Shown here one piece after another: positions 1 through 64,000 of a stretch of 64,000 nucleotides of DNA (within the stretch, counting starts at the first letter, position 1; every line of letters begins with the position of its first letter). Location: NCBI GenBank assembly GCA_036504055.1, contig DASXVU010000031.1, forward strand, positions 1 through 64,000, given 5' to 3'. The DNA comes from Methanomassiliicoccales archaeon. GTDB lineage: Archaea; Thermoplasmatota; Thermoplasmata; Methanomassiliicoccales; UBA472. Below the pieces are notes generated by a model. The model searched no databases. It had not been told where the DNA came from and saw nothing but the letters and a program-made list of their open reading frames with translations. The translations under genes and the position numbers were made by a program.

Positions 1-567
1 GAAATGGCACGCGGAGTCCTTACGCCCCAAGAGATAATCGATTCACTCGCTGCAGGGATGAATGAGGTTGGGATCAGGTTCGAGAGGGGTCGCCTTTTCC
101 TTCCTCATGTAATGGTAGCTGCAAATGCGATGACCTCGGGAGTAAAGATCATTGAAAAGGATCTTCCCAAAGGTGAAGCAGGCAAAAGCCTAGGCGTGAT
201 TGTGACTGGAACAGTTGAAGGGGACGTCCATGACATTGGAAAATCAATCGTCTCCACTATGTTGCAGTGCGCTGGATATGAAGTACACGATCTAGGTAGG
301 GATGTACCAACAAAGAACTTCATTGACACTATAAAGGACAAAAATGCAGATATGGTAGGCTTGTCCGCCTTGATGACCACATCAATGCAAACCCAGAAAG
401 AAGTTATCGAGGTCTTAGTTGAAAAGGGTTTGAGAAAGAATGTAAAGGTGATGGTCGGCGGTGCACCAGCGACACAATCATGGGCTGAAAAGATTGGTGC
501 TGATGGCTATGGAGAGAACGCGAGTGAAGCGGTTAAGAAGGCCGGAGAACTTCTCAAGAAGAAGTGA
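1..567 (+). CDS. mtbC: Dimethylamine corrinoid protein MtbC (5' end outside window)
   Basis: Corrinoid protein that carries the methyl group from dimethylamine methyltransferase to the coenzyme M methylase. The frame is open to the left edge and the usual helical N-terminus is incomplete, so the gene starts before the window. The cap-helix end (RGRLFLPHV) is followed by the B12-binding motif DVHDIGK, whose His is the lower cobalt ligand, and by the Rossmann-like segment with VGLSALMT and VMVGGAP. It ends in TGA, 32 bp before mtbB, and the two are surely co-transcribed. The mtbB neighbour is why I call it MtbC rather than MtmC or MttC; the three are close paralogues. Confidence 0.9.
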   Translation, partial: EMARGVLTPQEIIDSLAAGMNEVGIRFERGRLFLPHVMVAANAMTSGVKIIEKDLPKGEAGKSLGVIVTGTVEGDVHDIGKSIVSTMLQCAGYEVHDLGRDVPTKNFIDTIKDKNADMVGLSALMTTSMQTQKEVIEVLVEKGLRKNVKVMVGGAPATQSWAEKIGADGYGENASEAVKKAGELLKKK

Positions 568-599
568 GAATTGTAAACTTGATCAAGGAGGAAAGATAA

Positions 600-2006
600 A
601 TGTCAAACGAATATGCAATTAGAATGGGAGATGGCAAGAGAGTCTATCTCTCAAAGAAGCAAATCATAGAAGATGTTGCCGCAGGGTCTGAAGATGCTGC
701 AGATCTCGGAAGTATCCCCACTATGAGCTCCGAAGATATGGAAAGGCTCGTAGAAATTCTGATGATACCAGGGAGAATGGTGGGCGTTGAGCATGGAATG
801 GAAGTGCCCGTTACTCATGATATCGGAACCATCCGCCTTGACGGAGATCAAGGAAACAGCGGTGTCGGAATTCCCTCCAGTAGATTAGTCGGAATGATGA
901 CGCATGAACGAGCCCTAGGAGCCGACTCAATGGAACTTGGCCACATCGACTACAGTTTCAAACCAGTTAAACCGGTGATTGCCCAAGAGATGCAGACGAT
1001 GGAGGTCGTTCAGCAGAACATGGTTGTTCCGGTGCTTTACGGTGCCATGCCGAATATGGGCCTCTATTATCGCCCAGATGGTCCGTTTGATAACCCCGGC
1101 GACCTTATGAAAGCCTTTAAGATCGAGGAAGCCCAAAGGTCAACAGAACATGCAGCAGAGCATTTGACTCGAGACATGATCTGGGTAATGCAGAGAATCA
1201 TGAAATCAGGATCAGATGGTGTCAACTTTGACACGACTGCGGCAGCGGGAGATGGCGATTTCTTTGCCACGCTCAATGCGATCGAAGTATTGAGGAATGA
1301 ATTTCCCGAAATGTATATAGAATCCGGTATGGCTGGAGAGCTAGTACTTGGAATGCATGGTGAATTAAAATACAAGGGTGAGACCTTGGCTGGCATGTGG
1401 CCACATCAGCAGGCAAAAATGGTGGCTAAAGCTGGTTCTAACATTTTTGGCCCTGTGGTCAATACCAACACCAGCAAGTCAGGTGCATGGAATCTGGGAA
1501 GAGCGGTCACTTTCGTAAAAGCTGCAGTTAAGGAATCTCCAATCCCATGTCATGTAAATATGGGCATGGGCGTGGGTGGAATTCCCATGTTCGAGACCCC
1601 CACAATAGATGCCGTCTCTCATGCAAGCAAGGCAATGGTAGAGATTGCCGGCGTCGATGGCATATAGATTGGGGTCGGCGACCCTATGGGTATGCCGATA
1701 ACACACGTAATGACTTCCGGGATGAGCGGAATTAGGGCAGCTGGCGATCTCGTATGTAGGATGGAGTTTGCGAAAAGCATGAGAATCAAGCAAGCGAAGG
1801 AGTACGTTGCAAAGAAGGTGGGTGTCACCCCAGTGGACCTGAGCGACGAATTTGTCATGCGAGATATCAGAGAGAGCCTCGGAATTGGTGTGGTAACTTC
1901 TGTTGCTGGAGCACCAAAAGGCATTGCTGCTAAGATGAACATAGAAAAGTTGCTGGGCATCAAGATAAACTGTTGCGAAAAGTTCAGGGCACAGGTGAAG
2001 AAGTAG
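600..2006 (+). CDS. mtbB: Dimethylamine methyltransferase MtbB, pyrrolysine at in-frame TAG
   Basis: Methylates the MtbC corrinoid with dimethylamine. The frame is cut by TAG at 1665-1667 (codon 356), and MtbB-type sequence continues without shift on both sides (AGVDGI before, [14 protein letters not shown] after). This is the known position of the catalytic pyrrolysine in the family, and the 468-residue total matches the family length. A strong ribosome site (AAGGAGGAAAG, 586-596) precedes ATG 600. The apparent C-terminus is also a TAG (2004-2006), followed six codons later by TGA (2025-2027). One amber is therefore read as sense and another lies at the natural end of the same mRNA. Confidence 0.95.
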
Positions 2007-2031
2007 AAACGGAAACGCTTGATTTGATAAT

Positions 2032-2086
2032 CTCTGGATCAGCATCTACTGTCAAGTTCATTTTGGTCCAGAGAGCGGTTTTTTTC
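2032..2086 (+). terminator. Hairpin plus T-run after mtbB
   Basis: Inverted repeat CTCTGGA (2032-2038) and TCCAGAG (2067-2073), followed shortly by a run of seven or more T (about 2079-2086). It lies between mtbB and the permease gene and fits a terminator or attenuator that lowers permease expression relative to mtbCB. Confidence 0.5.
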
Positions 2087-2112
2087 CACATACGATATAG
2101 GAGGGGTGAGTC

Positions 2113-3600
2113 ATGGTTGATGGTCAAGAAGGTGGAGGCGGTTCTACGGAAACCGAGCCGAAGAAGGCGAATTCGAACGAACTGCAAAGAACTATAGATT
2201 GGAAACAAGGATTGATGATCGCTGTTGGAGTGCCATTGCTGATATTGCCATCGATTGGCTATACCGCATCGTATCTATGGGCGGCTGCGATAATACTCTG
2301 GGTCGCATCTGTTTTACAAGGGTTCATGCAGAATATTGCCTATGGAGAAATGGCGACGGCATTCCCCAAAGCTTCAGGGTTGCCTGGTTTTGCTCAGGCT
2401 GTATTCAGAACTAAAAACAACGTAAACAAATATGATAAAGGGAAGTTGATTGGTGGATTCAGCGCCTGGGGGTATTGGTTCGCATGGAATCCGGTATTGG
2501 CGATTTTTTCATTGACGATCGCCAGCTATCTGCAAGGCATGATTCCGGCTTTGGCTGGGTATGATTTCGTATCTTTGGCCTTAGTTTGTGGCGCATTAAT
2601 ATTCGTGGCCCTAATTCTTATAAATATAAGAGGACTGGCCAACGGTGCAAGGATTGGATTAATTCTAGCAGTTGTCTCCCTTATTCCGTTGATTGTGATA
2701 TCGATTGCGCCATTTGTCACTGGTGATTTTAACGCTTCGAATATCACTAATAACCTAGTGCCTACTGGATGGACATGGGATTGGCAGCATATACTGATAA
2801 TCTTTGGTCTATTCGCCATCGCTCAATGGAGTGCGTGCGCCTGGGAAACTGCAGCTATATATGGACCACAATACAAGAAACCAGGGTCGGATGTTCCCAA
2901 AGCCTTATTCTCCTGTGGGATAATTTGTCTCATTATCTTTGCACTAGTTCAGACATCTGTGACTGGCACATTGGGAATTGATGGCATTCTTGCAGAACCG
3001 GTCTCGCCCTTAGTACCGATGGCTGAAATGAGTTTCGGCTCGCTCGGTTCATCTGTCATGATTGTCATGCTCGTAGCTGCCATGATCTTGATAATTCAGA
3101 CGGCATTCCTGGGCTCTGCAACATCGATGCATTCCATGGCCTCTGAAGGAAATCTTCCAAGATTCTTCAGCAAGCTGAACTCGAGTGGTGTTCCAGTTCG
3201 GGCAATGCTAGTCATCGCACTCTTTAATATGGCGCTGATCTCACTAAAGACCCCGACAGCAATACTAGCAGCATCAGCGATTGGCTACACTTGCGCCAAC
3301 GGTATTAGCCTATTTGCCTATGTCAAGGCTAAGCGGGATCCAGAGCTAAGGAAGTTGGATCGACCGTTCAAGGCACCAAGAGGTTGGACATACGTTGCCC
3401 TTGCGTTCGGGCTGTTCAACATCCCTCTATGTCTAATTGGTGTCATGTATTTGAACAGTCTAGAAAGTGGAATAACGGCAATTATTGTTGGAGTCATCGT
3501 ACTTGCAGCCTATTTACCGATCTGGTTCTGGACCCAGCACGAGAATACCAAAAATCATGAAAAAGAGGTGAAAGTGGAACAACCCGAGGCATTGAATTGA
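2113..3600 (+). CDS. APC-family permease, probable methylamine transporter
   Basis: 495-residue integral membrane protein with about 12 hydrophobic segments, a soluble Gly/Glu/Lys-rich N-terminus of about 30 residues and a charged C-terminal tail. It has the amino acid-polyamine-organocation fold features: a first helix region at GVPLLILPSIG and the helix-8-like segment with FLGSATSMHSMASEG before the cytosolic loop. A good ribosome site (GGAGGGGTGAG) precedes ATG 2113. Its position between mtbCB and the pyrrolysine genes suggests uptake of dimethylamine or another methylamine. The substrate is inferred from context only. It ends in TGA. Confidence 0.8.
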   Translation: MVDGQEGGGGSTETEPKKANSNELQRTIDWKQGLMIAVGVPLLILPSIGYTASYLWAAAIILWVASVLQGFMQNIAYGEMATAFPKASGLPGFAQAVFRTKNNVNKYDKGKLIGGFSAWGYWFAWNPVLAIFSLTIASYLQGMIPALAGYDFVSLALVCGALIFVALILINIRGLANGARIGLILAVVSLIPLIVISIAPFVTGDFNASNITNNLVPTGWTWDWQHILIIFGLFAIAQWSACAWETAAIYGPQYKKPGSDVPKALFSCGIICLIIFALVQTSVTGTLGIDGILAEPVSPLVPMAEMSFGSLGSSVMIVMLVAAMILIIQTAFLGSATSMHSMASEGNLPRFFSKLNSSGVPVRAMLVIALFNMALISLKTPTAILAASAIGYTCANGISLFAYVKAKRDPELRKLDRPFKAPRGWTYVALAFGLFNIPLCLIGVMYLNSLESGITAIIVGVIVLAAYLPIWFWTQHENTKNHEKEVKVEQPEALN

Positions 3601-3610
3601 ATTTATCAAT

Positions 3611-3629
3611 GGACAGGTAAAACCTGTCC
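3611..3629 (+). terminator. Perfect 8-bp hairpin after permease
   Basis: GGACAGGT-AAA-ACCTGTCC, a perfect inverted repeat with a 3-nt loop, ten bases past the permease stop and followed by AT-rich sequence. A transcription end or RNA-stabilising hairpin is the simplest reading. An operator is possible, since GGACA/TGTCC half-sites recur between argC and argG. Confidence 0.5.
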
Positions 3630-3819
3630 GCCAATTATTTCCTATACTCTTTGAGATAAAAACTCCTTAAACGAAGCATGTGAGATGCACACAATGAATG
3701 AAAAAAAGGAAAAAGACCAGGTGATGAAAAAAGGCATTTCCCATTTTCGGAAATATGCCAATATTCATATCGTAAGCCACATTTATCAATATTCCAATGA
3801 TATTGTACATCTAATGCAT

Positions 3820-3890
3820 GGAGGGTTGGTCAGGGACCGCCGGGCCTCTACAGCTATGGCAGCCGGGTTCGATTCCCGGGCCCTTCGCCA
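3820..3890 (+). tRNA. pylT: tRNA-Pyl (CUA anticodon)
   Basis: Amber suppressor tRNA. Acceptor GGAGGGT pairs with GCCCTTC, discriminator G, and CCA is encoded. One base (T3827) separates acceptor and D-stem, a tRNA(Pyl) signature. The D-arm is GGTC-AGG-GACC with a 3-nt loop. The anticodon loop CTCTACA carries CTA at 3848-3850. The anticodon stem is seven pairs with a bulged A (A3856), like the broken stem of Methanomassiliicoccales tRNA(Pyl). The T-arm is CCGGG-TTCGATT-CCCGG. It is the first gene of the pylTSBCD block; an AT-rich candidate TATA element lies near 3782-3793. Confidence 0.93.
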
Positions 3891-3928
3891 TTATTCTCAA
3901 AGCATCCTCTTACCCCGAGGTGGATAGG

Positions 3929-4756
3929 ATGCCGCTTATCTGGACCTCTTCCCAGTCTCAGAGAATTCGAGAGCTGGGCGGAGATATTTCTCAAATTGAG
4001 GAATTTCAAACCGAAGAAGCCAGGGAGAAAGCGTTCTCCGTGCTCATCGAAAAACTGCAATCCCAGCACCGTAAGTTGATCCGTGACCTCTCCGTCAATC
4101 CCCGCCGGCATCCGCTTGCCGAACTGGAGGACTCGCTCGCCAACATGCTGGTCAGCAAGGGTTTCCTGGAGGTGAAGACCCCCACCATAATTTCCTACGA
4201 AGCGCTGAGGAAGATGGGCATCGACAAGGAACACCTTCTATACGAACAGGTCTTTTGGCTTGACGAGAAAAGATGCCTCAGGCCCATGCTGGCACCGAAC
4301 CTGTATTTCTTAATGAGGCAACTGAAACGGAACGTGAAGATGCCTCTGATGATGTTCGAAATCGGGACCTGCTATCGGAAGGAGTCGCACGGAAATTCGC
4401 ACCTCGAGGAGTTCACCATGCTGAACCTCGTGGAGATGAAGCCGAGCACCGATGCGATGGAACGATTGAAAGAGCACATCGTTTCCGTCATGGACCAGGT
4501 CGGTCTGGAATACGAACTGGTCACCGCCAAGTCCGAGGTCTACGTCAGCACCATCGACGTCGAGGTCGGTGGAGTGGAGGTCGCATCAGGCGCCGTGGGA
4601 CCACATGTCCTCGACAAGGCCCATGGCATAACCGACCCATGGGCGGGAGTGGGTTTCGGATTGGAGCGCCTGCTCTTGATGAAAAGCGGCGACCTGAACA
4701 TCAAAAAGGTAGGTCGGAGCCTGATCTACCTCAACGGAGCAAGGATCGATATCTGA
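3929..4756 (+). CDS. pylS: Pyrrolysyl-tRNA synthetase, catalytic domain only
   Basis: Charges tRNA(Pyl) with pyrrolysine. ATG 3929 follows GAGGTGG (3917-3923). The frame is open further upstream but only through the tRNA gene, so that extension is not real. The 275-residue product equals the short class lacking the PylSn tRNA-binding domain, and no separate pylSn is present in the window. Pocket residues line up with the short enzymes: L121, L125, Y126, M129, N166, V168. Class II motif 2 (CYRKESHGNSHLEEF, from about 148) and motif 3 (GFGLERLLL, from about 242) are intact. Ten bases separate it from pylB. Confidence 0.96.
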   Translation: MPLIWTSSQSQRIRELGGDISQIEEFQTEEAREKAFSVLIEKLQSQHRKLIRDLSVNPRRHPLAELEDSLANMLVSKGFLEVKTPTIISYEALRKMGIDKEHLLYEQVFWLDEKRCLRPMLAPNLYFLMRQLKRNVKMPLMMFEIGTCYRKESHGNSHLEEFTMLNLVEMKPSTDAMERLKEHIVSVMDQVGLEYELVTAKSEVYVSTIDVEVGGVEVASGAVGPHVLDKAHGITDPWAGVGFGLERLLLMKSGDLNIKKVGRSLIYLNGARIDI

Positions 4757-4766
4757 AGGTGAAAGA

Positions 4767-5852
4767 ATGAACACGGATGAAGATCTGGATATCATAATTT
4801 CAAAGGCCCGGGAGGGCCGGATTCTGGCTGACGGCGAGATCGCCTATCTGCTTGGACTTCGCGATGAAGCGTCCGTCGGCAAACTCTTCGAAACGGCCCG
4901 TCATGTCAGGGACAGGAACTTCGGGCACAAGGTGTTCCTTTACGGTTTTGTGTACTTCTCTACCCATTGCCGGAACAACTGTTCTTTCTGCTTCTACAGA
5001 AGGTCGAACGAGGAGAGCGTGAGGTACCGTAAGAACCGGGAGGAGATCATCGGCCTGGCCACCGCGCTCGAGGATTCCGGGATCCATCTGGTGGACCTCA
5101 CCATGGGTGAAGACCCTACCTATCACGGAAAGGCGGGTTACAACGAGCTGGTGGACCTTGTCCAGAACGTGGACGATTCGGTCGATGTGCCCATAATGGT
5201 CTCCCCCGGCGTGGTGCCCAGGGAGATGTTCACCTCGCTTCGGAACGCGGGCACCGACTGGTTCGCCTGCTACCAGGAGACCCATAACCGAGAACTGTTC
5301 AGCAGACTGCGCCCTGACCAGGACTATGACGTACGCCTGAACCAGAAGACCTGGGCCGGGGAAAGGGGGATGCTGACCGAGGAGGGCATCATGATCGGCG
5401 TGGGGGAGACCATAGCCGACCGGGTGAACTCCATCAAGATGATGGGCAAACTGGGAGTGCAGCAGGTTAGGGCCATGACCTTCGTGCCGCAGGCCAACAC
5501 CCCAATGAAAGGGATGCCCTCGACGCTGATGATCGAGGAGCTTGTGACCTTGGCCGTTATGCGTCTGGTGCATCAGGACAAGCTCATCCCGGCAAGCCTG
5601 GACATCGAGGGGGTCAAGGGCCTCCGCCCACGGCTCGACGCCGGTGCCAATGTCATCACCTCCATAATCCCCCCCAGCAAAGGCCTGGCAGGTGTGGCCC
5701 AACATGAGCTGGACATCGAGAACGGGGAACGGTCGAAGGGAAATATCGAGGACATGCTGGACATCATCGGTATCAAGATCGCCAGACTGACCGATTATAC
5801 GAATTTCATTGCCTCCAGGAAGGAGAGGCTTGGGATCGAGGTGATCCAGTGA
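4767..5852 (+). CDS. pylB: Methylornithine synthase PylB (radical SAM)
   Basis: Converts L-lysine to (3R)-3-methyl-D-ornithine, the first step of pyrrolysine synthesis. The radical SAM motif CRNNCSFC sits at C68, C72 and C75 of 361 residues, in the CxxxCxxC spacing. The rest shows the expected TIM-barrel segments, with MTFVPQANTPM near residue 235 and a C-terminal region typical of the biotin-synthase-like subfamily. Its stop overlaps the GTG start of pylC (GTGA), so translation is probably coupled. Confidence 0.95.
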   Translation: MNTDEDLDIIISKAREGRILADGEIAYLLGLRDEASVGKLFETARHVRDRNFGHKVFLYGFVYFSTHCRNNCSFCFYRRSNEESVRYRKNREEIIGLATALEDSGIHLVDLTMGEDPTYHGKAGYNELVDLVQNVDDSVDVPIMVSPGVVPREMFTSLRNAGTDWFACYQETHNRELFSRLRPDQDYDVRLNQKTWAGERGMLTEEGIMIGVGETIADRVNSIKMMGKLGVQQVRAMTFVPQANTPMKGMPSTLMIEELVTLAVMRLVHQDKLIPASLDIEGVKGLRPRLDAGANVITSIIPPSKGLAGVAQHELDIENGERSKGNIEDMLDIIGIKIARLTDYTNFIASRKERLGIEVIQ

Positions 5853-7018
5853 AGGTCGGTGTGGTGGGCGGTGCGCTTCAGGGCACTGAGGCGATCTACC
5901 TATCGAAGAAGGCGGGCATTGAAACGGTGGTCATCGACCGGAGAAAGAAGGCACCCGCTATGTCACTGGCGGACGAAGCGGTGAACATCGATGTGATCAA
6001 GGAACCGAGACGGGCGATAAGGGTGTTCGAGGACTGCGATGCGGTCCTACCGGCCAACGAGAACTATGAGACGCTGACCTCTCTGGTGAAACTGTTCGAG
6101 AACCTGGACGTCCCGCTGATGTTCGACATGGAATCATATGATGTGTCATCCTCCAAGGTCCGGTCCAATGAAATGATGAGGAAGCTCAAGGTCCCCATGC
6201 CTGGAGATTGGCCGGAATGCGGGTTCCCGGTCGTTGTGAAGCCCTCCGGGCAAAGCGGAAGCACCGGGGTCACCAAGGCAGTCACCCAGCAAGAGCTGGA
6301 GGAAGGGATTGACCGGGTCCGGGGCATCGGCGATGATTGCATTGTGCAGGAGTTCGTAGAGGGACCGAACATCTCTGTCGAGGTCATCGGGAACGGCATC
6401 GAAATGGTGCCTTTGGTGATCACTGAGGTCGTTCTGGACGACGGATACGACTGCAAGATGGTCCGTTCGCCGTACAGAAAGCTCGATGCCGACACCGAGA
6501 TGATCTTCATGGCCGCCAGCGAGAAGATGGCCCAGCACATGACCTTGAACGGTATCATGGATGTGGAGGCGATCGTCAAGGATGGTATCCCAAAGATCCT
6601 GGAGATCGATGCCCGGATACCAAGCCAGACACCGGCGGCGGTGCTCGGCTCGAGCGGCATCAACATCATTTCGATGCTGACCGATTCCTTCGTCAAAGGG
6701 AAACTGGAAAGGCCCAGACCGACCAAGAGCGGTGCTGCCTTCTACGAGCACGTCATCGTCAGCGGCAGTACGATGCGTTCCTGCGGAGAAGGCGTGTTCG
6801 CCGGGGTGGATAGACCCCAGCTCATGCCTGGACTATTCAAATCCGATGAGATGATAACCGACTATGAGCCAGGCAAGAATAGGTGGAGGGCCACGATCAT
6901 CAATTCCGGCCCCTCCGAAGAGGCTGCCTGGCACAAGAGGCTGGCCTGCCTGTGGGAGATCATGGAACAGACCGGCGTTACCAGGTACGTCAACCCGATA
7001 CCGGAGGCGATGAAATGA
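5849..7018 (+). CDS. pylC: 3-methylornithine-lysine ligase PylC
   Basis: ATP-grasp ligase joining 3-methyl-D-ornithine to the epsilon-amino group of lysine. The N-terminal Rossmann segment KVGVVGGALQG is followed by the ATP-grasp core (GFPVVVKPSGQSGSTGV, then the metal- and ATP-binding end PKILEIDARIPSQTP). It starts with GTG overlapping the pylB stop by four bases and its own stop overlaps pylD (ATGA). The length of 389 residues is normal for the family. Confidence 0.94.
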   Translation: MKVGVVGGALQGTEAIYLSKKAGIETVVIDRRKKAPAMSLADEAVNIDVIKEPRRAIRVFEDCDAVLPANENYETLTSLVKLFENLDVPLMFDMESYDVSSSKVRSNEMMRKLKVPMPGDWPECGFPVVVKPSGQSGSTGVTKAVTQQELEEGIDRVRGIGDDCIVQEFVEGPNISVEVIGNGIEMVPLVITEVVLDDGYDCKMVRSPYRKLDADTEMIFMAASEKMAQHMTLNGIMDVEAIVKDGIPKILEIDARIPSQTPAAVLGSSGINIISMLTDSFVKGKLERPRPTKSGAAFYEHVIVSGSTMRSCGEGVFAGVDRPQLMPGLFKSDEMITDYEPGKNRWRATIINSGPSEEAAWHKRLACLWEIMEQTGVTRYVNPIPEAMK

Positions 7019-7875
7019 CCCGATTGACCTATGAGATGATTGAGAACGTCCCGGACAGCATGGGCCTGCGGGATGAACGGCTGCGCCACGATCTGGGCAT
7101 GGACATGAAATGCCTGGCATATCTCGCATTGGGTCTCGAGGAGAGCGACCTCAACCTGAACGGCTTCAAGGCGGCGGCGGTGCCGGTCACCAGCGGGAAG
7201 GGCGTGACCCCAGGGTTCTGCGATTCGGTCTGCGCCATAACCAGACATCTCGGCATGGAAAGCCATGTCACTGAGGGGACGGACGTGGCCGGTTTCTATC
7301 AGGCCATGGAGGCGGGGGCGGACATCGTTTTCATGGCCGATGACCAAGAGTTCGTGGCCATCAACATGAGGGAGCACAGGGCGGCGGACAACACCCATTC
7401 CACGGCATTGGGGTACTTCTCCGCCCTGAAAAGAGCGGTGGGACCCCTTGCAGGGAAGGAAGTGCTGGTGATCGGTGCCGGTCGGGTCGGCAGCTGCGCC
7501 ATAGACCTTCTGGCCGACGAAAAGGCATCCATAACCGTTATGGATTCCGATCTATCCAAGATAGAATCTGTGAAGAGAAGATACCCCGACGTCAGGACGG
7601 TCAACGATCTGGAACGGGCGGTATCGGGAGCGGGTGCTATAATAAACGCATCGCCGGCCAGGATACCGGGCGAGTGGATCCGGGAAGGGGCGATCATATC
7701 CTCCCCGGGCATGCCCTATTCGTTCGACGACCTGGGTGAATCCAAGGCCAGGGTCCTCGTCCACGATCCGCTGCAGATCGGCGTCTCCGTGATGGCGGTA
7801 TGGAGCGCCAGCTACTCGATGCAGAGGAAGCCGAAGGGAATAGCCTGGGCACAGGCCATCGAGGTCATCCAATGA
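7015..7875 (+). CDS. pylD: Pyrrolysine synthase PylD
   Basis: NAD-dependent dehydrogenase that oxidises the lysine-methylornithine dipeptide; the product cyclises to pyrrolysine. ATG 7015 overlaps the pylC stop and gives 286 residues. The N-terminal helical part (LTYEMIENVPDSM onward) is followed by a Rossmann domain with VLVIGAGRVGSCAIDLL near residue 150 and a C-terminal domain ending EVIQ. Its stop overlaps the ramA start (ATGA). The tight series of four-base overlaps from pylB to ramA indicates one polycistronic mRNA. Confidence 0.95.
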   Translation: MTRLTYEMIENVPDSMGLRDERLRHDLGMDMKCLAYLALGLEESDLNLNGFKAAAVPVTSGKGVTPGFCDSVCAITRHLGMESHVTEGTDVAGFYQAMEAGADIVFMADDQEFVAINMREHRAADNTHSTALGYFSALKRAVGPLAGKEVLVIGAGRVGSCAIDLLADEKASITVMDSDLSKIESVKRRYPDVRTVNDLERAVSGAGAIINASPARIPGEWIREGAIISSPGMPYSFDDLGESKARVLVHDPLQIGVSVMAVWSASYSMQRKPKGIAWAQAIEVIQ

Positions 7876-9509
7876 CCGGATTCGGCATTGCCCTGGACAT
7901 CGGCACCAGCGGCTTCCGTGCCCAGGCGATCGATCTGAGCAACAACGAGATCATCTCGACGGCGATAACCATCCGGCACCCGATCCCGGGAGCGAACGTC
8001 ATCGACCATGTCAATTTCGCGGTGGTGACCGGGACCGAGGAGACCCATCGGCTGATGATCGATTCCATCAACAGGCTGTTGGGGAAACTGGACATCGATC
8101 TGGATAAGGTCGAACGAATGGCGGTCTGCGGGAACCCGTTCCAATTGTCCCTGTTCCAGAAGATCGAGATCCGTGACCTGGCCTATGCTGGGAAGAACAT
8201 GTTGGACAGGCTGGGAGTGGTGCCTCCCAAGAGAGACGGGGACATCGTGAGGGCGAGGGACCTGGGCCTCGACCTGCCCCCGGAAACGACGGTGATGATA
8301 CCCCCAGCGGTCAGCCACGAGATAGGGGCGGACGCACTGGCCATGCTGCTGATGACCGGCATAATGGACCAGAAGGAGCCGTGCCTGGTCATTGATTACG
8401 GCACCAACGCGGAGATGGCGCTGGTGGTCAACGGGAACGTATACTCCGGTTCGGCTGCGGCAGGGCCGGCCCTGGAAGGGCAGCAGGTGGAGATGGGCAT
8501 GCTGGCAGCGCCCGGCGCCATATCAGACGTTACCGCTGAAGCGGACGGATGGCGCTGCTCGGTGCTGGACGATGGGTTCATGTCCCAGGAAGGAGACACC
8601 GTCGATCCCACGGACGGCCGGACCGTCTCGGCCGGGGAGATGCACGGGAAGGCCACTGGTATAACTGGCACGGGACTCATCGCGGCGATCGCCAGCGGAA
8701 TCGGGGCAGGACTGATCGTGCCGCCGAAGATCAAGACACCTGACCACCGATTGCACCTGCAGGACGGGGTGTACATAACGGAGAACGATGTCTCTGAGGC
8801 GGGGAAGGCCATCGGGGCCATCAGGGCAGGGTTCCTGACCTTGATGAGAGAGGCAGGCCTCTGGACCGGAGATGTCAGGACAGCGTTCATGTCAGGAGCT
8901 TCCGGATTGTATGTGGACGCCGTCAAGGCGCAGAGTATCGGCCTGGTGCCGCCGGAGAGCGATCACATCATCCAGCTGGGCAACACCTCCCTGGCCATGG
9001 CAAAGGAGCTGGTGCTCCGGCCGGAGCGGTTCCAGGAGCTGAAGTCGTTCGCCAAGGACCTGAGGGCCAGCCACTGCATGTTCGCGACCTCGGACCTGTT
9101 CAAGCACATCTATTCCATCGAGCTGTCGCTGTGGTACTATTCGATGCCGATGTCGGCATACAGTGAAATGCTGGCCATTTACAAGCTTCCGCCGCTGCCG
9201 CCACCGGTCGCCCACGTTGACGTCGAGAGAAGGATGAGCCGGGACATACCGGACCTGGGCCGGAAGGGCATCGCCATCCTCAGGGACATCGGGGTTTCCC
9301 TGGAATCTGACCTGACAGGCTGCGTCCAGTGCGGAAAGTGCACCGAGGAATGCCCGGAGGATGCGATCACCATTGTCGAGTCGGATGGGATGTTGAGAGC
9401 GATCATCAGATCGGAACTGTGCTCAGGCACTGCATGCCGCAGATGCGAGCAGGCCTGCCCCAACCAGGCGATCAACTTCAACAACATGAGGGCGAACAGC
9501 AGCAGCTGA
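7872..9509 (+). CDS. ramA: Methylamine corrinoid protein reductive activase RamA
   Basis: ATP-dependent iron-sulfur protein that returns Co(II) corrinoid proteins such as MtbC to the active Co(I) state. The protein has 545 residues. It begins with an ASKHA-type segment (ALDIGTSGFRAQAID), has a central domain with VIDYGTNAEMAL, and ends with two [4Fe-4S] motifs: CVQCGKCTEECP near residue 485 and the spaced set C-x4-C-x2-C-x3-CP (CSGTACRRCEQACP). ATG 7872 overlaps the pylD stop. Its place at the end of the pyl genes couples reactivation to pyrrolysine production. Confidence 0.92.
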   Translation: MTGFGIALDIGTSGFRAQAIDLSNNEIISTAITIRHPIPGANVIDHVNFAVVTGTEETHRLMIDSINRLLGKLDIDLDKVERMAVCGNPFQLSLFQKIEIRDLAYAGKNMLDRLGVVPPKRDGDIVRARDLGLDLPPETTVMIPPAVSHEIGADALAMLLMTGIMDQKEPCLVIDYGTNAEMALVVNGNVYSGSAAAGPALEGQQVEMGMLAAPGAISDVTAEADGWRCSVLDDGFMSQEGDTVDPTDGRTVSAGEMHGKATGITGTGLIAAIASGIGAGLIVPPKIKTPDHRLHLQDGVYITENDVSEAGKAIGAIRAGFLTLMREAGLWTGDVRTAFMSGASGLYVDAVKAQSIGLVPPESDHIIQLGNTSLAMAKELVLRPERFQELKSFAKDLRASHCMFATSDLFKHIYSIELSLWYYSMPMSAYSEMLAIYKLPPLPPPVAHVDVERRMSRDIPDLGRKGIAILRDIGVSLESDLTGCVQCGKCTEECPEDAITIVESDGMLRAIIRSELCSGTACRRCEQACPNQAINFNNMRANSSS

Positions 9510-9526
9510 ACATGGGAGGTTGGACG

Positions 9527-10552
9527 ATGGTTGAAGAGGGAGGTCTGAACAGATGGGAAAGTTCACAGCCGATGGTGCTGATAATGGCGATGATTTTGGG
9601 ATTGATCGCAGGCAATTTCATAGGCGGGATCTGGAATGACAGCAACGCCATCATCTATGTGAGCCTCGTCCTGCTGGTGTATGGGATCGCCCTGGGAACG
9701 CCGCTGAGCGCGGTGGCCCGATCGTACAAGAATCGCCGATTCATTGCCATCGCCCTCCTTGACAACTTCGTGGTCATTCCGATCATCGGTTTCATCCTGG
9801 CGCTGGGGTTCCTATATTCGACGCCTTTGATCTTCGTGGGTTTCATCCTTTACGTGGTCAACCCTTGCACCGACTGGTTCCTGGTGTTCACCGGGATGGC
9901 CAAGGGGGATGTGCCCTTGGGGCTGGCGCTCCTGCCCATCAACCTGATCGTTCAGATCCTTCTCATTCCGGTGTTCTTGTTCCTCTTTGCGGGGGAGCTC
10001 ATCGCGATACCGCTATGGGCGTTCGTGGAGACCTCCGTGGTCTTCATCGCCATCCCTTTCGCCGGCGCCGTCGCGACCAATTGGGCGGTCATCCGTTCCA
10101 AGGGCATGGAGTGGAAGGAAAGACGCATGAGCAGGACCCCGATCCAGATCCAGACCATTACCCTGGCGGTGATAATATTCTTCATGTTCGGGAGCCAGAC
10201 ACCGACCATCTTGGACAACCTTCTGCCGCTGTCGGTGGTGCTGATACCGGTGGCCATCTTCATCGTGGCGTCCTACATCATCGCCAGATACGTGGGGATA
10301 CGGGCAGGATTGAGCTATGAGGAATATGCCCTCCTCTCATGCACCACGATAGCCCGGAACTCGCCGCTCGCGCTTGCGATCTCCTATGGGCTCTTCCCAG
10401 GCGAACCGCTTATCCAGGTCGCTATCATCATAGGCGTCCTGGTCGAGCTTCCGGCGCTGGTGCTGTTGGTGAAGGTCCTGAGGCTGAGCAAAGATGGATA
10501 TTCATGCCGGGTTAGAGGGAAGTCGCCAGACTGTAGCGCAGAGAATCGGTGA
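9527..10552 (+). CDS. ACR3/BASS-superfamily transporter
   Basis: 341-residue membrane protein with about ten hydrophobic helices. The segment VNPCTDWFLVFTGMAKGD resembles the ACR3 arsenite-efflux signature with its conserved Cys and the AKGD turn, so the fold is of the bile-acid/arsenite (BART) type. ATG 9527 is chosen because GGGAGGT lies seven bases upstream; ATG 9512 is also in frame. It follows ramA by 17 bases and overlaps the next gene (GTGA), so it is part of the pyl-ram transcript. The cargo is unknown. Arsenic export is the family default, but the setting suggests an organic ion linked to methylamine metabolism. Confidence 0.7.
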   Translation: MVEEGGLNRWESSQPMVLIMAMILGLIAGNFIGGIWNDSNAIIYVSLVLLVYGIALGTPLSAVARSYKNRRFIAIALLDNFVVIPIIGFILALGFLYSTPLIFVGFILYVVNPCTDWFLVFTGMAKGDVPLGLALLPINLIVQILLIPVFLFLFAGELIAIPLWAFVETSVVFIAIPFAGAVATNWAVIRSKGMEWKERRMSRTPIQIQTITLAVIIFFMFGSQTPTILDNLLPLSVVLIPVAIFIVASYIIARYVGIRAGLSYEEYALLSCTTIARNSPLALAISYGLFPGEPLIQVAIIIGVLVELPALVLLVKVLRLSKDGYSCRVRGKSPDCSAENR

Positions 10553-12555
10553 GGAACATGAAACTGGGACTGGGGATCGACACCGGCGGAACGTTCACTG
10601 ATAGCGTAATTATGGACCTGGAGACCGGCCAGGTGATAAGGAAGTCCAAGGCCCTTACCACCCGGGAGGACCTGGCCATTGGGATCAAGAACTCGCTGTC
10701 ATCGCTTGGCGAGGAGCTCATGGACCAGATACGCCTGGTATCGATGTCTTCCACGCTGGCCACCAATTCGGTGGTAGAAGGCAAGGGCTGCCGCGTGGCC
10801 CTCATCATGATCGGAATGGAACGACGTGAGACGATGCCGGTGGAGCACCTCATAGAGGTGGCCGGGGGACATTCGTTGAATGGCCTGGAACAACAGGTGC
10901 TTGATGCCTCCAAGGTGGAGGAGTTCATAGAAACGGTCTCGGGAAAGGTTGACGCCTTCGCCGTTTCCAGTCTCCTGAGCGTAAGGAACCCGGACCATGA
11001 ACTGAGGGTCAAGGAGCTGATAACGAGTAGATGTCAGCTTCCGGTCGTATGCGGTCACGAGCTCTCGTCCCAACTGGGTTTCTACGAAAGGACCATAACG
11101 GCGGTCCTAAACGCCAAACTGATACCCGTGATCGCGGACCTCATTTCAGCCGTGAAAAGGGTACTCAAGGAGCAGGGGGTGTCCGCTCCCCTGATGATCG
11201 TGAAGGGGGACGGTTCGCTCATGAGCGAAAGCATGGCAGGGACCCGCCCAGTGGAGACCATCCTTTCCGGACCGGCCGCAAGCATCGTCGGGGCGAAATT
11301 CCTCACCAAGGAGAAGGACGCTGTCATAGTGGATGTTGGCGGGACCACCACCGACATCGGCATACTGAGGGATGGCAAACCACGGCTGGACCCTGAAGGG
11401 GCGCTCATCGGCGGATGGAGGACCAGGGTGAAGGCAGTTGACATAATGACCTCCGGCATTGGAGGCGACAGCCGCATCATCGTGACCAAGGACGGATTCA
11501 TGCTGTCCCCGTTAAGAGTGGTGCCGTTGTGCGTCGCCTCCAAGAGATATCCGGATATCGTCGAGAAGCTCAAGGCCATCGCGGAGAACATTCCACGCCA
11601 GAGGACCAGATATTATGACGCGAACCTGATCCCCCAGCTGGTGGAGTTCTTTATCCTCTCGAAGGAGGTCCCGGGCGTCGAGCTCTCGTCCATTGACAAG
11701 GCCTTCCTCGGTGCGATCAAGAAAGGTCCGATCACCATCTTCGGCATAGCCGATATCACCGGCATCGACCCATACACCTATAGCATTCGCCACCTGGAGG
11801 AGCTAGGGATGGTGGCCAGGATCGGCCTGACCCCGACCGATATACTTCATGCCATGGGCAAATATTCCGAATTCGTCAAGGAGGCATCGGACCTCGGAGT
11901 GGCGATACAGTCGAAGGTGATGTCCCTGAACCCGGATGACTTCTGCTCCCAAGTTAGGCAAGAGGTCATCAACAAGATAGCGAAGGAGGTCCTGCTGAAA
12001 CTGATACAGGAAGACTCGGGGCATGATGCGGACAACGAATTGAGCCGGCGTTTCATCCAGCAACTGGTCACCCGGGAGATGGGGATCGATTTCTCCCTCA
12101 ACCTGAACCTGAACAAGAGTATCATTGGCATAGGCGCGCCGGTCAGCGCCTATCTTCCAGAGGTGGCGGCGAAGTTCAACACGCCTCTCCTATTGCCGGA
12201 AAATTCCGAGGTCGGCAACGCGGTCGGTGCCATCACCGGTACGATAATGGAAACGGTAGAGGTCCAGATAAAGCCGAAGGCTGGCATGAGCAACACCGAA
12301 AACCCGCCTTCGATCGTCTTCTCCTCAAAGGGACGAAACGCCTTCCCCAACCTGGAGGAAGCGAAGGCCTTCGCAGTCGAACTTGCTAACCGAGAGGCGA
12401 CGGAACTGGCTACGTTCGCTGGGGCCGATACCGTAGAGCTTGTCTGTGAGGTCAAGGACGATTATGGCAAGATAGGCAACGGCTACGGCGGGGGAGGGAT
12501 CCTGCTTGGCACGACGGTCGTGGTCATGGCGGTAGGGAAACCCAGGATGCATTGA
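10549..12555 (+). CDS. Hydantoinase A / oxoprolinase-like protein
   Basis: 668-residue protein of the HyuA family. It has an N-terminal ASKHA phosphate motif (GLGIDTGGTFTDSV), a second ATP motif (VDVGGTTTDIGIL, near 265) and the family end GGILLGTTVVVMAVG. Relatives hydrolyse cyclic amides with ATP. No HyuB-type partner is adjacent. GTG 10549 overlaps the previous stop; ATG 10558, with GGTGAGG just upstream, is an equally good start. Being last in the pyl-ram transcript suggests a role in methylated nitrogen compounds or corrinoid ATPase chemistry, but nothing in the sequence fixes the substrate. Confidence 0.75.
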   Translation: MRNMKLGLGIDTGGTFTDSVIMDLETGQVIRKSKALTTREDLAIGIKNSLSSLGEELMDQIRLVSMSSTLATNSVVEGKGCRVALIMIGMERRETMPVEHLIEVAGGHSLNGLEQQVLDASKVEEFIETVSGKVDAFAVSSLLSVRNPDHELRVKELITSRCQLPVVCGHELSSQLGFYERTITAVLNAKLIPVIADLISAVKRVLKEQGVSAPLMIVKGDGSLMSESMAGTRPVETILSGPAASIVGAKFLTKEKDAVIVDVGGTTTDIGILRDGKPRLDPEGALIGGWRTRVKAVDIMTSGIGGDSRIIVTKDGFMLSPLRVVPLCVASKRYPDIVEKLKAIAENIPRQRTRYYDANLIPQLVEFFILSKEVPGVELSSIDKAFLGAIKKGPITIFGIADITGIDPYTYSIRHLEELGMVARIGLTPTDILHAMGKYSEFVKEASDLGVAIQSKVMSLNPDDFCSQVRQEVINKIAKEVLLKLIQEDSGHDADNELSRRFIQQLVTREMGIDFSLNLNLNKSIIGIGAPVSAYLPEVAAKFNTPLLLPENSEVGNAVGAITGTIMETVEVQIKPKAGMSNTENPPSIVFSSKGRNAFPNLEEAKAFAVELANREATELATFAGADTVELVCEVKDDYGKIGNGYGGGGILLGTTVVVMAVGKPRMH

Positions 12556-12641
12556 TCGGCCCAAGAGAGCCACTCCGATCCGAAGATCGTTCCCCGTCCT
12601 TCTGGTTTATCATCAGCCATGATGATACAGGGATGGTCCAT

Positions 12642-13343
12642 ATGAACGTCGATGAGGTCGTTGAATTTCTCCGATCGCACGGGAGCGAGGTCAACCGAGA
12701 AGGAATGTCCAGGTTCGGGATCAAGGTCGACAATGCCTTCGGGATCTCGATGGTGGACATGCGGTCCCTGGCGAAGAATATCGGAAAGGACCACAAACTC
12801 GCGCTGGACCTCTGGGAGGCCGGATTCCACGAATCGAGGATCATCGCTACCGTCATCGACGTCCCGGCCCAGGTGACCGAGGACCAGATGGAGCAATGGG
12901 TGGTCGGGTTCGATTCTTGGGATATCTGCGACCAGTGCTGCAGCAACCTGTTCTCCCGGACTCCATACGCCATCGCAAAGGCAAAGGAATGGTCGTCACG
13001 GGATGAGGAATACGTGAGACGGGCGGGCTTCGTATTGATGGCGGCCCTGGCAGTTCACGACAAGAAGGCCAAGGATGAACTGTTCCATGATTTCCTGGCG
13101 ATAATTGACTCGGAGGCAGCGGATGATGACCGACCGTTCGTGAGAAAGGCGGTCAATTGGGCCTTGAGGCAGATCGGGAAAAGGAACGTTCCGCTGCAGG
13201 AAGCAGCGATAAGGACGGCGGAATCAGTCCAAGCACGCAACACGAGGAGCGCCCGATGGATCGCTGCCGATGCGCTGAGAGAGCTTCGGTCCGAGAAGAC
13301 GACCAACATGATCAAGAAACGCAAAAGGTCGACCATCCGATAG
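12642..13343 (+). CDS. AlkD-like DNA alkylation repair protein
   Basis: About 233 residues made of helical HEAT-like repeats, matching the DNA alkylation repair (AlkD/AlkC) family of glycosylases. Visible features are VDNAFGISMVDMRSLAK, DSWDICDQCCSNLF and WALRQIGKRN, the last two being family hallmarks that include the DNA-contacting W and R and a conserved D. The start is uncertain (ATG 12633 or 12642). The stop is TAG (13341-13343), followed two codons later by TGA. It lies about 2 kb from ogt and the Ada-like gene, and all three repair alkylated DNA. Confidence 0.85.
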   Translation: MNVDEVVEFLRSHGSEVNREGMSRFGIKVDNAFGISMVDMRSLAKNIGKDHKLALDLWEAGFHESRIIATVIDVPAQVTEDQMEQWVVGFDSWDICDQCCSNLFSRTPYAIAKAKEWSSRDEEYVRRAGFVLMAALAVHDKKAKDELFHDFLAIIDSEAADDDRPFVRKAVNWALRQIGKRNVPLQEAAIRTAESVQARNTRSARWIAADALRELRSEKTTNMIKKRKRSTIR

Positions 13344-13379
13344 TTTGACTGAGCTGTATCAGGACAACCCCCGGTCCCA

Positions 13380-14315
13380 GTGCCTGACAAGACCTTTATT
13401 TACGATATGGTCCAATTAGCCGTCACGAACGGCAACTCAGTAAGGACGATAGCGGTCATTCTGGCGGTGGCCGCCATGCTGCCCGGAGTGTTCACCGCAT
13501 TGGTGGTAGTCCAGGATAGCGGCGATCAGATCTCGTATTACATATCAAGCACCCGCGCAAGCTCTCTGCATTCCCAGCTGTCCCAGGCGCCAGGCGGATT
13601 CGCCTGGGACTATCTGAGGGGGGATGACTATCCGGTCCTGAAGGTGGAATGGACCGCTTTCAACAGGCATATCTTGGATTCGAGGAGCTCCCCGTTCTCC
13701 AGCTTCGAATCCATGATATTCTCGCACTGCAATAAGAGTTCCATCACCTACACCTTCGTGGGGACGATGGAGGCATCCCTCCAGCAGCAGGTCTATTCGG
13801 AGGCCGATCTGAACAGGTTATATGACACGGTGTTCAGGAACACCACCTCAAACGGGGTGGCGATAGTCCATGTGGCCTTTCTGACCGGATCGTTCTCGGA
13901 CCCGGCGGCAGTGGGCATCTCATTCACGGCAGACCGATTCGCCATTTTTGGGGACACACTCATTGACGCGTACCTGCGAGTCTCGATAGCCCATGAAATG
14001 GGACACCTTCTGGGCCTTGTCGCACCGCTGGGTCCCAATTCACCATATACACCAAGAAACGCGACCGTCCATTATGACTATCAGGACCCGCCACATTGCA
14101 CCTCGAACCCCTGCTTGATGAGACCGGTGGTGAGCTCGTATGACAAGACCTGCAGCTTCTGCAATGCGGACATGCTGGAGCTCAAGAACTCGACAGCACC
14201 CTACGCATTCGATCAGAAACAACCGACGATCAGATCGGTCCCGATAATCGTCGGAGCCATAATCACGCTGTTCCTGGCGGTCCCGGCGTTCATCCTTTAC
14301 CGGAGACGATATTGA
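13380..14315 (+). CDS. Membrane-anchored zinc metalloprotease-like protein
   Basis: 311 residues. Hydrophobic helix at about 21-44, a large outside domain, and a second helix at about 285-305 followed by RRRY. The zinc motif HEMGH lies at 205-209 (AHEMGHLLGLV). The classical metzincin third His is absent at its usual spacing; later candidates include H in ATVHYDYQ, and CLMRP could be a Met-turn. Cysteines cluster after the motif (PPHCTSNPC, TCSFC). It starts at GTG 13380; ATG 13407 is an alternative that keeps the helix. Probably a surface protease of unknown target. Confidence 0.65.
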   Translation: MPDKTFIYDMVQLAVTNGNSVRTIAVILAVAAMLPGVFTALVVVQDSGDQISYYISSTRASSLHSQLSQAPGGFAWDYLRGDDYPVLKVEWTAFNRHILDSRSSPFSSFESMIFSHCNKSSITYTFVGTMEASLQQQVYSEADLNRLYDTVFRNTTSNGVAIVHVAFLTGSFSDPAAVGISFTADRFAIFGDTLIDAYLRVSIAHEMGHLLGLVAPLGPNSPYTPRNATVHYDYQDPPHCTSNPCLMRPVVSSYDKTCSFCNADMLELKNSTAPYAFDQKQPTIRSVPIIVGAIITLFLAVPAFILYRRRY

Positions 14316-14341
14316 TCCAGGAACGGCCGGGGTCCCTTGGC

Positions 14342-14539
14342 CTATTCACCGCTATTTGAATCGGGAGTCTCAGAATTATCAGGCCATCCTTTGACGAGAC
14401 TGTCCATCACGATATCGATCCCTTCTTCCCTGACATCAAGCTCGTGGACCTTACTTCCTTTCTCTTGGATCAGCTAGAAACCATATCGCCTTAGGCGGCG
14501 GATCAGGTCCTTCCTTGATGCTGAATCGATGGGTGACAT
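14342..14539 (-). pseudogene. Small ORF with in-frame amber; HicA-like start
   Basis: From ATG 14539 the frame reads MSPIDSASRKDLIRRLRRYGF, then TAG (14474-14476), then LIQEKGSKVHELDV and on to a second TAG (14342-14344). The next stop is TAA 14 codons later. The first 35 residues resemble the HicA pattern (a basic helix, GF-x-L, then QKGSH-like), but the C-terminal half does not fit HicA. Codon choice on both sides of the amber looks coding. In this genome the amber could be decoded as pyrrolysine, or this is a decaying gene. No clear ribosome site is visible. Confidence 0.35.
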
Positions 14540-14619
14540 TGGAATGTCAGGTCTTGTCACTGCCTCAAGTACCAGAGAACATCTTGGGGAACGAAGGCTT
14601 TTTGTCCAAAAAGTCTGGA

Positions 14620-15012
14620 CTAATGGGACTTGTCCGCTCTCTTCGGCAGCGCCGATTTCAGGAAATCCTTGGCCTCGTTGACCGGCCCCTCGTCCAGGTT
14701 TCCCTTCATGAAAGCATCCAGGATGTTCATGGCGTTGATGACCATATTGAGACGGCTCAAATCGCCCTCGGAGAATGAGTTGCTCCTTTCGATGATCGAC
14801 CGGAGATAGACCAGATTCTGCTTCATTACGAAGGCCGTCTGTAGCACCAGCATGATGCTGTCTATCGGCATATTGTCGGGGTGCTTGAGTGCCGACTCCA
14901 TCGTCTCCTCGATCGATTCTAGACCGGATATGGTCGACTCGATCGTGTCCCGGACATTCTTCATCATATCCGGGTTCGCATCTCCCTCCAGCAGTAAGTC
15001 TTCTCCCGCCAA
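14620..15012 (-). CDS. Hypothetical helical protein
   Basis: 130 residues, apparently all alpha-helical and acidic, with no family I recognise. It starts at TTG 15012, with AAAGGTAA a few bases upstream. It contains amphipathic stretches (IESTISGLESIEETMESAL; AMNILDAFMKGNLDEG) but no cysteine or obvious catalytic motif. It ends in TAG (14620-14622). Reading on would add 20 residues (beginning SRLFGQKAF) before TGA. Confidence 0.55.
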   Translation of the reverse strand: MAGEDLLLEGDANPDMMKNVRDTIESTISGLESIEETMESALKHPDNMPIDSIMLVLQTAFVMKQNLVYLRSIIERSNSFSEGDLSRLNMVINAMNILDAFMKGNLDEGPVNEAKDFLKSALPKRADKSH

Positions 15013-15234
15013 ATCGGTTACCTTTCAGCACATGACCCTTCTGGATATTCTAACTTACGCTGGAATTCCGCAAAATTTAGATGAATCGGAGGATCCGAGG
15101 CCATTGCAGAGACCGGAGGTAACAGATTGAAGATCATACTTCGACCCTTCTCAACCCAATAAGAATTACCCGATGAAAACCGGAAACAAAATGCTCAAAA
15201 AATTTGTTAAATAGGATGCTCCGGTATCCTTGGG

Positions 15235-15726
15235 ATGACAAGTAAGGTCGATACCATGACGAAAAGCATGTTCTTCTATTCCACCACCATCGGTCGCATT
15301 GGTATCGCGGAGGATGAAAACGCGATATCGAACCTGTGGTTCCCAAAAGAGAGAGCTCCCAATGATGCCGTCGAACTGGAGACCGGGCTGCTGCGCGAGG
15401 CGCATGGACAGTTATCGGAATATCTTTCAGGAGAGAGGAAGGAGTTCACAGTACATCTGGCCCCAGCGGGAACACCATTCCAGAGAAAGGTATGGGAAAG
15501 CCTTTTGAAAATCCCATATGGACAAACAAAGAGCTATGGCGCTGTTGCCAAGGACATAGGTTCTCCGGGGGCATCGAGGGCGGTGGGCATGGCGAACAAC
15601 CGGAACCCGATCTCCATATTCATCCCCTGCCACCGAGTGATCGGAGCCGACGGAAAGCTGATCGGATATCTGGGAGGATTGGACACCAAGAAAAGGCTTC
15701 TTGACCTGGAAAGAAACAACCCTTGA
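15235..15726 (+). CDS. ogt: Methylated-DNA-protein cysteine methyltransferase
   Basis: Repairs O6-alkylguanine by moving the alkyl group to its own Cys. The active site IPCHRVIG lies near residue 130 and is preceded by the DNA-binding helix region YGAVAKDIGSPGASRAVG and the 'Asn hinge' NNRNPI. The length of 163 residues is usual for Ogt. It starts at ATG 15235 or, equally possible, ATG 15256. It is followed 68 bases later by the Ada-like regulator gene, so the two may be co-regulated. Confidence 0.92.
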   Translation: MTSKVDTMTKSMFFYSTTIGRIGIAEDENAISNLWFPKERAPNDAVELETGLLREAHGQLSEYLSGERKEFTVHLAPAGTPFQRKVWESLLKIPYGQTKSYGAVAKDIGSPGASRAVGMANNRNPISIFIPCHRVIGADGKLIGYLGGLDTKKRLLDLERNNP

Positions 15727-15794
15727 CCCATCCATAGATTGAATTGAATATATGGAGGGAATATTAGTGACAACGGAACGGCAGGAGATCAATA

Positions 15795-16391
15795 ATGCGG
15801 AGAAACGCCTCAGACCCTCTTGAGCAACAGAGATGGGATGCAGTTCAGAAGGGAGATGCAGTCTTCGATGGCGTTTTCTTCTACGGAGTGAGAACGACCG
15901 GGGTTTATTGCCGGCCTTCGTGCAGATCAAAGATACCTCTCAGGAAGAACGTGGAGTTCTTTGATAGTGCAGAGAAGGCCGAGGAAAGGGGTTTCCGGCC
16001 ATGCAAGCGCTGCAAGCCAGATCTTTCTGGACAGGATAGAGATAACTCCACTATCGACCAGTTAAAGAAGGTATGCGACCGCTATTTCGATGACCGGGAA
16101 CGCCTATCCGCTGAGCTGGAACGGCTCGACGTCCATCAGAACCGAGTGGCCCGTCAATTCCATCGTGAGTATCACACCACCCCTTCGAAATACATCAATG
16201 AGCTGAGAGTGTCAAAGGCCGAGAGACTGCTCCAGGGATCAGACAAGAGCATGCTCCAGATCGCCTCCGAATGTGGATTCGGGAGCGTATCGAGCTTCTA
16301 TGCGTCCTACAAGGCCAAGTATGGCCGGACCCCGTCCGAGTCTAGAACCCACCGGCCAAGGGCGGAATCAGTGGATAGGAATAACCGATAG
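15795..16391 (+). CDS. Ada-type methylation sensor with AraC helix-turn-helix
   Basis: 198 residues. The N-terminal Ada metal domain has its four Cys (VYCRPSCRSK and RPCKRCKPD); in AdaA one of these accepts methyl groups from DNA phosphotriesters. It is followed by an AraC-family helix-turn-helix (SKAERLLQGSDKSMLQIASE, then GFGSVSSFYASYKAKYGRTP). This is the architecture of bacterial AdaA, here next to a separate ogt, so it is probably the activator of the local alkylation response. It ends in TAG (16389-16391), with TGA five codons on. Confidence 0.88.
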   Translation: MRRNASDPLEQQRWDAVQKGDAVFDGVFFYGVRTTGVYCRPSCRSKIPLRKNVEFFDSAEKAEERGFRPCKRCKPDLSGQDRDNSTIDQLKKVCDRYFDDRERLSAELERLDVHQNRVARQFHREYHTTPSKYINELRVSKAERLLQGSDKSMLQIASECGFGSVSSFYASYKAKYGRTPSESRTHRPRAESVDRNNR

Positions 16392-16589
16392 ATCGAGAGT
16401 AGCGGATGAAACCGAAAATACGAGGATAAGAGCCAACATACTGTCTTCCATTGGACCGATCAAGAAATGATCAGCCAATATCCAACCGCTAAGGTTACCC
16501 GGTTACCAAATAAATTACACGCATTACATCATCCAGATGTGAAATTGCGTTATTAGTAACTATTTGAGATTAATGGCAATAATTAGAGG

Positions 16590-16664
16590 CGGACGAGAGG
16601 GGATTCGAACCCCTGACCTGCAGCTTAGGAGGCTGCTGCCATATCCATGCTAGGCCACTCGTCC
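16590..16664 (-). tRNA. tRNA-Arg (CCT anticodon)
   Basis: On the minus strand the acceptor GGACGAG pairs with CTCGTCC, discriminator G. The anticodon stem-loop GCAGC-CTCCTAA-GCTGC gives anticodon CCT. The T-arm is AGGGG-TTCGAAT-CCCCT. CCA is not encoded (the next bases are CCT). No intron. Confidence 0.93.
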
Positions 16665-16721
16665 ATCGAAAGGAGTTTGGTAAAGCGTTTCAACATGCAA
16701 GGGGAGATAGGGAACTGAAAT

Positions 16722-17477
16722 TCAGCTCTTGTCCTCTTCGGAGCCGAGCTCCTCAGGGGCCTTCTCTTCGGCCTTGGCCTCGTCCTTCTTGACGTACTCC
16801 TCGATCAGGTCGACAGTGACCTTTCCGAAGAGCTCGCGGAGGTCGGCTACGACCTTGTACTTGGCCATGGTCCATTTGGAATCGTACTTGCATACGTCCG
16901 GGAGGACCAGCTTGACGACGTCTTCTTCCTTGGTGATGACGAATCCTTCCGATGTACCGTAGTCCATCTCGAGCATCGCCTTGACCTTGTTCTCGTCGCC
17001 CTCGATCTTCTCAACGATGGTGAAGACGTATTTCAGGGATTGCCCAGCGAAGCGCCTGTTGAAATCGACCTTGACACGGCCGGCGGAGACCGATGTGACT
17101 ATGCCGGTCTTGTTGTGCATGGTGACCTCCATGCCCGGGTGCGGCTCGACGTCCTGCTTCAGGAACTCGCGTACCGAGTGCACCTCGACCAGCTTCGGGT
17201 CCCTTGGTCCGGCCGCCTTCTCTGGCGGGATGATGACCTCGGTCTCCTTGCCGACCTCGGCCCCGATCAGGGCCTCGTCCAGTCCCTCGAAGATGCGGCC
17301 ACCGCCGACGAGCAGAGGCATCGGGGCGTAGGTGAACTTCTCGTTGAAGATACCTGCTTCCTTGGCGCTCTCCTCCTTCGTGGTGTCGATCATTTCGTTG
17401 GTGTCGACGGTCCATGCGTTGTACTCGATCCTGATGATGTCGCCCTTGGCAACCTGTGCAGAGTTTTCAGTTGACAT
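16722..17477 (-). CDS. Long archaeal FKBP-type peptidyl-prolyl isomerase
   Basis: 251-residue cytosolic FKBP. The N-terminal domain (GDIIRIEYNAW) has the flap/IF insertion typical of SlyD-like proteins, the active region PLLVGGGRIFEGLDEALIGAEVG and the PPEKAAG turn. A C-terminal archaeal extension ends in a charged Glu/Lys tail. ATG 17477 is chosen because GGTGA stands a few bases upstream; another ATG lies 12 bases further up. Likely a folding helper. TGA stop. Confidence 0.9.
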   Translation of the reverse strand: MSTENSAQVAKGDIIRIEYNAWTVDTNEMIDTTKEESAKEAGIFNEKFTYAPMPLLVGGGRIFEGLDEALIGAEVGKETEVIIPPEKAAGPRDPKLVEVHSVREFLKQDVEPHPGMEVTMHNKTGIVTSVSAGRVKVDFNRRFAGQSLKYVFTIVEKIEGDENKVKAMLEMDYGTSEGFVITKEEDVVKLVLPDVCKYDSKWTMAKYKVVADLRELFGKVTVDLIEEYVKKDEAKAEEKAPEELGSEEDKS

Positions 17478-17642
17478 GAAATTCACCATGAAATTAGTCG
17501 TCTGATTTGACTCCCTTCAATCCATGATTGTTCTTATAAGTTTTGGTGTCCACCAAGCCTGAAAGTCCTTCGTCAGGGTCAAAATCCGGGCATTTTTCTA
17601 GCCGATCGAAATCGCCCTCCTGGAGAATGTGATGGCCATAGC

Positions 17643-18758
17643 TCATATCTTCGTGAGCGACTCCACCGTTTCTCGGTCCAGAGCTTTGGCGAGCTCAAGG
17701 CAGAGCTTGACCGAGTTCTCCTGGTCCTGGAGGTCGAAAACGCCAACATGCGAGTGGATATGCCTGACCGGTATCCCCACCGCTATCGTCGGAACGCCTG
17801 TGTTGGCAACATGGATCGCCATCCCGTCAGTGCTGCCTCCTTTGACATAGGATAACTGGTAAGGTATCTTCTTTTTCTTGCAGATCGAGAACACCAGCTC
17901 CTTCAATGGCTGATTGGGTATCATTCCCCCGTCCCAGATGGTAATGGCCAACCCGCAACCCATCCGTGCCGGGGCCAGGATGGGGTCGATGCCAGGAACG
18001 TCACCGGCGATGTCCACGTCGACTATGATCGCCACATCGGGACGCACGCTATTGGCCACGGTCTTCGCCCCGCGGGTGCCTACCTCTTCCTGGACCGTGC
18101 ACGCCGCCACCACCTTGTTCGGATGATGGATCCCGCCTTCCTTGATGGACCGCAATGTGTCAAGGACGGTGCAGACGCCCAAACGGTCATCGAACGCCTT
18201 GCCCATGGCCAAGGTCCTTTTGCCGGCCTTCTTGCCGTCCTTGAACGCGGTCTTGGTGAACCAGCGGAACTGGCTGTCCGGCACCACGCAGTCCCCGAGC
18301 CTGACCCCGCATTCCTCGGCCTCTTCCTTGTTCGCGCATCCGACGTCTATGAACATCTTGTCCTTGGTGACCACCTTCTTCAGCTCCTCGGACTCCATCA
18401 GATGGGGTGGTTTGCAGGCTATGACGCCGTTGATGGGGCCCTTGTTGGTCATGACCAACACGCGCTGACCCAGAAGCACCTGGTCGAACCAGCCGCCCAA
18501 CTGGTTGAAAGTGAGATATCCATGAGACTCGATGCCGGTCACGATGAAGCCGCATTCATCCATATGGGCAGCGAACAGGATGGTCGGGCCATCATCGCCT
18601 ACCTTCTCGAACATCAGATTGCCGATGTTGTCATTATAGACCTTGTCGGCGAACTCGGAGGCGTAGTCTTTGCACATGAGAGCGACGCTCCTTTCGAAAC
18701 CTGATGGTCCGGGAGCGTTGCACAGTCCTTCGATCATTTTTAGAGATTTTTTGTCCAT
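17643..18758 (-). CDS. M42-family aminopeptidase
   Basis: 371 residues. Metal-dependent aminopeptidase of the TET/PepA-like M42 family, usually a dodecameric cytosolic peptidase. Metal ligands are visible: H in AAHMDECGF, D in DDRLGVC, the paired Glu in QEEVGTRG, D in VDVDIAGDVPG and a late His in RHIHSHVG. The start MDKKSLKMIEGL (ATG 18758) fits the family N-terminus. A ribosome-site-like GGGTGAGG lies too far upstream (about 24 bases) to decide it. Confidence 0.88.
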   Translation of the reverse strand: MDKKSLKMIEGLCNAPGPSGFERSVALMCKDYASEFADKVYNDNIGNLMFEKVGDDGPTILFAAHMDECGFIVTGIESHGYLTFNQLGGWFDQVLLGQRVLVMTNKGPINGVIACKPPHLMESEELKKVVTKDKMFIDVGCANKEEAEECGVRLGDCVVPDSQFRWFTKTAFKDGKKAGKRTLAMGKAFDDRLGVCTVLDTLRSIKEGGIHHPNKVVAACTVQEEVGTRGAKTVANSVRPDVAIIVDVDIAGDVPGIDPILAPARMGCGLAITIWDGGMIPNQPLKELVFSICKKKKIPYQLSYVKGGSTDGMAIHVANTGVPTIAVGIPVRHIHSHVGVFDLQDQENSVKLCLELAKALDRETVESLTKI

Positions 18759-18918
18759 TGGAATCGCCAGACCACGATAAGTTTCCTCACCCTGCTGCTG
18801 TATTGCTGAAATCCAGCTCATCCGATAAATACATTGGTCCATGGCCGAGGACACGTGCCCTACATCCAGCCTTATCGCAGTGTGTTTCTATCAAAGGCGT
18901 ATACGGGCCCCCTCCCAG

Positions 18919-19332
18919 ATGTTGATGACGATGACGATAACGAATCAATCATTGGGCGACCTCAAAGAGGCCGCGATGGAAGACGCCTGGTATGAGATGG
19001 AGGGTGCCTATGAGGTCTACGGCATCGGACGCTGCCGGTTCGTCCTGCTCCATTGCCGAATGGCCATGCTGATCGGCATCGTTCTTCTGGCGAACGTGAA
19101 AGGGATTCCGTTGTCAGAAGGAGGGATCGAGAGAACCGCCAGGGACCTGAACATGCCAAAGCACCTGATCGATTCCTGCAGTGACATTGACCGGACCGGA
19201 AGGTATCCGCTCCTGCTCAAGAAACGAGAGGACGAACAGCAATATGCCGCCACCATCCTGAGCCAGACCCTCGAGGTGTTCGAATGGATAAGAGCCGAGA
19301 TGGAAATCGATCGATCGAACATGTCTGAATGA
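18919..19332 (+). CDS. Hypothetical helical protein (HEPN-like?)
   Basis: About 137 residues. Three in-frame ATGs (18919, 18925, 18931) are possible starts. The body is helical (EDAWYEMEGAYEVYGIGRCRFVLLHCRMAMLIG, read in parts), which loosely recalls HEPN proteins, but no RxxxxH motif is present and I would not rely on it. It is divergent from the M42 peptidase gene, and its TGA stop is about 100 bases before the next gene. Confidence 0.45.
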   Translation: MLMTMTITNQSLGDLKEAAMEDAWYEMEGAYEVYGIGRCRFVLLHCRMAMLIGIVLLANVKGIPLSEGGIERTARDLNMPKHLIDSCSDIDRTGRYPLLLKKREDEQQYAATILSQTLEVFEWIRAEMEIDRSNMSE

Positions 19333-19431
19333 TCAAGATGCATTGACCCATCGGCCCGGCCATTTTGGCCGAATTGAAAAATTGGTGTCGGACTCAATTA
19401 TTAAATATCACACGGTCAGAATCATTCCTCA

Positions 19432-20856
19432 TTGAACAAATTGAAAGGCAATCGACGGGCGATCAGTGGACTGACCATACTGATCGTCATACTACTGGTC
19501 TCGACGGCGATGCTCGCTGCTTTCCTGGCCTATTCCGATATCAAGACTGGAGGCATGAGGGAGATATGGAGGTTCGGCGAGAACGATCTCGCAGGCAAAC
19601 CGTCCAATATGAGTCTCATGTACCAAGGTGACGACGGTACGATATATGCCTTTGAGACTCAGAGCTATTATCCCAACTATTTCATGGCCTTTAATCAAGA
19701 TGGGAACCTCAAGTGGAGGACCGGGGTCAATGCTCAACCCTATCCCGTCCAGGGACCAGATGGAAGATTCTACTATGTCGATTGGCCTTACATCACATAT
19801 TGGATGGATGACACGAGCAAGGGAGGGTGGTACAATCTCACCTCATTGGACAGTAATGGTGACTATAGGTGGAGTTACCTGGTCGAGAACGGCACCCTCT
19901 CTATTCTGGCCATCTACCCCGACGGGACCGTCATCGCCCATCATTACAACAGCGAATATGACAGCGCTACCGGGACTTATGTCACCCTGCTCGATACCAT
20001 CATCGAGATATCGAACAACGGGACCGAGCTGTGGCAGATAGACCGGCCTTTGCCCGATATGGCCATCCAAGATCCGCGGATCAGTTCGAATGGGACCTTC
20101 GTGATGAACGCGTATGATGGAGGTGGAACGTACGAGATCGGTATCTTCAAGAACGGTACCTCCGGATACATCCAGAAGGCGGATTTCGTTCCTGGATCAT
20201 CTCCTGGCCAATCGAGCAAGAGAGACGGAGTACAATATGAGGTCAGGCGGACCTTCACGGATAACGAGACCTCGGTCATCGGTCTGTATGCCAACAACGT
20301 CTCCGACGGAGGCCAGGTCTGGAAGACCGTGCTTGCACATTCGGATAACCCGAACAATTTCACGGCCGGATACTGGGTAGGGCAGGACGCTATCGTGGAC
20401 CGGGACGGGATCATCTATTGCGGGGACATCATCGGCAACCATACCTATGCCATCGATCCTAACGGGACCGTCAGATGGCAGGGACCATACCTTGGAGTGA
20501 TCTGGGCGACGTTCACCGACGGAGGCATCCTGGTAAGCGATGGTACTTCCATCAAAAGGGTGCAGGCTGACGGATCAACGGTCTGGGAATACAATGTCGG
20601 TAAGCTAGGGTCCGATTACAGCAGGGTGTTGTTGAGCCCGGACCAGGCGGTCTACTATAGCCTCGGGTCCACCATTGTGGCTTTGGGCCATCCTAACAAT
20701 GTCGGCGGCAGCACCATCATAATCGTAATCATAATTGCTTTCGACCTCATTGTGGTCGGTGTCTACGGTAGGATGGTTTGGGCAGGCAGGAAAAGAAGAA
20801 GGGCTCGGGAAGAGGTTGGCCCTTCTCCCAAGAAAAAGGCGACTGGAAAGAAATGA
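19432..20856 (+). CDS. Membrane-anchored PQQ-like beta-propeller protein
   Basis: 474 residues. An N-terminal signal/anchor helix at about 13-36 (ISGLTILIVILLVSTAML) is followed by repeated propeller blades (DDGTIYAFETQ, NQDGNLKWRTG, NSNGDYRWSY-like, DPNGTVRWQGP). There are many N-x-S/T sites, fitting an S-layer-exposed domain. A second helix lies at about 426-450 with a basic tail. It starts with TTG 19432. A TATA-like element (ATTATTAAATAT, about 19397-19408) lies some 27 bases upstream, which suits a leaderless transcript. Function unknown: scaffold or sensor. Confidence 0.7.
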   Translation: MNKLKGNRRAISGLTILIVILLVSTAMLAAFLAYSDIKTGGMREIWRFGENDLAGKPSNMSLMYQGDDGTIYAFETQSYYPNYFMAFNQDGNLKWRTGVNAQPYPVQGPDGRFYYVDWPYITYWMDDTSKGGWYNLTSLDSNGDYRWSYLVENGTLSILAIYPDGTVIAHHYNSEYDSATGTYVTLLDTIIEISNNGTELWQIDRPLPDMAIQDPRISSNGTFVMNAYDGGGTYEIGIFKNGTSGYIQKADFVPGSSPGQSSKRDGVQYEVRRTFTDNETSVIGLYANNVSDGGQVWKTVLAHSDNPNNFTAGYWVGQDAIVDRDGIIYCGDIIGNHTYAIDPNGTVRWQGPYLGVIWATFTDGGILVSDGTSIKRVQADGSTVWEYNVGKLGSDYSRVLLSPDQAVYYSLGSTIVALGHPNNVGGSTIIIVIIIAFDLIVVGVYGRMVWAGRKRRRAREEVGPSPKKKATGKK

Positions 20857-20960
20857 TGGAACGCATATCGGAATGATGTTGACGCGCTCGATGATGGTGG
20901 CTCTTTGTCGGGATTCATGGGATAAACCATTTTATCCTTGATGCCATTACGAGGGACAAG

Positions 20961-21037
20961 GCCACCATAGCTCAGCCCGGTTGAGCGGCTGACTTGTAAT
21001 CAGCAGGCCGGGAGTTCGAATCTCCCTGGTGGCTCCA
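20961..21037 (+). tRNA. tRNA-Thr (TGT anticodon)
   Basis: Acceptor GCCACCA pairs with TGGTGGC. Anticodon stem-loop GCTGA-CTTGTAA-TCAGC gives TGT. T-arm GGGAG-TTCGAAT-CTCCC. Discriminator T and an encoded CCA. No intron. Confidence 0.94.
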
Positions 21038-21220
21038 TAGTCTTCTAAAACCATCATCCGCCATTCATCGTGTTACCGCCGTCCGACGGGAGTATCTGTA
21101 AACACTCCTTTTAACCCTGTCAATTTCCCTCCGGACAACATTTAAAGAGAAACGTTGATGCGAATAGATTAGTAATAGTGCATTCCTAGCCGTCCTAGAG
21201 AATAACAAGGACTATTTACA

Positions 21221-21427
21221 ATGAAAACAAATGAGAAGAGACCGCTGGCTGATGTAGAAAAGGAATATCTGGGCAAAGTATGGACCGCGAGCATGGACCA
21301 CGAACCGGGATTGGAAGGATTCCGATATTGGGTCTCGGAAAGGGACGGCACCATCTGCAAGATCATGGAAGACAGCGGTGTGGATGAAATGGCTCTTAGA
21401 AAATCGCGTAAGAAGAAGAAAAATTGA
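21221..21427 (+). CDS. Small hypothetical protein
   Basis: 68 residues, charged, ending in a lysine-rich tail (LRKSRKKKKN). The middle (PGLEGFRYWVSERDGTICKIMED) looks like a compact folded core, but I recognise no family. No clear ribosome site precedes ATG 21221. AT-rich sequence about 25-80 bases upstream could hold a promoter. It is convergent with the cupin gene. Confidence 0.45.
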   Translation: MKTNEKRPLADVEKEYLGKVWTASMDHEPGLEGFRYWVSERDGTICKIMEDSGVDEMALRKSRKKKKN

Positions 21428-21445
21428 GATCTGACCGTTGGGACC

Positions 21446-21793
21446 TTAGTCCCAATAGATGTCGTTCTCACGGAACCCGACCTTCAAGACCAGTATCCTG
21501 AAGTCGTGCGAGATCACCGGGTTACCATGGACATCTCCGGGCTCACATACCAAAATATCGCCTGGACTCATGGTCACTTTCATTCCATTGATGAGGAACG
21601 GCGCTTCGTCAAGGGCGTAGAAGATCTCCGTCTGGTATCGATGATGATGCTGGCGGACGGTCTCCCCTCTGCGGAACTCCACCTCCTGGATGAAAGAGCC
21701 GGGAATGCCCAGAGCCGATTCGTCGATCAGCACCTTCTTCGTGTATCCTTCCCCCGGCACGACCTTGGCCGCATCATGCTTGAAGTGCTTCAT
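21446..21793 (-). CDS. Cupin-domain protein
   Basis: About 115 residues in a single cupin barrel. Motif 1 is read as EFRRGETVRQHHHRYQTEIFYALDE (three consecutive His and a Glu as metal ligands); motif 2 is MSPGDILVCEPGDVHGNPVISHD. ATG 21793 lies just inside the end of the upstream aminotransferase gene (21798), so translation is coupled. A small metal-binding isomerase, dioxygenase or sugar-binding role is possible. The aminotransferase neighbour hints at amino-acid metabolism. TAA stop. Confidence 0.75.
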   Translation of the reverse strand: MKHFKHDAAKVVPGEGYTKKVLIDESALGIPGSFIQEVEFRRGETVRQHHHRYQTEIFYALDEAPFLINGMKVTMSPGDILVCEPGDVHGNPVISHDFRILVLKVGFRENDIYWD

Positions 21794-21797
21794 CTCG

Positions 21798-23159
21798 CTA
21801 CTTCCGGACCGCATCCCCTATCGCTTTTTCCAATACGTCCAACCCAGCATCGATCTGTTCCAACGGGGTTATGATCGGCGGTATGACCCGGATGCCGGAC
21901 TTGCCGCAACCCAGGGTTATCAGGCCGCGCTTCATGCATAGCTCGTCCACCTTATCGCGTAGCCTGCAGGCGGGGGTCTTGCTCTTCCGGTCCTCGACCA
22001 GCTCGATCGCCTGCATCATGCCGAATCCGCGGACGTCCCCGATCTGCTCATACCTGTCCTGCATCTCTTCGAGGCGCTTCCTGAGGTGGACCCCTTTCTT
22101 GGCCGCCATGTCCACGATGCCTTCCTCCTCGTAGACGTCAAGGGTGGCCATCGCCGACGCGCAGGCGACGCAGTTGCCGCCGTAGGTGTTGGAGTGAGCG
22201 CCCTTTACCTTCCAATCCAGTTCGGACCGGAAGGTGGTGGCGGCGATCGGCAGGCCGGAGCCGAGCGATTTCGCCATACACGCCACATCTGGCTCGATGC
22301 CGTGGTGCTCGATGCACCACATCTTGCCCGAACGGCCCATGCCAGCCTGCACCTCGTCGTCCACCAGCAGGATGCCTTCCTTGTTGATGATGTCATAGAT
22401 CTTCTTCGCCCAACCGACCGGCGGGACGATGTAGCCCCCCTCTCCCTGGACCGGTTCCATGAAAAGGGCTGCCACCTCCTCCGGCGGGGTGATGGTATCG
22501 AAATATATCTCCTTCAGGATGTCTGCGCACCAGATACCGCATGAAGGATATTCCAGATGGTACGGGCACCGGTAGCAGTAAGCATAAGGAATGTGAGTGA
22601 CGCCAGGTATCATCGGAGCATATCGTTCCCTCTGCACCCTCTTCGACGCCGTGAGGGAGAGCGATCCCAATGTTCGACCATGGAACGCCCCGATGAAGGC
22701 GATGAATTGTTTCCGGTCTGGCCTGTTCCATCTGGCAAGCTTCATTGCCGCTTCGATCGACTCGGCTCCGGAGTTGGAAAAGAATATCTTCTTCTTGTAA
22801 TGTCCCGGACCCACCTGGCAGAGACGTTTGGCCAGTTCGGACTGGATATCATAGTAATAATCGGTCCCGGCGAAGTGCATCAGTTTTGCCGCCTGCTCCT
22901 GCACCGCCTTGACCACCTTCGGATGGCAGTGGCCGATGTTCAACACCGCCACACCGCTGGCGAAGTCCAGGAGCGTGTTCCCGTCGACATCGCGGATCAC
23001 GGCACCGGAAGCGCTCTCCACCGCTATCGGTGCCGCCTTGGTCGAGGTGGCAACGAACTCGTTGTCCATCTCGATTATCTTTTTTGCATTCGGCCCCGGT
23101 GGTTCGACGATTATGTTGGGAACTTTCTCCAATGTATCGCGCTCCGTCGTCCAGACCAA
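21798..23159 (-). CDS. Class III aminotransferase / amino-acid racemase family
   Basis: 453-residue PLP enzyme of the acetylornithine/GABA aminotransferase fold. PLP-binding features are the NSGAES helix, FHGRTLGSLS, VDDEVQAGMGRSG and the Schiff-base Lys in CMAKSLGSGLPI. An internal Cys-rich insert (YCYRCPYHLEYPSCGIWC) is typical of an archaeal branch that includes broad-specificity amino-acid racemases, so racemase activity is as likely as transamination. It starts at TTG 23159, with TATA-like CAAATAATG about 25 bases upstream, which fits a leaderless mRNA. TAG stop, with TGA seven codons later. Confidence 0.82.
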   Translation of the reverse strand: MVWTTERDTLEKVPNIIVEPPGPNAKKIIEMDNEFVATSTKAAPIAVESASGAVIRDVDGNTLLDFASGVAVLNIGHCHPKVVKAVQEQAAKLMHFAGTDYYYDIQSELAKRLCQVGPGHYKKKIFFSNSGAESIEAAMKLARWNRPDRKQFIAFIGAFHGRTLGSLSLTASKRVQRERYAPMIPGVTHIPYAYCYRCPYHLEYPSCGIWCADILKEIYFDTITPPEEVAALFMEPVQGEGGYIVPPVGWAKKIYDIINKEGILLVDDEVQAGMGRSGKMWCIEHHGIEPDVACMAKSLGSGLPIAATTFRSELDWKVKGAHSNTYGGNCVACASAMATLDVYEEEGIVDMAAKKGVHLRKRLEEMQDRYEQIGDVRGFGMMQAIELVEDRKSKTPACRLRDKVDELCMKRGLITLGCGKSGIRVIPPIITPLEQIDAGLDVLEKAIGDAVRK

Positions 23160-23240
23160 CGATAATCGTAGCCAACATTATTTGATGCTTTGCCGGAGAC
23201 CGTCCAGTGGCGTTTTGGGACGAGGGCGCTGCCGCCCGCG

Positions 23241-23927
23241 CTACTCTTCGATGCCTTCCGCCAGTTCAGCGCTGGCGATCATCTTGGAGAGTATCTCGTA
23301 GGCGTGTATCATATCCTTCTCGTCCACGATGAAGATGGTATCGGTGTAGCAGGAGACGGACTCAGCCACGTTGACGTTGTTCTCGGACAGGTTGGAGGAA
23401 AGATATGAGAAGACGCCGCTCGTCTCCATGATCTTCTCCGGGGACTTGACGGATATCTCCACCAGACTTGGGCGCACCCTGAGCACGTTCTCCTTGCCCA
23501 CCGCGTTCACGACCTCGTTCTTGAGCTTCTCGTCGGCGATGATGGTAATGGCATGAGCGCCCTGGATCACCTGCATGATGGCCTTCTCGTTGATCAGCCT
23601 CTGGAAGATGGTCTCCAGCTTATGAAGCACGGTCCAGTCGTTCTTGGCTGTGACGGCGCAGACCTTGGTCTTGACCTCCAGGCGGCTGTTGCCCAATATC
23701 TTGAGGACATCCTTCTCGTGGTCCTTCTTAGAGAGCTTCACCGAATAACGCCTGCAGGCTATCATGACCGCCTCCTCGTTCTTCACGCTGAGGTCCTTCA
23801 TGATCAGTCTTGCGAGCGATGAGTAATTGATGAGATCCTTGGAGATGCAGTCCTTGATGCTTGGATGGGCGTCGATATAGGCCCTGGTCTTTTCAGCTAT
23901 GCTCTCCTTGGGAGCCTGTTCTTTCAT
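23241..23927 (-). CDS. ACT-domain regulatory protein
   Basis: 228 residues. The N-terminal helical part (SIKDCISKDLINYSSLARLIMKDL) recalls a conserved archaeal winged-helix-like module. It is followed by two ACT-like segments (KTKVCAVTAKNDWTVLHKLE and LVEISVKSPEKIMETSGVFSYL, read in parts), the usual amino-acid-sensing fold. It sits next to argD and the class III aminotransferase, so amino-acid control is a reasonable guess. ATG 23927 or 23936 are both possible. TAG stop; the next stop, TAA, is 20 codons further. Confidence 0.65.
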   Translation of the reverse strand: MKEQAPKESIAEKTRAYIDAHPSIKDCISKDLINYSSLARLIMKDLSVKNEEAVMIACRRYSVKLSKKDHEKDVLKILGNSRLEVKTKVCAVTAKNDWTVLHKLETIFQRLINEKAIMQVIQGAHAITIIADEKLKNEVVNAVGKENVLRVRPSLVEISVKSPEKIMETSGVFSYLSSNLSENNVNVAESVSCYTDTIFIVDEKDMIHAYEILSKMIASAELAEGIEE

Positions 23928-23985
23928 GTAAGTCAAACATATAATAAAAGAGATATTTGAGCATGTCTGTTTTTAGACACATTGC

Positions 23986-25176
23986 TCATTGGCCGGAGAG
24001 GAACGACTCCAAAGAATCGTTGAAGACCCTCACCGAGGCGTCGGAGATGATCAGTGGAGGCACCACCCGTACCACCTTGGCGGCGGCCACATTGATCAGG
24101 AGCCGCCTTTCCAGCCCGTACCTCTGGAACTCTTTTGCCTTGTCACCCATCTCGATACCGGTCATCAGACCGATGCCACGAACGTCCTTTACGACCTCGT
24201 GACCGGAAACGATCTTTGCCAGGTCGGAACGCCACCTATCGCCAAGTTCGGCCGAGCGCTCCACCAGTTTATCCTTCTTCATGGTGTCGATGACCGCGCA
24301 GGCGGCCGCGCAGGCGAGAGGGTTCCCGCCGAAAGTGGTCCCGTGCGACCCAGGGGTGAATGCCTTGGATATCTCCCTTGTGGAGACCAGGGCACCGATG
24401 GGAACGCCCCCGCCAAGCGCTTTGGCCAGGGTGATCATGTCCGGCACTATGTTGAAATGCTGGAAACCGAACCATTTGCCCGTGCGTCCCATGCCGGTCT
24501 GTACCTCATCGATGATCAACAGCGCGCCGGTGTCGCTGCAGACGTCCCGGGCGGTCTTGACGAACTCGCGCGTGGCGGACAGGACACCTCCCTCCCCTTG
24601 AACCGGTTCCAGCATGACCCCGGCGGTTTCCTTGGTCACGGCCGTCTTCATGGCCTCTGGGTCATTGAAAGGGACGAAGGAGAAGGCCTGCGACAGCAAT
24701 GGCTCGAAACCGGTCTGATATTTCACCTGACCGGTCGCGGAAAGCGCACCCGCCGTGCGGCCGTGGAAGGAGTTCTTGCAGGCCACGAATTGCTTCCGCC
24801 CGGTGGCCTTGGAGGCCAGCTTCAGCGCCGCTTCGTTCGCCTCGGCCCCGCTGTTGACGAACATGGAGACCCCCAACGGACTGGGCACTATCGATGCGAT
24901 CGCCTCCCCCAGATCGGCCTGTTCCTGAACGTAGTAAAGGTTCGACACGTGGATCATCTTTTGGGCCTGTTCGGATATGGCCCTCACCAGCGCTGGATGG
25001 TTGTGTCCCAGGGCGTTGACCGCGATGCCGGCCACGTAATCGGTATAACGGTTCCCCTCCAGGTCGTAGAGGAACTCCTTCTCCCCGCGAGAGAAACAGA
25101 TGTCCTCGCGGCCGTAGTTCTGGAATAGGTATGCTGAACTTAGTAACTTGACTTCTTCGAAATCCATGTCGATCAC
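23986..25176 (-). CDS. argD: Acetylornithine aminotransferase
   Basis: 396 residues. PLP enzyme converting N-acetylglutamate semialdehyde to acetylornithine. Family motifs are present: NSGAEANEAALKLA, SFHGRTAGALSATGQ, IDEVQTGMGRTG, the PLP lysine in LAKALGGGVPIGA, and GTTFGGNPLACAAA. It is the last gene of argC-J-B-D, 36 bases after argB. A TATA-like ATAAATATC in that gap suggests an additional promoter and a GTG start at 25176; ATG 25167 is the alternative. TGA stop. Confidence 0.94.
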   Translation of the reverse strand: MIDMDFEEVKLLSSAYLFQNYGREDICFSRGEKEFLYDLEGNRYTDYVAGIAVNALGHNHPALVRAISEQAQKMIHVSNLYYVQEQADLGEAIASIVPSPLGVSMFVNSGAEANEAALKLASKATGRKQFVACKNSFHGRTAGALSATGQVKYQTGFEPLLSQAFSFVPFNDPEAMKTAVTKETAGVMLEPVQGEGGVLSATREFVKTARDVCSDTGALLIIDEVQTGMGRTGKWFGFQHFNIVPDMITLAKALGGGVPIGALVSTREISKAFTPGSHGTTFGGNPLACAAACAVIDTMKKDKLVERSAELGDRWRSDLAKIVSGHEVVKDVRGIGLMTGIEMGDKAKEFQRYGLERRLLINVAAAKVVRVVPPLIISDASVRVFNDSLESFLSGQ

Positions 25177-25212
25177 TTGTATGATTAATGCCTCTGATAT
25201 TTATCCTCAGGT

Positions 25213-26073
25213 CTAAGGTTTTATCCGGGTGCCCCGGTTCTCTCCCACCAGGAGCTGGGCCACGATCGCCTCGGGGTCTTTCCCGCAGATGATGTTCGCT
25301 GTGCCCCCCTTCGTAACGGCAAGGCAGCAGGCTTCCAGCTTGGGGATCATCCCTTCCTTGACGATCCCATCGGCGACCAGCTGGGCCACCTCTTCCGTTC
25401 TTATCTCCCGTATGACCGAATCAAGGTTCCCGAACTCCCTCATGAGGCCGGGAACATCGGTCACCAGAAGGAACTCGGCCGCCCGGACCGCCCTGGCCAC
25501 GTGGGCCGCCGCGGTGTCTGCGTTGACATTGTACAGATGCCCTTCGTCGTCGGCGCATATCGAGTAGATGACCGGAACGAAGCCCAGTCCGGCGAGCCAT
25601 TCGATGGACCTTGGGTCTACGGAAACGACCTCGCCCACGTGACCCAGGTCGGCCACGACCTCGGAACCGTTCTCGATGCCGGTGACCGGGCCCATCTTGC
25701 GGCACATGATCGTTCCACACTCTGATCCCGCCAGCCCTATCGCCTTGACCCCCTCCTCTCGTATGGAGGAGACCAGGGAATCGTTGATCCGACCCAGGAC
25801 GGTCTTCGCCACCATGAGCGTGTTGTCATCGGTGACCCTCAGCCCCAGCACCTTCCGCACCGGCAGACCGTTCTTCTTCATCTCCTCGGTGATCTCCGGG
25901 CCGCCGCCGTGGACGATGACCGGTCTGACCCCCAGCGACACCAACAGAGCGATGTCCCGGCTGAAACGGCCCTGGTCGTTGGCCCCGCCGAGGGAGCTGC
26001 CGCCGAACTTGATGACGACCGTCTTGCCCCGTAGCTCCTGTGCCCGTGGATACTCCGAACCGTTGATGGCCAT
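25213..26073 (-). CDS. argB: Acetylglutamate kinase
   Basis: 286 residues, amino-acid-kinase fold. It phosphorylates N-acetylglutamate. Motifs: VVIKFGGSSLGG (phosphate loop), PVIVHGGGPEI (substrate) and the late GGTANIICGKDPEAIV. ATG 26073 follows GAGGGGT and lies eight bases past the argJ stop. It ends in TAG (25213-25215); the next codon but one is TGA, so a readthrough product would differ by two residues. Confidence 0.95.
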   Translation of the reverse strand: MAINGSEYPRAQELRGKTVVIKFGGSSLGGANDQGRFSRDIALLVSLGVRPVIVHGGGPEITEEMKKNGLPVRKVLGLRVTDDNTLMVAKTVLGRINDSLVSSIREEGVKAIGLAGSECGTIMCRKMGPVTGIENGSEVVADLGHVGEVVSVDPRSIEWLAGLGFVPVIYSICADDEGHLYNVNADTAAAHVARAVRAAEFLLVTDVPGLMREFGNLDSVIREIRTEEVAQLVADGIVKEGMIPKLEACCLAVTKGGTANIICGKDPEAIVAQLLVGENRGTRIKP

Positions 26074-26081
26074 GTGACCCC

Positions 26082-27308
26082 TCAGGTAGTGTACATGGCG
26101 TTGATCTTCACGTAATCGTACGTCAGATCGCAGCCCCATGCCTCGCCCGATGAAAAGCCGACCGCCAGATACAGTTCCATGATGACCTTCTTGCCTGAGA
26201 GGACCTTTCTCACGTCGATCTCCGATTGGGTCCCGGGTATCATGGTGGGAGAACCGTGTTCGAACAGCGTCACGGTGGTCTCGTCGTCGCTCAATTTGAG
26301 GACCACCTCATCCAGTTTGAAATCCGCGCCTGAATTGCCCAGGGCCGACAGTATCCTGCCGAAGTTCGGGTCTGCCCCGAACACCGCGGTCTTCACCAGA
26401 TTTGATGAGATGATGCCTTTGGCGGCGAGCCTGGCCTCCTTTGGGTCCTTGGCACCGGTGACCCTGACCTCGATGAGCTTGGTGGCCCCTTCCCCGTCGA
26501 TGACCACCTTCTTGGCCAGCATCTGCGCCACATAGCGCACGCCATCCCAGAATACGGCGTCGTTGTCTGCTGCCGCTCCTCCGGCGCACCCGTTGGCCAT
26601 CAGGATCGAGATGTCGTTGGTGCTCTGGTCCCCGTCCACGCTGATGACGTTGAACGACTGGTCCATCATCTCCTGCCACTGCCTGTTGACGTTCTTCTCC
26701 AGCATGGCATCGGTGGTGATGAACGACAGCGTGGTGGCATGGAGCACCTTGACGTTCGGCGATATCATGCCGCTGCCTTTGGTTATACCGGCGATGGTGA
26801 CCACGGTTCCATCCTTCAAGGTGACCTTGCAGGCCGCCTGCTTCTCAACGGTGTCCGTGGTCATGATGGCCCGGGCAGCGGCCAGATCAGCATCCTTGCC
26901 CTGTCCGAGCTGCTTGACCGCCAGCGGGATCCCGCTCATGACCTTGTCCATGGGCAGGAAACGGGAGATGACCCCGGTGGAGGCTATGCCCACCAGTTCC
27001 TCCTTTAGCTTCAGTTCAGTGGCCAACCCGGAGATCATCTGGTTCGCATCGAACAGTCCGCGAGGCCCGGTGATGGCGTTAGCATTGCCGGAGTTGACTA
27101 TCAGGGCCTGCAACATGCTGGGGTCCTTCTTCATCATGACCTCTATGGGAGCGGCGCGAACGCGGTTCTGAGTATAGGCCAGGGCGCAGCGGGCTGGCCG
27201 CTCTGAATATATGACGGCGAGGTCCAGCTTCTCTTTCTTGATGCCGCAGTGAATGCCTGCCGCCTTGAATCCCTTCGGCGAGGTGATCCCGCCTTCAATT
27301 ATTTCCAT
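26082..27308 (-). CDS. argJ: Glutamate N-acetyltransferase ArgJ
   Basis: 408 residues. Recycles acetyl from acetylornithine to glutamate, giving the cyclic arginine route. It is a self-cleaving Ntn-like enzyme: the precursor is cut before the nucleophilic Thr in HA/TTLSFITTDA. The stretch between KGSGMI and this site (SPNVKVLH) is about four residues longer than the usual PNM form. The oxyanion-site TKGSG is intact and a DGDQSTND segment follows. ATG 27308 is preferred (GGGGGT upstream); it follows the argC stop closely. Confidence 0.92.
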   Translation of the reverse strand: MEIIEGGITSPKGFKAAGIHCGIKKEKLDLAVIYSERPARCALAYTQNRVRAAPIEVMMKKDPSMLQALIVNSGNANAITGPRGLFDANQMISGLATELKLKEELVGIASTGVISRFLPMDKVMSGIPLAVKQLGQGKDADLAAARAIMTTDTVEKQAACKVTLKDGTVVTIAGITKGSGMISPNVKVLHATTLSFITTDAMLEKNVNRQWQEMMDQSFNVISVDGDQSTNDISILMANGCAGGAAADNDAVFWDGVRYVAQMLAKKVVIDGEGATKLIEVRVTGAKDPKEARLAAKGIISSNLVKTAVFGADPNFGRILSALGNSGADFKLDEVVLKLSDDETTVTLFEHGSPTMIPGTQSEIDVRKVLSGKKVIMELYLAVGFSSGEAWGCDLTYDYVKINAMYTT

Positions 27309-27310
27309 TT

Positions 27311-28327
27311 TCAAACCCCCAGTCCCGGGAAATCCAGTCCCGTTTTCTCGTCCAGACCGAACATGATGTTACAGTTCTGGATCGCTTGGCCGGACGCTCC
27401 CTTCACCAGGTTGTCCAGCGTGCTCATTACTACCAGATTGAGTTCTCCCACGACCTCGAACCCGATCTCTACGAAATTGGATCCGGCCACCGATTGCATG
27501 GTGGGAATCGGTTCGAATTTGACGAAGCGCGAACCGGAATAGAAATCATGATACAATGAAACGATCTCCTCCTTGGTCATCGGTTCCTTCAGGCGCGGGT
27601 AGGATGTGCATAGCATACCCCTGACCACAGGAACCAGGTGCGGCGTGAATATGAGCTCGACCGGCGATCCGGAGAGCCTTTCCAGTATCATCTTGATCTC
27701 GGGCATGTGACGGTGCGATCCGACCTTATAGGGGGTCAGGCTGGCACCGCAGTTCGGATGATGGGTGGCCTTGGTGGGTTCGGCCCCTGCGCCCGACGTC
27801 CCGCTCTTGGCATCGATGATGACCCTTTCCTCGACCAGGCCGTTGGCGAAAAGCGGGGCAAGTCCCAGGGATGAGCAGGTGGGATAGCATCCAGGGTTGG
27901 CCACGAGAGCGGCTCCCTTGATCTTGTCCCGGAACAGTTCGGGGATACCATAGACCGCTTTGGCAAGGTTTTCCCGGTCGCGGTGATCCAGGCCATACCA
28001 TTTCTTATAGAGCTCCGGGTCGAACAGACGGTAGTCCCCGGAAAGGTCGATGACCTTGACACCGGAAGCGGTGAGCTCCGGCACCACGTCCATTGAGGCC
28101 CCGTGAGGAGTAGCGGTGAACACCACATCGTAGTCGTTCCCCTGGAGCTTCTCAGTGAAGTTGAGGTCGACAAACCCGTTCAGGAACGGATGTGCCTTGG
28201 CGACCTTGAGCCCGGCATGCTGCCTGGAGGTCATTGCCTGGACCTTGATCTCCGGATGACGACACAGCAGGCGGGCCAATTCCCCGCCAGTATACCCCGA
28301 ACCGCCGATTATCGCTGCACTTATCAT
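27311..28327 (-). CDS. argC: N-acetyl-gamma-glutamyl-phosphate reductase
   Basis: 338 residues. NADP-dependent reduction of acetylglutamyl phosphate. The Rossmann start AAIIGGSGYTGGELARLL is followed by the catalytic Cys in VANPGCYPTCSSLGLAP and the late HPNCGASL/HRHMPEI segments. ATG 28327 is chosen because GAGGA stands about eight bases upstream; a GTG at 28345 is also in frame. First gene of argCJBD, divergent from argG. TATA-like TTAATAAAC (about 28378-28386) sits some 25 bases before a likely start of transcription near 28355. Confidence 0.94.
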   Translation of the reverse strand: MISAAIIGGSGYTGGELARLLCRHPEIKVQAMTSRQHAGLKVAKAHPFLNGFVDLNFTEKLQGNDYDVVFTATPHGASMDVVPELTASGVKVIDLSGDYRLFDPELYKKWYGLDHRDRENLAKAVYGIPELFRDKIKGAALVANPGCYPTCSSLGLAPLFANGLVEERVIIDAKSGTSGAGAEPTKATHHPNCGASLTPYKVGSHRHMPEIKMILERLSGSPVELIFTPHLVPVVRGMLCTSYPRLKEPMTKEEIVSLYHDFYSGSRFVKFEPIPTMQSVAGSNFVEIGFEVVGELNLVVMSTLDNLVKGASGQAIQNCNIMFGLDEKTGLDFPGLGV

Positions 28328-28400
28328 GAATCTGTCCTCAATCACACTATGAAGAGTTGCCGAATTACGAAAGATGTTTATTAAGCATGATGACCCAAAT

Positions 28401-28483
28401 GGGACAATCGCAATCTCCCCTGTCCCTGTCGGAACTATGGCCAGCCTAAGGGTTTTTCATTTTGTCCGAAAGAAGACGGACAA
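28401..28483. promoter_or_regulatory. argC-argG control region with repeated GGACA/TGTCC half-sites
   Basis: Between the divergent arginine operons lie two inverted repeats with the same core: GGGACA (28401-28406) with TGTCCC (28421-28426), and TTGTCCG (28462-28468) with CGGACAA (28477-28483). The argC TATA element lies to the left (28378-28386) and the argG one to the right (TTAATAAG, 28516-28523). Four copies of one half-site between two TATA boxes suggest a shared arginine regulator. The protein is not in the window as far as I can see. Confidence 0.5.
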
Positions 28484-28551
28484 GGCCCCAAATGTCCCTC
28501 TGTTGTCATCATCGCTTAATAAGCTCCCTCCGCTCACCGACAAAGATTCAC

Positions 28552-29796
28552 ATGGCACCCAGCAAAAAGACTAGCAAATCATCGGTCAAGTCATCCGAAC
28601 GCAAGAAGGTCGTTCTTGCTTACTCAGGCGGATTGGACACCTCGGTGGCCATCCGCTGGTTACAGGAGAAGTACGACGTCGACGTGATCGCTGTCGGTGT
28701 CGATGTGGGACAGCCGGGACAGATGGATGAGGCGATCGAGCGGGCATACACCATCGGTGCCGTCAAAGCCTACGCTGTGGATGCCAAGAAGGAGTTCGCC
28801 GAAAGCTACGTCTTCAAGGCCCTCAAGGCCAACGCCCTCTACATGGGCTCATATCCTATGGCCACCTCCATCGCCAGGCCGCTCATCGCCAAGATCCTGG
28901 TGGACGTGGCAAAGAAGGAGAAGGCCCAATACATAGCCCATGGATGCACCGCCAAGGGCAATGACCAGGTGCGTTTTGACGTATCCATCGGAGCACTGGC
29001 GCCGGACCTCGAGATCATCGCCCCGATGCGCGAGTGGGTCATGACCCGCGAGGAGGAGATCGAGTATGCCCGGAAGAACAAGATCCCCATTAAAGTGAAG
29101 AAGGCCACACCATACAGCACCGACGAGAACCTCTGGGGGCGGTCCTGCGAATGCGGATGCCTAGAGGATGCATGGCAGGAGCCCCCGGAAGATGCGTTCG
29201 AGTGGACCAAGAGCCCGGCCGCGGCGCCGGACAAGCCGACCTATGTGGAGATAGGGTTCGAGAAGGGGCTTCCGGTCTCTCTGGACGGCAAGAAATACAG
29301 CCCCGTGGACCTGATCGAGAAGCTCAACGTCCTGGCGGGCGAGAACGGGGTCGGCCGGATCGATCAGGTGGAGGACCGCCTGGTTGGCATAAAGTCCAGG
29401 GAGATCTATGAATCGCCGGCGGCGATCGTTCTGATCGAGGCCCATAAGGACCTTGAGAAAATGGTTCTGACCAAGGATGTCAACAACTTCAAGCGGCTTT
29501 CCGAGCAGCGGTATGCCGAGCTCTGCTACGATGGCCTGTGGTTCTCTCCCCTGAAGGACGCCCTTGATGCGTTCATGGACTCGACCCAGGAATATGTCAC
29601 CGGAACCGTCCGCGTGAAGCTCTTCAAGGGAAGTGCATGTGTCGTCGGCAGGAAATCGAAATATTCGCTGTACGACCATGGACTGGCGACGTACGCCAAG
29701 GGAGACCAGTTCGATCACAGCTGTGCCAAGGGATTCATTTACGTCTGGGGATTGCCGCTGAAGAACGTGGCCTCGACCCAGAAGCTGAAGAAGTAG
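28552..29796 (+). CDS. argG: Argininosuccinate synthase
   Basis: 414 residues. Joins citrulline and aspartate with ATP. The N-type ATP pyrophosphatase loop is VVLAYSGGLDTSVAI. Other family marks are HGCTAKGNDQVRFD and the ENLWGRSCECGCLED segment. The N-terminus has a short Lys/Ser tail. TATA-like TTAATAAG lies about 30 bases before ATG 28552, so the mRNA is nearly leaderless. Stop TAG (29794-29796), followed two codons later by TGA. argH starts ten bases downstream. Confidence 0.95.
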   Translation: MAPSKKTSKSSVKSSERKKVVLAYSGGLDTSVAIRWLQEKYDVDVIAVGVDVGQPGQMDEAIERAYTIGAVKAYAVDAKKEFAESYVFKALKANALYMGSYPMATSIARPLIAKILVDVAKKEKAQYIAHGCTAKGNDQVRFDVSIGALAPDLEIIAPMREWVMTREEEIEYARKNKIPIKVKKATPYSTDENLWGRSCECGCLEDAWQEPPEDAFEWTKSPAAAPDKPTYVEIGFEKGLPVSLDGKKYSPVDLIEKLNVLAGENGVGRIDQVEDRLVGIKSREIYESPAAIVLIEAHKDLEKMVLTKDVNNFKRLSEQRYAELCYDGLWFSPLKDALDAFMDSTQEYVTGTVRVKLFKGSACVVGRKSKYSLYDHGLATYAKGDQFDHSCAKGFIYVWGLPLKNVASTQKLKK

Positions 29797-29806
29797 GTGC
29801 TGTGAA

Positions 29807-31255
29807 ATGTCAAACAAAGTCCTGTGGTCGGGGAGGTTCAGCGGAGCGCCGGACGAGGGGACGATGGCATTCACCTCTTCACTTTCCGTCGATTCTGTGC
29901 TCGCATGGTACGATGCCGTCGGATCGGTGGCTCACGCGAAGATGCTGGTCAGGCAGAAGATCATATCGGAGGCGGACGGCGAGAAGATAATCACGGGACT
30001 GAAGGACATCATCGGCCTGATCGAGGACGACACCTTCGATTTCAATGAGACGTTGGAGGACATCCACTCCAACATCGAGTTCAGCCTGACGGAACGTATC
30101 GGCGAGGCCGGAGGTCGCCTCCATACCGCCCGCAGCCGCAACGACCAGGTGGCAACGGACTTCCGAATGTTCATGCGGGACGTGGTCATGGATACAGCGG
30201 AATTGCTGCTGTTGCTCCAGGACGCGCTGATCGATAAAGCGAAACTGAACATGGACACCGTAATGCCCGGATTCACGCATGTCCAGCATGCCCAACCGGT
30301 GAGCTATGGCTTCCACCTGATGGCGCATGTTTTCAAGATCGAGCGTGACGTCGACCGCCTGCTGGACTCGTACAAGCGCCTCAACGTGTGTCCGCTCGGA
30401 TCTGCCGCTTTGGCCGGGTCCACATATCCCATAGACAGACACATGACCGCAGAACTGCTGGGGTTCGACGGTCCGACCCACAACGCCATGGACACCGTAA
30501 GCGACCGGGACTTTGCCCTGGAATATTCATTCTGTGGGGCCTTGATAATGGACCATCTGTCATCTATGAGCGAGGAACTTGTCCTTTGGTCCAGCCAGGA
30601 GTTCGGGTTCATCGAGATCGACGACGCGTACTCGACCGGCAGCTCGATCATGCCCCAGAAGAAGAATCCGGACGTGGCTGAGCTCATCAGGGGACGGACC
30701 GCTTCCACCACAGGCAACCTGATGACGATGCTCACCCTGCTGAAGGGGCTGCCGCTCTCCTATAACCGCGACCTTCAGGAGGACAAAGGGTCCGTGATAG
30801 CCACCTATGAGACGGTCACTTCTTGCTTGGCCATGATGGCTCCGATGATGGCGACCCTAACGGTCAACAAGGAGAGGATGCTGGCGGCCACATCTCAGGG
30901 TTTCTTGAACGCCACCGACCTGGCTGACTATTTAGTAAGAAAGGGAGTGGCCTTCCGTCAGGCGCACGAGATCGTGGGCAAGGTCGTCCGCCATTGCATA
31001 GACCAGAACAAGAAGATAGACGATCTCAGCGTGACGGAACTGAAGAAGTTCTCGGCGAAGATCGGCAAGGACGTCAAGGAGTTCATCTCCGTGGAGAGCT
31101 GCATGAACCGGCGGACATCATACGGAGGAACAGCACCGACCAGCGTCGATGCCCAAATCGATGTGGCCGAGGAGATCGCCAACGGACAGGTTGAATTCTG
31201 CGAGGCGGAACGCACCCGCATGGTAAAGGTCTGGAACGAACTGCTCAGATCTTAA
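29807..31255 (+). CDS. argH: Argininosuccinate lyase
   Basis: 482 residues of the fumarase/aspartase superfamily. Splits argininosuccinate to arginine and fumarate. Signatures: the first loop with HTARSRNDQVATD, PGFTHVQHAQPV carrying the catalytic-region His, and the flexible loop GSSIMPQKKNPDVAELIRG. Co-transcribed with argG. TAA stop. Confidence 0.95.
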   Translation: MSNKVLWSGRFSGAPDEGTMAFTSSLSVDSVLAWYDAVGSVAHAKMLVRQKIISEADGEKIITGLKDIIGLIEDDTFDFNETLEDIHSNIEFSLTERIGEAGGRLHTARSRNDQVATDFRMFMRDVVMDTAELLLLLQDALIDKAKLNMDTVMPGFTHVQHAQPVSYGFHLMAHVFKIERDVDRLLDSYKRLNVCPLGSAALAGSTYPIDRHMTAELLGFDGPTHNAMDTVSDRDFALEYSFCGALIMDHLSSMSEELVLWSSQEFGFIEIDDAYSTGSSIMPQKKNPDVAELIRGRTASTTGNLMTMLTLLKGLPLSYNRDLQEDKGSVIATYETVTSCLAMMAPMMATLTVNKERMLAATSQGFLNATDLADYLVRKGVAFRQAHEIVGKVVRHCIDQNKKIDDLSVTELKKFSAKIGKDVKEFISVESCMNRRTSYGGTAPTSVDAQIDVAEEIANGQVEFCEAERTRMVKVWNELLRS

Positions 31256-31278
31256 AACTAAAAACGCTTCATGAACTG

Positions 31279-31294
31279 GAGCCTTTTAAGGCTC
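31279..31294. terminator. Perfect palindrome between convergent genes
   Basis: GAGCCTTTTAAGGCTC, a perfect 16-base palindrome midway between the argH stop and the stop of the convergent gene at 31308. T-rich sequence follows on the plus strand. Best read as a two-way terminator. Confidence 0.5.
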
Positions 31295-31307
31295 AAGATC
31301 TATACTT

Positions 31308-31679
31308 TTACTCTTCTGCCGAGCTCAGAGCGTTCCATTGCATCTCGTGATGCACTCCTCCCTTGGTGAGGATCTTGCTGAGCTTTTCTGCCACTCTCAC
31401 GACCTCACCGCTCTTGGACGAGCCGCGTATGTAGAACTCCTTACGGGTCATCGGGAAGACCAGCCTCATGCGGCCTTTCCGATTGTATCCTTCAGGCTTC
31501 TTGTTGTTCTCCAGTTCGGTCTGGTTGAGATAGATGAACATCTGCATGACATCCGGGTCCTCGGGGACCTGGTCGGTTTCTTGCAGGAATGTACTGAGCA
31601 CCTCTGGGAAGACCTTCGCCACGTCTTTGTAGTCTGTGTCATCCTTTAGAACGAAATGCCCGCTTGACGCCTTCATCAT
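31308..31679 (-). CDS. Conserved-looking hypothetical protein
   Basis: 123 residues with mixed alpha/beta character (MRLVFPMTRKEFYIRGSSKSG and VAEKLSKILTKGGVHHEMQW) and no family I recognise. ATG 31679 and 31676 are both in frame. TATA-like TTAAATAGAC (about 31697-31706) is some 25 bases upstream, so it is likely leaderless. TAA stop. Confidence 0.5.
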   Translation of the reverse strand: MMKASSGHFVLKDDTDYKDVAKVFPEVLSTFLQETDQVPEDPDVMQMFIYLNQTELENNKKPEGYNRKGRMRLVFPMTRKEFYIRGSSKSGEVVRVAEKLSKILTKGGVHHEMQWNALSSAEE

Positions 31680-32014
31680 CTCATTCGATGAATATCAGTC
31701 TATTTAACCTTTGTTCAGATATCGAACAATATGTCGTGTTCCTTACATCCATATTGTGGATGACCAGATGGTAGAAATTCGGGCATAATTTGGCCGCACC
31801 GGTAGAAATAAGTTGGTTATGATTGTCCTGATTGCTTTCTCATATTCCCCTCAACTTGAGTAAGCCCCCATTAAAATGTCAACTGTGTTCGGATCGTTTT
31901 TCATTTAATCCCTTATGGTTGGTGAAAGAAGAAATGGCAAAGAACGCCGCATCGGTACGATCGATTCATTATTAAACCAGCCTATCGCTGAAAGGGCAAG
32001 TTTGCATCGCGTCA
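31680..32014. other. Gene-free stretch
   Basis: AT-rich in its first part, which holds the promoter of the 31679 gene. I find no convincing reading frame, RNA gene or repeat here. Confidence 0.4.
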
Positions 32015-32164
32015 TCATGTCAATAGTCTTAAGACCCTCCCGAGCGCGTTCAGCCTGTGATCGAACATTCTCTTCCCGTCGTGCGACGTGAAACTTCTTC
32101 CCAAGTACTTCGATATCTCCCGGAATATCGGTTCGGTGTCCTTGAGGTCGCAGGACTGAGGCAT
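32015..32164 (-). CDS. Short ORF, possible gene remnant
   Basis: 49 codons from ATG 32164 to TGA 32015-32017 (MPQSCDLKDTEPIFREI and onward, ending LGRVLRLLT). Codon choice looks like the neighbouring genes and the sequence looks like a fragment of a longer protein. I cannot name it. It lies between the arginine block and the trailing end of the CRISPR array. Confidence 0.3.
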   Translation of the reverse strand: MPQSCDLKDTEPIFREISKYLGRSFTSHDGKRMFDHRLNALGRVLRLLT

Positions 32165-32436
32165 AATTCCATGCTTAGATTGATGATAAGTTCATCTGGC
32201 ATTACGAGCCTATTCTCGACCATCCTTTGATGGCACGTCATATTCCGCATTGGGGGTTCTCGTATGGTCTGAATGTACTTATCCCAGATGAGCTTCCCGC
32301 TGTATACTCCTTGCCGCGGATCATCGACCCATTGGTGTTGAGGAAGTCCTACATGTTCATGTCCTTCTCCAGCCCTCGATCAGTCACACCTGATCTGAGG
32401 AATACAGTTCCCGTGTCGCGCAGTCTATGCAGAAAT
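32165..32436 (-). pseudogene. Degenerate coding-like sequence beside the CRISPR array
   Basis: Minus-strand reading gives protein-like pieces in shifting frames (for example GVYSGKLIWDKYIQTIREPP and VENRLVMPDELIINLSMEL), interrupted by stops. This looks like the remains of one or more genes, perhaps of a mobile element, but I cannot name the parent. No terminal repeats or target duplication were seen. Confidence 0.3.
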
Positions 32437-35393
32437 CGGTTCACCCCCACCTGTGTGGGGAATACCCTTTTGTTCAGCTTTGCCTTTCCTAATATCTCGG
32501 TTCACCCCCACCTGTGTGGGGAATACGGTGCTCGATGCCCAGAAGGAGATCATGAGAGCGGTTCACCCCCACCTGTGTGGGGAATACGGCAGCGGCGTCA
32601 CCTCCATCGGCGCGGACATCGGTTCACCCCCACCTGTGTGGGGAATACACCAGTTTATCTCCCTGACGGGTGATGACGTACGGTTCACCCCCACCTGTGT
32701 GGGGAATACTCTGGTACGGCGATGTTGTGCATGTCGCCGACCGGTTCACCCCCACCTGTGTGGGGAATACTGGGTGGTCAGCCAGCAGTTGGATTATGGC
32801 CTCGGTTCACCCCCACCTGTGTGGGGAATACCCATCCTTCCGCCAGACCGAGCAAGCCCGAATCGGTTCACCCCCACCTGTGTGGGGAATACAGCGACAA
32901 GCTCACCGTGCTGAGGGGCGGGGGCGGTTCACCCCCACCTGTGTGGGGAATACAAATCGTCCATCGTGAAAATGCTCTTGTCTTCCGGTTCACCCCCACC
33001 TGTGTGGGGAATACCAGCCCTGTATCGGTCCGGTCATGTCGGAGACCGGTTCACCCCCACCTGTGTGGGGAATACATCGAGCCGATGCAGCACTACATGG
33101 GCTGGAACGGTTCACCCCCACCTGTGTGGGGAATACGCGGACGGCCACCTGCAAGACTTGGGGGCTTACGGTTCACCCCCACCTGTGTGGGGAATACGGC
33201 ACTCATAGAAAAGGTCTATATAAAGTTACCGGTTCACCCCCACCTGTGTGGGGAATACGGCAGATTCCATCGCCTCACCCTGGCCGGGTTCGGTTCACCC
33301 CCACCTGTGTGGGGAATACTGCGGCGTCGTCACTCATGCCACCTGCCCTTCCGGTTCACCCCCACCTGTGTGGGGAATACGTGGTCACGTAGGCCACGAC
33401 GATCGGGTCCCCCGGTTCACCCCCACCTGTGTGGGGAATACTTCGCATGCGATGGACCCGAAGCACACATACTCGGTTCACCCCCACCTGTGTGGGGAAT
33501 ACTGGAGATCGAACACGAACTCCTCATCCTCGATCGGTTCACCCCCACCTGTGTGGGGAATACTCCCATCTCCTTACTTCCCGGACGTGTCCTCTCGGTT
33601 CACCCCCACCTGTGTGGGGAATACGCTCTTTCCGGAGGCCTTCAGGATCTGGGCCACGGTTCACCCCCACCTGTGTGGGGAATACGATAAGGTCGAGTGC
33701 GGCATGTGCCGAGCGGTCGGTTCACCCCCACCTGTGTGGGGAATACCCCGCCGCGGGGTATTGGACCGTATCCAACAACGGTTCACCCCCACCTGTGTGG
33801 GGAATACGTCGTCGAGGATGGCGAGGATCGGATGCTTCCCGGTTCACCCCCACCTGTGTGGGGAATACTCGAAAGGTGAGTACGAAAACATATTCGACTA
33901 CGGTTCACCCCCACCTGTGTGGGGAATACTTATTATGGTGGCAATCCCTGATACCCAGTAGCGGTTCACCCCCACCTGTGTGGGGAATACACCGCCTATG
34001 CCATTGAGGGCGTTCCAGGCGTCGGTTCACCCCCACCTGTGTGGGGAATACGCCTGGAGCATTTCCATTTTCGATTCTGTCTTCGGTTCACCCCCACCTG
34101 TGTGGGGAATACCCCCTTGCACCGGAGCGCCTCAGGGCCAGGGGCGGTTCACCCCCACCTGTGTGGGGAATACTCCTGGGCCAGCCCGGTTATCTCGGTG
34201 CCATCCGGTTCACCCCCACCTGTGTGGGGAATACTCTAGGCTTTTGGTCTCAGCAATAAGAACGGGCGGTTCACCCCCACCTGTGTGGGGAATACAGGTC
34301 CACGCCCCCGACAAAGATCATTGCCGCCGGTTCACCCCCACCTGTGTGGGGAATACCTCACATCTGTCTCCGGCGTTCTTCCTGGAAGCGGTTCACCCCC
34401 ACCTGTGTGGGGAATACCCGGGAACGAGAAGTTCTCCAGGTCGCTCATGCGGTTCACCCCCACCTGTGTGGGGAATACTATCATGGCCTCGGCAGCGTTC
34501 ATTGAGTCACCGGTTCACCCCCACCTGTGTGGGGAATACGGAACGGGCGTCACCAGCATCGGGGCATATGCCGGTTCACCCCCACCTGTGTGGGGAATAC
34601 TCCTTGGCGAGCTTGAACGCACTGATGCCGATCGGTTCACCCCCACCTGTGTGGGGAATACTTCTCGAAGTCTTTCATGTCTGACTTGGCGTTCGGTTCA
34701 CCCCCACCTGTGTGGGGAATACCCTCTATCCCAGTATCTGACCTTGGACGAGTCCGGTTCACCCCCACCTGTGTGGGGAATACGCCTGTAGGGTGATCGG
34801 AGAATCGGCCCCGTACGGTTCACCCCCACCTGTGTGGGGAATACTATGCTGACCCGCTCGAATGCATCACCTCCATCGGTTCACCCCCACCTGTGTGGGG
34901 AATACCATGCATACTTCTGTCATTTATATACCTGGTACGGTTCACCCCCACCTGTGTGGGGAATACCCCATCTCTATGACGGTGGTGCAGGGGCATTGCG
35001 GTTCACCCCCACCTGTGTGGGGAATACCCATGGTAGGTGTGACCGTGGAGATTCGCGCACGGTTCACCCCCACCTGTGTGGGGAATACGTTCCTCAGTTC
35101 GTTGCATGACGGGCATGGGTCGGTTCACCCCCACCTGTGTGGGGAATACTTGGACTAGTCGGTGTCGGGGCCGCCGCTCTCCGGTTCACCCCCACCTGTG
35201 TGGGGAATACTAGGGGAGGCACTCGAAAATGGACGACACAACCGGTTCACCCCCACCTGTGTGGGGAATACTCAGCAAGCGTATCCCATACGCCATCACC
35301 GGACGGTTCACCCCCACCTGTGTGGGGAATACCCTCCGCCGCGAACCGCGCCCTCCAGGGACAACGGTTCACCCCCACCTGTGTGGGGAATAC
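32437..35393 (-). CRISPR. Type I-E CRISPR array, 49 repeats and 48 spacers
   Basis: Repeats of 29 bases start every 61 bases from 32437 to 35365 (checked at several points), leaving 32-base spacers. In the crRNA sense (minus strand) the repeat begins GTATTCCCCACACAGG and ends TGGGGGTGAACCG, with a CCCCAC/GTGGGG hairpin; this is the type I-E repeat class processed by Cas6e. All copies I read are identical, including the one far from the leader. The leader lies at the high-coordinate end next to cas2, so the newest spacers are near 35364. Spacers 3 and 35 are related (see findings). Long frames read through the array are artefacts of the 61-base period. Confidence 0.98.
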
Positions 35394-35444
35394 ACATTTA
35401 AATAAGGCTAAATCCCGAAAATTATTGACATATAATACCCAGCC
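35394..35444 (-). promoter_or_regulatory. CRISPR leader
   Basis: About 50 AT-rich bases between the first repeat and the cas2 stop. On the minus strand it carries a TATA-like TATTATATG (about 35429-35437), some 20-45 bases before the first repeat, with runs of A/T close to the repeat. Promoter for pre-crRNA and site of spacer insertion. Confidence 0.7.
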
Positions 35445-35723
35445 TCATAATTTATATTCTCTAACTAATGTTAATCCGTCAAAATCCACAAGACACTTAG
35501 ACGTGTCTCCATACGTTCGGATGGCAAACCCTTGTTCATTATTTGTACTCCAAGCTTGAATGATCCCACCCTCTTTGATCGAGGACATGCATTTCACCCA
35601 TAAACGTTCCCTGACCTCTGCAGATACTTTACCGAGGAAGACTCCGACCTTCGGTTCGATCATCCATCTGGACAACTCTCCACGAAGCGAACTGGGCGTC
35701 TTTTCAAGAATCATGATCAGCAT
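35445..35723 (-). CDS. cas2: Cas2e adaptation protein
   Basis: 92 residues. Partner of Cas1 in spacer integration. Type I-E Cas2 pattern: MLIMILEKTPSSLRGELSRW, GVFLGKVSAEVRERLW and the late segment with GFAIRTYGDTSK. ATG 35723 is chosen because GAGGATGGGAA precedes it and family proteins begin M-x-hydrophobic-x-L. It overlaps the end of cas1 by 20 bases. TGA stop. Confidence 0.92.
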   Translation of the reverse strand: MLIMILEKTPSSLRGELSRWMIEPKVGVFLGKVSAEVRERLWVKCMSSIKEGGIIQAWSTNNEQGFAIRTYGDTSKCLVDFDGLTLVREYKL

Positions 35724-36645
35724 TTCCCATCCTCTCGGACAGTTCCTCTTCATCCTCATGCCATAAAGGAGCGGGTCTTGCAGCATCATCGCTGAAATTG
35801 TCGTTTTCCTTAGACACAGTTACTTCCCCCATAAGTTCGTTGATGTCATCGACGATCCTTGCTAGGATGCGATGCTCCTTGAATGAATTTCGCAATTCCA
35901 ATCGTATCCTCCTCTCAAGATCTTCGCTGCCTACGGCCGTTGCCATGAACGCAACAGGAATTGTCGTTTCCGTTTTATAGAGATCGGCGATATCATAGAC
36001 GAACGAAAGTTGCTTGCCGTTGTGGATGAAACCTAACGCAGGGGAATACCCAGCAGATACGATGGCCGCATGGCATATCCCATATAGGCAGGAATTGGCC
36101 GACGATAGGGCCCTGTTTATTGGATCAGTGGACCCCCACGCCTCTCTTTTATAACTTCTTCCAGCCCAAACAACTCCGTATTTCTTGCTGGCTTGAGCAT
36201 ATGCGGTCCGCACTCGGACCCCTTCCATTCCCCGGAGCTCTTCGAGACTGCGATCTTCAATCCCTTCGAGTCCCGGAAATCTCATCGTGTACATCTTCCT
36301 GACGACATTCAGACGTTGCACTGGATCCGAGACCAAAGCGGCCTGTCTGATCAATTTATAGGATGAGCGGGTCTCGCCCATCCCCTGAGCATAGAACCTT
36401 ACTCCCTCTTCCCCTGTCCATATCAAAAGACACCCGTTCTGCGCGATGGTTTTGGTCGCCTCATGTGAAATAGCCGCCCCCGGACCGAGCATGATGACGG
36501 CAAGGGAGGCACAAGGAATTTTCGTTACGCCTTCCTTATCATAACTGGCTATTGACTTTTCGTCCTGTTCGACCCTGCATCTCTCCAGGTATAGATAGCT
36601 AAGGCCATCGCGGAATTTTGGGAGCTCATGGAGATCTTGAGACAT
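35704..36645 (-). CDS. cas1: Cas1e integrase
   Basis: 313 residues. The integrase of spacer acquisition. Metal-binding residues fall at the same numbers as in E. coli Cas1: E141 (GMEG), H208 (GFIHNG), D218 and D221 (VYDIAD), so the enzyme looks active. ATG 36645 follows GGGAAGGTAAGC, which can serve as ribosome site. It is in the same frame as cas6e, five codons after the cas6e TAG. TGA stop. Confidence 0.95.
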   Translation of the reverse strand: MSQDLHELPKFRDGLSYLYLERCRVEQDEKSIASYDKEGVTKIPCASLAVIMLGPGAAISHEATKTIAQNGCLLIWTGEEGVRFYAQGMGETRSSYKLIRQAALVSDPVQRLNVVRKMYTMRFPGLEGIEDRSLEELRGMEGVRVRTAYAQASKKYGVVWAGRSYKREAWGSTDPINRALSSANSCLYGICHAAIVSAGYSPALGFIHNGKQLSFVYDIADLYKTETTIPVAFMATAVGSEDLERRIRLELRNSFKEHRILARIVDDINELMGEVTVSKENDNFSDDAARPAPLWHEDEEELSERMGNADHDS

Positions 36646-36657
36646 GCTTACCTTCCC

Positions 36658-37266
36658 CTACCTTATCGGGGCAATGGATAGGAGGCCGAATCCGAATCCC
36701 TTTCCGCTGCCTATGCCCGATTCGAGCGTCGACTTGAAATTCAATGGTTCCTCAATTCGGAGAATCCCGTCAAACAGCGCTGCACCGATTGTAGTTTTGG
36801 CCTTCCCCTCACCCGGTGACATCGGTTCTAACTTAGACCGGATGCTGGTCAATTGGATGACGGAAAATCCTCCAGTCGTCGCCTTTCGGTCTAGCCAGTA
36901 CACTTGATCTTCATAGTCAAAAAGAAATATCCTTTTCATTTCCCTCTTGACTGTCGGATTCGCCCTGAGCCTGAACCTTAGGACCTGCCCAGCCACGACC
37001 TCCGGATCAAAAGATTTCTGCAAGGGCGGCGAGGACAGGTAGCCTCCGGCCAGAGGAAGGCTGCCCCATTTCGCCTCAACGGTGGATTGGACGATGATGA
37101 TCGGCCTCTCCAGTTCACCCTCCAACCGGAACAATACCCTTCCAGGACCTCCAGCCTCGGCCGATGGAAACGCCCTCATGATCGTTCGGTGCAGTTCGTA
37201 TGGATCCGCCAGGTCTCTCCTTACTGACCGGTTCATTGGATTCACCTCAAGCTTTGACAGATACAT
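36658..37266 (-). CDS. cas6e: Cas6e crRNA endonuclease
   Basis: 202 residues. Cuts the array transcript and stays with the crRNA in Cascade. The start MYLSKLEVNPMNRSVRRDL and the catalytic-His region YELHRTIMRAFP are typical, as is the glycine-rich end GIGSGKGFGFGLLSI. ATG 37266 follows GGTGAGG; it overlaps cas5e by 20 bases. The stop is TAG (36658-36660), at the natural family length, but the frame continues without another stop through cas1. Confidence 0.94.
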   Translation of the reverse strand: MYLSKLEVNPMNRSVRRDLADPYELHRTIMRAFPSAEAGGPGRVLFRLEGELERPIIIVQSTVEAKWGSLPLAGGYLSSPPLQKSFDPEVVAGQVLRFRLRANPTVKREMKRIFLFDYEDQVYWLDRKATTGGFSVIQLTSIRSKLEPMSPGEGKAKTTIGAALFDGILRIEEPLNFKSTLESGIGSGKGFGFGLLSIAPIR

Positions 37267-37927
37267 GATCCTCACCACCTTTCGTCAACTGGTCTGCCCT
37301 CAGCCAGATCGTCTTGACGTAACGTACTGAGTAACGTCTCGGTGAGAAGCTAAGCGGCACGTCCATACGCTCCTCGCCTTCCTCCCTTCCGCATTCCACT
37401 ACCGCCCTGAACTTATCCATTTTGTCGCGATCCCACCATCGTCCCATCCATGGAACGGCAGACAATCTGGACTCCAGCCCGTCCGGCGAGACCGAACGGT
37501 CCAGGAGCAGTGGCGAGGAAGGAGGGAATGACTTACGACCCAGGAACGGGAGCCAATGTGGATTGTTCAGCCCGTCCAAGACCTGTGCGAGGAGGCTCTC
37601 TTCACCTTCAAGAAATACGACGAAACAACCGTCTGCCAGGTATTGCCTGTTGGAGACGACCATCCCGCCAGTGGCCCCACTTGCCCTGGATGTCTCCATC
37701 ACTGTGTGGAAATCATTCTGAAGTTTGCCCTCTCGATCGACCCGGACGGCCATCCTTAGCCCCGCCAAATCCGCGACATTGTCCTTTCTTCCCCGGCCTA
37801 GGCAGGTGCATAGCAATCCTACTACACCGCTCTTTGAAGGGTCCTGTCCGCTGTCTCTCTCGGTGAAACGGCTGGTCGTTCCCCAGGCTTGCATGGGTCC
37901 TTCAAGCCTTATTGCCAAGGAGCTCAT
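37247..37927 (-). CDS. cas5e: Cas5e Cascade subunit
   Basis: 226 residues. Holds the 5' handle of the crRNA in Cascade. Family start LAIRLEGPMQAWGTTSRFTERDSGQDPSKSGVVGLL (read in parts) and the late SVRYVKTIWL. Overlaps cas7e by 26 bases. TGA stop. Confidence 0.94.
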   Translation of the reverse strand: MSSLAIRLEGPMQAWGTTSRFTERDSGQDPSKSGVVGLLCTCLGRGRKDNVADLAGLRMAVRVDREGKLQNDFHTVMETSRASGATGGMVVSNRQYLADGCFVVFLEGEESLLAQVLDGLNNPHWLPFLGRKSFPPSSPLLLDRSVSPDGLESRLSAVPWMGRWWDRDKMDKFRAVVECGREEGEERMDVPLSFSPRRYSVRYVKTIWLRADQLTKGGEDHVSVKA

Positions 37928-39092
37928 CCGTTCTCCTCCCTATGGACCCAAGCAAATCTGCCACAGATTCGAAACGTTTCGCGCCGATGCTCTCCAGATC
38001 CGCCATTTGTGCCGAGCCGATGACGGCATACCCGATCATATCTATCCCGGAACCTCCGTACATTTGGAACATATCCTTAGTGTATCGTCCCAGGCGCAAG
38101 GTCGATGTCTCCACCAGGCCATGCCCGGTCTCGGTGACCGGTGTCGCGAAGGCGTTTGCAAGGCTCCACGGTTGACCCTTGGCCCTCACGGCGACGAGCA
38201 GCAAGCTCGGAAGGTTGTGAGCCGCCATGGAGTTCTGCTTCCCTGATGGGATCGCCTCAATCGACCCATGCAGGAAGCCGTCCAACGTTCTCAATGTGAG
38301 AGCTCGGTCGCCTCCGAGGTTCTTCATAAGTTCGTTCACATCCAAGGCACTGTATCGGTAGAAGCATGCGCTGTCGAACTCCACAGTGCCCATCATACCC
38401 GCTCCGGTCTCGTCCTTGGGCTGTAGGTCATCCACCGCAGTAAAGAAGTCCATGTCCATGTTCACTCTATGGGTCGAGATGGCGTGGGCCACTTGGCAGG
38501 CCGCTTCCACATTGAAAGCGTGTTTGTCTGCCACCATTCGTCCGAAAAGCGCGATGTCAGGCGAAATGGTACCAGGTTTGAATTCCTTGACTATTGTTTT
38601 GCATATCTCCTCAAGGGGAGAACTCTCGGACGCTTTCTTTCCCTTTTTCTTTGGCTCCGCTCCAGTTTTGTTATCAGAAGTTGGTGTGTTCTTCCCGGTC
38701 AGTGAATCCCAATTCTTATCGAGTATCTGTTCGATTCGAATTATCTCGTCCTTTCCCAAGAAGAGCAGAACCTTGGTCCGTTCATCCTCGTCAATCGCCC
38801 CGACCAGGCTAGGGATGAAAGCTCTCAGGATCGGGTTGATATCGGATTCGCCTTTGCCACCAGCCTTGAGATGATCGGCGAGCTCCTGATATAGCATCCT
38901 GGTTCTTACGCCCACTTCCACCTTGATGGATTCCTTGAACGTATCGCTCATCCGTATGGACCTCTTCAGGCACTGGCTTGAGATCCTCGCTCTTCTCACT
39001 CCTCCGAAATCGCAGTCTTTAGGGCTGTTCGTGTCGTCCCGGTTCAGGCAGGACGGCGCGAAATTTTGGATCATGTGTAGCTCGACAATCAT
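37902..39092 (-). CDS. cas7e: Cas7e Cascade backbone
   Basis: 396 residues. The six-copy backbone (Cse4/CasC) that coats the spacer part of the crRNA. Family start VELHMIQNFAPSCLNRDDTNSPKD and GVRRARISSQCLKRSIR. A Lys/Glu-rich insert lies near residues 145-170 (GAEPKKKGKKASE). The conserved C-terminal part includes GKQNSMAAHNLPSL. Its start overlaps the cas11 stop (ATGA). TGA stop. Confidence 0.95.
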   Translation of the reverse strand: MIVELHMIQNFAPSCLNRDDTNSPKDCDFGGVRRARISSQCLKRSIRMSDTFKESIKVEVGVRTRMLYQELADHLKAGGKGESDINPILRAFIPSLVGAIDEDERTKVLLFLGKDEIIRIEQILDKNWDSLTGKNTPTSDNKTGAEPKKKGKKASESSPLEEICKTIVKEFKPGTISPDIALFGRMVADKHAFNVEAACQVAHAISTHRVNMDMDFFTAVDDLQPKDETGAGMMGTVEFDSACFYRYSALDVNELMKNLGGDRALTLRTLDGFLHGSIEAIPSGKQNSMAAHNLPSLLLVAVRAKGQPWSLANAFATPVTETGHGLVETSTLRLGRYTKDMFQMYGGSGIDMIGYAVIGSAQMADLESIGAKRFESVADLLGSIGRRTDELLGNKA

Positions 39093-39631
39093 TTTTGCTC
39101 CTCCTCAGTTCCGTTTTTATTCTCTTTCTCTTCTTCCGCGAGATCATTTCTCCAAAATGATGTCGCCCATTTCCTCTGGACCGACCGGTTGCTCGATTCC
39201 CAGTACCTCAGGTCGGAAAATAGCTGGTTCCAGTCGATGGGGACTCCCTTCGACTTGCACAGGCTTACCGAATGTCTAAGATGATCGGGGAGGTCCTCGG
39301 CACGGGTCCGAAGAAGGGCGACGAATCTCTTCTCGATGCTCTCAGAATTGCTGAGCTGTCTCACCTTGAACAGGGCCTCTCCCATGTTCCCAACCCCACC
39401 GACGTCCGGATGGAGGGCGAAAAGAGGGGCAATGATGTAGCATATCTTTTCCTCCCAGGGCGAAGCGGATTCACCTATCCACGGGACAACATAAGGATAC
39501 ATCTCGGCCGCTGTACCGGGGGGCTTACCTAGCCCCCTGCGCAAGGACGCCAGAGCACCTCTGTCTCCAGCGTCCCTCAACTCTTCCAATCGCCTTACTA
39601 GTTCAATGGACGACGTGCTTGTTCCTCCCAA
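39089..39631 (-). CDS. cse2: Cas11e small subunit (Cse2)
   Basis: 180 residues, helical small subunit present in two copies in Cascade. Visible family features: RRGLGKPPGTAAEMYPYVVPW, DLPDHLRHSVSLCKSKGVPIDW and the closing region before RKWATSFWRND. The charged Glu/Lys tail overlaps the cas7e start. TGA stop. Confidence 0.9.
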   Translation of the reverse strand: MGGTSTSSIELVRRLEELRDAGDRGALASLRRGLGKPPGTAAEMYPYVVPWIGESASPWEEKICYIIAPLFALHPDVGGVGNMGEALFKVRQLSNSESIEKRFVALLRTRAEDLPDHLRHSVSLCKSKGVPIDWNQLFSDLRYWESSNRSVQRKWATSFWRNDLAEEEKENKNGTEEEQK

Positions 39632-39633
39632 TT

Positions 39634-41187
39634 TTATTCCCCTCCATACTTGTCGCTTATTTCCTTGATCCCGTACAAAAAACGACCCTGGGCCTTGACT
39701 ATGGCTTTCAACCCTGCTGGGTTCTCCGGCAGTTCACCATAGAGTCGGTTGAACTGTTTCCTCGCTTCTTTAGCCACAACATCCTGGGCCCAGCCTTTGA
39801 GGGCCAGGACGCGCCCCTCGTCCGTATCAATGCCGATGGTCGGGGAGACCAGATCGAAGATGAACCTCCTGAATGCCCCTTCGAGCGTTGCCCAATACTG
39901 GCGCGGAATACTGGACGCCCTAACCCGTTCCGCCAATTCATCCCTCTCCGGTTTTCCATCTGTTGGGTCAATCCACCATCTGAACGCCTCTCTTACTGAA
40001 ACGTTCAGGATGATTCCTCCCTTCTCAGCAATATCAAGCGCCTGCCCTAAGGCATCCACAATCAATTCATCCTGCAAATATCGGGCGGGAATGGGTAGCA
40101 CCTCGTGTCTCCAGAGATCCACTTTGGCCGGCTTATTCGAAACTAATCCGAAGGCTTCGATACTGAAGACCCTGGAACTGTCGACGATAGAATCGTTTAC
40201 AAAGCCGGAGACCCATTTCATTGCATACGGGGGCACCGTGTCTCCATTGCTGCGAGGCAACCGGAGCAGTACCAAACTATTCCTCCAGAATGCCCTATCT
40301 GGGTCGAAGGAAATTGGAACGAAACCCCGATCATTTACCTTCCTGAAAGCCTTGGACGGGTCTATTATCGCGGCGTTCTTGGGGAACATACGACCGACGC
40401 CAAGCTTTACTCGGGAGACGTACCGGTTGCCCATCACCTCTTCTGGAACTAGACGAATAGCCCTACTCTGCCAGGTCAGGTAATCCAGGTAGCCATGTGG
40501 TTCTCTCCTGACCTCCAGGACAGCCTCATCTGAGGCCTCCCAAGATGGCTTATCATCTGTGCAAGGAAGTGGGGCGTTCTTTCCGTCGTATCGGATCAGA
40601 TTGAGAGTGAGCGTCTCGAATACGGAGGCCCCTTTCAGGAAGATGGCCGCACCACTTACCAAAGGCGCATGTTCGAAATTTGTGTCTGAGCCGCTTAGGC
40701 CACTAAGTGAATAGGCCTGCGCGGCAATGAGATAGCGTGCAGCCTCGGCCGCTGGGACTATTGGAGGAGAGTCGTCCCACCGATGATCGAACCATGCCGG
40801 GTTATTGCCCGATGACATCTCGTGGACGATCTTGGCGATCGTGACCGGCAATTTTCCGTCCACCTCTTTGGTCTGGTAAAAGGGTCTGGCCTCGTCAAAG
40901 ATGTCAAACGAACCATGCCATTTATCGATATAGGCATCTAAGCATCGTATGTCCCATTGACCATCCGTCCATATCTTGCCCCAATCAGACTCTTCCACTG
41001 GACCAAGGTTGCGATGAAGGATGGCAAGGAGCAGCCTATGGATGGCGCACCGGACCAGGGGGGATTCGTCAATGATCTCTACTATATCAGATGCTCCAAC
41101 CACCAATTGCCGTATGCTCAACTCATCCATCTTGCCATCTTTCATCAGGCATGGAATCCATCTCTCATCCAACAGATTGAACTTCAT
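39634..41187 (-). CDS. cas8e: Cas8e large subunit (Cse1)
   Basis: 517 residues. Recognises the PAM and recruits Cas3. Family start FNLLDERWIPCLMKDGK; later ARPFYQTKEVDGKLPVTIAKI and the L1-loop-like region with NNPAWFDHRWDD. The C-terminal four-helix bundle includes FRRFIFDLVSPT. Its ATG overlaps the cas3 stop (ATGA) and its TAA is two bases before the cas11 start. Confidence 0.93.
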   Translation of the reverse strand: MKFNLLDERWIPCLMKDGKMDELSIRQLVVGASDIVEIIDESPLVRCAIHRLLLAILHRNLGPVEESDWGKIWTDGQWDIRCLDAYIDKWHGSFDIFDEARPFYQTKEVDGKLPVTIAKIVHEMSSGNNPAWFDHRWDDSPPIVPAAEAARYLIAAQAYSLSGLSGSDTNFEHAPLVSGAAIFLKGASVFETLTLNLIRYDGKNAPLPCTDDKPSWEASDEAVLEVRREPHGYLDYLTWQSRAIRLVPEEVMGNRYVSRVKLGVGRMFPKNAAIIDPSKAFRKVNDRGFVPISFDPDRAFWRNSLVLLRLPRSNGDTVPPYAMKWVSGFVNDSIVDSSRVFSIEAFGLVSNKPAKVDLWRHEVLPIPARYLQDELIVDALGQALDIAEKGGIILNVSVREAFRWWIDPTDGKPERDELAERVRASSIPRQYWATLEGAFRRFIFDLVSPTIGIDTDEGRVLALKGWAQDVVAKEARKQFNRLYGELPENPAGLKAIVKAQGRFLYGIKEISDKYGGE

Positions 41188-43901
41188 TCTGTCCTCTCCT
41201 CGTTCGCAAGTACGATTCCCAGCTCCTTGGAAAGCCTGATAGGATGGCCTTCGATCTCGGATCTGAACACATTCCCGCCTTCAGATAGGGGAAAAGCAAC
41301 TATCCTATGACCTCTCAAAGGTGTTCGGTCAAGGGCGATCTCAAGGTCGCTCTTCGGCCGCTTTCGGAAACCGAAAACAATACTCGGCTTGTCGATTCGA
41401 ACGGTGCGGTTGAGCAGATTCCTCTGCATTTCCTGCGAGCCCAACTCCTTTTGTGTGATCGGCACGGTTCCCAGCTCATCGAGGTACGTTTGTGATCCTA
41501 TTGCATACAGGCAGACCAGACTTACCCCAGGACGTATCAGCCTGGTCCTCGCCTGCAGAGACACATGCATTTCATCATCCTCTTCTTCCAAGTAACGAGG
41601 GATGTCTCTCCAGACCTTTCCCTCGCGAGGCGAAGGTATGACCGCTGAGCGGGCCATATATTCTTCGGAACTGAGCGCAGTTTCACGTTCTCTGTTCAAC
41701 TCTTCCAACCTCTCCACCCAAGGCAGAGGTGAGCCGTTGGGCAGGGTAGGTGGATAGACCGCCTCGACAAGTTCTTCAATATCCGTGGGGGTGGTTATCT
41801 TGTCCCTCCCCAGAAGATGGGCATAGGTTGACAGGAGCGTCGATTCCCAGTAAACGAATGAAGAATCTCCAAACGTAGGATTGCCCTCCTTCAGCTGGGG
41901 TTCGACGATGTATAACCTAGGACAGGTTAACAAAAGAGGCCTACGATGACCTGGATGCCTGTGAAGTCTCCCAATTCTCTGCAGAAGGAGGTCCACAGGT
42001 GCGATGTCCGAGACTATTAGGTCGAAATCGAGGTCAAGGCTTTGTTCAATGACCTGTGTGGCAATAAGCAGGTGTTTTTTCGATGGGTCCCTTTCCTTTT
42101 TTCCAAACGAGGATATGCATGTGTTCTCTTTTGCAAGTCGATCCTCCAATGGAAAGCGGGCATGGAACAGGTCCACTTCTATCCCAGCTTTACGAAGCGG
42201 GCCTTCGATCGCTTGATACATGTCTTGTGCCCTGGAAATGGTACTGCAGATTAGTGCCGCATGCCCTCCATCCCTTAGTAGGTCCGTAAAGAGGGCGGTT
42301 AAGGCATCGTGGTTGTCCTCGATCCAATCAAGGAGAACTTCCACCTTTCTGCCTGTTGATTCAATGGTCTGTGACCCTACTCCACTCTTCGAGGCCCACG
42401 AGATTCTAGGATAGGCACCGACCGAGGGCAACGGCTCTCCACCTGAATAGGCATAAATTAGCTCGGCGCTTCTCTTTCTTGGAAGTGTAGCTGACAGCAC
42501 GACGACTGAACACCCCAATGCAGATAACCATGACAATAGTATTTCTAAGAGCGTGGAGGTGTAAAGGTCATACGCATGGACCTCGTCGACCACCACGGTT
42601 TTCCCAGCGAGACCGAACAAACGAACGAAGAAGTGCTTTGAGGGAAGGACAGCCATCAGAGCCTGATCCACGGTGCCTACACCATAGGACGATAGTATGG
42701 CCCTTTTCTTTTGAGAAGAAAACCATTGTACCGCAACCACGGTTTGTGAATCATCGGAAACGCTATTCTGTGTTCTTAACTGGGCATACTCGGGAGATAG
42801 GGCGGCGTACCCGTGGAGGAGATGCAGGTTGACATAACCATCGAACGAAGCATGTTCAAGGTACAATCTGATCCGATGGAACATCTGATTAGCTGTTGCT
42901 TGGGTAGGCAGAGCGACGTAGGCGCCCCGATTATCGAGGGTTCGCCTCCAATAGTTCTCCAGGAACATGGCCGCTTCTGTCTTACCTTGACCCATTGGCC
43001 CCTCGATCAACACCAGAGAGGGGCCTTCTAACTTGGTCACCATGTTCACTGTACTGCTTTGCAGTGGAAATAAATCCTGGAAACCAAAAACCTCACCGAA
43101 GGTCTCTGGTTGGCCGGTCTGGTCACCGATACCCCACATAAGCTTCCGGACGGCGCCCTCAGCTTTGCTAGAGGTCGCGCACTAATATTCTCTAAATGAA
43201 GAGGCCACACGTTCATATGGGAAATTCTCGATGTCGGAACCTATCCAATCAGAAACTGAGATTAGACCTGCTATAAACACAAAAAACGAATTTGCATTGT
43301 TGACAGATAGTCTGGGCCAGATGGATATATCTAATCCAATAGTCTCAATTACACATTTTATCATCTCCTTTCTGAGCGCAGCCCACTCTACCCCACCTAG
43401 GACTGATGGACTTACGCTCATGACATCAATTGATGAAGGAATTGTACCATGATGAGACCCGGCGGCAAAAGAGATCAATTGAAGAAATCCAGGGTCGACC
43501 TTGCCTTCATTGAGAACCGTCTTTAGCTCATTGAGCATTATTTTGGATGTAACTGTCCCATGTGGGACCTTTTCATGCCCAAGAGACAGCTGACTGAAAT
43601 GAATACCCTGTTTTGCTATTGAAATCTTCAGATCGGGCACCATTGCCTGGAATTGAGGATGCGCTTTTCCAATGTCATGGCATGCAGCGATGAAAGTTAT
43701 CCATTTCTCACAGTCCAAAATGGATATTGACATCGATTCTGCTAGCCACTTCTTCGTCCTGTTACTGAGCACAGTACGGAACAACTCTTGCGCTACAGAA
43801 CCGACATCAAGCATGTGATAGGTCAACGGATGGTAACTGGTCGGAGGTCCAACCGTAGCCTTGGCCCAAAGAGCCAACTGCCTTTGATCACTTATCCCCA
43901 C
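41184..43901 (-). CDS. cas3: Cas3 nuclease-helicase with one in-frame amber codon
   Basis: The HD part (codons 1-239) has all the nuclease residues (H24/H29, H75-D76, H150-H151, D218). TAG follows at codon 240 (43182-43184), then 14 codons reading CATSSKAEGAVRKL, then the helicase from M255 (ATG 43139) with Walker A GPMGQGKT (about 301-308) and DEVH (439-442). The frame is unbroken, total 905 residues, the usual type I-E Cas3 length. The linker after the amber fits the helix that joins the two halves in one-piece Cas3, and no good ribosome site precedes ATG 43139. So this is one gene with an amber, read as pyrrolysine or split into two products. GTG start at 43901, 28 bases from the TATA centre. 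Confidence 0.9.
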
Positions 43902-43912
43902 TGGATTGACAT

Positions 43913-43934
43913 CCTCACGTGAGGGTATAAAACC
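43913..43934 (-). promoter_or_regulatory. cas operon promoter with palindromic operator
   Basis: On the minus strand the TATA element TTTTATAC (43926-43932) is followed directly by the perfect palindrome CCTCACGTGAGG (43913-43924). The GTG start of cas3 lies at 43901. Transcription should begin about 25 bases after TATA, close to the start codon, so the mRNA is leaderless. The palindrome lies between TATA and that point, a good place for a repressor. Confidence 0.55.
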
Positions 43935-43965
43935 TTTCTAAGACCAATCAATAGGGCTTCGGGTT

Positions 43966-43992
43966 CTATTCATATCTGAGCTATTCATATCT
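43966..43992. repeat. Two direct repeats CTATTCATATCT
   Basis: Identical 12-base copies at 43966-43977 and 43981-43992, 15 bases apart, in the region between the divergent cas operon and thiDN. They may be activator sites or chance AT-rich repeats. The region 43902-44172 holds no gene. Confidence 0.35.
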
Positions 43993-44172
43993 ATGCATAT
44001 AATTATAACCGTTTAAGATGTCTATGGAATCGCTTTATTACAACGTTACCGCCTTGGGGCTCGTCAGCATCATAAGAAGTCCTGCGACCTGTTCATAGAC
44101 CTTACCCATTAGCGCATATCCAGTCGCCGAGGCCGTCGCATCTGTTTAAATCGGAGAAAAAGATACCTAAGC

Positions 44173-45462
44173 ATGCCCACGGTCCTAACCATCGCAGGTA
44201 CTGATTCCATCGGAGGTGCTGGCGTTGCCGCCGACCTTAAGGCGTTCGCTTCGATGGACCTGCATGGATGTTGTGTCATAACCGCGGTCACCTCTCAGAA
44301 CACCCAAGGCGTTTCTAATATCTTGCCCGTTCCGGTAAAGGATGTGGCATCCCAGCTCAATGCCGTCTTTGACGATTTGAAGATAGATGCGGTCAAGACC
44401 GGAATGATCTATTCCTCAGAGATTGCGGAGGTCGTGAGACGGAAACTTCGCAAGGAAGGCGTTCCCCTGGTTGTTGATCCGGTCCTTTGCGCCGGTGTTG
44501 GATCCCCGCTCTTCCGGGAAGACCTGAAGGGGGCCTTGCTCGGGAAGCTGTTCCCGCTAGCCACGCTGGTGACCCCAAACCGTCCTGAGGCTGAAGAACT
44601 CACATCGAGCAAAATAACCGAACAGTCAGGGGCAGAAGACGCCTGTCGGACGATCATCTCCTGCGGTGCAAGCTCCGTCCTCCTGAAGGGAGGTCATTTC
44701 GAAGGTCCCATGGCATCCGACCTTCTGCTCCACGAAGACCAGTTCACGGAGTTCACGTCCCCCCGGCTCCCGATCAAGGTGCATGGGTCTGGGTGCACGC
44801 TCTCATCATATATTGCCGGACATCTCGCAATGGGGTGCGATGTCAGAAGAGCGGTTGCAGGTTCGAAAAGACGCGTTCAGGATGCCATAGCCATGTCATC
44901 CAGCCTCGGCAAGGGAATGGCCATCATCAATCCTATGGCGACAAAGCAGAAGGAGGCGATGCGCTATCCTCGGATGGAAACGTTGCGCAATGCGATGATG
45001 CGTCTTGAGCAACACCTGCCGCCTTCATTCATCCCGGAGAACGGGATCGATTTCGTATACTCACTTCCAAACCCGCAGGATTTCCATGAGATATGCGGTT
45101 TTGAAGGACGCGAACAGTGCAGTAATGTCGTCTTCGGATCGAGCGGATGGATATCACGCATGATCATGTCTGTCAATATCGAACACCCGGAATTGCTTTC
45201 CGGGATAGAGATCCGGCATTCGAAGTGGAACGAACAATTCCTCCTCGACCGGAGGATCGTAAAAACGATCGCATGTTTCGAGGACTCAGGGGACGTTCTG
45301 CTGACAGTTATGGAGGGAACGGAGCACCCATCCAAACAATTAGGTTTATCATCGGGTTCATTATTTAAGTCGGATGGAATGGGAAGAGAGCCGAGGATCG
45401 GCTTGTTGGGCAAGGACCCCGACGAGATAATCAAAATGATCGGCCCTTGCTTGGATGGGTGA
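44173..45462 (+). CDS. thiD: ThiD-ThiN fusion: HMP-P kinase and thiamine phosphate synthase
   Basis: 429 residues. The N-terminal part is ThiD (start TVLTIAGTDSIGGAGVAADLKAF; later VVDPVLCAGVG and the catalytic GSGCTLSSYIAGHLA), which phosphorylates hydroxymethylpyrimidine. From about residue 265 a ThiN domain follows (IPENGIDFVYSLPNPQDFHEI; GFGSSGWISRM-like), the archaeal thiamine-phosphate synthase. TATA-like TTTAAATC (about 44145-44152) lies some 25 bases before ATG 44173, so a leaderless mRNA is likely. TGA stop, overlapped by the next gene's leader. Confidence 0.9.
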   Translation: MPTVLTIAGTDSIGGAGVAADLKAFASMDLHGCCVITAVTSQNTQGVSNILPVPVKDVASQLNAVFDDLKIDAVKTGMIYSSEIAEVVRRKLRKEGVPLVVDPVLCAGVGSPLFREDLKGALLGKLFPLATLVTPNRPEAEELTSSKITEQSGAEDACRTIISCGASSVLLKGGHFEGPMASDLLLHEDQFTEFTSPRLPIKVHGSGCTLSSYIAGHLAMGCDVRRAVAGSKRRVQDAIAMSSSLGKGMAIINPMATKQKEAMRYPRMETLRNAMMRLEQHLPPSFIPENGIDFVYSLPNPQDFHEICGFEGREQCSNVVFGSSGWISRMIMSVNIEHPELLSGIEIRHSKWNEQFLLDRRIVKTIACFEDSGDVLLTVMEGTEHPSKQLGLSSGSLFKSDGMGREPRIGLLGKDPDEIIKMIGPCLDG

Positions 45463-45466
45463 AGAG

Positions 45467-46627
45467 ATGAGAATCGCCATGTTCACGGACAGTTACCTCC
45501 CCTCACGGGACGGAGTGGTAACTTCAATATTGCTGTCCAGGAAGAGCCTGGAGGCCCTTGGACACGAGGTTATCATCTTCGCCCCGGAACCGAAGGACCC
45601 GAAACAGAGGGAGGATGGGGTCTACTATTTCCGATCCAAGAGCTTCAACTCCTACCAAGGGTACTCCATACCCATGTTCCCCACCGAAAAGTGCCATATA
45701 TTGAAGAAGCTGGATGTGGACGTTATCCATGCACAAGGCCTGCTTTTCATGGGCCTCCGAAGCATGCTCGCTGGAAGGACATTGAAACTGCCAGTGGTCG
45801 TTTCGTTCCACACCATGATAACTGATGCTGCCAAGTTCTACAACTTTACTCCGCTGCCAGATTGGGTCGTTACCCGGCTCATGTGGACCTATTTGAAAAG
45901 CCTGCTGAAGAGGGCCGACTCGGTGATCGTTCCAACAAAGGCCATAAGGATCGAGCTCGAGGAATCGGTCAGGCATATGAGGCATATCGAGGTCATCCCG
46001 ACCGGAGTGGACACTGAAATGTTCAATCCCCGGAACGACGGTTCCGTCATGCGGGAAAAGTATGGACTGGATGGAGGCAAGGTCATTCTGACCGTGGGGA
46101 GGATCGCCTGGGAAAAGAACCTAGACCTGATCCTAGAGGGATTCAAGATCCTCCACGACCAAGACCCAGATACCAAATTGATCGTGGCCGGCGAGGGGCC
46201 GGCGAAGGGCCATGCCAAGCAAAAGGCGATCGACCTGGGGATCCAGAACAGCACCTTCTTTCCCGGATTCGTTCCGGACCAAGACCTTCCGGGATTGTAT
46301 GCGGCCTGTGATGCCTTCACCATCGCATCGAAGTTCGAGACCCAGGGACTGGTCGTCCTGGAGGCCATGGCCACTGGAAAACCATGTAGCGGGATCAACT
46401 ATCGGGCGATAGCGGAGATCATCAAGAACAACGTGAATGGCTTCACCTTCTCAGAGAGCCCGGAAAGCTGGGCGATCGCCACCCAAATGGCGCTGCGATC
46501 GAATAGTAGTGTATCGGCGCAGGCGAGGGCGCGGGCCGAAGAGTACTCCTTGATGGAGAGCGCAAAGAAGATGGTCGACCTTTACGAGTATGCCATCGAA
46601 GCCAAGAAGAAGAGACTGGCCAAATAG
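45467..46627 (+). CDS. GT4-family glycosyltransferase
   Basis: 386 residues, GT-B fold. Start MRIAMFTDSYLPSRDGVV; later VIPTGVDTEMFNPR, ILTVGRIAWEKNL and the donor-site E-x7-E segment SKFETQGLVVLEAMATGKP. Resembles transferases that add sugars to diacylglycerol or phosphoinositol lipids. GGGTGA overlapping the thiDN stop serves ATG 45467; ATG 45455 is also in frame. TAG stop (46625-46627), TGA after 13 codons. Convergent with the next gene, one base apart. Confidence 0.85.
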   Translation: MRIAMFTDSYLPSRDGVVTSILLSRKSLEALGHEVIIFAPEPKDPKQREDGVYYFRSKSFNSYQGYSIPMFPTEKCHILKKLDVDVIHAQGLLFMGLRSMLAGRTLKLPVVVSFHTMITDAAKFYNFTPLPDWVVTRLMWTYLKSLLKRADSVIVPTKAIRIELEESVRHMRHIEVIPTGVDTEMFNPRNDGSVMREKYGLDGGKVILTVGRIAWEKNLDLILEGFKILHDQDPDTKLIVAGEGPAKGHAKQKAIDLGIQNSTFFPGFVPDQDLPGLYAACDAFTIASKFETQGLVVLEAMATGKPCSGINYRAIAEIIKNNVNGFTFSESPESWAIATQMALRSNSSVSAQARARAEEYSLMESAKKMVDLYEYAIEAKKKRLAK

Positions 46628-46628
46628 A

Positions 46629-47801
46629 TCATAGCAGATGCTTGTAGGACCGGTCCCATTCCTTGGTGATGACATCCCAATCAAAACGTTCTACGGCCCG
46701 CTCCCTTGAAGCCCTCCCCATCAGCATGCGCTTGGTAGGGTCCGCAAGCAGCCCGGAGATGCTCCGGACCAATGCCTTTGTGTCTCTGGACGGGACTGTC
46801 TCGCCGCACTCCTTGGAGACTATCTCCTGGTTCCCGCCGACGGACGTGGCCACGATCGGTTTTCCGCTGGAAAGGGCTTCGTAAAGGACGACCGCGCTGG
46901 GTTCGTACAGGGAAGGCAATACGAAGAGGTCGGCCATGCTGTAATAAAGAGGCAATTTCGGCTCTGGGATGCCGGTAACGAACCTGACCGAGCCCTGCAC
47001 GCCCCGCTCGGACGCCTGTAGGATCAGTTCTTCCTTCAGTGGGCCCTTCCCGATGATCACCAGCTCTGCGTCCTTGATCTCCTTCCGGACGATGGCGAAG
47101 GCGTCGATCAGGTACTTGAAGCCCTTTTGCTCGATCAGCCTGCCATTCGACAGGATGACCGATCCTTCACCCAGGCCAAGCTCCTCCTTTAGGCCCGAAT
47201 GATCAAGACCGGGCTTGAACTTCGATGTGTCAACACCATTGTAGACCACAGAGCATCGGTCGCGTATCGGCTCCGGAATGGTGTCCATCATCGTTGCATT
47301 GCTGACACAATTTATCCGATCGCAGATGGAGAAGATACGGTTCCCCATTGTGTCATCGTACATTCCTCCCCAGAAATCCACGCTTTCCGAGATCCCTCGA
47401 GGCCTGGCATTGTGGATGGTCACCATGAGCTTCTTTCCGATCCCGTGCTTCACTTTATGATATGTTAAGGGAGAATACCAGAACCGGTTGTGCACATGGA
47501 AGATATCGTTATTCCCGCACTCCCTCGCAAGGTCCCGGTTGATGGATGGCGCCAGAGTGAATGGGGGAGGCAGAAAGAAGGGCATCCTATCAAAGAAGAT
47601 TGAGGGCGAGCGGATGACATTTATCCCTCTGATCTCCTCCCGCTGAATCCCATTGGCCTGGGGGATCATGGAGGTAAGAACATCCACCTGATAGCCGTGG
47701 TCCTTGACCAGACGGCTCCCCACCTCTAGGACGACCTTCTCGGTCCCCCCATAATACGGGAAGAACAAAGGATCCAACATACAGACTCTGAGACCGCTCA
47801 C
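46629..47801 (-). CDS. GT4-family glycosyltransferase
   Basis: 390 residues, GT-B fold. Start LRVCMLDPLFFPYYGGTEKVV; VVYNGVDTSKFKPG; ILSNGRLIEQKGF; donor site PSLYEPSAVVLYEALSSGKP. GTG start at 47801 with TATA-like TTTTTATACC (about 47826-47835) some 27 bases upstream, so probably leaderless. Likely surface polysaccharide or glycolipid work along with the two flanking transferases. TGA stop. Confidence 0.85.
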   Translation of the reverse strand: MSGLRVCMLDPLFFPYYGGTEKVVLEVGSRLVKDHGYQVDVLTSMIPQANGIQREEIRGINVIRSPSIFFDRMPFFLPPPFTLAPSINRDLARECGNNDIFHVHNRFWYSPLTYHKVKHGIGKKLMVTIHNARPRGISESVDFWGGMYDDTMGNRIFSICDRINCVSNATMMDTIPEPIRDRCSVVYNGVDTSKFKPGLDHSGLKEELGLGEGSVILSNGRLIEQKGFKYLIDAFAIVRKEIKDAELVIIGKGPLKEELILQASERGVQGSVRFVTGIPEPKLPLYYSMADLFVLPSLYEPSAVVLYEALSSGKPIVATSVGGNQEIVSKECGETVPSRDTKALVRSISGLLADPTKRMLMGRASRERAVERFDWDVITKEWDRSYKHLL

Positions 47802-47983
47802 GGCATCCAGTTTGATATTGTATGACGGTATAAAAACATTGATTTAGAGTTCAAACCACATGGGAAAGCAAGGCGTGTCCCACCATCCGTTCTCACGCGG
47901 CCTTAATGGTCCACGTCAAAGTAAGGACTGGCTTTGTTCTCGACCAAGCGAAAGCCATATTAACGAATATTTGTTAAACGTCC

Positions 47984-48064
47984 TTGAAATGTTCGATATT
48001 GGCCTCGTTGGTCTTAGTGATCGCGATAGGCCTGACCATTTTGATGTCGATGCACAAGGAATGA
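47984..48064 (+). CDS. Possible 26-residue membrane peptide
   Basis: TTG 47984 to TGA 48062: a basic start and one hydrophobic helix (SILASLVLVIAIGLTILM), then MHKE. An AT-rich TATA-like stretch (CCATATTAACG, about 47956) lies some 25 bases upstream, and the next gene starts at 48075. Codon-level support is weak; an overlapping longer frame (47860-48078) has no protein-like character. Reported as possible only. Confidence 0.25.
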   Translation: MKCSILASLVLVIAIGLTILMSMHKE

Positions 48065-48074
48065 GTGATGCCGA

Positions 48075-49151
48075 ATGAAGGTGGTCGAAGTAAACGCGTT
48101 CCATTATCCATACATGGGTGGAATCGAACATCGCATACACCACCAGTCCCAAAGGTTGGGGAAGAAGCACAAGGTGACCGTCCTCACCTCCCGACTGCCG
48201 GACACGCCTGAAAGGGAAAGGATGGACAATTATGATGTGGTGCGGCTCGACTCGCGCTTTGTGAACTTCTACAATCCCCCCCATGTCATCACTCCAGGCA
48301 TCCTCGAAGCGATCGAGGAACTGGACCCGGACATCGTTGATTTTCACTATAGATGGTCGGGAACCTACAACAAGGCAGCACGTTCCTATAGGGGAGCAAA
48401 GACGTTCACGTTCCACAACACATTCGGGGAGGGCGTTGGACTGCTGAGGCCGTTCTCACTCCTCAATGACGCCCTTTGGAAGCCTCATCTCCTGAAATTC
48501 GAGAAAATCATCTGCGTCAGTGAGTTCGTCCGGAAAGACCTTATCTCCAGAGGCTTCGGTCCCGATCAGCTGGAGGTCGTTTCCAGCTGCATTGAGATGC
48601 CTCTCCCGCGAGAGCAGAGGGAAGAGGATTACATCCTGTTCGTGGGAAGATTGGTCGCGACCAAGGGCATTCCTTACATCTTGCATGCGATGAGAGAGGT
48701 CGATACCCGCCTGGTGATATGCGGAGACGGCCCATCCCGGCATAGCCTTGAAAGGATGGCGGCCAAACTCGGGGTGGAAAAAAAGGTAAGATTCGAAGGA
48801 AGGGTCTCAGAGGAAAGAAAGGCCGACCTGTTCGCCGGATGCAAGATGCTGGTCATGCCCTCGCTCTTCGAATCCCTGGGTCTGGCCGCGGCAGAGGCGA
48901 TGTCGTACGGGAAGCCCGTGATAGCTTCGACATCGGGCGGACTGCCGGAAGTGGTGGGGAAGGGAGGCCTGGTGGTTCCGCCCCGTGACTCAAAAAAGCT
49001 GGCTGAGGCAATTAGGAGCCTGCTTGAAGATGAAGAACTTAGACATTCCCTTGGGGCGAAGGCGAAGGAGATAGCCGCGCAATACTCATGGGACCTGGAA
49101 GTGGAACGGATAGAGAGCATCTATTCAAGTCTAGTGTCAGGATCAAAATAA
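48075..49151 (+). CDS. GT4-family glycosyltransferase
   Basis: 358 residues, GT-B fold. Start MKVVEVNAFHYPYMGGIEHRI; ICVSEFVRKDLISRGF; ILFVGRLVATKGI; donor site PSLFESLGLAAAEAMSYGKP. Related to PimA/PimB-like mannosyltransferases. Third glycosyltransferase in 4 kb. TAA stop. Confidence 0.86.
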   Translation: MKVVEVNAFHYPYMGGIEHRIHHQSQRLGKKHKVTVLTSRLPDTPERERMDNYDVVRLDSRFVNFYNPPHVITPGILEAIEELDPDIVDFHYRWSGTYNKAARSYRGAKTFTFHNTFGEGVGLLRPFSLLNDALWKPHLLKFEKIICVSEFVRKDLISRGFGPDQLEVVSSCIEMPLPREQREEDYILFVGRLVATKGIPYILHAMREVDTRLVICGDGPSRHSLERMAAKLGVEKKVRFEGRVSEERKADLFAGCKMLVMPSLFESLGLAAAEAMSYGKPVIASTSGGLPEVVGKGGLVVPPRDSKKLAEAIRSLLEDEELRHSLGAKAKEIAAQYSWDLEVERIESIYSSLVSGSK

Positions 49152-49184
49152 AAGGAAAATTGTTTGGAAAAGAGATCCACCCGG

Positions 49185-50090
49185 TCACGCGATGGAGACC
49201 AGGGTGATCGTGAAGCTCAACGTCTTTCCGATCAGCTCGGTGTTGGCATTCCGCTGTGCCGTCCCTGAGGCTACGTTCACATTGTCCAGGATGAACAAGG
49301 TACCTCTAGAGTCTACGCCACGGACCATTCCCGAGTCACTGTCCTTTATGTCGTGGACAAGGACGATCTGCCCTTCCGCTGAGATGGAGGTATCCACGGT
49401 CGTGACGGTGATGTTCCATCCGGAGGCGCTTTGGGTCGAGTTGCTGAAGATGAGATAGCTCTGTCCCTGTACCGGGGAGTTCTGTACCCTGACAATGTCT
49501 GCGTCCGAGTTGGCAAGCAGCACATTGACCGGCCACTTGTAGACCGGGTCGGTGACCGTCATCCCAGCCACGGCCGTTACGGAATATTTGGTTATGAACT
49601 GGGAGAACGACATGTTCTCATAGACGTTCTTGGTCTCGGTGAGATTGAAGTTTGTGACCTTGCTCAGGACCAGGTTTCCATATGCCTCCGAAGGGGGAAT
49701 GGTGACCGTCTTGGTCTCGCCAACCTTCATTCCGATCACCGCATTGTTGAAACCGGCGATGAGGGAGCCCGATCCCACGGTGAACGGCAGCGGGATATAG
49801 GACGAGTTGGACCTAAGCGCAAAGGACAATGACTTGGGAACAGACGCATCGTTCGCCACGCTCTGTAGCGAGGTATCGAAGACTCTTCCATCCGCAAGCT
49901 TGCCAGTGTAATCGACCTTGACCGTGTCCCCGGTGGCGACGGTGCGGTTCTTTTTGTTCGTATCTTCCTGGTTTCCCTGGTAAAGTACTATGACGAGCGT
50001 GCTTGCACTCAGCATGACTAGGACGATGATTATGATCAGCGCCGTCTTTGCCAGACCGCTCGTGTCATTCTTCAACTTCTTCGGGAACAT
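49185..50090 (-). CDS. Membrane-anchored extracellular FKBP isomerase
   Basis: 301 residues. One N-terminal helix at about 16-37 (ALIIIIVLVMLSASTLVIVL), then an outside domain. FKBP features: VKVDYTGKLADGRVFDTS, the core PFTVGSGSLIAGFNNAVIGMKVGE, and IPPSEAYGN. A second half with N-glycosylation-type sites has no family I recognise. Likely folds surface proteins, a counterpart of the cytosolic FKBP at 16722. TGA stop. Confidence 0.87.
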   Translation of the reverse strand: MFPKKLKNDTSGLAKTALIIIIVLVMLSASTLVIVLYQGNQEDTNKKNRTVATGDTVKVDYTGKLADGRVFDTSLQSVANDASVPKSLSFALRSNSSYIPLPFTVGSGSLIAGFNNAVIGMKVGETKTVTIPPSEAYGNLVLSKVTNFNLTETKNVYENMSFSQFITKYSVTAVAGMTVTDPVYKWPVNVLLANSDADIVRVQNSPVQGQSYLIFSNSTQSASGWNITVTTVDTSISAEGQIVLVHDIKDSDSGMVRGVDSRGTLFILDNVNVASGTAQRNANTELIGKTLSFTITLVSIA

Positions 50091-50382
50091 AGTGATTACA
50101 GGGCACGCAATCGATTCTCTGCACTTAAACCTTGTCGTTATAGCTGGCTATGGCCTTGAGGCTCCTCCGGCAACCCACAATTTTCCAAGGGCTCACGCTC
50201 ATGGAGAAACCATAGTGCCCTAATCTGACTTGATCCTCCCATCGAAGATGAATGTGGATTCCCGCTTGAGGCACGAAAAAAGCTATGGCCAGTCCCTAGG
50301 AATATTCAAGGAGGACATACCTTCCGGACATTCTTTTTATATCACACTGGCGTTTATTGGCACAGTCAAGAATGGCGATAAG

Positions 50383-52095
50383 ATGAAGACCCTTTACATT
50401 CACGCCGATTATATGGAGTACGAATCCAAGAAACCTACTCCAGTGGCAGAGAAGGACATTCCCGAGGACATGCACAAGGGCCGTGCCGAAGAAGTGCTCG
50501 TCGCATTCACCACCGTGGAGAAGCAGGACCAGGACAATGTCGAGGAAGTAGCCGAGCTGGCGGTCAAGAACCTGCTCGACGTCTTTGCCAAGGTCAAGGC
50601 GGAAAGGGTCATGCTTTACCCGTATGCACATCTCTCCTCGGAGCTTTCCGACCCTGAGACGGCCAAGAAGACGCTGAGGACCATGGAGTCACTGCTAAAG
50701 GACAAGGGAGTGGAGGTGTCCCGGGCGCCGTTCGGTTGGTATAAGGCGTTCAAGATCAGCTGCAAAGGTCACCCGCTTTCCGAGCTGTCGCGAGAGATCA
50801 GGGTGGCGCCGAAGAAGTCTGCGCCGACGGAACAGATCGACAATATCGCGCTGCTGAAGCAGATATCCAAGGCCAAGCTCAGCAAGGAGAACCTCAAGGA
50901 CAATGACCACCGGATACTGGGTCAGAAACTGGACCTGTTCAGCTTCTATGACGTGGCCCCGGGGATGGTGTTCTGGCATGCCAAGGGGTTGACCATCAGG
51001 AACGCCCTGATCGATTTCTGGCGGGACGAGCATCGCAAGGCCGGCTACCAGGAGATCAAGACCCCTCAGATCATGAGCGATATTCTGTGGAAGGTGTCCG
51101 GTCACTGGGAGCACTATAAGGACAATATCTTCCTCACCAGTTACGACGAGCGACAGTTCTGCGCCAAACCGATGAACTGTCCCGGAGGGATCCTGGTCTT
51201 CAACAGCAAGGAAAGGAGCTACCGGGAACTGCCGCTGCGGATGTCGGAGCTCGGAGAGGTCCACCGGGTGGAGCTGTCGGGAGTCCTGTCCGGGCTGTTC
51301 CGGGTCATCCAGTTCACCCAGGATGATGCCCATATCTACTGCATGGAGGAACAGCTGGAGAGCGAGATCAACAGCATCATCAACCTCATCGACAAGTTCT
51401 ACAAGCTATTCGGTTTCGAATATCGGATGGAGCTGTCGACGAAACCGGATAACTCCATGGGAGACCCACTTCTGTGGGAGAAGGCAGAGAGCACCCTGAA
51501 GAGAGTGCTTGACGGCAGGAACGTCAAGTATGAGATAAATGCCGGGGATGGGGCATTCTATGGGCCGAAGATCGATTTCAAGATACGGGACTCTCTGAAC
51601 CGGGAATGGCAGACGGCGACCATACAGCTGGATTTCCAGATGCCGGAAAGATTCCAGATCAAATACGCCGGTGATGATGGGAAGATGCATCAGCCGATCA
51701 TGCTGCACCGGACCGTCTACGGTTCGTTGGAACGCTTCATCGGCATCCTGCTGGAACACATGAATGGCAACCTGCCAGTGTGGCTTGCGCCGGTCCAGGT
51801 CCGGGTCATATCGTTCCGGGAAAACAATAACAAGTCCACCGAGGCGGTCCATCAGAGGCTCTTCGACCTGGGATTCCGCGTCGAAATGGACCTCAGCCCC
51901 GGGACGGTCGAGGGTAAGATCAGGGACGCAGAGATGCAGAAGATACCTTACATCATCGTGATGGGCGACAAAGAAGAACAATCCAACACCCTGGCGATAA
52001 GGCGGCATGGAGCCAAAGGAGCGAAGTTCGGGGTCAAGCTCGAGGATTTCGAGACCCAGCTGAAGGAAGAGTGCAGCCTGAAACGACTTTCCTGA
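50383..52095 (+). CDS. thrS: Threonyl-tRNA synthetase, archaeal type
   Basis: 570 residues. The N-terminal archaeal editing domain begins MKTLYIHADYMEYESKK and is related to D-aminoacyl-tRNA deacylases. The class II core has motif 2 with RMSELGEVHRVELSGVLSGLFRV and the zinc ligands (C in NCPGG, later His). The anticodon domain begins near WLAPVQVRVI. ATG 50383 starts at the family N-terminus; TATA-like TTTTTATATC lies about 40-50 bases upstream. The 290 bases before it (50091-50382) hold only this promoter and that of the divergent FKBP gene. TGA stop. Confidence 0.95.
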   Translation: MKTLYIHADYMEYESKKPTPVAEKDIPEDMHKGRAEEVLVAFTTVEKQDQDNVEEVAELAVKNLLDVFAKVKAERVMLYPYAHLSSELSDPETAKKTLRTMESLLKDKGVEVSRAPFGWYKAFKISCKGHPLSELSREIRVAPKKSAPTEQIDNIALLKQISKAKLSKENLKDNDHRILGQKLDLFSFYDVAPGMVFWHAKGLTIRNALIDFWRDEHRKAGYQEIKTPQIMSDILWKVSGHWEHYKDNIFLTSYDERQFCAKPMNCPGGILVFNSKERSYRELPLRMSELGEVHRVELSGVLSGLFRVIQFTQDDAHIYCMEEQLESEINSIINLIDKFYKLFGFEYRMELSTKPDNSMGDPLLWEKAESTLKRVLDGRNVKYEINAGDGAFYGPKIDFKIRDSLNREWQTATIQLDFQMPERFQIKYAGDDGKMHQPIMLHRTVYGSLERFIGILLEHMNGNLPVWLAPVQVRVISFRENNNKSTEAVHQRLFDLGFRVEMDLSPGTVEGKIRDAEMQKIPYIIVMGDKEEQSNTLAIRRHGAKGAKFGVKLEDFETQLKEECSLKRLS

Positions 52096-52317
52096 TCATC
52101 TCATGCAGCCGAGAACGGCCACATCAACCATGTAATGAGACGTGTTCGGAGGCTATATTCGATTCCGGGCGATGTCCGGAGAGGCCAGGCTAAGAAGCCT
52201 TTGAGCGTTGGAGAAAATAAGAAATCAGACCTTTTTCATGGGACTGATATAAGAATGAAAGTAGGAATGGGATCAATTCCTGTTCCCATCACCTTTGCCG
52301 GCCTTATGTTCATCAGC

Positions 52318-52917
52318 CTACCGTAGGGTGACCAATGGTGTGGCGTAGTAGGACGGAGTAATGAAACTGACCGATGTCGACGACCCGTATGAAGGGACTA
52401 TTTTGACCGTCGCTGCGGTGGTGTAGCCCAGGTTCAGTCCGGTTATTGTGACAGTAACCAGGTCCCCCTGCGAAACGACACGGTTATCGTCGGTCCATGT
52501 CGCGGCCGAACCGGTCGTGTTCGCCCCGTAGGTCGAATTGACGGCTGCACCGCTGGCCGTGGCAGACCCCGCTGCAAAGTTCAGCCTGGCATTTGTGTTG
52601 CCACTGACGACTTGGATAGAGACCGGGTCCATATTGATATTAGGGCTTCCAGCTTGGAGCCTCATCTGGATGATGAGATCGGTGATCTGGCTATATCCAG
52701 CGTTGACCTTGCCGGTGACATCCTGGACGACGAATCCGGAGGCGACGTTGTTGATGGCCTGATTTCCGGTGTTCTGGGCCTGCTCCCTTACCTTATTGGC
52801 CGTACCGATCAGCACGGAGGCGGCCATCGCCGCGATCAGGATCATGGCGATGAAAATTATCATTGTTCCAACCCCCATTTCACCGCGCCTATTCTTTTTC
52901 AACCAGATCTTTTTCAT
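52318..52917 (-). CDS. Archaellin (archaeal flagellin)
   Basis: 199 residues. Class III signal peptide: the basic stretch KKNRRG is cut before EMGVGTMIIFIAMILIAAMA, followed by the hydrophobic helix of the filament core. The rest is a low-complexity Ser/Thr/Asn-rich beta domain. Ribosome site GGTGAGA precedes ATG 52917. No archaellum motor genes lie in the window, so the filament genes are elsewhere or this is an orphan or pilin-like use. TAG stop (52318-52320); readthrough would add 14 residues before TGA. Confidence 0.85.
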   Translation of the reverse strand: MKKIWLKKNRRGEMGVGTMIIFIAMILIAAMAASVLIGTANKVREQAQNTGNQAINNVASGFVVQDVTGKVNAGYSQITDLIIQMRLQAGSPNINMDPVSIQVVSGNTNARLNFAAGSATASGAAVNSTYGANTTGSAATWTDDNRVVSQGDLVTVTITGLNLGYTTAATVKIVPSYGSSTSVSFITPSYYATPLVTLR

Positions 52918-53349
52918 ATTCTCACCGATCTTTCGATGACCACTAGTGGCACTGCGGCTCGCTAGAATATTGTCTTCCCATAAGTTACCGGAAAGCTGTC
53001 TATATGAACCTGGTAGTGCAGAATGTCATTATCGATACTGAGAATTGGACCGGAATCGGAACGTCTGGCTATATGAAGTGTGTTTCGAATCATATCATTA
53101 TCCAAAGTGGCGGTTGAATTCTGTGGTCCGAGCAAAATGGAAATGCGGATCCTTGATGGCGCCCATTTCCTAGCTCCATCATCCGAGGTTTTTATCGAAG
53201 GCATATGGAACTTCATTCAGGAAGGACACCTCGTTAACCGATTGAACAGAAGCTTAACCGAGAATTCTGAACGCGGTCCGAGTGCCGCTCGGTTGCCGGA
53301 AAAGAAGAAAATAACGAAAGGAAGGGGTTTCGGGAGACCGAGGACGCTC
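52918..53349. other. Intergenic region between archaellin and leuB
   Basis: No gene seen. It holds the archaellin leader with a perfect palindrome CCACTAGTGG (52940-52949) 23 bases before the start codon. On the leuB side there is a minus-strand pyrimidine-rich stretch (about 53297-53325) that could end the leu operon transcript. Confidence 0.4.
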
Positions 53350-54462
53350 TCAGTCTCGGCCGATGGCCGCGACCACTGCATCGCCCATCTCGCTGGTCGT
53401 CGCCTTTCCGCCGAGGTCCTGGGTGTATACACCCTGGTCCAGGGCGGCCCTGACGGCCTTGAAGATGACATCCCCCAGGTCCCGACGGCCCAGGTTGTCC
53501 AGCATCAGTTTTGCTGCCAGAATGGTGGCGATCGGGTTGATCCGGTTCATGCCCTTGTACTTCGGGGCGCTGCCATGGACCGGCTCGAACATGGAGATGC
53601 CCTTGGGGTTAACGTTCCCGCCAGGTGCCAGGCCCAGTCCTCCAGTGACCTCCGCGAGCAGGTCTGTGACGATGTCACCGAACATGTTCGGTGCCGCGAT
53701 CACCCTGAACTTGTCAGGGTTCTTCACGAGCGCCATCGTCATCGCATCGACGTACATGTAGCTCAGCTCCACGTTCGCCTGCTTGCACTTCTCTGTCCAG
53801 ACGTCCCTCCACAGGCCGTAGATGTTGCTGCAGACGTTCGCCTTGTCGATGACGGTGATCTTCTTTTCGCCGATCATCTTGCAGTAGGTCAGGTTGAAGT
53901 CGGCGAACCTCTCGATGTTCTTGCGGGACATCATTCCGATCTCGAACGCGAACTCGTCCTTGGCGTCGGCGTCGGCCTGGAGCTGGACCCTCATGTCGTA
54001 CAGGTTCCTCTTGATCTGCATGTTCAGCTTGCCGTGGCCTTCCTGGACCCTTCCGCCGATGCCGACGTAGTAGTCCTCGGTGTTCTCACGGAACACATCG
54101 ATGTTGAAATCCATGTCCCTCTTCAGGCGGCCGAATGGCTTCCATAGCGGGGCTGGACGGTGATTGATGAACTGGTCGAACTGGAATCGGAGCGCCAGCA
54201 GTATGCCCTTCTCCAGGACGCCCGGTTTGACCCGGTCGTCCCCGACCGCTCCAAGGTAGATGGTGTCGAACTTCTTCAGCTGCTCCACGTCCTCGGCGGT
54301 CAGCAGCTTGCCGGTGCGCAGATACCTCTCGGAATTGATGTCCATCTCTTGGAAGTCGAACTGCACCGAGTAGTTCTCGGACAGTTTCCGCAGCACCTTC
54401 ATTCCCTCGCTCACTACCTCTGGTCCGATGCCGTCTCCTGGCAGGACAGCTACTTTGAACAT
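53350..54462 (-). CDS. leuB: 3-isopropylmalate dehydrogenase
   Basis: 370 residues of the beta-decarboxylating dehydrogenase family. Start MFKVAVLPGDGIGPEVV; substrate Arg region FRENTEDYYVGIGG; metal Asp in NMFGDIVTDLLAEVTGGLG; NAD region EPVHGSAPKYKG. Close relatives act on isocitrate, homoisocitrate or tartrate, but leuACD upstream fixes the role. ATG 54462 lies inside the end of leuD (13 bases overlap) and follows GGAGG-type sequence. TGA stop. Confidence 0.9.
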   Translation of the reverse strand: MFKVAVLPGDGIGPEVVSEGMKVLRKLSENYSVQFDFQEMDINSERYLRTGKLLTAEDVEQLKKFDTIYLGAVGDDRVKPGVLEKGILLALRFQFDQFINHRPAPLWKPFGRLKRDMDFNIDVFRENTEDYYVGIGGRVQEGHGKLNMQIKRNLYDMRVQLQADADAKDEFAFEIGMMSRKNIERFADFNLTYCKMIGEKKITVIDKANVCSNIYGLWRDVWTEKCKQANVELSYMYVDAMTMALVKNPDKFRVIAAPNMFGDIVTDLLAEVTGGLGLAPGGNVNPKGISMFEPVHGSAPKYKGMNRINPIATILAAKLMLDNLGRRDLGDVIFKAVRAALDQGVYTQDLGGKATTSEMGDAVVAAIGRD

Positions 54463-54953
54463 CTCTTTTCCTCCTTTATCTTGGCCATCAGGCCGCCTTT
54501 CTCGATCAGGTCCTGCACGAACGGCGGGAACGGATCGAACTTCCACTCCTTCTTCTGGGTCTCGTTCTTGATCATCCCGATCTCGAAATCGACGGAAAGG
54601 ACATCCCCTTCCACTGCCTCGATCTTGCATTGCACCGGCAGCAGACCCACATTGATCGAGTTCCGGTAGAATATCCTGGCATAGCTCTCTGCCACGACAC
54701 AGGATACTCCCATCTGGAGCAGCGCCCGTGGGGCATGCTCTCGGCTCGAGCCGCTTCCGAAGTTGCGCCCGGCCACGATGACATCGCCCTTCTTCACCTT
54801 CGCCGCCATGCCCGGCCTTACCTTCTCGAAGGCGAACGTGCCCAGCTTATCGTTGTTGTCGCTGGTCAAGCGTTCCGCCGGGATTATCTGGTCGGTGTCG
54901 ACGTGATCCCCGAACAGCCAGACCTTGCCCTTGATTTTCTGCATATCGATCAC
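54450..54953 (-). CDS. leuD: 3-isopropylmalate dehydratase small subunit
   Basis: 167 residues. Small swivel domain of the isomerase. Family marks: GDHVDTDQIIPAERL and GRNFGSGSSREHAP. GTG 54953 overlaps the leuC stop; ATG 54944 is an alternative. TAG stop (54450-54452); the next stops in frame are TAG then TGA, about 12 codons on. Confidence 0.92.
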   Translation of the reverse strand: MIDMQKIKGKVWLFGDHVDTDQIIPAERLTSDNNDKLGTFAFEKVRPGMAAKVKKGDVIVAGRNFGSGSSREHAPRALLQMGVSCVVAESYARIFYRNSINVGLLPVQCKIEAVEGDVLSVDFEIGMIKNETQKKEWKFDPFPPFVQDLIEKGGLMAKIKEEKRCSK

Positions 54954-56218
54954 TCATCCTTGACATCTGAAGGCAGGGATATCTTGCCGGTCAGCGCGCT
55001 GGCGGCCACTACTGCCGGCCCAGCCAGGTAGACCTCGGACTCCTTGTGGCCCATACGGCCGATGAAGTTACGGTTGGTGGTGCTGACGCATTTCTCGCCT
55101 TTTGCGAGCACGCCCATGTGCCCTCCCAGGCAGGCGGCGCAGGTCGGGCCGGAGACGAAGGCGCCGGCGTCCACGAACACTTTTAGCAATCCCTCTTCCA
55201 TCGCCTGCTTGAAAACCTTGACACTTGCTGGAACGACTATCATGCGGACACCGTCCTTGACCTTCTTCCCCCGCATGATCTCGGCGGCTATCCTCAGGTC
55301 CTCGATCCGGCCGTTGGTGCACGAGCCGAGGAACGCCTGGTCGATCTCCACGTCCACATCCTTCACCTTCCTTCCGTTGGAAGGCAGGTGGGGCAATGCG
55401 ACCATCGGTTCCAGCTCGGATAGGTCATACTCCAGCGTCTGCGAGTATCTTGCCCCGTCATCGGCGTAGACCGCCTTGAAGCCTTCCCGTCTGGAGGCTT
55501 TCATGAAGGCTATGGTGGCGGCGTCGGTCGGGAATATTCCCGCCTTCCCGCCAGCCTCGATGGCCATATTACATATCGTCATCCGGTCCGCGACACTGAC
55601 CGCGGATATCCCGGAGCCTCCGAACTCCAGGGTTTTGTATGTGGCACCGTCCACGCCGATGTCGGATATGATCTTGAGGATCAGGTCCTTCCCCCCGACA
55701 TACTGGTTGAACCGGCCCTTGAGCAGTATATGCACCGATTCCGGCACCCTGAACCAGAGCCGGCCAGTGGCGAACACCGCGGCTGCCTCGCTCGACCCAA
55801 CGCCGGTGGAGAATGCGTTCAGAGCACCGTAGGTGCAGGTGTGTGAGTCGGCACCGACGATCAGGCGACCGGGCGCGGCGAACCCTTCGTCCACCATGAC
55901 CTGATGGCAGACTCCGCCCCTTCCCACCTCATAGTAGTTCTCTATCCTCCATTTCTTGGCGAACTGGCGCATCTCCTTTGCCTGTTGTGCGGAGGCTATG
56001 TCCTTGTTCGGGACGAAGTGGTCCGGGATCAGCACTATCCTTTCCCTCATGGGCTCACAACCCAGCGCCTCGAACTCCTGGAATGCCAGCGGTCCGGTGA
56101 CGTCGTTCACCATGACATAGTCCACCTCCGCCTCCACTATATCGCCCGCATGGGCGTCAGTGCCGGACTTCAAGGACATTATCTTCTCTGAAATGGTCTT
56201 CGGATCATTGTTGCTCAT
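54950..56218 (-). CDS. leuC: 3-isopropylmalate dehydratase large subunit
   Basis: 422 residues, aconitase family. The [4Fe-4S] ligands are C in LGSCTNGR and the pair in GPTCAACLGGHMG. Other marks are VGADSHTCTYGALNAF and FATGRLWFRVPES. ATG 56218 has a strong ribosome site (GGAGGAAACAAG). It follows leuA by 13 bases. TGA stop. Confidence 0.94.
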   Translation of the reverse strand: MSNNDPKTISEKIMSLKSGTDAHAGDIVEAEVDYVMVNDVTGPLAFQEFEALGCEPMRERIVLIPDHFVPNKDIASAQQAKEMRQFAKKWRIENYYEVGRGGVCHQVMVDEGFAAPGRLIVGADSHTCTYGALNAFSTGVGSSEAAAVFATGRLWFRVPESVHILLKGRFNQYVGGKDLILKIISDIGVDGATYKTLEFGGSGISAVSVADRMTICNMAIEAGGKAGIFPTDAATIAFMKASRREGFKAVYADDGARYSQTLEYDLSELEPMVALPHLPSNGRKVKDVDVEIDQAFLGSCTNGRIEDLRIAAEIMRGKKVKDGVRMIVVPASVKVFKQAMEEGLLKVFVDAGAFVSGPTCAACLGGHMGVLAKGEKCVSTTNRNFIGRMGHKESEVYLAGPAVVAASALTGKISLPSDVKDE

Positions 56219-56231
56219 CTTGTTTCCTCCA

Positions 56232-57833
56232 TCATGCGCCCTTGCGGGCATATAGCCGGTCGATGGCCTCCATGGTCGCTTCGACCGATGTAAGTACGAT
56301 GTCGGTGCCGATGCTCTTGCCTATGGACATGACGCTGCCCTCCCCGTTCATCCTCAGTTTCACCATGACCTCGCACAGCGAATCGCTCCCGCCGGTGATG
56401 GCACTGAGACGGTATTCCACCAGGGTCAGTTTGTCGCTGACCGCGCTCTTGATCGCGTTCAGGGCGGCATCCACCGGTCCTATGCCGATGTTGGAGCTCC
56501 TGCGCACGTCCCCATCGATATCGATCACCACCGTCGATGTGGGGGTGATGTTCATCCCGGTAAGCACGGTGAACTCTTTGAGCTTTATCTTATGCTCTTC
56601 CCTTGCCGTCTGTCCGACGATGTGCGATGCCAGCGCCACCAGTTCCGCGTCGTCCACTTCCTTTCCGCTCTCGGCCAGCTTCTTGACCTTCTCGACGACC
56701 TCGGCCACCTTTTCATCGGAGATGTCGATGCCGTATTCCTTAAGCTTCTGGGTGATCGAGTGCGCCCCGCTGTGCTTCCCCAGCACGATGGTGCGCTGCA
56801 TGCCGACCAGCTCCGGTCGGAAGGCCTCGTAGGTCGACGGGTCCTTGAGGACGCCATGAACGTGGATCCCGGACTCGTGGGCGAAGGCATGGCTCCCCAC
56901 GATGGGCTTGTTGTCCGGGACCGGGATGCCAGTGATCCGGGAGACCAGCTTGGAGGTGTAACCGATGCGCTTGGTGTCGATGTTCGTCGGGAGGTTATAG
57001 AAGGCCATCAGCCCGAGGACGACCTCTTCCAGTGCCGCGTTCCCAGCCCTTTCGCCCAGACCGTTGATGCAGACATGCACCTGGCTGGCCCCCTGCCGCA
57101 CCGCTGCCAGTGAGTTCGCCACGGCCAGACCGAAATCGTCGTGGCAATGGATCGCCAGAGGCACCTTGGTGAATTTCATGACCTCTCCCACCAGATACTC
57201 CATCGCCGACGGCGACATGGTTCCAACGGTGTCCGGCAGATTGATCTTGTCCACCCCGGCATTCTGTACCGCGGTATGCATCTGCCTAAGGAAATCCAGG
57301 TCCGTCCTGGTCCCGTCCTCGCACGACATCTCGACCGTGAGACCGTGGGACTTGGCGTACTCAACCGTCTCCACTGCCTTGTCCAGCACCTGCTCTCTCG
57401 TCATCTTGAGCTTGTGCTTCAGGTGGATGTCGGATGTGGCGATGAACGTGTGCACGTAATCGAGCCCGCAGTCCAGCACCGCATCGATGTCTGCCTTGGT
57501 CGATCTGGCCAGTCCGCACACCCGGGCGTTGAGCTTGAGGCCGGCGATCTTTCTGATAGCCTCCCTCTCCCCGGCCGAGGTTATCGGGAATCCAGCCTCT
57601 ATGACATCAACCCCGAGATCGCTGAGCGCCGATGCGATCTTCACCTTGTCGTCGATCGAGAAAGCGATGCCCGGCGTCTGCTCTCCGTCCCGGAGGGTGG
57701 TGTCAAAGATCAGGACCTTCTTCGGCAACGAACTGGACAGGGCATATTTGTTGAATTGGCTGGTATAGATGCTCTTCCTGTAATCCTCGATTTTTTCCGA
57801 GTCCTGACTATCGTTCGTTCGAAGGTCGTCCAT
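56232..57833 (-). CDS. leuA: 2-isopropylmalate synthase
   Basis: 533 residues, HMGL-like TIM barrel plus regulatory domain. Start of the barrel VLIFDTTLRDGEQTPGIAF; IHCHDDFGLAVANSLAA; GERAGNAALEEVV; HESGIHVHGVLKDPSTYE. The C-terminal LeuA dimer domain (from about 400) fits allosteric leucine control. Citramalate synthase is the main alternative; leuCDB in the same operon supports LeuA but does not exclude CimA. ATG 57833 follows AGAGGTGG. TGA stop. Confidence 0.88.
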   Translation of the reverse strand: MDDLRTNDSQDSEKIEDYRKSIYTSQFNKYALSSSLPKKVLIFDTTLRDGEQTPGIAFSIDDKVKIASALSDLGVDVIEAGFPITSAGEREAIRKIAGLKLNARVCGLARSTKADIDAVLDCGLDYVHTFIATSDIHLKHKLKMTREQVLDKAVETVEYAKSHGLTVEMSCEDGTRTDLDFLRQMHTAVQNAGVDKINLPDTVGTMSPSAMEYLVGEVMKFTKVPLAIHCHDDFGLAVANSLAAVRQGASQVHVCINGLGERAGNAALEEVVLGLMAFYNLPTNIDTKRIGYTSKLVSRITGIPVPDNKPIVGSHAFAHESGIHVHGVLKDPSTYEAFRPELVGMQRTIVLGKHSGAHSITQKLKEYGIDISDEKVAEVVEKVKKLAESGKEVDDAELVALASHIVGQTAREEHKIKLKEFTVLTGMNITPTSTVVIDIDGDVRRSSNIGIGPVDAALNAIKSAVSDKLTLVEYRLSAITGGSDSLCEVMVKLRMNGEGSVMSIGKSIGTDIVLTSVEATMEAIDRLYARKGA

Positions 57834-57940
57834 TATAACCACCTCTGAAGGATCGGGTCGCAGCAATGGGTCGCACTAGAGACGCAAAAGACAGTAGATA
57901 CTGTAGTGGATAGCGCTCATTGCCGTTCCTTACCTTACGG

Positions 57941-57970
57941 GTTACTCAGTAACTTTAGTATTATATATAA
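57941..57970 (-). promoter_or_regulatory. leu operon promoter with inverted repeat
   Basis: TATA-like TATATATAA (57962-57970 on the plus strand; reads as TTATATATA on the transcribed strand) with the 13-base inverted repeat GTTACT-C-AGTAAC (57941-57953) just downstream, at the expected start of transcription, about 110 bases before leuA. A repressor site is the natural guess. Confidence 0.45.
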
Positions 57971-58043
57971 TTCTTGTCAGACAAAGACCACACTTGCTTC
58001 GTGAGCTTCGACATGGGCTTTTCTGAAGGACCGCTTGCCAGGG

Positions 58044-58673
58044 TCAGACGCCCCTTTTGTCGCCCCATATCAGCTTGTGCAGCTGCGGGAGAACCCTTAC
58101 GTTCAGCTTCTTCTTGAGCACGAAATCGGCCACCGGTTCCAATGCCAATCCGCCCACTGGCGTGAATATGACGGTGCACTCGACCTTGTTCTCCTTCAGC
58201 ATCTTGACGGCGTACATCATATCCTCCCGGTCCGCCACGATGAACTTCAACTGGTCGATGGGAGAAAGGAGCTCCAGATTGGAGAGGTCCATCTGTTCGG
58301 CCATGCCCGACGAGGGGCACTTTATGTCCATGCTGATCATCATGTTCATCGAACAGGGTAGATCCTCGAGGGATAGCGAACCGTTCGTCTCCACGGAGAC
58401 GTGGTAGCCTGCGTTCAACAGGTCATCGATCAGCCTCACCGATTCCTTCTGATAGAGAGGTTCCCCACCGGTAACGCAAACATGATGGATCTCATATTCC
58501 TTGACCTTGGCCAGTATCTCCGGGACGGACATCTCGTCCCCTCCCTTCTTGGAATAAGGGGTATCGCACCACGCGCATTCCAGGTTACATCCGACCGTCC
58601 GTATGAACACTGTCGGGGTGCCTATCAGCGTGCCCTCGCCCTGGAGCGACCTAAAAATCTCGCATATCTTCAT
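58044..58673 (-). CDS. queE: 7-carboxy-7-deazaguanine synthase
   Basis: 209 residues, minimal radical SAM enzyme. Makes 7-carboxy-7-deazaguanine, a precursor of preQ0 and archaeosine. The cluster motif is CNLECAWCDTPYS, the CxxxCxxC form, preceded by FRSLQGEGTLIGTPTVFIRT and followed by VCVTGGEPLYQ. Last of mtxX-queD-queC-queE. TGA stop. Confidence 0.93.
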   Translation of the reverse strand: MKICEIFRSLQGEGTLIGTPTVFIRTVGCNLECAWCDTPYSKKGGDEMSVPEILAKVKEYEIHHVCVTGGEPLYQKESVRLIDDLLNAGYHVSVETNGSLSLEDLPCSMNMMISMDIKCPSSGMAEQMDLSNLELLSPIDQLKFIVADREDMMYAVKMLKENKVECTVIFTPVGGLALEPVADFVLKKKLNVRVLPQLHKLIWGDKRGV

Positions 58674-58679
58674 GGATGA

Positions 58680-59351
58680 TCACTCGTAATCGATCTCGTC
58701 CTGGTATCCGGCGTCTGCGAAGCCTTTGAGCCTGAGCAGGCAGGAATCGCATCTTCCGCACGCCTTTTCCCCGCCCTGATAGCAGCTCCACGTCAGGTGC
58801 AGAGGAGCCTTGAGCTTCTTGCCCAGGCGGACGATGTCCTCCTTGGTCGAGCGCAGTATCGGATGCTCGATGATTATCGGGGCGCCTTCGACGCCTGCCT
58901 TGGTCCCGACCTTGAGAACGGTCTCGAAGGCACGGAAGAACTCGGGCCTGCAGTCCGGGTAGCCCGAATAGTCGATGGCGTTGGCGCCTATGAATATCCG
59001 GTCCGCGTCCACGCTCTCTGCCAGACCGGCCGCTATGCTGAGGAAGATGATGTTCCTGGCCGGAACATAGGTTATGGGAATGTCGTCCCCGATCTCCGCG
59101 GTCGATCCCCTCTCCGGCACCTCGATGTCACTCCTGGTCAGCGCGCTCCGGAAACTGCTCAGGTCGAGGTCCAGGACCACGTGGTGCTTCAGGCCATAGT
59201 GCTTGACCACCGCCTTGGCCGCGTCCAATTCACGTATGTGCCTCTGCCCATATCTTATCGTCAACGGGACCACGTCATATCCTTCCGAGAGGGCATAGGC
59301 CAGGGTCACCGTTGAATCAAGCCCGCCAGACAGCAATGAGACCGCTTTCAT
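58680..59351 (-). CDS. queC: 7-cyano-7-deazaguanine synthase
   Basis: 223 residues. ATP-dependent amide and nitrile formation giving preQ0. ATP loop SLLSGGLDSTVTLAYA; zinc ligands near the end in CYQGGEKACGRCDSCLLR. GGTGATCTGA precedes ATG 59351, which touches the queD stop. TGA stop. Confidence 0.94.
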   Translation of the reverse strand: MKAVSLLSGGLDSTVTLAYALSEGYDVVPLTIRYGQRHIRELDAAKAVVKHYGLKHHVVLDLDLSSFRSALTRSDIEVPERGSTAEIGDDIPITYVPARNIIFLSIAAGLAESVDADRIFIGANAIDYSGYPDCRPEFFRAFETVLKVGTKAGVEGAPIIIEHPILRSTKEDIVRLGKKLKAPLHLTWSCYQGGEKACGRCDSCLLRLKGFADAGYQDEIDYE

Positions 59352-59840
59352 TCAGATCACCGAAAAATCATGGATGGCCCAGGCGCTCTGTCCCAATTCC
59401 TCATCGATGCCCACCTCGAGGCGGGATACGTTCTTCGGGAATTCGACCTGCTCCAATAATCTCAACAGGAACAATCGCGCCAGCTCTTCCGCGCTGGACT
59501 CTTCCGTGTCCAGAAGGACCACGTCCTCGGCCGGGAAGACATACCGTTTGTGGTTCGCCTTCACGAAAACCTCCTCGCCCACGGAAACGGTTATCCTTTT
59601 GGAGTTGGCCGGTATGAGGACGCGATGGTCCAGGTCGTCGGCTATTTCTCGGAGGGCTTTCTTGAGCGGGATGAAGTCCATGATCATCCCGTGTTCGCCG
59701 ATCGAACCATGAAGCTTGATGCTGACGACGTAGGAGTGGCCATGCAATCGGCCGCACTTCTCGTGACCAGCTATGAAATGGCAAGCGGAGAATTTGACAC
59801 CCGCATGCTCTCCATCTATCTCGAGTCGCATGTTATCCAT
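59352..59840 (-). CDS. queD: QueD / 6-pyruvoyl-tetrahydropterin synthase family
   Basis: 162 residues. Makes 6-carboxytetrahydropterin for the deazaguanine pathway. Zinc His and catalytic Cys lie in FSACHFIAGHEKCGRLHGHSY; DFIPLKKALREIADDLDHRVL follows. Archaeal homologues can serve folate-like routes, but the queCE neighbours point to archaeosine. AGGAGGG precedes ATG 59840. TGA stop. Confidence 0.9.
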   Translation of the reverse strand: MDNMRLEIDGEHAGVKFSACHFIAGHEKCGRLHGHSYVVSIKLHGSIGEHGMIMDFIPLKKALREIADDLDHRVLIPANSKRITVSVGEEVFVKANHKRYVFPAEDVVLLDTEESSAEELARLFLLRLLEQVEFPKNVSRLEVGIDEELGQSAWAIHDFSVI

Positions 59841-59861
59841 TCTCTATTCCCTCCTTGCCTA

Positions 59862-60722
59862 TTAGCCTTTTCTCGCACCCGGATGTCCTCCGGGATGACC
59901 GCCGGCCTGGCCACCTGGGTGTCCTCCCGGATGTCCGGACCTGGCTGACGGGTCGCCTAAAAGCGCAGAAGCCAGCGCTATTGAGTCGACAAAGGACACC
60001 TTTGCCCTTGAGGTGTCTACGAAGACCTTGTCCAGATTGACGATCGGAGCCCCCATCGATCTGCCTCCGTCCACCAGGTGCATGGTACGGAAGATCAGGT
60101 TACCGGATATGCCGTCCGGAGCAATGATGAAGTTCTTCCGCTTGACCGCCTCCTCTATCAGGATCTCACAATGGATTGCATCGAGACCCTGCGCCCTTCC
60201 GATCCGGGCGACCTCCTCGGCATCGTCGATGGAACGGTCCACGACCGGAGACCTTCCCTTGTCCGAGAGCCTTCCCCCAGACAGGACGCCGATGGCGGGA
60301 ACGACCCCCATCCTGCGGATCATCCTGGAGCCCAGCTGCATGATCTCGACCTTCTGTTCGACGGTCCATCCCTCGTCCACCCCGACTGGGGCCAGAAAGA
60401 ATATGGAACCTCCCCGGGGCTGCATCAGTGCGACACGCAGCACATGGTCCAGTCCGAACGATCTCTTCACCTCGGACATGGCGTCCTTGGAATCCAATGT
60501 TCCCCTGACCGCCGCATCGATCTCACCTTTCTTCAAGGCCTGGACGAGTTCCTCGGCATCGTCGAACATGGTGGTCACACCATATTTGCTGGCATTGGCG
60601 ATGGTAACGCTGGATTCGACATTCTCTTCGTCGGAACCTACACCTATGCCGATCTTCCGCTCAGTGCTCTTGGCAACTTTGAAAATGAGCTCAGGGCTGA
60701 CCATGACGAAAGGTCGATGCAT
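59862..60722 (-). CDS. mtxX: MtxX / methanogenesis marker protein 4
   Basis: 286 residues. Phosphate-acetyltransferase-like fold named as a methyltransferase-related marker of methanogens; its biochemical role is not settled. Visible: IGIGVGSDEENVESSV, AAVRGTLDSKDAMSEV, SGGRLSDKGRSPVVDRS, IAPDGISGNLIFRTMHLV. The C-terminus carries an unusual tail of about 25 residues made of GHPGG-type repeats with several His, which could bind metal. TATA-like CCAAAATAATCG upstream suggests a leaderless ATG at 60722. TAA stop. First gene of the queDCE operon. Confidence 0.82.
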   Translation of the reverse strand: MHRPFVMVSPELIFKVAKSTERKIGIGVGSDEENVESSVTIANASKYGVTTMFDDAEELVQALKKGEIDAAVRGTLDSKDAMSEVKRSFGLDHVLRVALMQPRGGSIFFLAPVGVDEGWTVEQKVEIMQLGSRMIRRMGVVPAIGVLSGGRLSDKGRSPVVDRSIDDAEEVARIGRAQGLDAIHCEILIEEAVKRKNFIIAPDGISGNLIFRTMHLVDGGRSMGAPIVNLDKVFVDTSRAKVSFVDSIALASALLGDPSARSGHPGGHPGGQAGGHPGGHPGARKG

Positions 60723-60795
60723 CCGGCACTATTCGATTATTTTGGTGCTAAGGCAAGTCTCTTAGTTCGCCCGCATTTCCCTGAAAGGCCTTGTA

Positions 60796-61782
60796 TCATC
60801 CTAGGATGGTGTCCATCCGGTACTGTTCCCAGGACCGCTCCCCTAGGACTATCTCCAGCTCCATGGGTGTGATGATCGGCTTTGGATAGCGGAGGTAATC
60901 ATCTATGGCCAATCGAGGACATGCTGTGGAGACATAGACATCCGCCTGGTAGGGCAACAGATAGTCAGGTCGCACCTCGTTCATGACGATGATGTTGGAA
61001 CCAAGACCCTTGGCCCGAAGCTTGTCGCTGATGTCCAACGCCATGGATAATCGGTTCTGGCCGAGCTTGGACGACACGATGATCAGGAATTCCTTGGCGT
61101 TGTGGCACCGGGCGATGGCCCCATGGCGCTGCCTCAGGATCTTATCCTTCAACCCTTCAAGCTCCCGTACCTCGTTCATGACCGGATCGAGCACGATGAC
61201 CTGTTTGTTGGTCTCGATGGCCACCTCGAGCGGGTGGAAGTTCCCGCTGCCAATGTAGATGTATTGTTCCACCTCATGGTCGATGTTGGTGGCCGCAGTG
61301 ACGTTGCAGCCGAGCACTTGACCTTCACGGTTGAGACGGCTATCCCCCATGCCCACCTTGACGGTCTTGCCATGTTCGTTGAGCCAACGGGTGGCTTCAG
61401 GCAATTGTCTCAGGTGCTGGATGGTGGTGAAGAGCCCGATCCTTTCCTTAAGCCTGGGGGCTGCCTTCTCCAACAGATCAGTGACGTCAAAATCAAATCC
61501 CACCTCGATGAAAAGGACCCGGTCGCCGACATTCATCGACGGTATCTCAGCATGGCCGATATGGACCAGGACGTCGCCCAGGTTCCGATACTCGGAATAG
61601 ACATCACATGCCCCGTAGCACGGGTCTCCGAGGATCAGACATTTGGCCGAGGTCCTGGACTCGATCTCAGCAGATATCTGCTGGGCATAGACCTTGAGCC
61701 CTTCAGGCATCTGAAGAACAACCGATCTTGCGCCCTTTCGGGTCACGAACTTGGCGATGTCCTCAAAATGAAAATCGTACAT
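60796..61782 (-). CDS. dph2: Diphthamide synthase Dph2
   Basis: 328 residues. Noncanonical radical SAM enzyme that transfers aminocarboxypropyl to a His of elongation factor 2. The three cluster Cys are visible in GDPCYGACDV, LGCNVTAA and VSTACPRLAIDD. ATG 61782 follows GGAGC; an in-frame ATG lies 33 bases further up. It follows rpl10e by about 40 bases, joining two translation genes. TGA stop. Confidence 0.92.
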   Translation of the reverse strand: MYDFHFEDIAKFVTRKGARSVVLQMPEGLKVYAQQISAEIESRTSAKCLILGDPCYGACDVYSEYRNLGDVLVHIGHAEIPSMNVGDRVLFIEVGFDFDVTDLLEKAAPRLKERIGLFTTIQHLRQLPEATRWLNEHGKTVKVGMGDSRLNREGQVLGCNVTAATNIDHEVEQYIYIGSGNFHPLEVAIETNKQVIVLDPVMNEVRELEGLKDKILRQRHGAIARCHNAKEFLIIVSSKLGQNRLSMALDISDKLRAKGLGSNIIVMNEVRPDYLLPYQADVYVSTACPRLAIDDYLRYPKPIITPMELEIVLGERSWEQYRMDTILG

Positions 61783-61825
61783 GGGACGCTCCGGTTCAGA
61801 AAGAGGAGCGCCCATTAAAAAAGGT

Positions 61826-62344
61826 TTAGTGGATGATCTCGCCGTTCTGCTCGATATGCATGTAGGTCGGAGTGGGGAGCTTGATGGAAGCGCTCCACAG
61901 TGCATCCTTGGCGGCCGTGAGCGAGGTTATTGGAACCCTCACGATCATCAGGATGTCGCCGGCCTGCACACGGGCAGCGGTACCGACCGCCTTTCCGAAT
62001 GCCGCTCTCATACCGCTCGAGACACGGTCCGCGCCTGCCCCGGTTGCGAGCTTGTTCTCGCGGAGGACATGGTGCGGGTACGGCCTGATCTTCAAGTGGT
62101 AGCCGGTGGCACCGGCGTTCTTGGTCAGGAGCCTGTTCGCCGAGATACGGGCCGCCTCGAGCGAGGTGTGCCTGATCTGGCATGGCTCTTTGGCCTTCAG
62201 TTCGATAGTTACGGCGAAGTCACCGTTCGGGACTCCCAAGTCATAGGTATTGATACGGTTGGCAGGGACTCCACCCATGTATTCCCTGCGACAGTATGCC
62301 TGACCTCTTATCTGACGGTACATCCTTCCGGGCTTGCGTGCCAT
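61826..62344 (-). CDS. rpl10e: Ribosomal protein L10e (uL16)
   Basis: 172 residues. Large-subunit protein near the tRNA acceptor site. Start MARKPGRMYRQIRGQAYCRREYMGG (read in parts), PNGDFAVTIELKAKEPCQIRH and the loop around RVSSGMRAAFGK. Full length for archaea. TAA stop. Confidence 0.96.
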   Translation of the reverse strand: MARKPGRMYRQIRGQAYCRREYMGGVPANRINTYDLGVPNGDFAVTIELKAKEPCQIRHTSLEAARISANRLLTKNAGATGYHLKIRPYPHHVLRENKLATGAGADRVSSGMRAAFGKAVGTAARVQAGDILMIVRVPITSLTAAKDALWSASIKLPTPTYMHIEQNGEIIH

Positions 62345-62528
62345 GATTAATCACCTAAATACAGTTATAACGACGGGAAGGCTAGATTAGTGTTTTCCTA
62401 TATAAGATTGATGTAATGGGAACCTGCCAGATGATCGACGCCTCAGAATCTGAGGAAGTCCCAGCATATTCGCAAAAAAACGAAGCGCACCGCAACATCA
62501 ATATGCTTTCGGTGTCAAATCGCCACTC

Positions 62529-62993
62529 ATGGAGACCATGCTTATGATCGGAGGCGCCGACCTCCTTCCAAGAATAGAACCACTTTGGTGCGAACTGAGG
62601 GATCTTCACTCTTCGAAGTCTGCGCATTTCTCGGACGATGTCCGGGATATGGAGTTCGATTCCAGACGGTTGGGATTGTTGGAAAAGTCCTTCGGAGGCC
62701 ATATCCTGGTCCAGATCATCAGCCTTTCCGGGACGTCCGAGCCTAAAGATGTAGCATACTGCATTTCCACAGTGTCCCTTAACGGAATAGCGGAGATCGA
62801 TTCCATCTATGTAGCCGAAGGGTACCGCAACAACGGACTGGGCGGAAAATTGGTCAATGGTGCCATTGAATGGATCGATGAGCATGACATCAAGGAGGTC
62901 CGCGCTTCGGTCGTCTGGGGGAACGAAGAGGTGCTACCGTTCTACGAGCGTTATGGTCTCTATCCAAGGAGCATCGTGTTGTTGAGGAAATGA
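62529..62993 (+). CDS. GNAT-family N-acetyltransferase
   Basis: 154 residues. Acetyl-CoA site AEIDSIYVAEGYRNNGLGGKLVNGAIEW (read in parts) with the Q/RxxGxG/A-type loop, and the late segment NEEVLPFYERYGLYPRSIVLL. Substrate unknown. ATG 62529, or 62538; TATA-like TCAATATGC about 25-30 bases upstream suggests a leaderless mRNA. The gap before it (62345-62528) holds this promoter and that of rpl10e. TGA stop. Confidence 0.83.
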   Translation: METMLMIGGADLLPRIEPLWCELRDLHSSKSAHFSDDVRDMEFDSRRLGLLEKSFGGHILVQIISLSGTSEPKDVAYCISTVSLNGIAEIDSIYVAEGYRNNGLGGKLVNGAIEWIDEHDIKEVRASVVWGNEEVLPFYERYGLYPRSIVLLRK

Positions 62994-63107
62994 TAGACTT
63001 CCTTGACACCGTACAATAGAATTGGAGTGACTCTACGTAGCCTGATCCGCATAGTCTGACCTTGTCATCGGTTTTAGACCATAACGGATCGGTGCCCGGC
63101 GTTCCGC

Positions 63108-63251
63108 TTATATCTTCTTCTTGATCTTAGAACCCAATCCGGTGATATCCTTCTTGAGCTCTCCCCCATGCTCCTTGATCTCTTCTCCAGCCTTGTGCAC
63201 GCCTTCTTTCAGCTTATCGTCGATCTCGAATTTTCCTTTCTTCTCTGCCAT
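63108..63251 (-). CDS. Small charged helical protein
   Basis: 47 residues, ATG 63249-63251 to TAA 63108-63110. Starts MAEKKGKFEIDDKLKEGV and ends GLGSKIKKKI; amphipathic, lysine- and glutamate-rich, with the look of small CsbD/YtjA-like stress proteins, though I cannot assign a family. GTAGGTGG a few bases upstream is a good ribosome site, which supports translation. Confidence 0.55.
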   Translation of the reverse strand: MAEKKGKFEIDDKLKEGVHKAGEEIKEHGGELKKDITGLGSKIKKKI

Positions 63252-63491
63252 TTGACCACCTACAAATATTCTTGTGAGTCCTGCCTATTTTTAATTTTGC
63301 CATTTGTGAAAATTTCTCAAATTGCGTTTAATATTACAATTAGACTATTGCCGATTGATTTCCTTCGATGTAATCCTACCACAGCCCTTCTAAAACCGTC
63401 AGGTCACCCATTTGGATCTTAGAACTGGGTGGAAGAAGCCCACCAATTATCCGCCAGTTGTTATTCGGGGGAAAGCTATTTGTTCCACGCT
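63252..63491. other. Gene-free stretch before the integrase
   Basis: AT-rich near 63280-63360, no reading frame of note. Could hold an attachment site for the integrase, but I see no tRNA end or duplicated core in the window to support it. Confidence 0.3.
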
Positions 63492-64000
63492 CTATGCCTG
63501 GCTCAGCCCTGAGGGGCCAGTTTTGCCCGTCAGTCTGAGAAGTTCCTCTAGGACCTCTTGAAGGCGTTTGTTCTTGGCCGGATCTTCCAACGCGACCGAC
63601 ATATCTGGTTTCGGCACTTCCGATAGCTTGTCCATTGCGTCCCGCATGTCGTCCGCCTGCACGCCGATATACGCCTTGAAGGTCGTTCCCGAGTCCTCGT
63701 GCCTGAGTATCATTGCAATCGTTTCTATCGGCACTCCTCGACGCCATATCCGGTTGCCACAGGTCCGGCGCAGATCGTGCGTCTTGAACGCTATACCGGC
63801 CTGCTCCGAGAGCTTCCCCATCAGCCAGTTTATTGCGTCCCAGGTCATCGGCACCAGGTAGTCGCCGGTCCTGCGGTGTTTCACCCTGCATAGCAGATAA
63901 GGTGAATCCGTCCCTGTCCTCGCGACCATCGACGCCCTGATCTTCATCCAGAGTTGGAGCAGAGACCTCGTGATCTTGTTCAACATCTGAAGTTCGACCT
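63492..64000 (-). CDS. Tyrosine recombinase / integrase (5' end outside window)
   Basis: C-terminal catalytic part of a phage- or plasmid-type integrase. Visible: THDLRRTCGNRIWRRGVPIETIAMILRH (read in parts), giving the H-x-x-R pair and the following His, then the nucleophile Tyr in GTTFKAYIGV. The frame is open to the window end, so the N-terminal and first-Arg regions are missing. TAG stop (63492-63494); TAA after 14 codons. It marks a mobile element that probably lies to the right. Confidence 0.85.
   Translation of the reverse strand, partial: VELQMLNKITRSLLQLWMKIRASMVARTGTDSPYLLCRVKHRRTGDYLVPMTWDAINWLMGKLSEQAGIAFKTHDLRRTCGNRIWRRGVPIETIAMILRHEDSGTTFKAYIGVQADDMRDAMDKLSEVPKPDMSVALEDPAKNKRLQEVLEELLRLTGKTGPSGLSQA

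What the first reader, a model, noticed from the sequence alone, without database searches (positions are those of the whole stretch)
41184..43901. Cas3 carries a single in-frame amber between nuclease and helicase in a pyrrolysine-encoding genome
Seen: the HD frame ends SFREY-TAG (43182-43184) and the same frame goes on for 14 codons (CATSSKAEGAVRKL) into the helicase, giving 905 residues in all. All HD and helicase motifs are intact. The 14 codons fit the helix joining the domains in one-piece type I-E Cas3, where an aromatic residue after Tyr is common, so TGG to TAG by one change is plausible. ATG 43139 lacks a clear ribosome site. Known: this genome encodes tRNA(Pyl) and PylS, and reads amber in mtbB. 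Inference: full-length Cas3 may need pyrrolysine, tying interference to Pyl supply or methylamine growth, with truncated HD-only Cas3 otherwise.
Basis: partly seen in the sequence, partly recalled or inferred. Interest (0 to 1): 0.93.

Follow-up and report, generated by a model that had tools for sequence, protein, structure and literature searches.

The report
Stop codon inside a methanogen's Cas3
In a methanogen that can read the stop codon UAG as the rare amino acid pyrrolysine, the single gene for the CRISPR DNA-shredding enzyme Cas3 has one UAG between its two halves; it is probably read through part of the time, a case of something already reported once, and nothing yet shows that it is a deliberate switch.

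Summary
A single in-frame TAG (43184-43182) splits an otherwise intact type I-E cas3 (43901-41184, minus strand), the only cas3 in the genome, beside a complete cas operon and 49 identical CRISPR repeats. The complete pyrrolysine kit (tRNA-Pyl CUA, pylS, B, C, D) and an amber-containing mtbB lie in the same window. All 81 relatives compared are one-piece, and the 14 codons after the TAG align to their conserved connecting helix, so the ancestor was one-piece. The helicase ATG has no convincing ribosome site. Across the order, internal stops in Cas3 are always TAG (9 in 6 genes; no TAA or TGA), and two genera share one amber column. Most likely the amber is decoded partly as pyrrolysine, without a special signal. 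Against efficient or regulated decoding: this genome ends 16-18% of genes with TAG, shows no backup stops, has no pyrrolysine-insertion element or structure at this site, and the TAG at the cas6e/cas1e junction also lies in frame. Recent inactivation cannot be excluded. Amber-containing Cas3 was already reported in strain ISO4-H5 (2016) and amber-containing Cas1 in Ca. M. alvus (2014). The proposed link between interference and methylamine growth is untested.

The parts
41184..43901 (-). cas3 (type I-E), 905 codons if the amber is read; HD domain, connecting helix, two RecA domains, C-terminal domain
43182..43184 (-). in-frame amber codon TAG, codon 240, fifth residue of the connecting helix (236-253)
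43182..43901 (-). HD (Cas3'') part, 239 aa, what is made if the amber terminates; GTG start
   Evidence: TIGR01596 77 bits
43140..43181 (-). 14 codons between amber and ATG, homologous to the connecting helix of one-piece Cas3 (A247, A250, L254 conserved)
41184..43139 (-). helicase (Cas3') part, 651 aa if initiated at ATG 43139; no convincing Shine-Dalgarno
39634..41187 (-). cse1/cas8e, overlaps the cas3 stop by 4 nt
   Evidence: TIGR02547
39089..39631 (-). cse2/cas11
   Evidence: TIGR02548
37902..39092 (-). cas7e
   Evidence: TIGR01869
37247..37927 (-). cas5e
   Evidence: TIGR01868
36658..37278 (-). cas6e, ends in TAG which is in frame with cas1e (4 codons GKVS between)
35704..36645 (-). cas1e
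   Evidence: TIGR03638
35445..35789 (-). cas2e
   Evidence: TIGR01873
32437..35393 (.). CRISPR array: 49 identical 29-nt repeats, 48 distinct spacers, period 61
3820..3890 (+). tRNA-Pyl, anticodon CUA, bulged anticodon stem; missed by ARAGORN and the Rfam tRNA model
   Evidence: shape as in PMC3941956
3893..4756 (+). pylS (start codon not determined)
   Evidence: TIGR02367, 291 bits
4767..5852 (+). pylB
   Evidence: TIGR03910
5849..7018 (+). pylC
   Evidence: TIGR03909
6883..7875 (+). pylD
   Evidence: TIGR03911
606..1991 (+). mtbB, dimethylamine methyltransferase with in-frame TAG (positive control), with the Rfam PYLIS_2 element at 1665-1764

Best explanation
An ordinary one-piece type I-E Cas3 acquired one amber codon by point mutation in the helix that joins the nuclease and helicase halves, in a cell that carries amber-reading Pyl-tRNA. 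When the pyrrolysine genes are on, a fraction of ribosomes insert pyrrolysine at codon 240 and make full-length Cas3; the rest stop and release a 239-residue HD fragment. No special signal directs this; it is competition between release factor and Pyl-tRNA, and the residue itself is probably neutral, as at the other Cas3 ambers of this order. Shown here: the amber, one-piece ancestry, the intact gene and operon, the pyrrolysine kit, and recurrence of amber only in Cas3 of the order. Inferred: decoding at this site, its efficiency, and function of the product.
For: Intact frame and motifs on both sides. 81 one-piece relatives; the linker is ungapped in all but two and conserved positions are kept. 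The codon lies in helix 236-253 of a confident model (pLDDT 88.9; best solved matches 4q2c/4q2d and T. fusca Cas3). Complete Pyl kit and amber in mtbB and mtmB of the same genome. In about 1.17 Mb of this genome, the TAGs found breaking a conserved protein family are in mtmB, mtbB and cas3; of the 28 TAA/TGA candidates scanned, the one that breaks a family is in a transposase. In the order's 31 Cas3 genes, 9 internal stops in 6 genes are all TAG. G117 and G076 share an amber column at 44% protein identity. ATG 43139 has no better ribosome site than many internal ATGs, while cse1, cse2, cas7e and cas5e have strong ones. Precedent: an amber put into a reporter gene in Methanosarcina acetivorans was read as Pyl at 20-30% without a special context (PMC2933860).
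Against: TAG is a normal terminator here: 16-18% of genes, against 2-3% in the G036 and G125 samples. Genes ending in TAG have no excess of backup stops. No PYLIS element and no unusual RNA structure (z -1.27) at the cas3 amber. The linker scores in the lowest 4% of relatives, though 3 of 63 segments of the protein are equally low. Borrel 2014 found no pyrrolysine protein besides methyltransferases in the relative M. luminyensis. No closely related cas3 was found (all about 41% identity or less), so persistence of the amber cannot be tested.
Confidence: 0.55

Rival explanations
1. Recent inactivation: the amber works as a stop, full-length Cas3 is not made in useful amounts and interference is off, with too little time for further decay.
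For: TAG terminates 16-18% of genes in this genome; the linker is at the low end of the family; cas3 is broken in another member of the order (G042, HD start and remainder apart); cas genes are often lost (general knowledge).
Against: Gene, operon and array otherwise intact; no second stop or frameshift in 2.7 kb; the stop is the one codon this cell can read; stops that break conserved families look very rare in the sampled 44% of the genome.
Confidence: 0.25
2. Functional split: HD (Cas3'') and helicase (Cas3') are made as two proteins, the second from ATG 43139 by reinitiation or internal initiation.
For: Both halves are complete domains; the ATG lies 42 nt after the stop; split Cas3 exists in other subtypes (general knowledge); in-frame TAG junctions between real genes occur here, including cas6e/cas1e in the same operon.
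Against: The next cas junctions overlap or nearly touch, with strong ribosome sites at cse1, cse2, cas7e and cas5e; this one has a 42-nt gap and a ribosome site reached by a quarter of internal ATGs; the gap encodes the conserved helix; none of 81 relatives is split.
Confidence: 0.12
3. Assembly or sequencing error: the real codon 240 is a sense codon.
For: Draft assembly of 49 contigs, single base, no closely related sequence to compare.
Against: No other anomaly in the gene; single-base errors in finished assemblies are rare (general knowledge); recurrence of ambers in Cas3 of the order.
Confidence: 0.08

Closest known systems
Cas3 of methanogenic archaeon ISO4-H5 (AR505_1089), reported with an in-frame amber (PMC5011839); here G036, locus L008
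   Same: Cas3 of the same order, pyrrolysine cassette, in-frame TAG; one of its two ambers also lies in the HD-helicase linker (column about 249)
   Different: Different family of the order, different codon, two ambers instead of one, genome with few TAG terminators (about 3%)
Pyl-containing Cas1 predicted in Candidatus Methanomethylophilus alvus (PMC4153887)
   Same: A cas gene with an in-frame amber in a pyrrolysine-decoding methanogen of the same order
   Different: Adaptation protein, 'PreFran' subtype system, genome with 1.6% TAG terminators
tRNA-His guanylyltransferase of Methanosarcina with neutral pyrrolysine (Heinemann 2009; title seen in the reference lists, paper not held)
   Same: Amber in a protein that does not need pyrrolysine; neutral-appearance model
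   Different: Tested by experiment there (own knowledge); not here
Thermobaculum terrenum Cas3 (4q2c) and Thermobifida fusca Cas3 (4qqw)
   Same: One-piece Cas3 with the same fold (TM 0.83-0.85)
   Different: A sense codon at the amber column

Membership tests
type I-E Cas3 (one-piece) | HD nuclease motif and metal ligands | tested here: met
   H29, H75, D76, H150, H151, D218 as in relatives; Cas3_HD 141 bits
type I-E Cas3 (one-piece) | SF2 helicase core and Cas3 C-terminal domain | tested here: met
   TIGR01587 212 bits, Pfam DEAD and Cas3-like_C_2; fold match to 4q2c
type I-E Cas3 (one-piece) | type I-E operon and array | tested here: met
   cse1, cse2, cas7e, cas5e, cas6e, cas1e, cas2e over cut-off; 49 repeats
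type I-E Cas3 (one-piece) | single uninterrupted reading frame under the standard code | tested here: not met
   TAG at codon 240
pyrrolysine-containing protein | host encodes tRNA-Pyl(CUA), PylS and PylBCD | tested here: met
pyrrolysine-containing protein | homology continues in frame across the TAG | tested here: met
pyrrolysine-containing protein | TAG avoided as terminator in the host (seen in efficient archaeal decoders, not a strict requirement) | tested here: not met
   16-18% TAG
pyrrolysine-containing protein | PYLIS element after the TAG (not essential in the literature) | tested here: not met
   found in mtbB only
pyrrolysine-containing protein | amber conserved in close relatives | not testable with these tools
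   no relative above about 41% identity was found
pyrrolysine-containing protein | pyrrolysine seen in the protein | not testable with these tools
   needs mass spectrometry
separate Cas3'' and Cas3' | own start and ribosome site for the helicase | tested here: inconclusive
   ATG 43139 exists; site energy -6.1, reached by 25% of internal ATGs
separate Cas3'' and Cas3' | relatives with the same split | tested here: not met
   none of 81

The most novel reading that the evidence does not exclude
The amber makes CRISPR interference conditional: full-length Cas3 appears only when the pyrrolysine cassette is expressed, i.e. during methylamine growth, while an HD fragment is made otherwise, so immunity is coupled to carbon source through the genetic code.
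Probability: 0.12. Interest if true: 0.85.

Novelty: new member of a known kind. Interest (0 to 1): 0.45.

Why it matters
If decoded, an immune enzyme would depend on the twenty-second amino acid in a genome where UAG is still a common stop, a regime in which no pyrrolysine protein beyond the methyltransferases was predicted in the relative M. luminyensis. Across the order, Cas3 is a repeated target of amber codons, at variable positions, so it is a convenient natural reporter of how freely these archaea read UAG. It also warns that automatic annotation will split such genes and call them broken.

Tried and rejected
A search for close relatives of the gene by peptide patterns found none; an alignment query gave 80 loci at about 41% identity or less. 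The hexamer-based scan for interrupted genes did not itself pick up mtbB and cas3 and so is not sensitive for genes of unusual composition; it gave five TAG candidates besides the two window genes: mtmB (known), three pairs of separate genes (thiM/thiE, lactamase/Sua5, two methyltransferases) and one unassigned; of 34 TAA/TGA candidates, 28 were scanned with Pfam. RNA structure after the amber is not significant. ARAGORN found no other amber-reading tRNA in the sample, but it also misses tRNA-Pyl. No spacer matches the sampled genome, so self-targeting gives no information on activity. The TGG-to-TAG origin is not favoured; TTG (Leu) or TAC/TAT (Tyr) fit the column at least as well. Clustering of ambers in the linker (2 of 9 codons) is not significant by a rough estimate.

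Full report
Observation. On the minus strand of the window the frame 43901-41184 encodes an HD domain (239 aa), one TAG (43184-43182), 14 further codons, ATG 43139 and a 651-aa helicase; read through it is 905 residues with no other stop. NCBIfam and Pfam assign both halves to Cas3. The rest of the operon is a complete type I-E set (cse1, cse2, cas7e, cas5e, cas6e, cas1e, cas2e), next to an array of 49 identical repeats and 48 distinct spacers. It is the only strong Cas3 hit in the genome.

Pyrrolysine kit. A tRNA that folds as a cloverleaf with anticodon CUA and an interrupted anticodon stem lies at 3820-3890, the shape described for this order (PMC3941956). PylS, PylB, PylC and PylD follow. 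mtbB at 606-1991 has the expected in-frame TAG and the Rfam PYLIS_2 element, and mtmB elsewhere in the genome has its TAG too. So amber is read in at least these genes (inference from families with proven pyrrolysine).

Ancestry of the gene. Eighty loci, mostly bacterial, plus one from the same family of archaea, encode one-piece relatives at about 41% identity or less. The connecting segment aligns without gaps in all but two of 81. Positions A247, A250, L254 and W256 are strongly conserved and kept in the window protein. The 14-residue stretch scores 3.5 bits against the family profile; stop-free 14-mers of the window average -23 and only 0.055% reach it. The score is low for a family member (lowest 4%), but three of 63 segments of the protein are equally low. 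In an AlphaFold2 model (pLDDT 88.9) the amber is the fifth residue of helix 236-253 that joins the two halves; the best solved matches are one-piece Cas3 of T. terrenum and T. fusca. The amber column is variable and mostly hydrophobic: Ala 25, Leu 16, Phe 11, Val 5, Tyr 4, Trp 3.

Split gene? ATG 43139 is preceded by a site of -6.1 kcal/mol against the 16S tail, reached by a quarter of internal ATGs; cse1, cse2, cas7e and cas5e have -9.1 to -10.7 (cas1e -7.7; cas6e -3.3 is weak too). Most junctions in the operon overlap or nearly touch; this one would leave a 42-nt gap that encodes the conserved helix. None of 81 relatives is split.

The order. In 147 genomes of the order, 31 Cas3 genes could be read. 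Six carry internal stops, nine in all, every one TAG: this genome 1, G117 2, G076 2, G125 1, G036 2, G090 1 (the G090 case was judged by position only). If the three stops were equally likely, nine of nine would have a chance of 5e-5; without this genome, eight of eight, 1.5e-4. G117 and G076, from different genera and 44% identical, share one amber column. The codons sit at variable positions, as expected for neutral appearance. G036 has the length of ISO4-H5 (1,937,883 against 1,937,882) and its cas3 lies beside the array position given in that paper, whose authors list cas3 among 46 amber-containing genes (PMC5011839).

This genome is different from the efficient decoders. TAG ends 16-18% of called genes (497 to 908 genes, simple gene caller), against 3% in G036 and 2% in G125 (G076 gave 18% on only 51 genes and is uncertain). 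Published values are 1.6% for Ca. M. alvus and 11.3% for M. luminyensis, where no pyrrolysine protein besides methyltransferases was predicted (PMC4153887). TAG-terminated genes here have no excess of backup stops. At the cas6e end in the same operon, TAG is followed in frame by GKVS and cas1e, so general readthrough would also fuse Cas6e to Cas1e. No PYLIS and no unusual structure follow the cas3 amber.

Interruption background. In about 1.17 Mb of this genome, candidates for in-frame interrupted genes were scanned with Pfam: the TAGs that break a family are in mtmB, mtbB and cas3; of the 28 TAA and TGA candidates scanned only a transposase is broken. The scan is not sensitive for genes of unusual composition.

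Mechanism. Literature: in M. acetivorans an amber introduced into uidA gave mostly termination but 20-30% full-length product with pyrrolysine, and PYLIS is not essential (PMC2933860). The simplest model is therefore a point mutation to amber, tolerated because Pyl-tRNA suppresses it partly when its genes are on. Whether enough Cas3 is made for interference, and whether this varies with substrate, is unknown. Recent inactivation remains the main rival.

Verdict. Real, well-formed observation; interpretation plausible in its first half and untested in its regulatory half; a further member of a known kind (amber-containing Cas proteins in this order), of interest because it occurs in a genome that still uses TAG as a common stop.

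Noticed in passing
window 36645-36660 (minus strand): cas6e ends in TAG and cas1e starts in the same frame after four codons (GKVS); reading the amber would give a Cas6e-Cas1e fusion. A useful internal control for any readthrough experiment.
   Followed up: partly
L020 (G117) and L021 (G076): Two Cas3 proteins of different genera, 44% identical, share an in-frame TAG in the same alignment column of the HD domain (window position about 90), which suggests a kept amber sense codon or convergence.
   Followed up: partly
window 3820-3890: tRNA-Pyl is missed by ARAGORN and by the Rfam tRNA model because of its unusual shape.
   Followed up: yes
whole genome sample (G000, about 1.17 Mb): TAG ends 16-18% of genes although a complete pyrrolysine cassette is present, above the 11.3% published for M. 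luminyensis, with no excess of backup stops.
   Followed up: yes
L213 16505-17938, L221 7316-8656: Pairs of separate genes joined in frame by a TAG terminator (thiM/thiE; metallo-beta-lactamase/Sua5), which would be fused by readthrough.
   Followed up: partly
L007 and L017 (G042): cas3 in this genome is broken: the first part of the HD domain lies on its own ORF upstream of the remainder, without an amber at the break.
   Followed up: partly
L070 15831-16805: Transposase gene interrupted by TGA, the only non-TAG interruption of a conserved family found among the candidates scanned.
   Followed up: no
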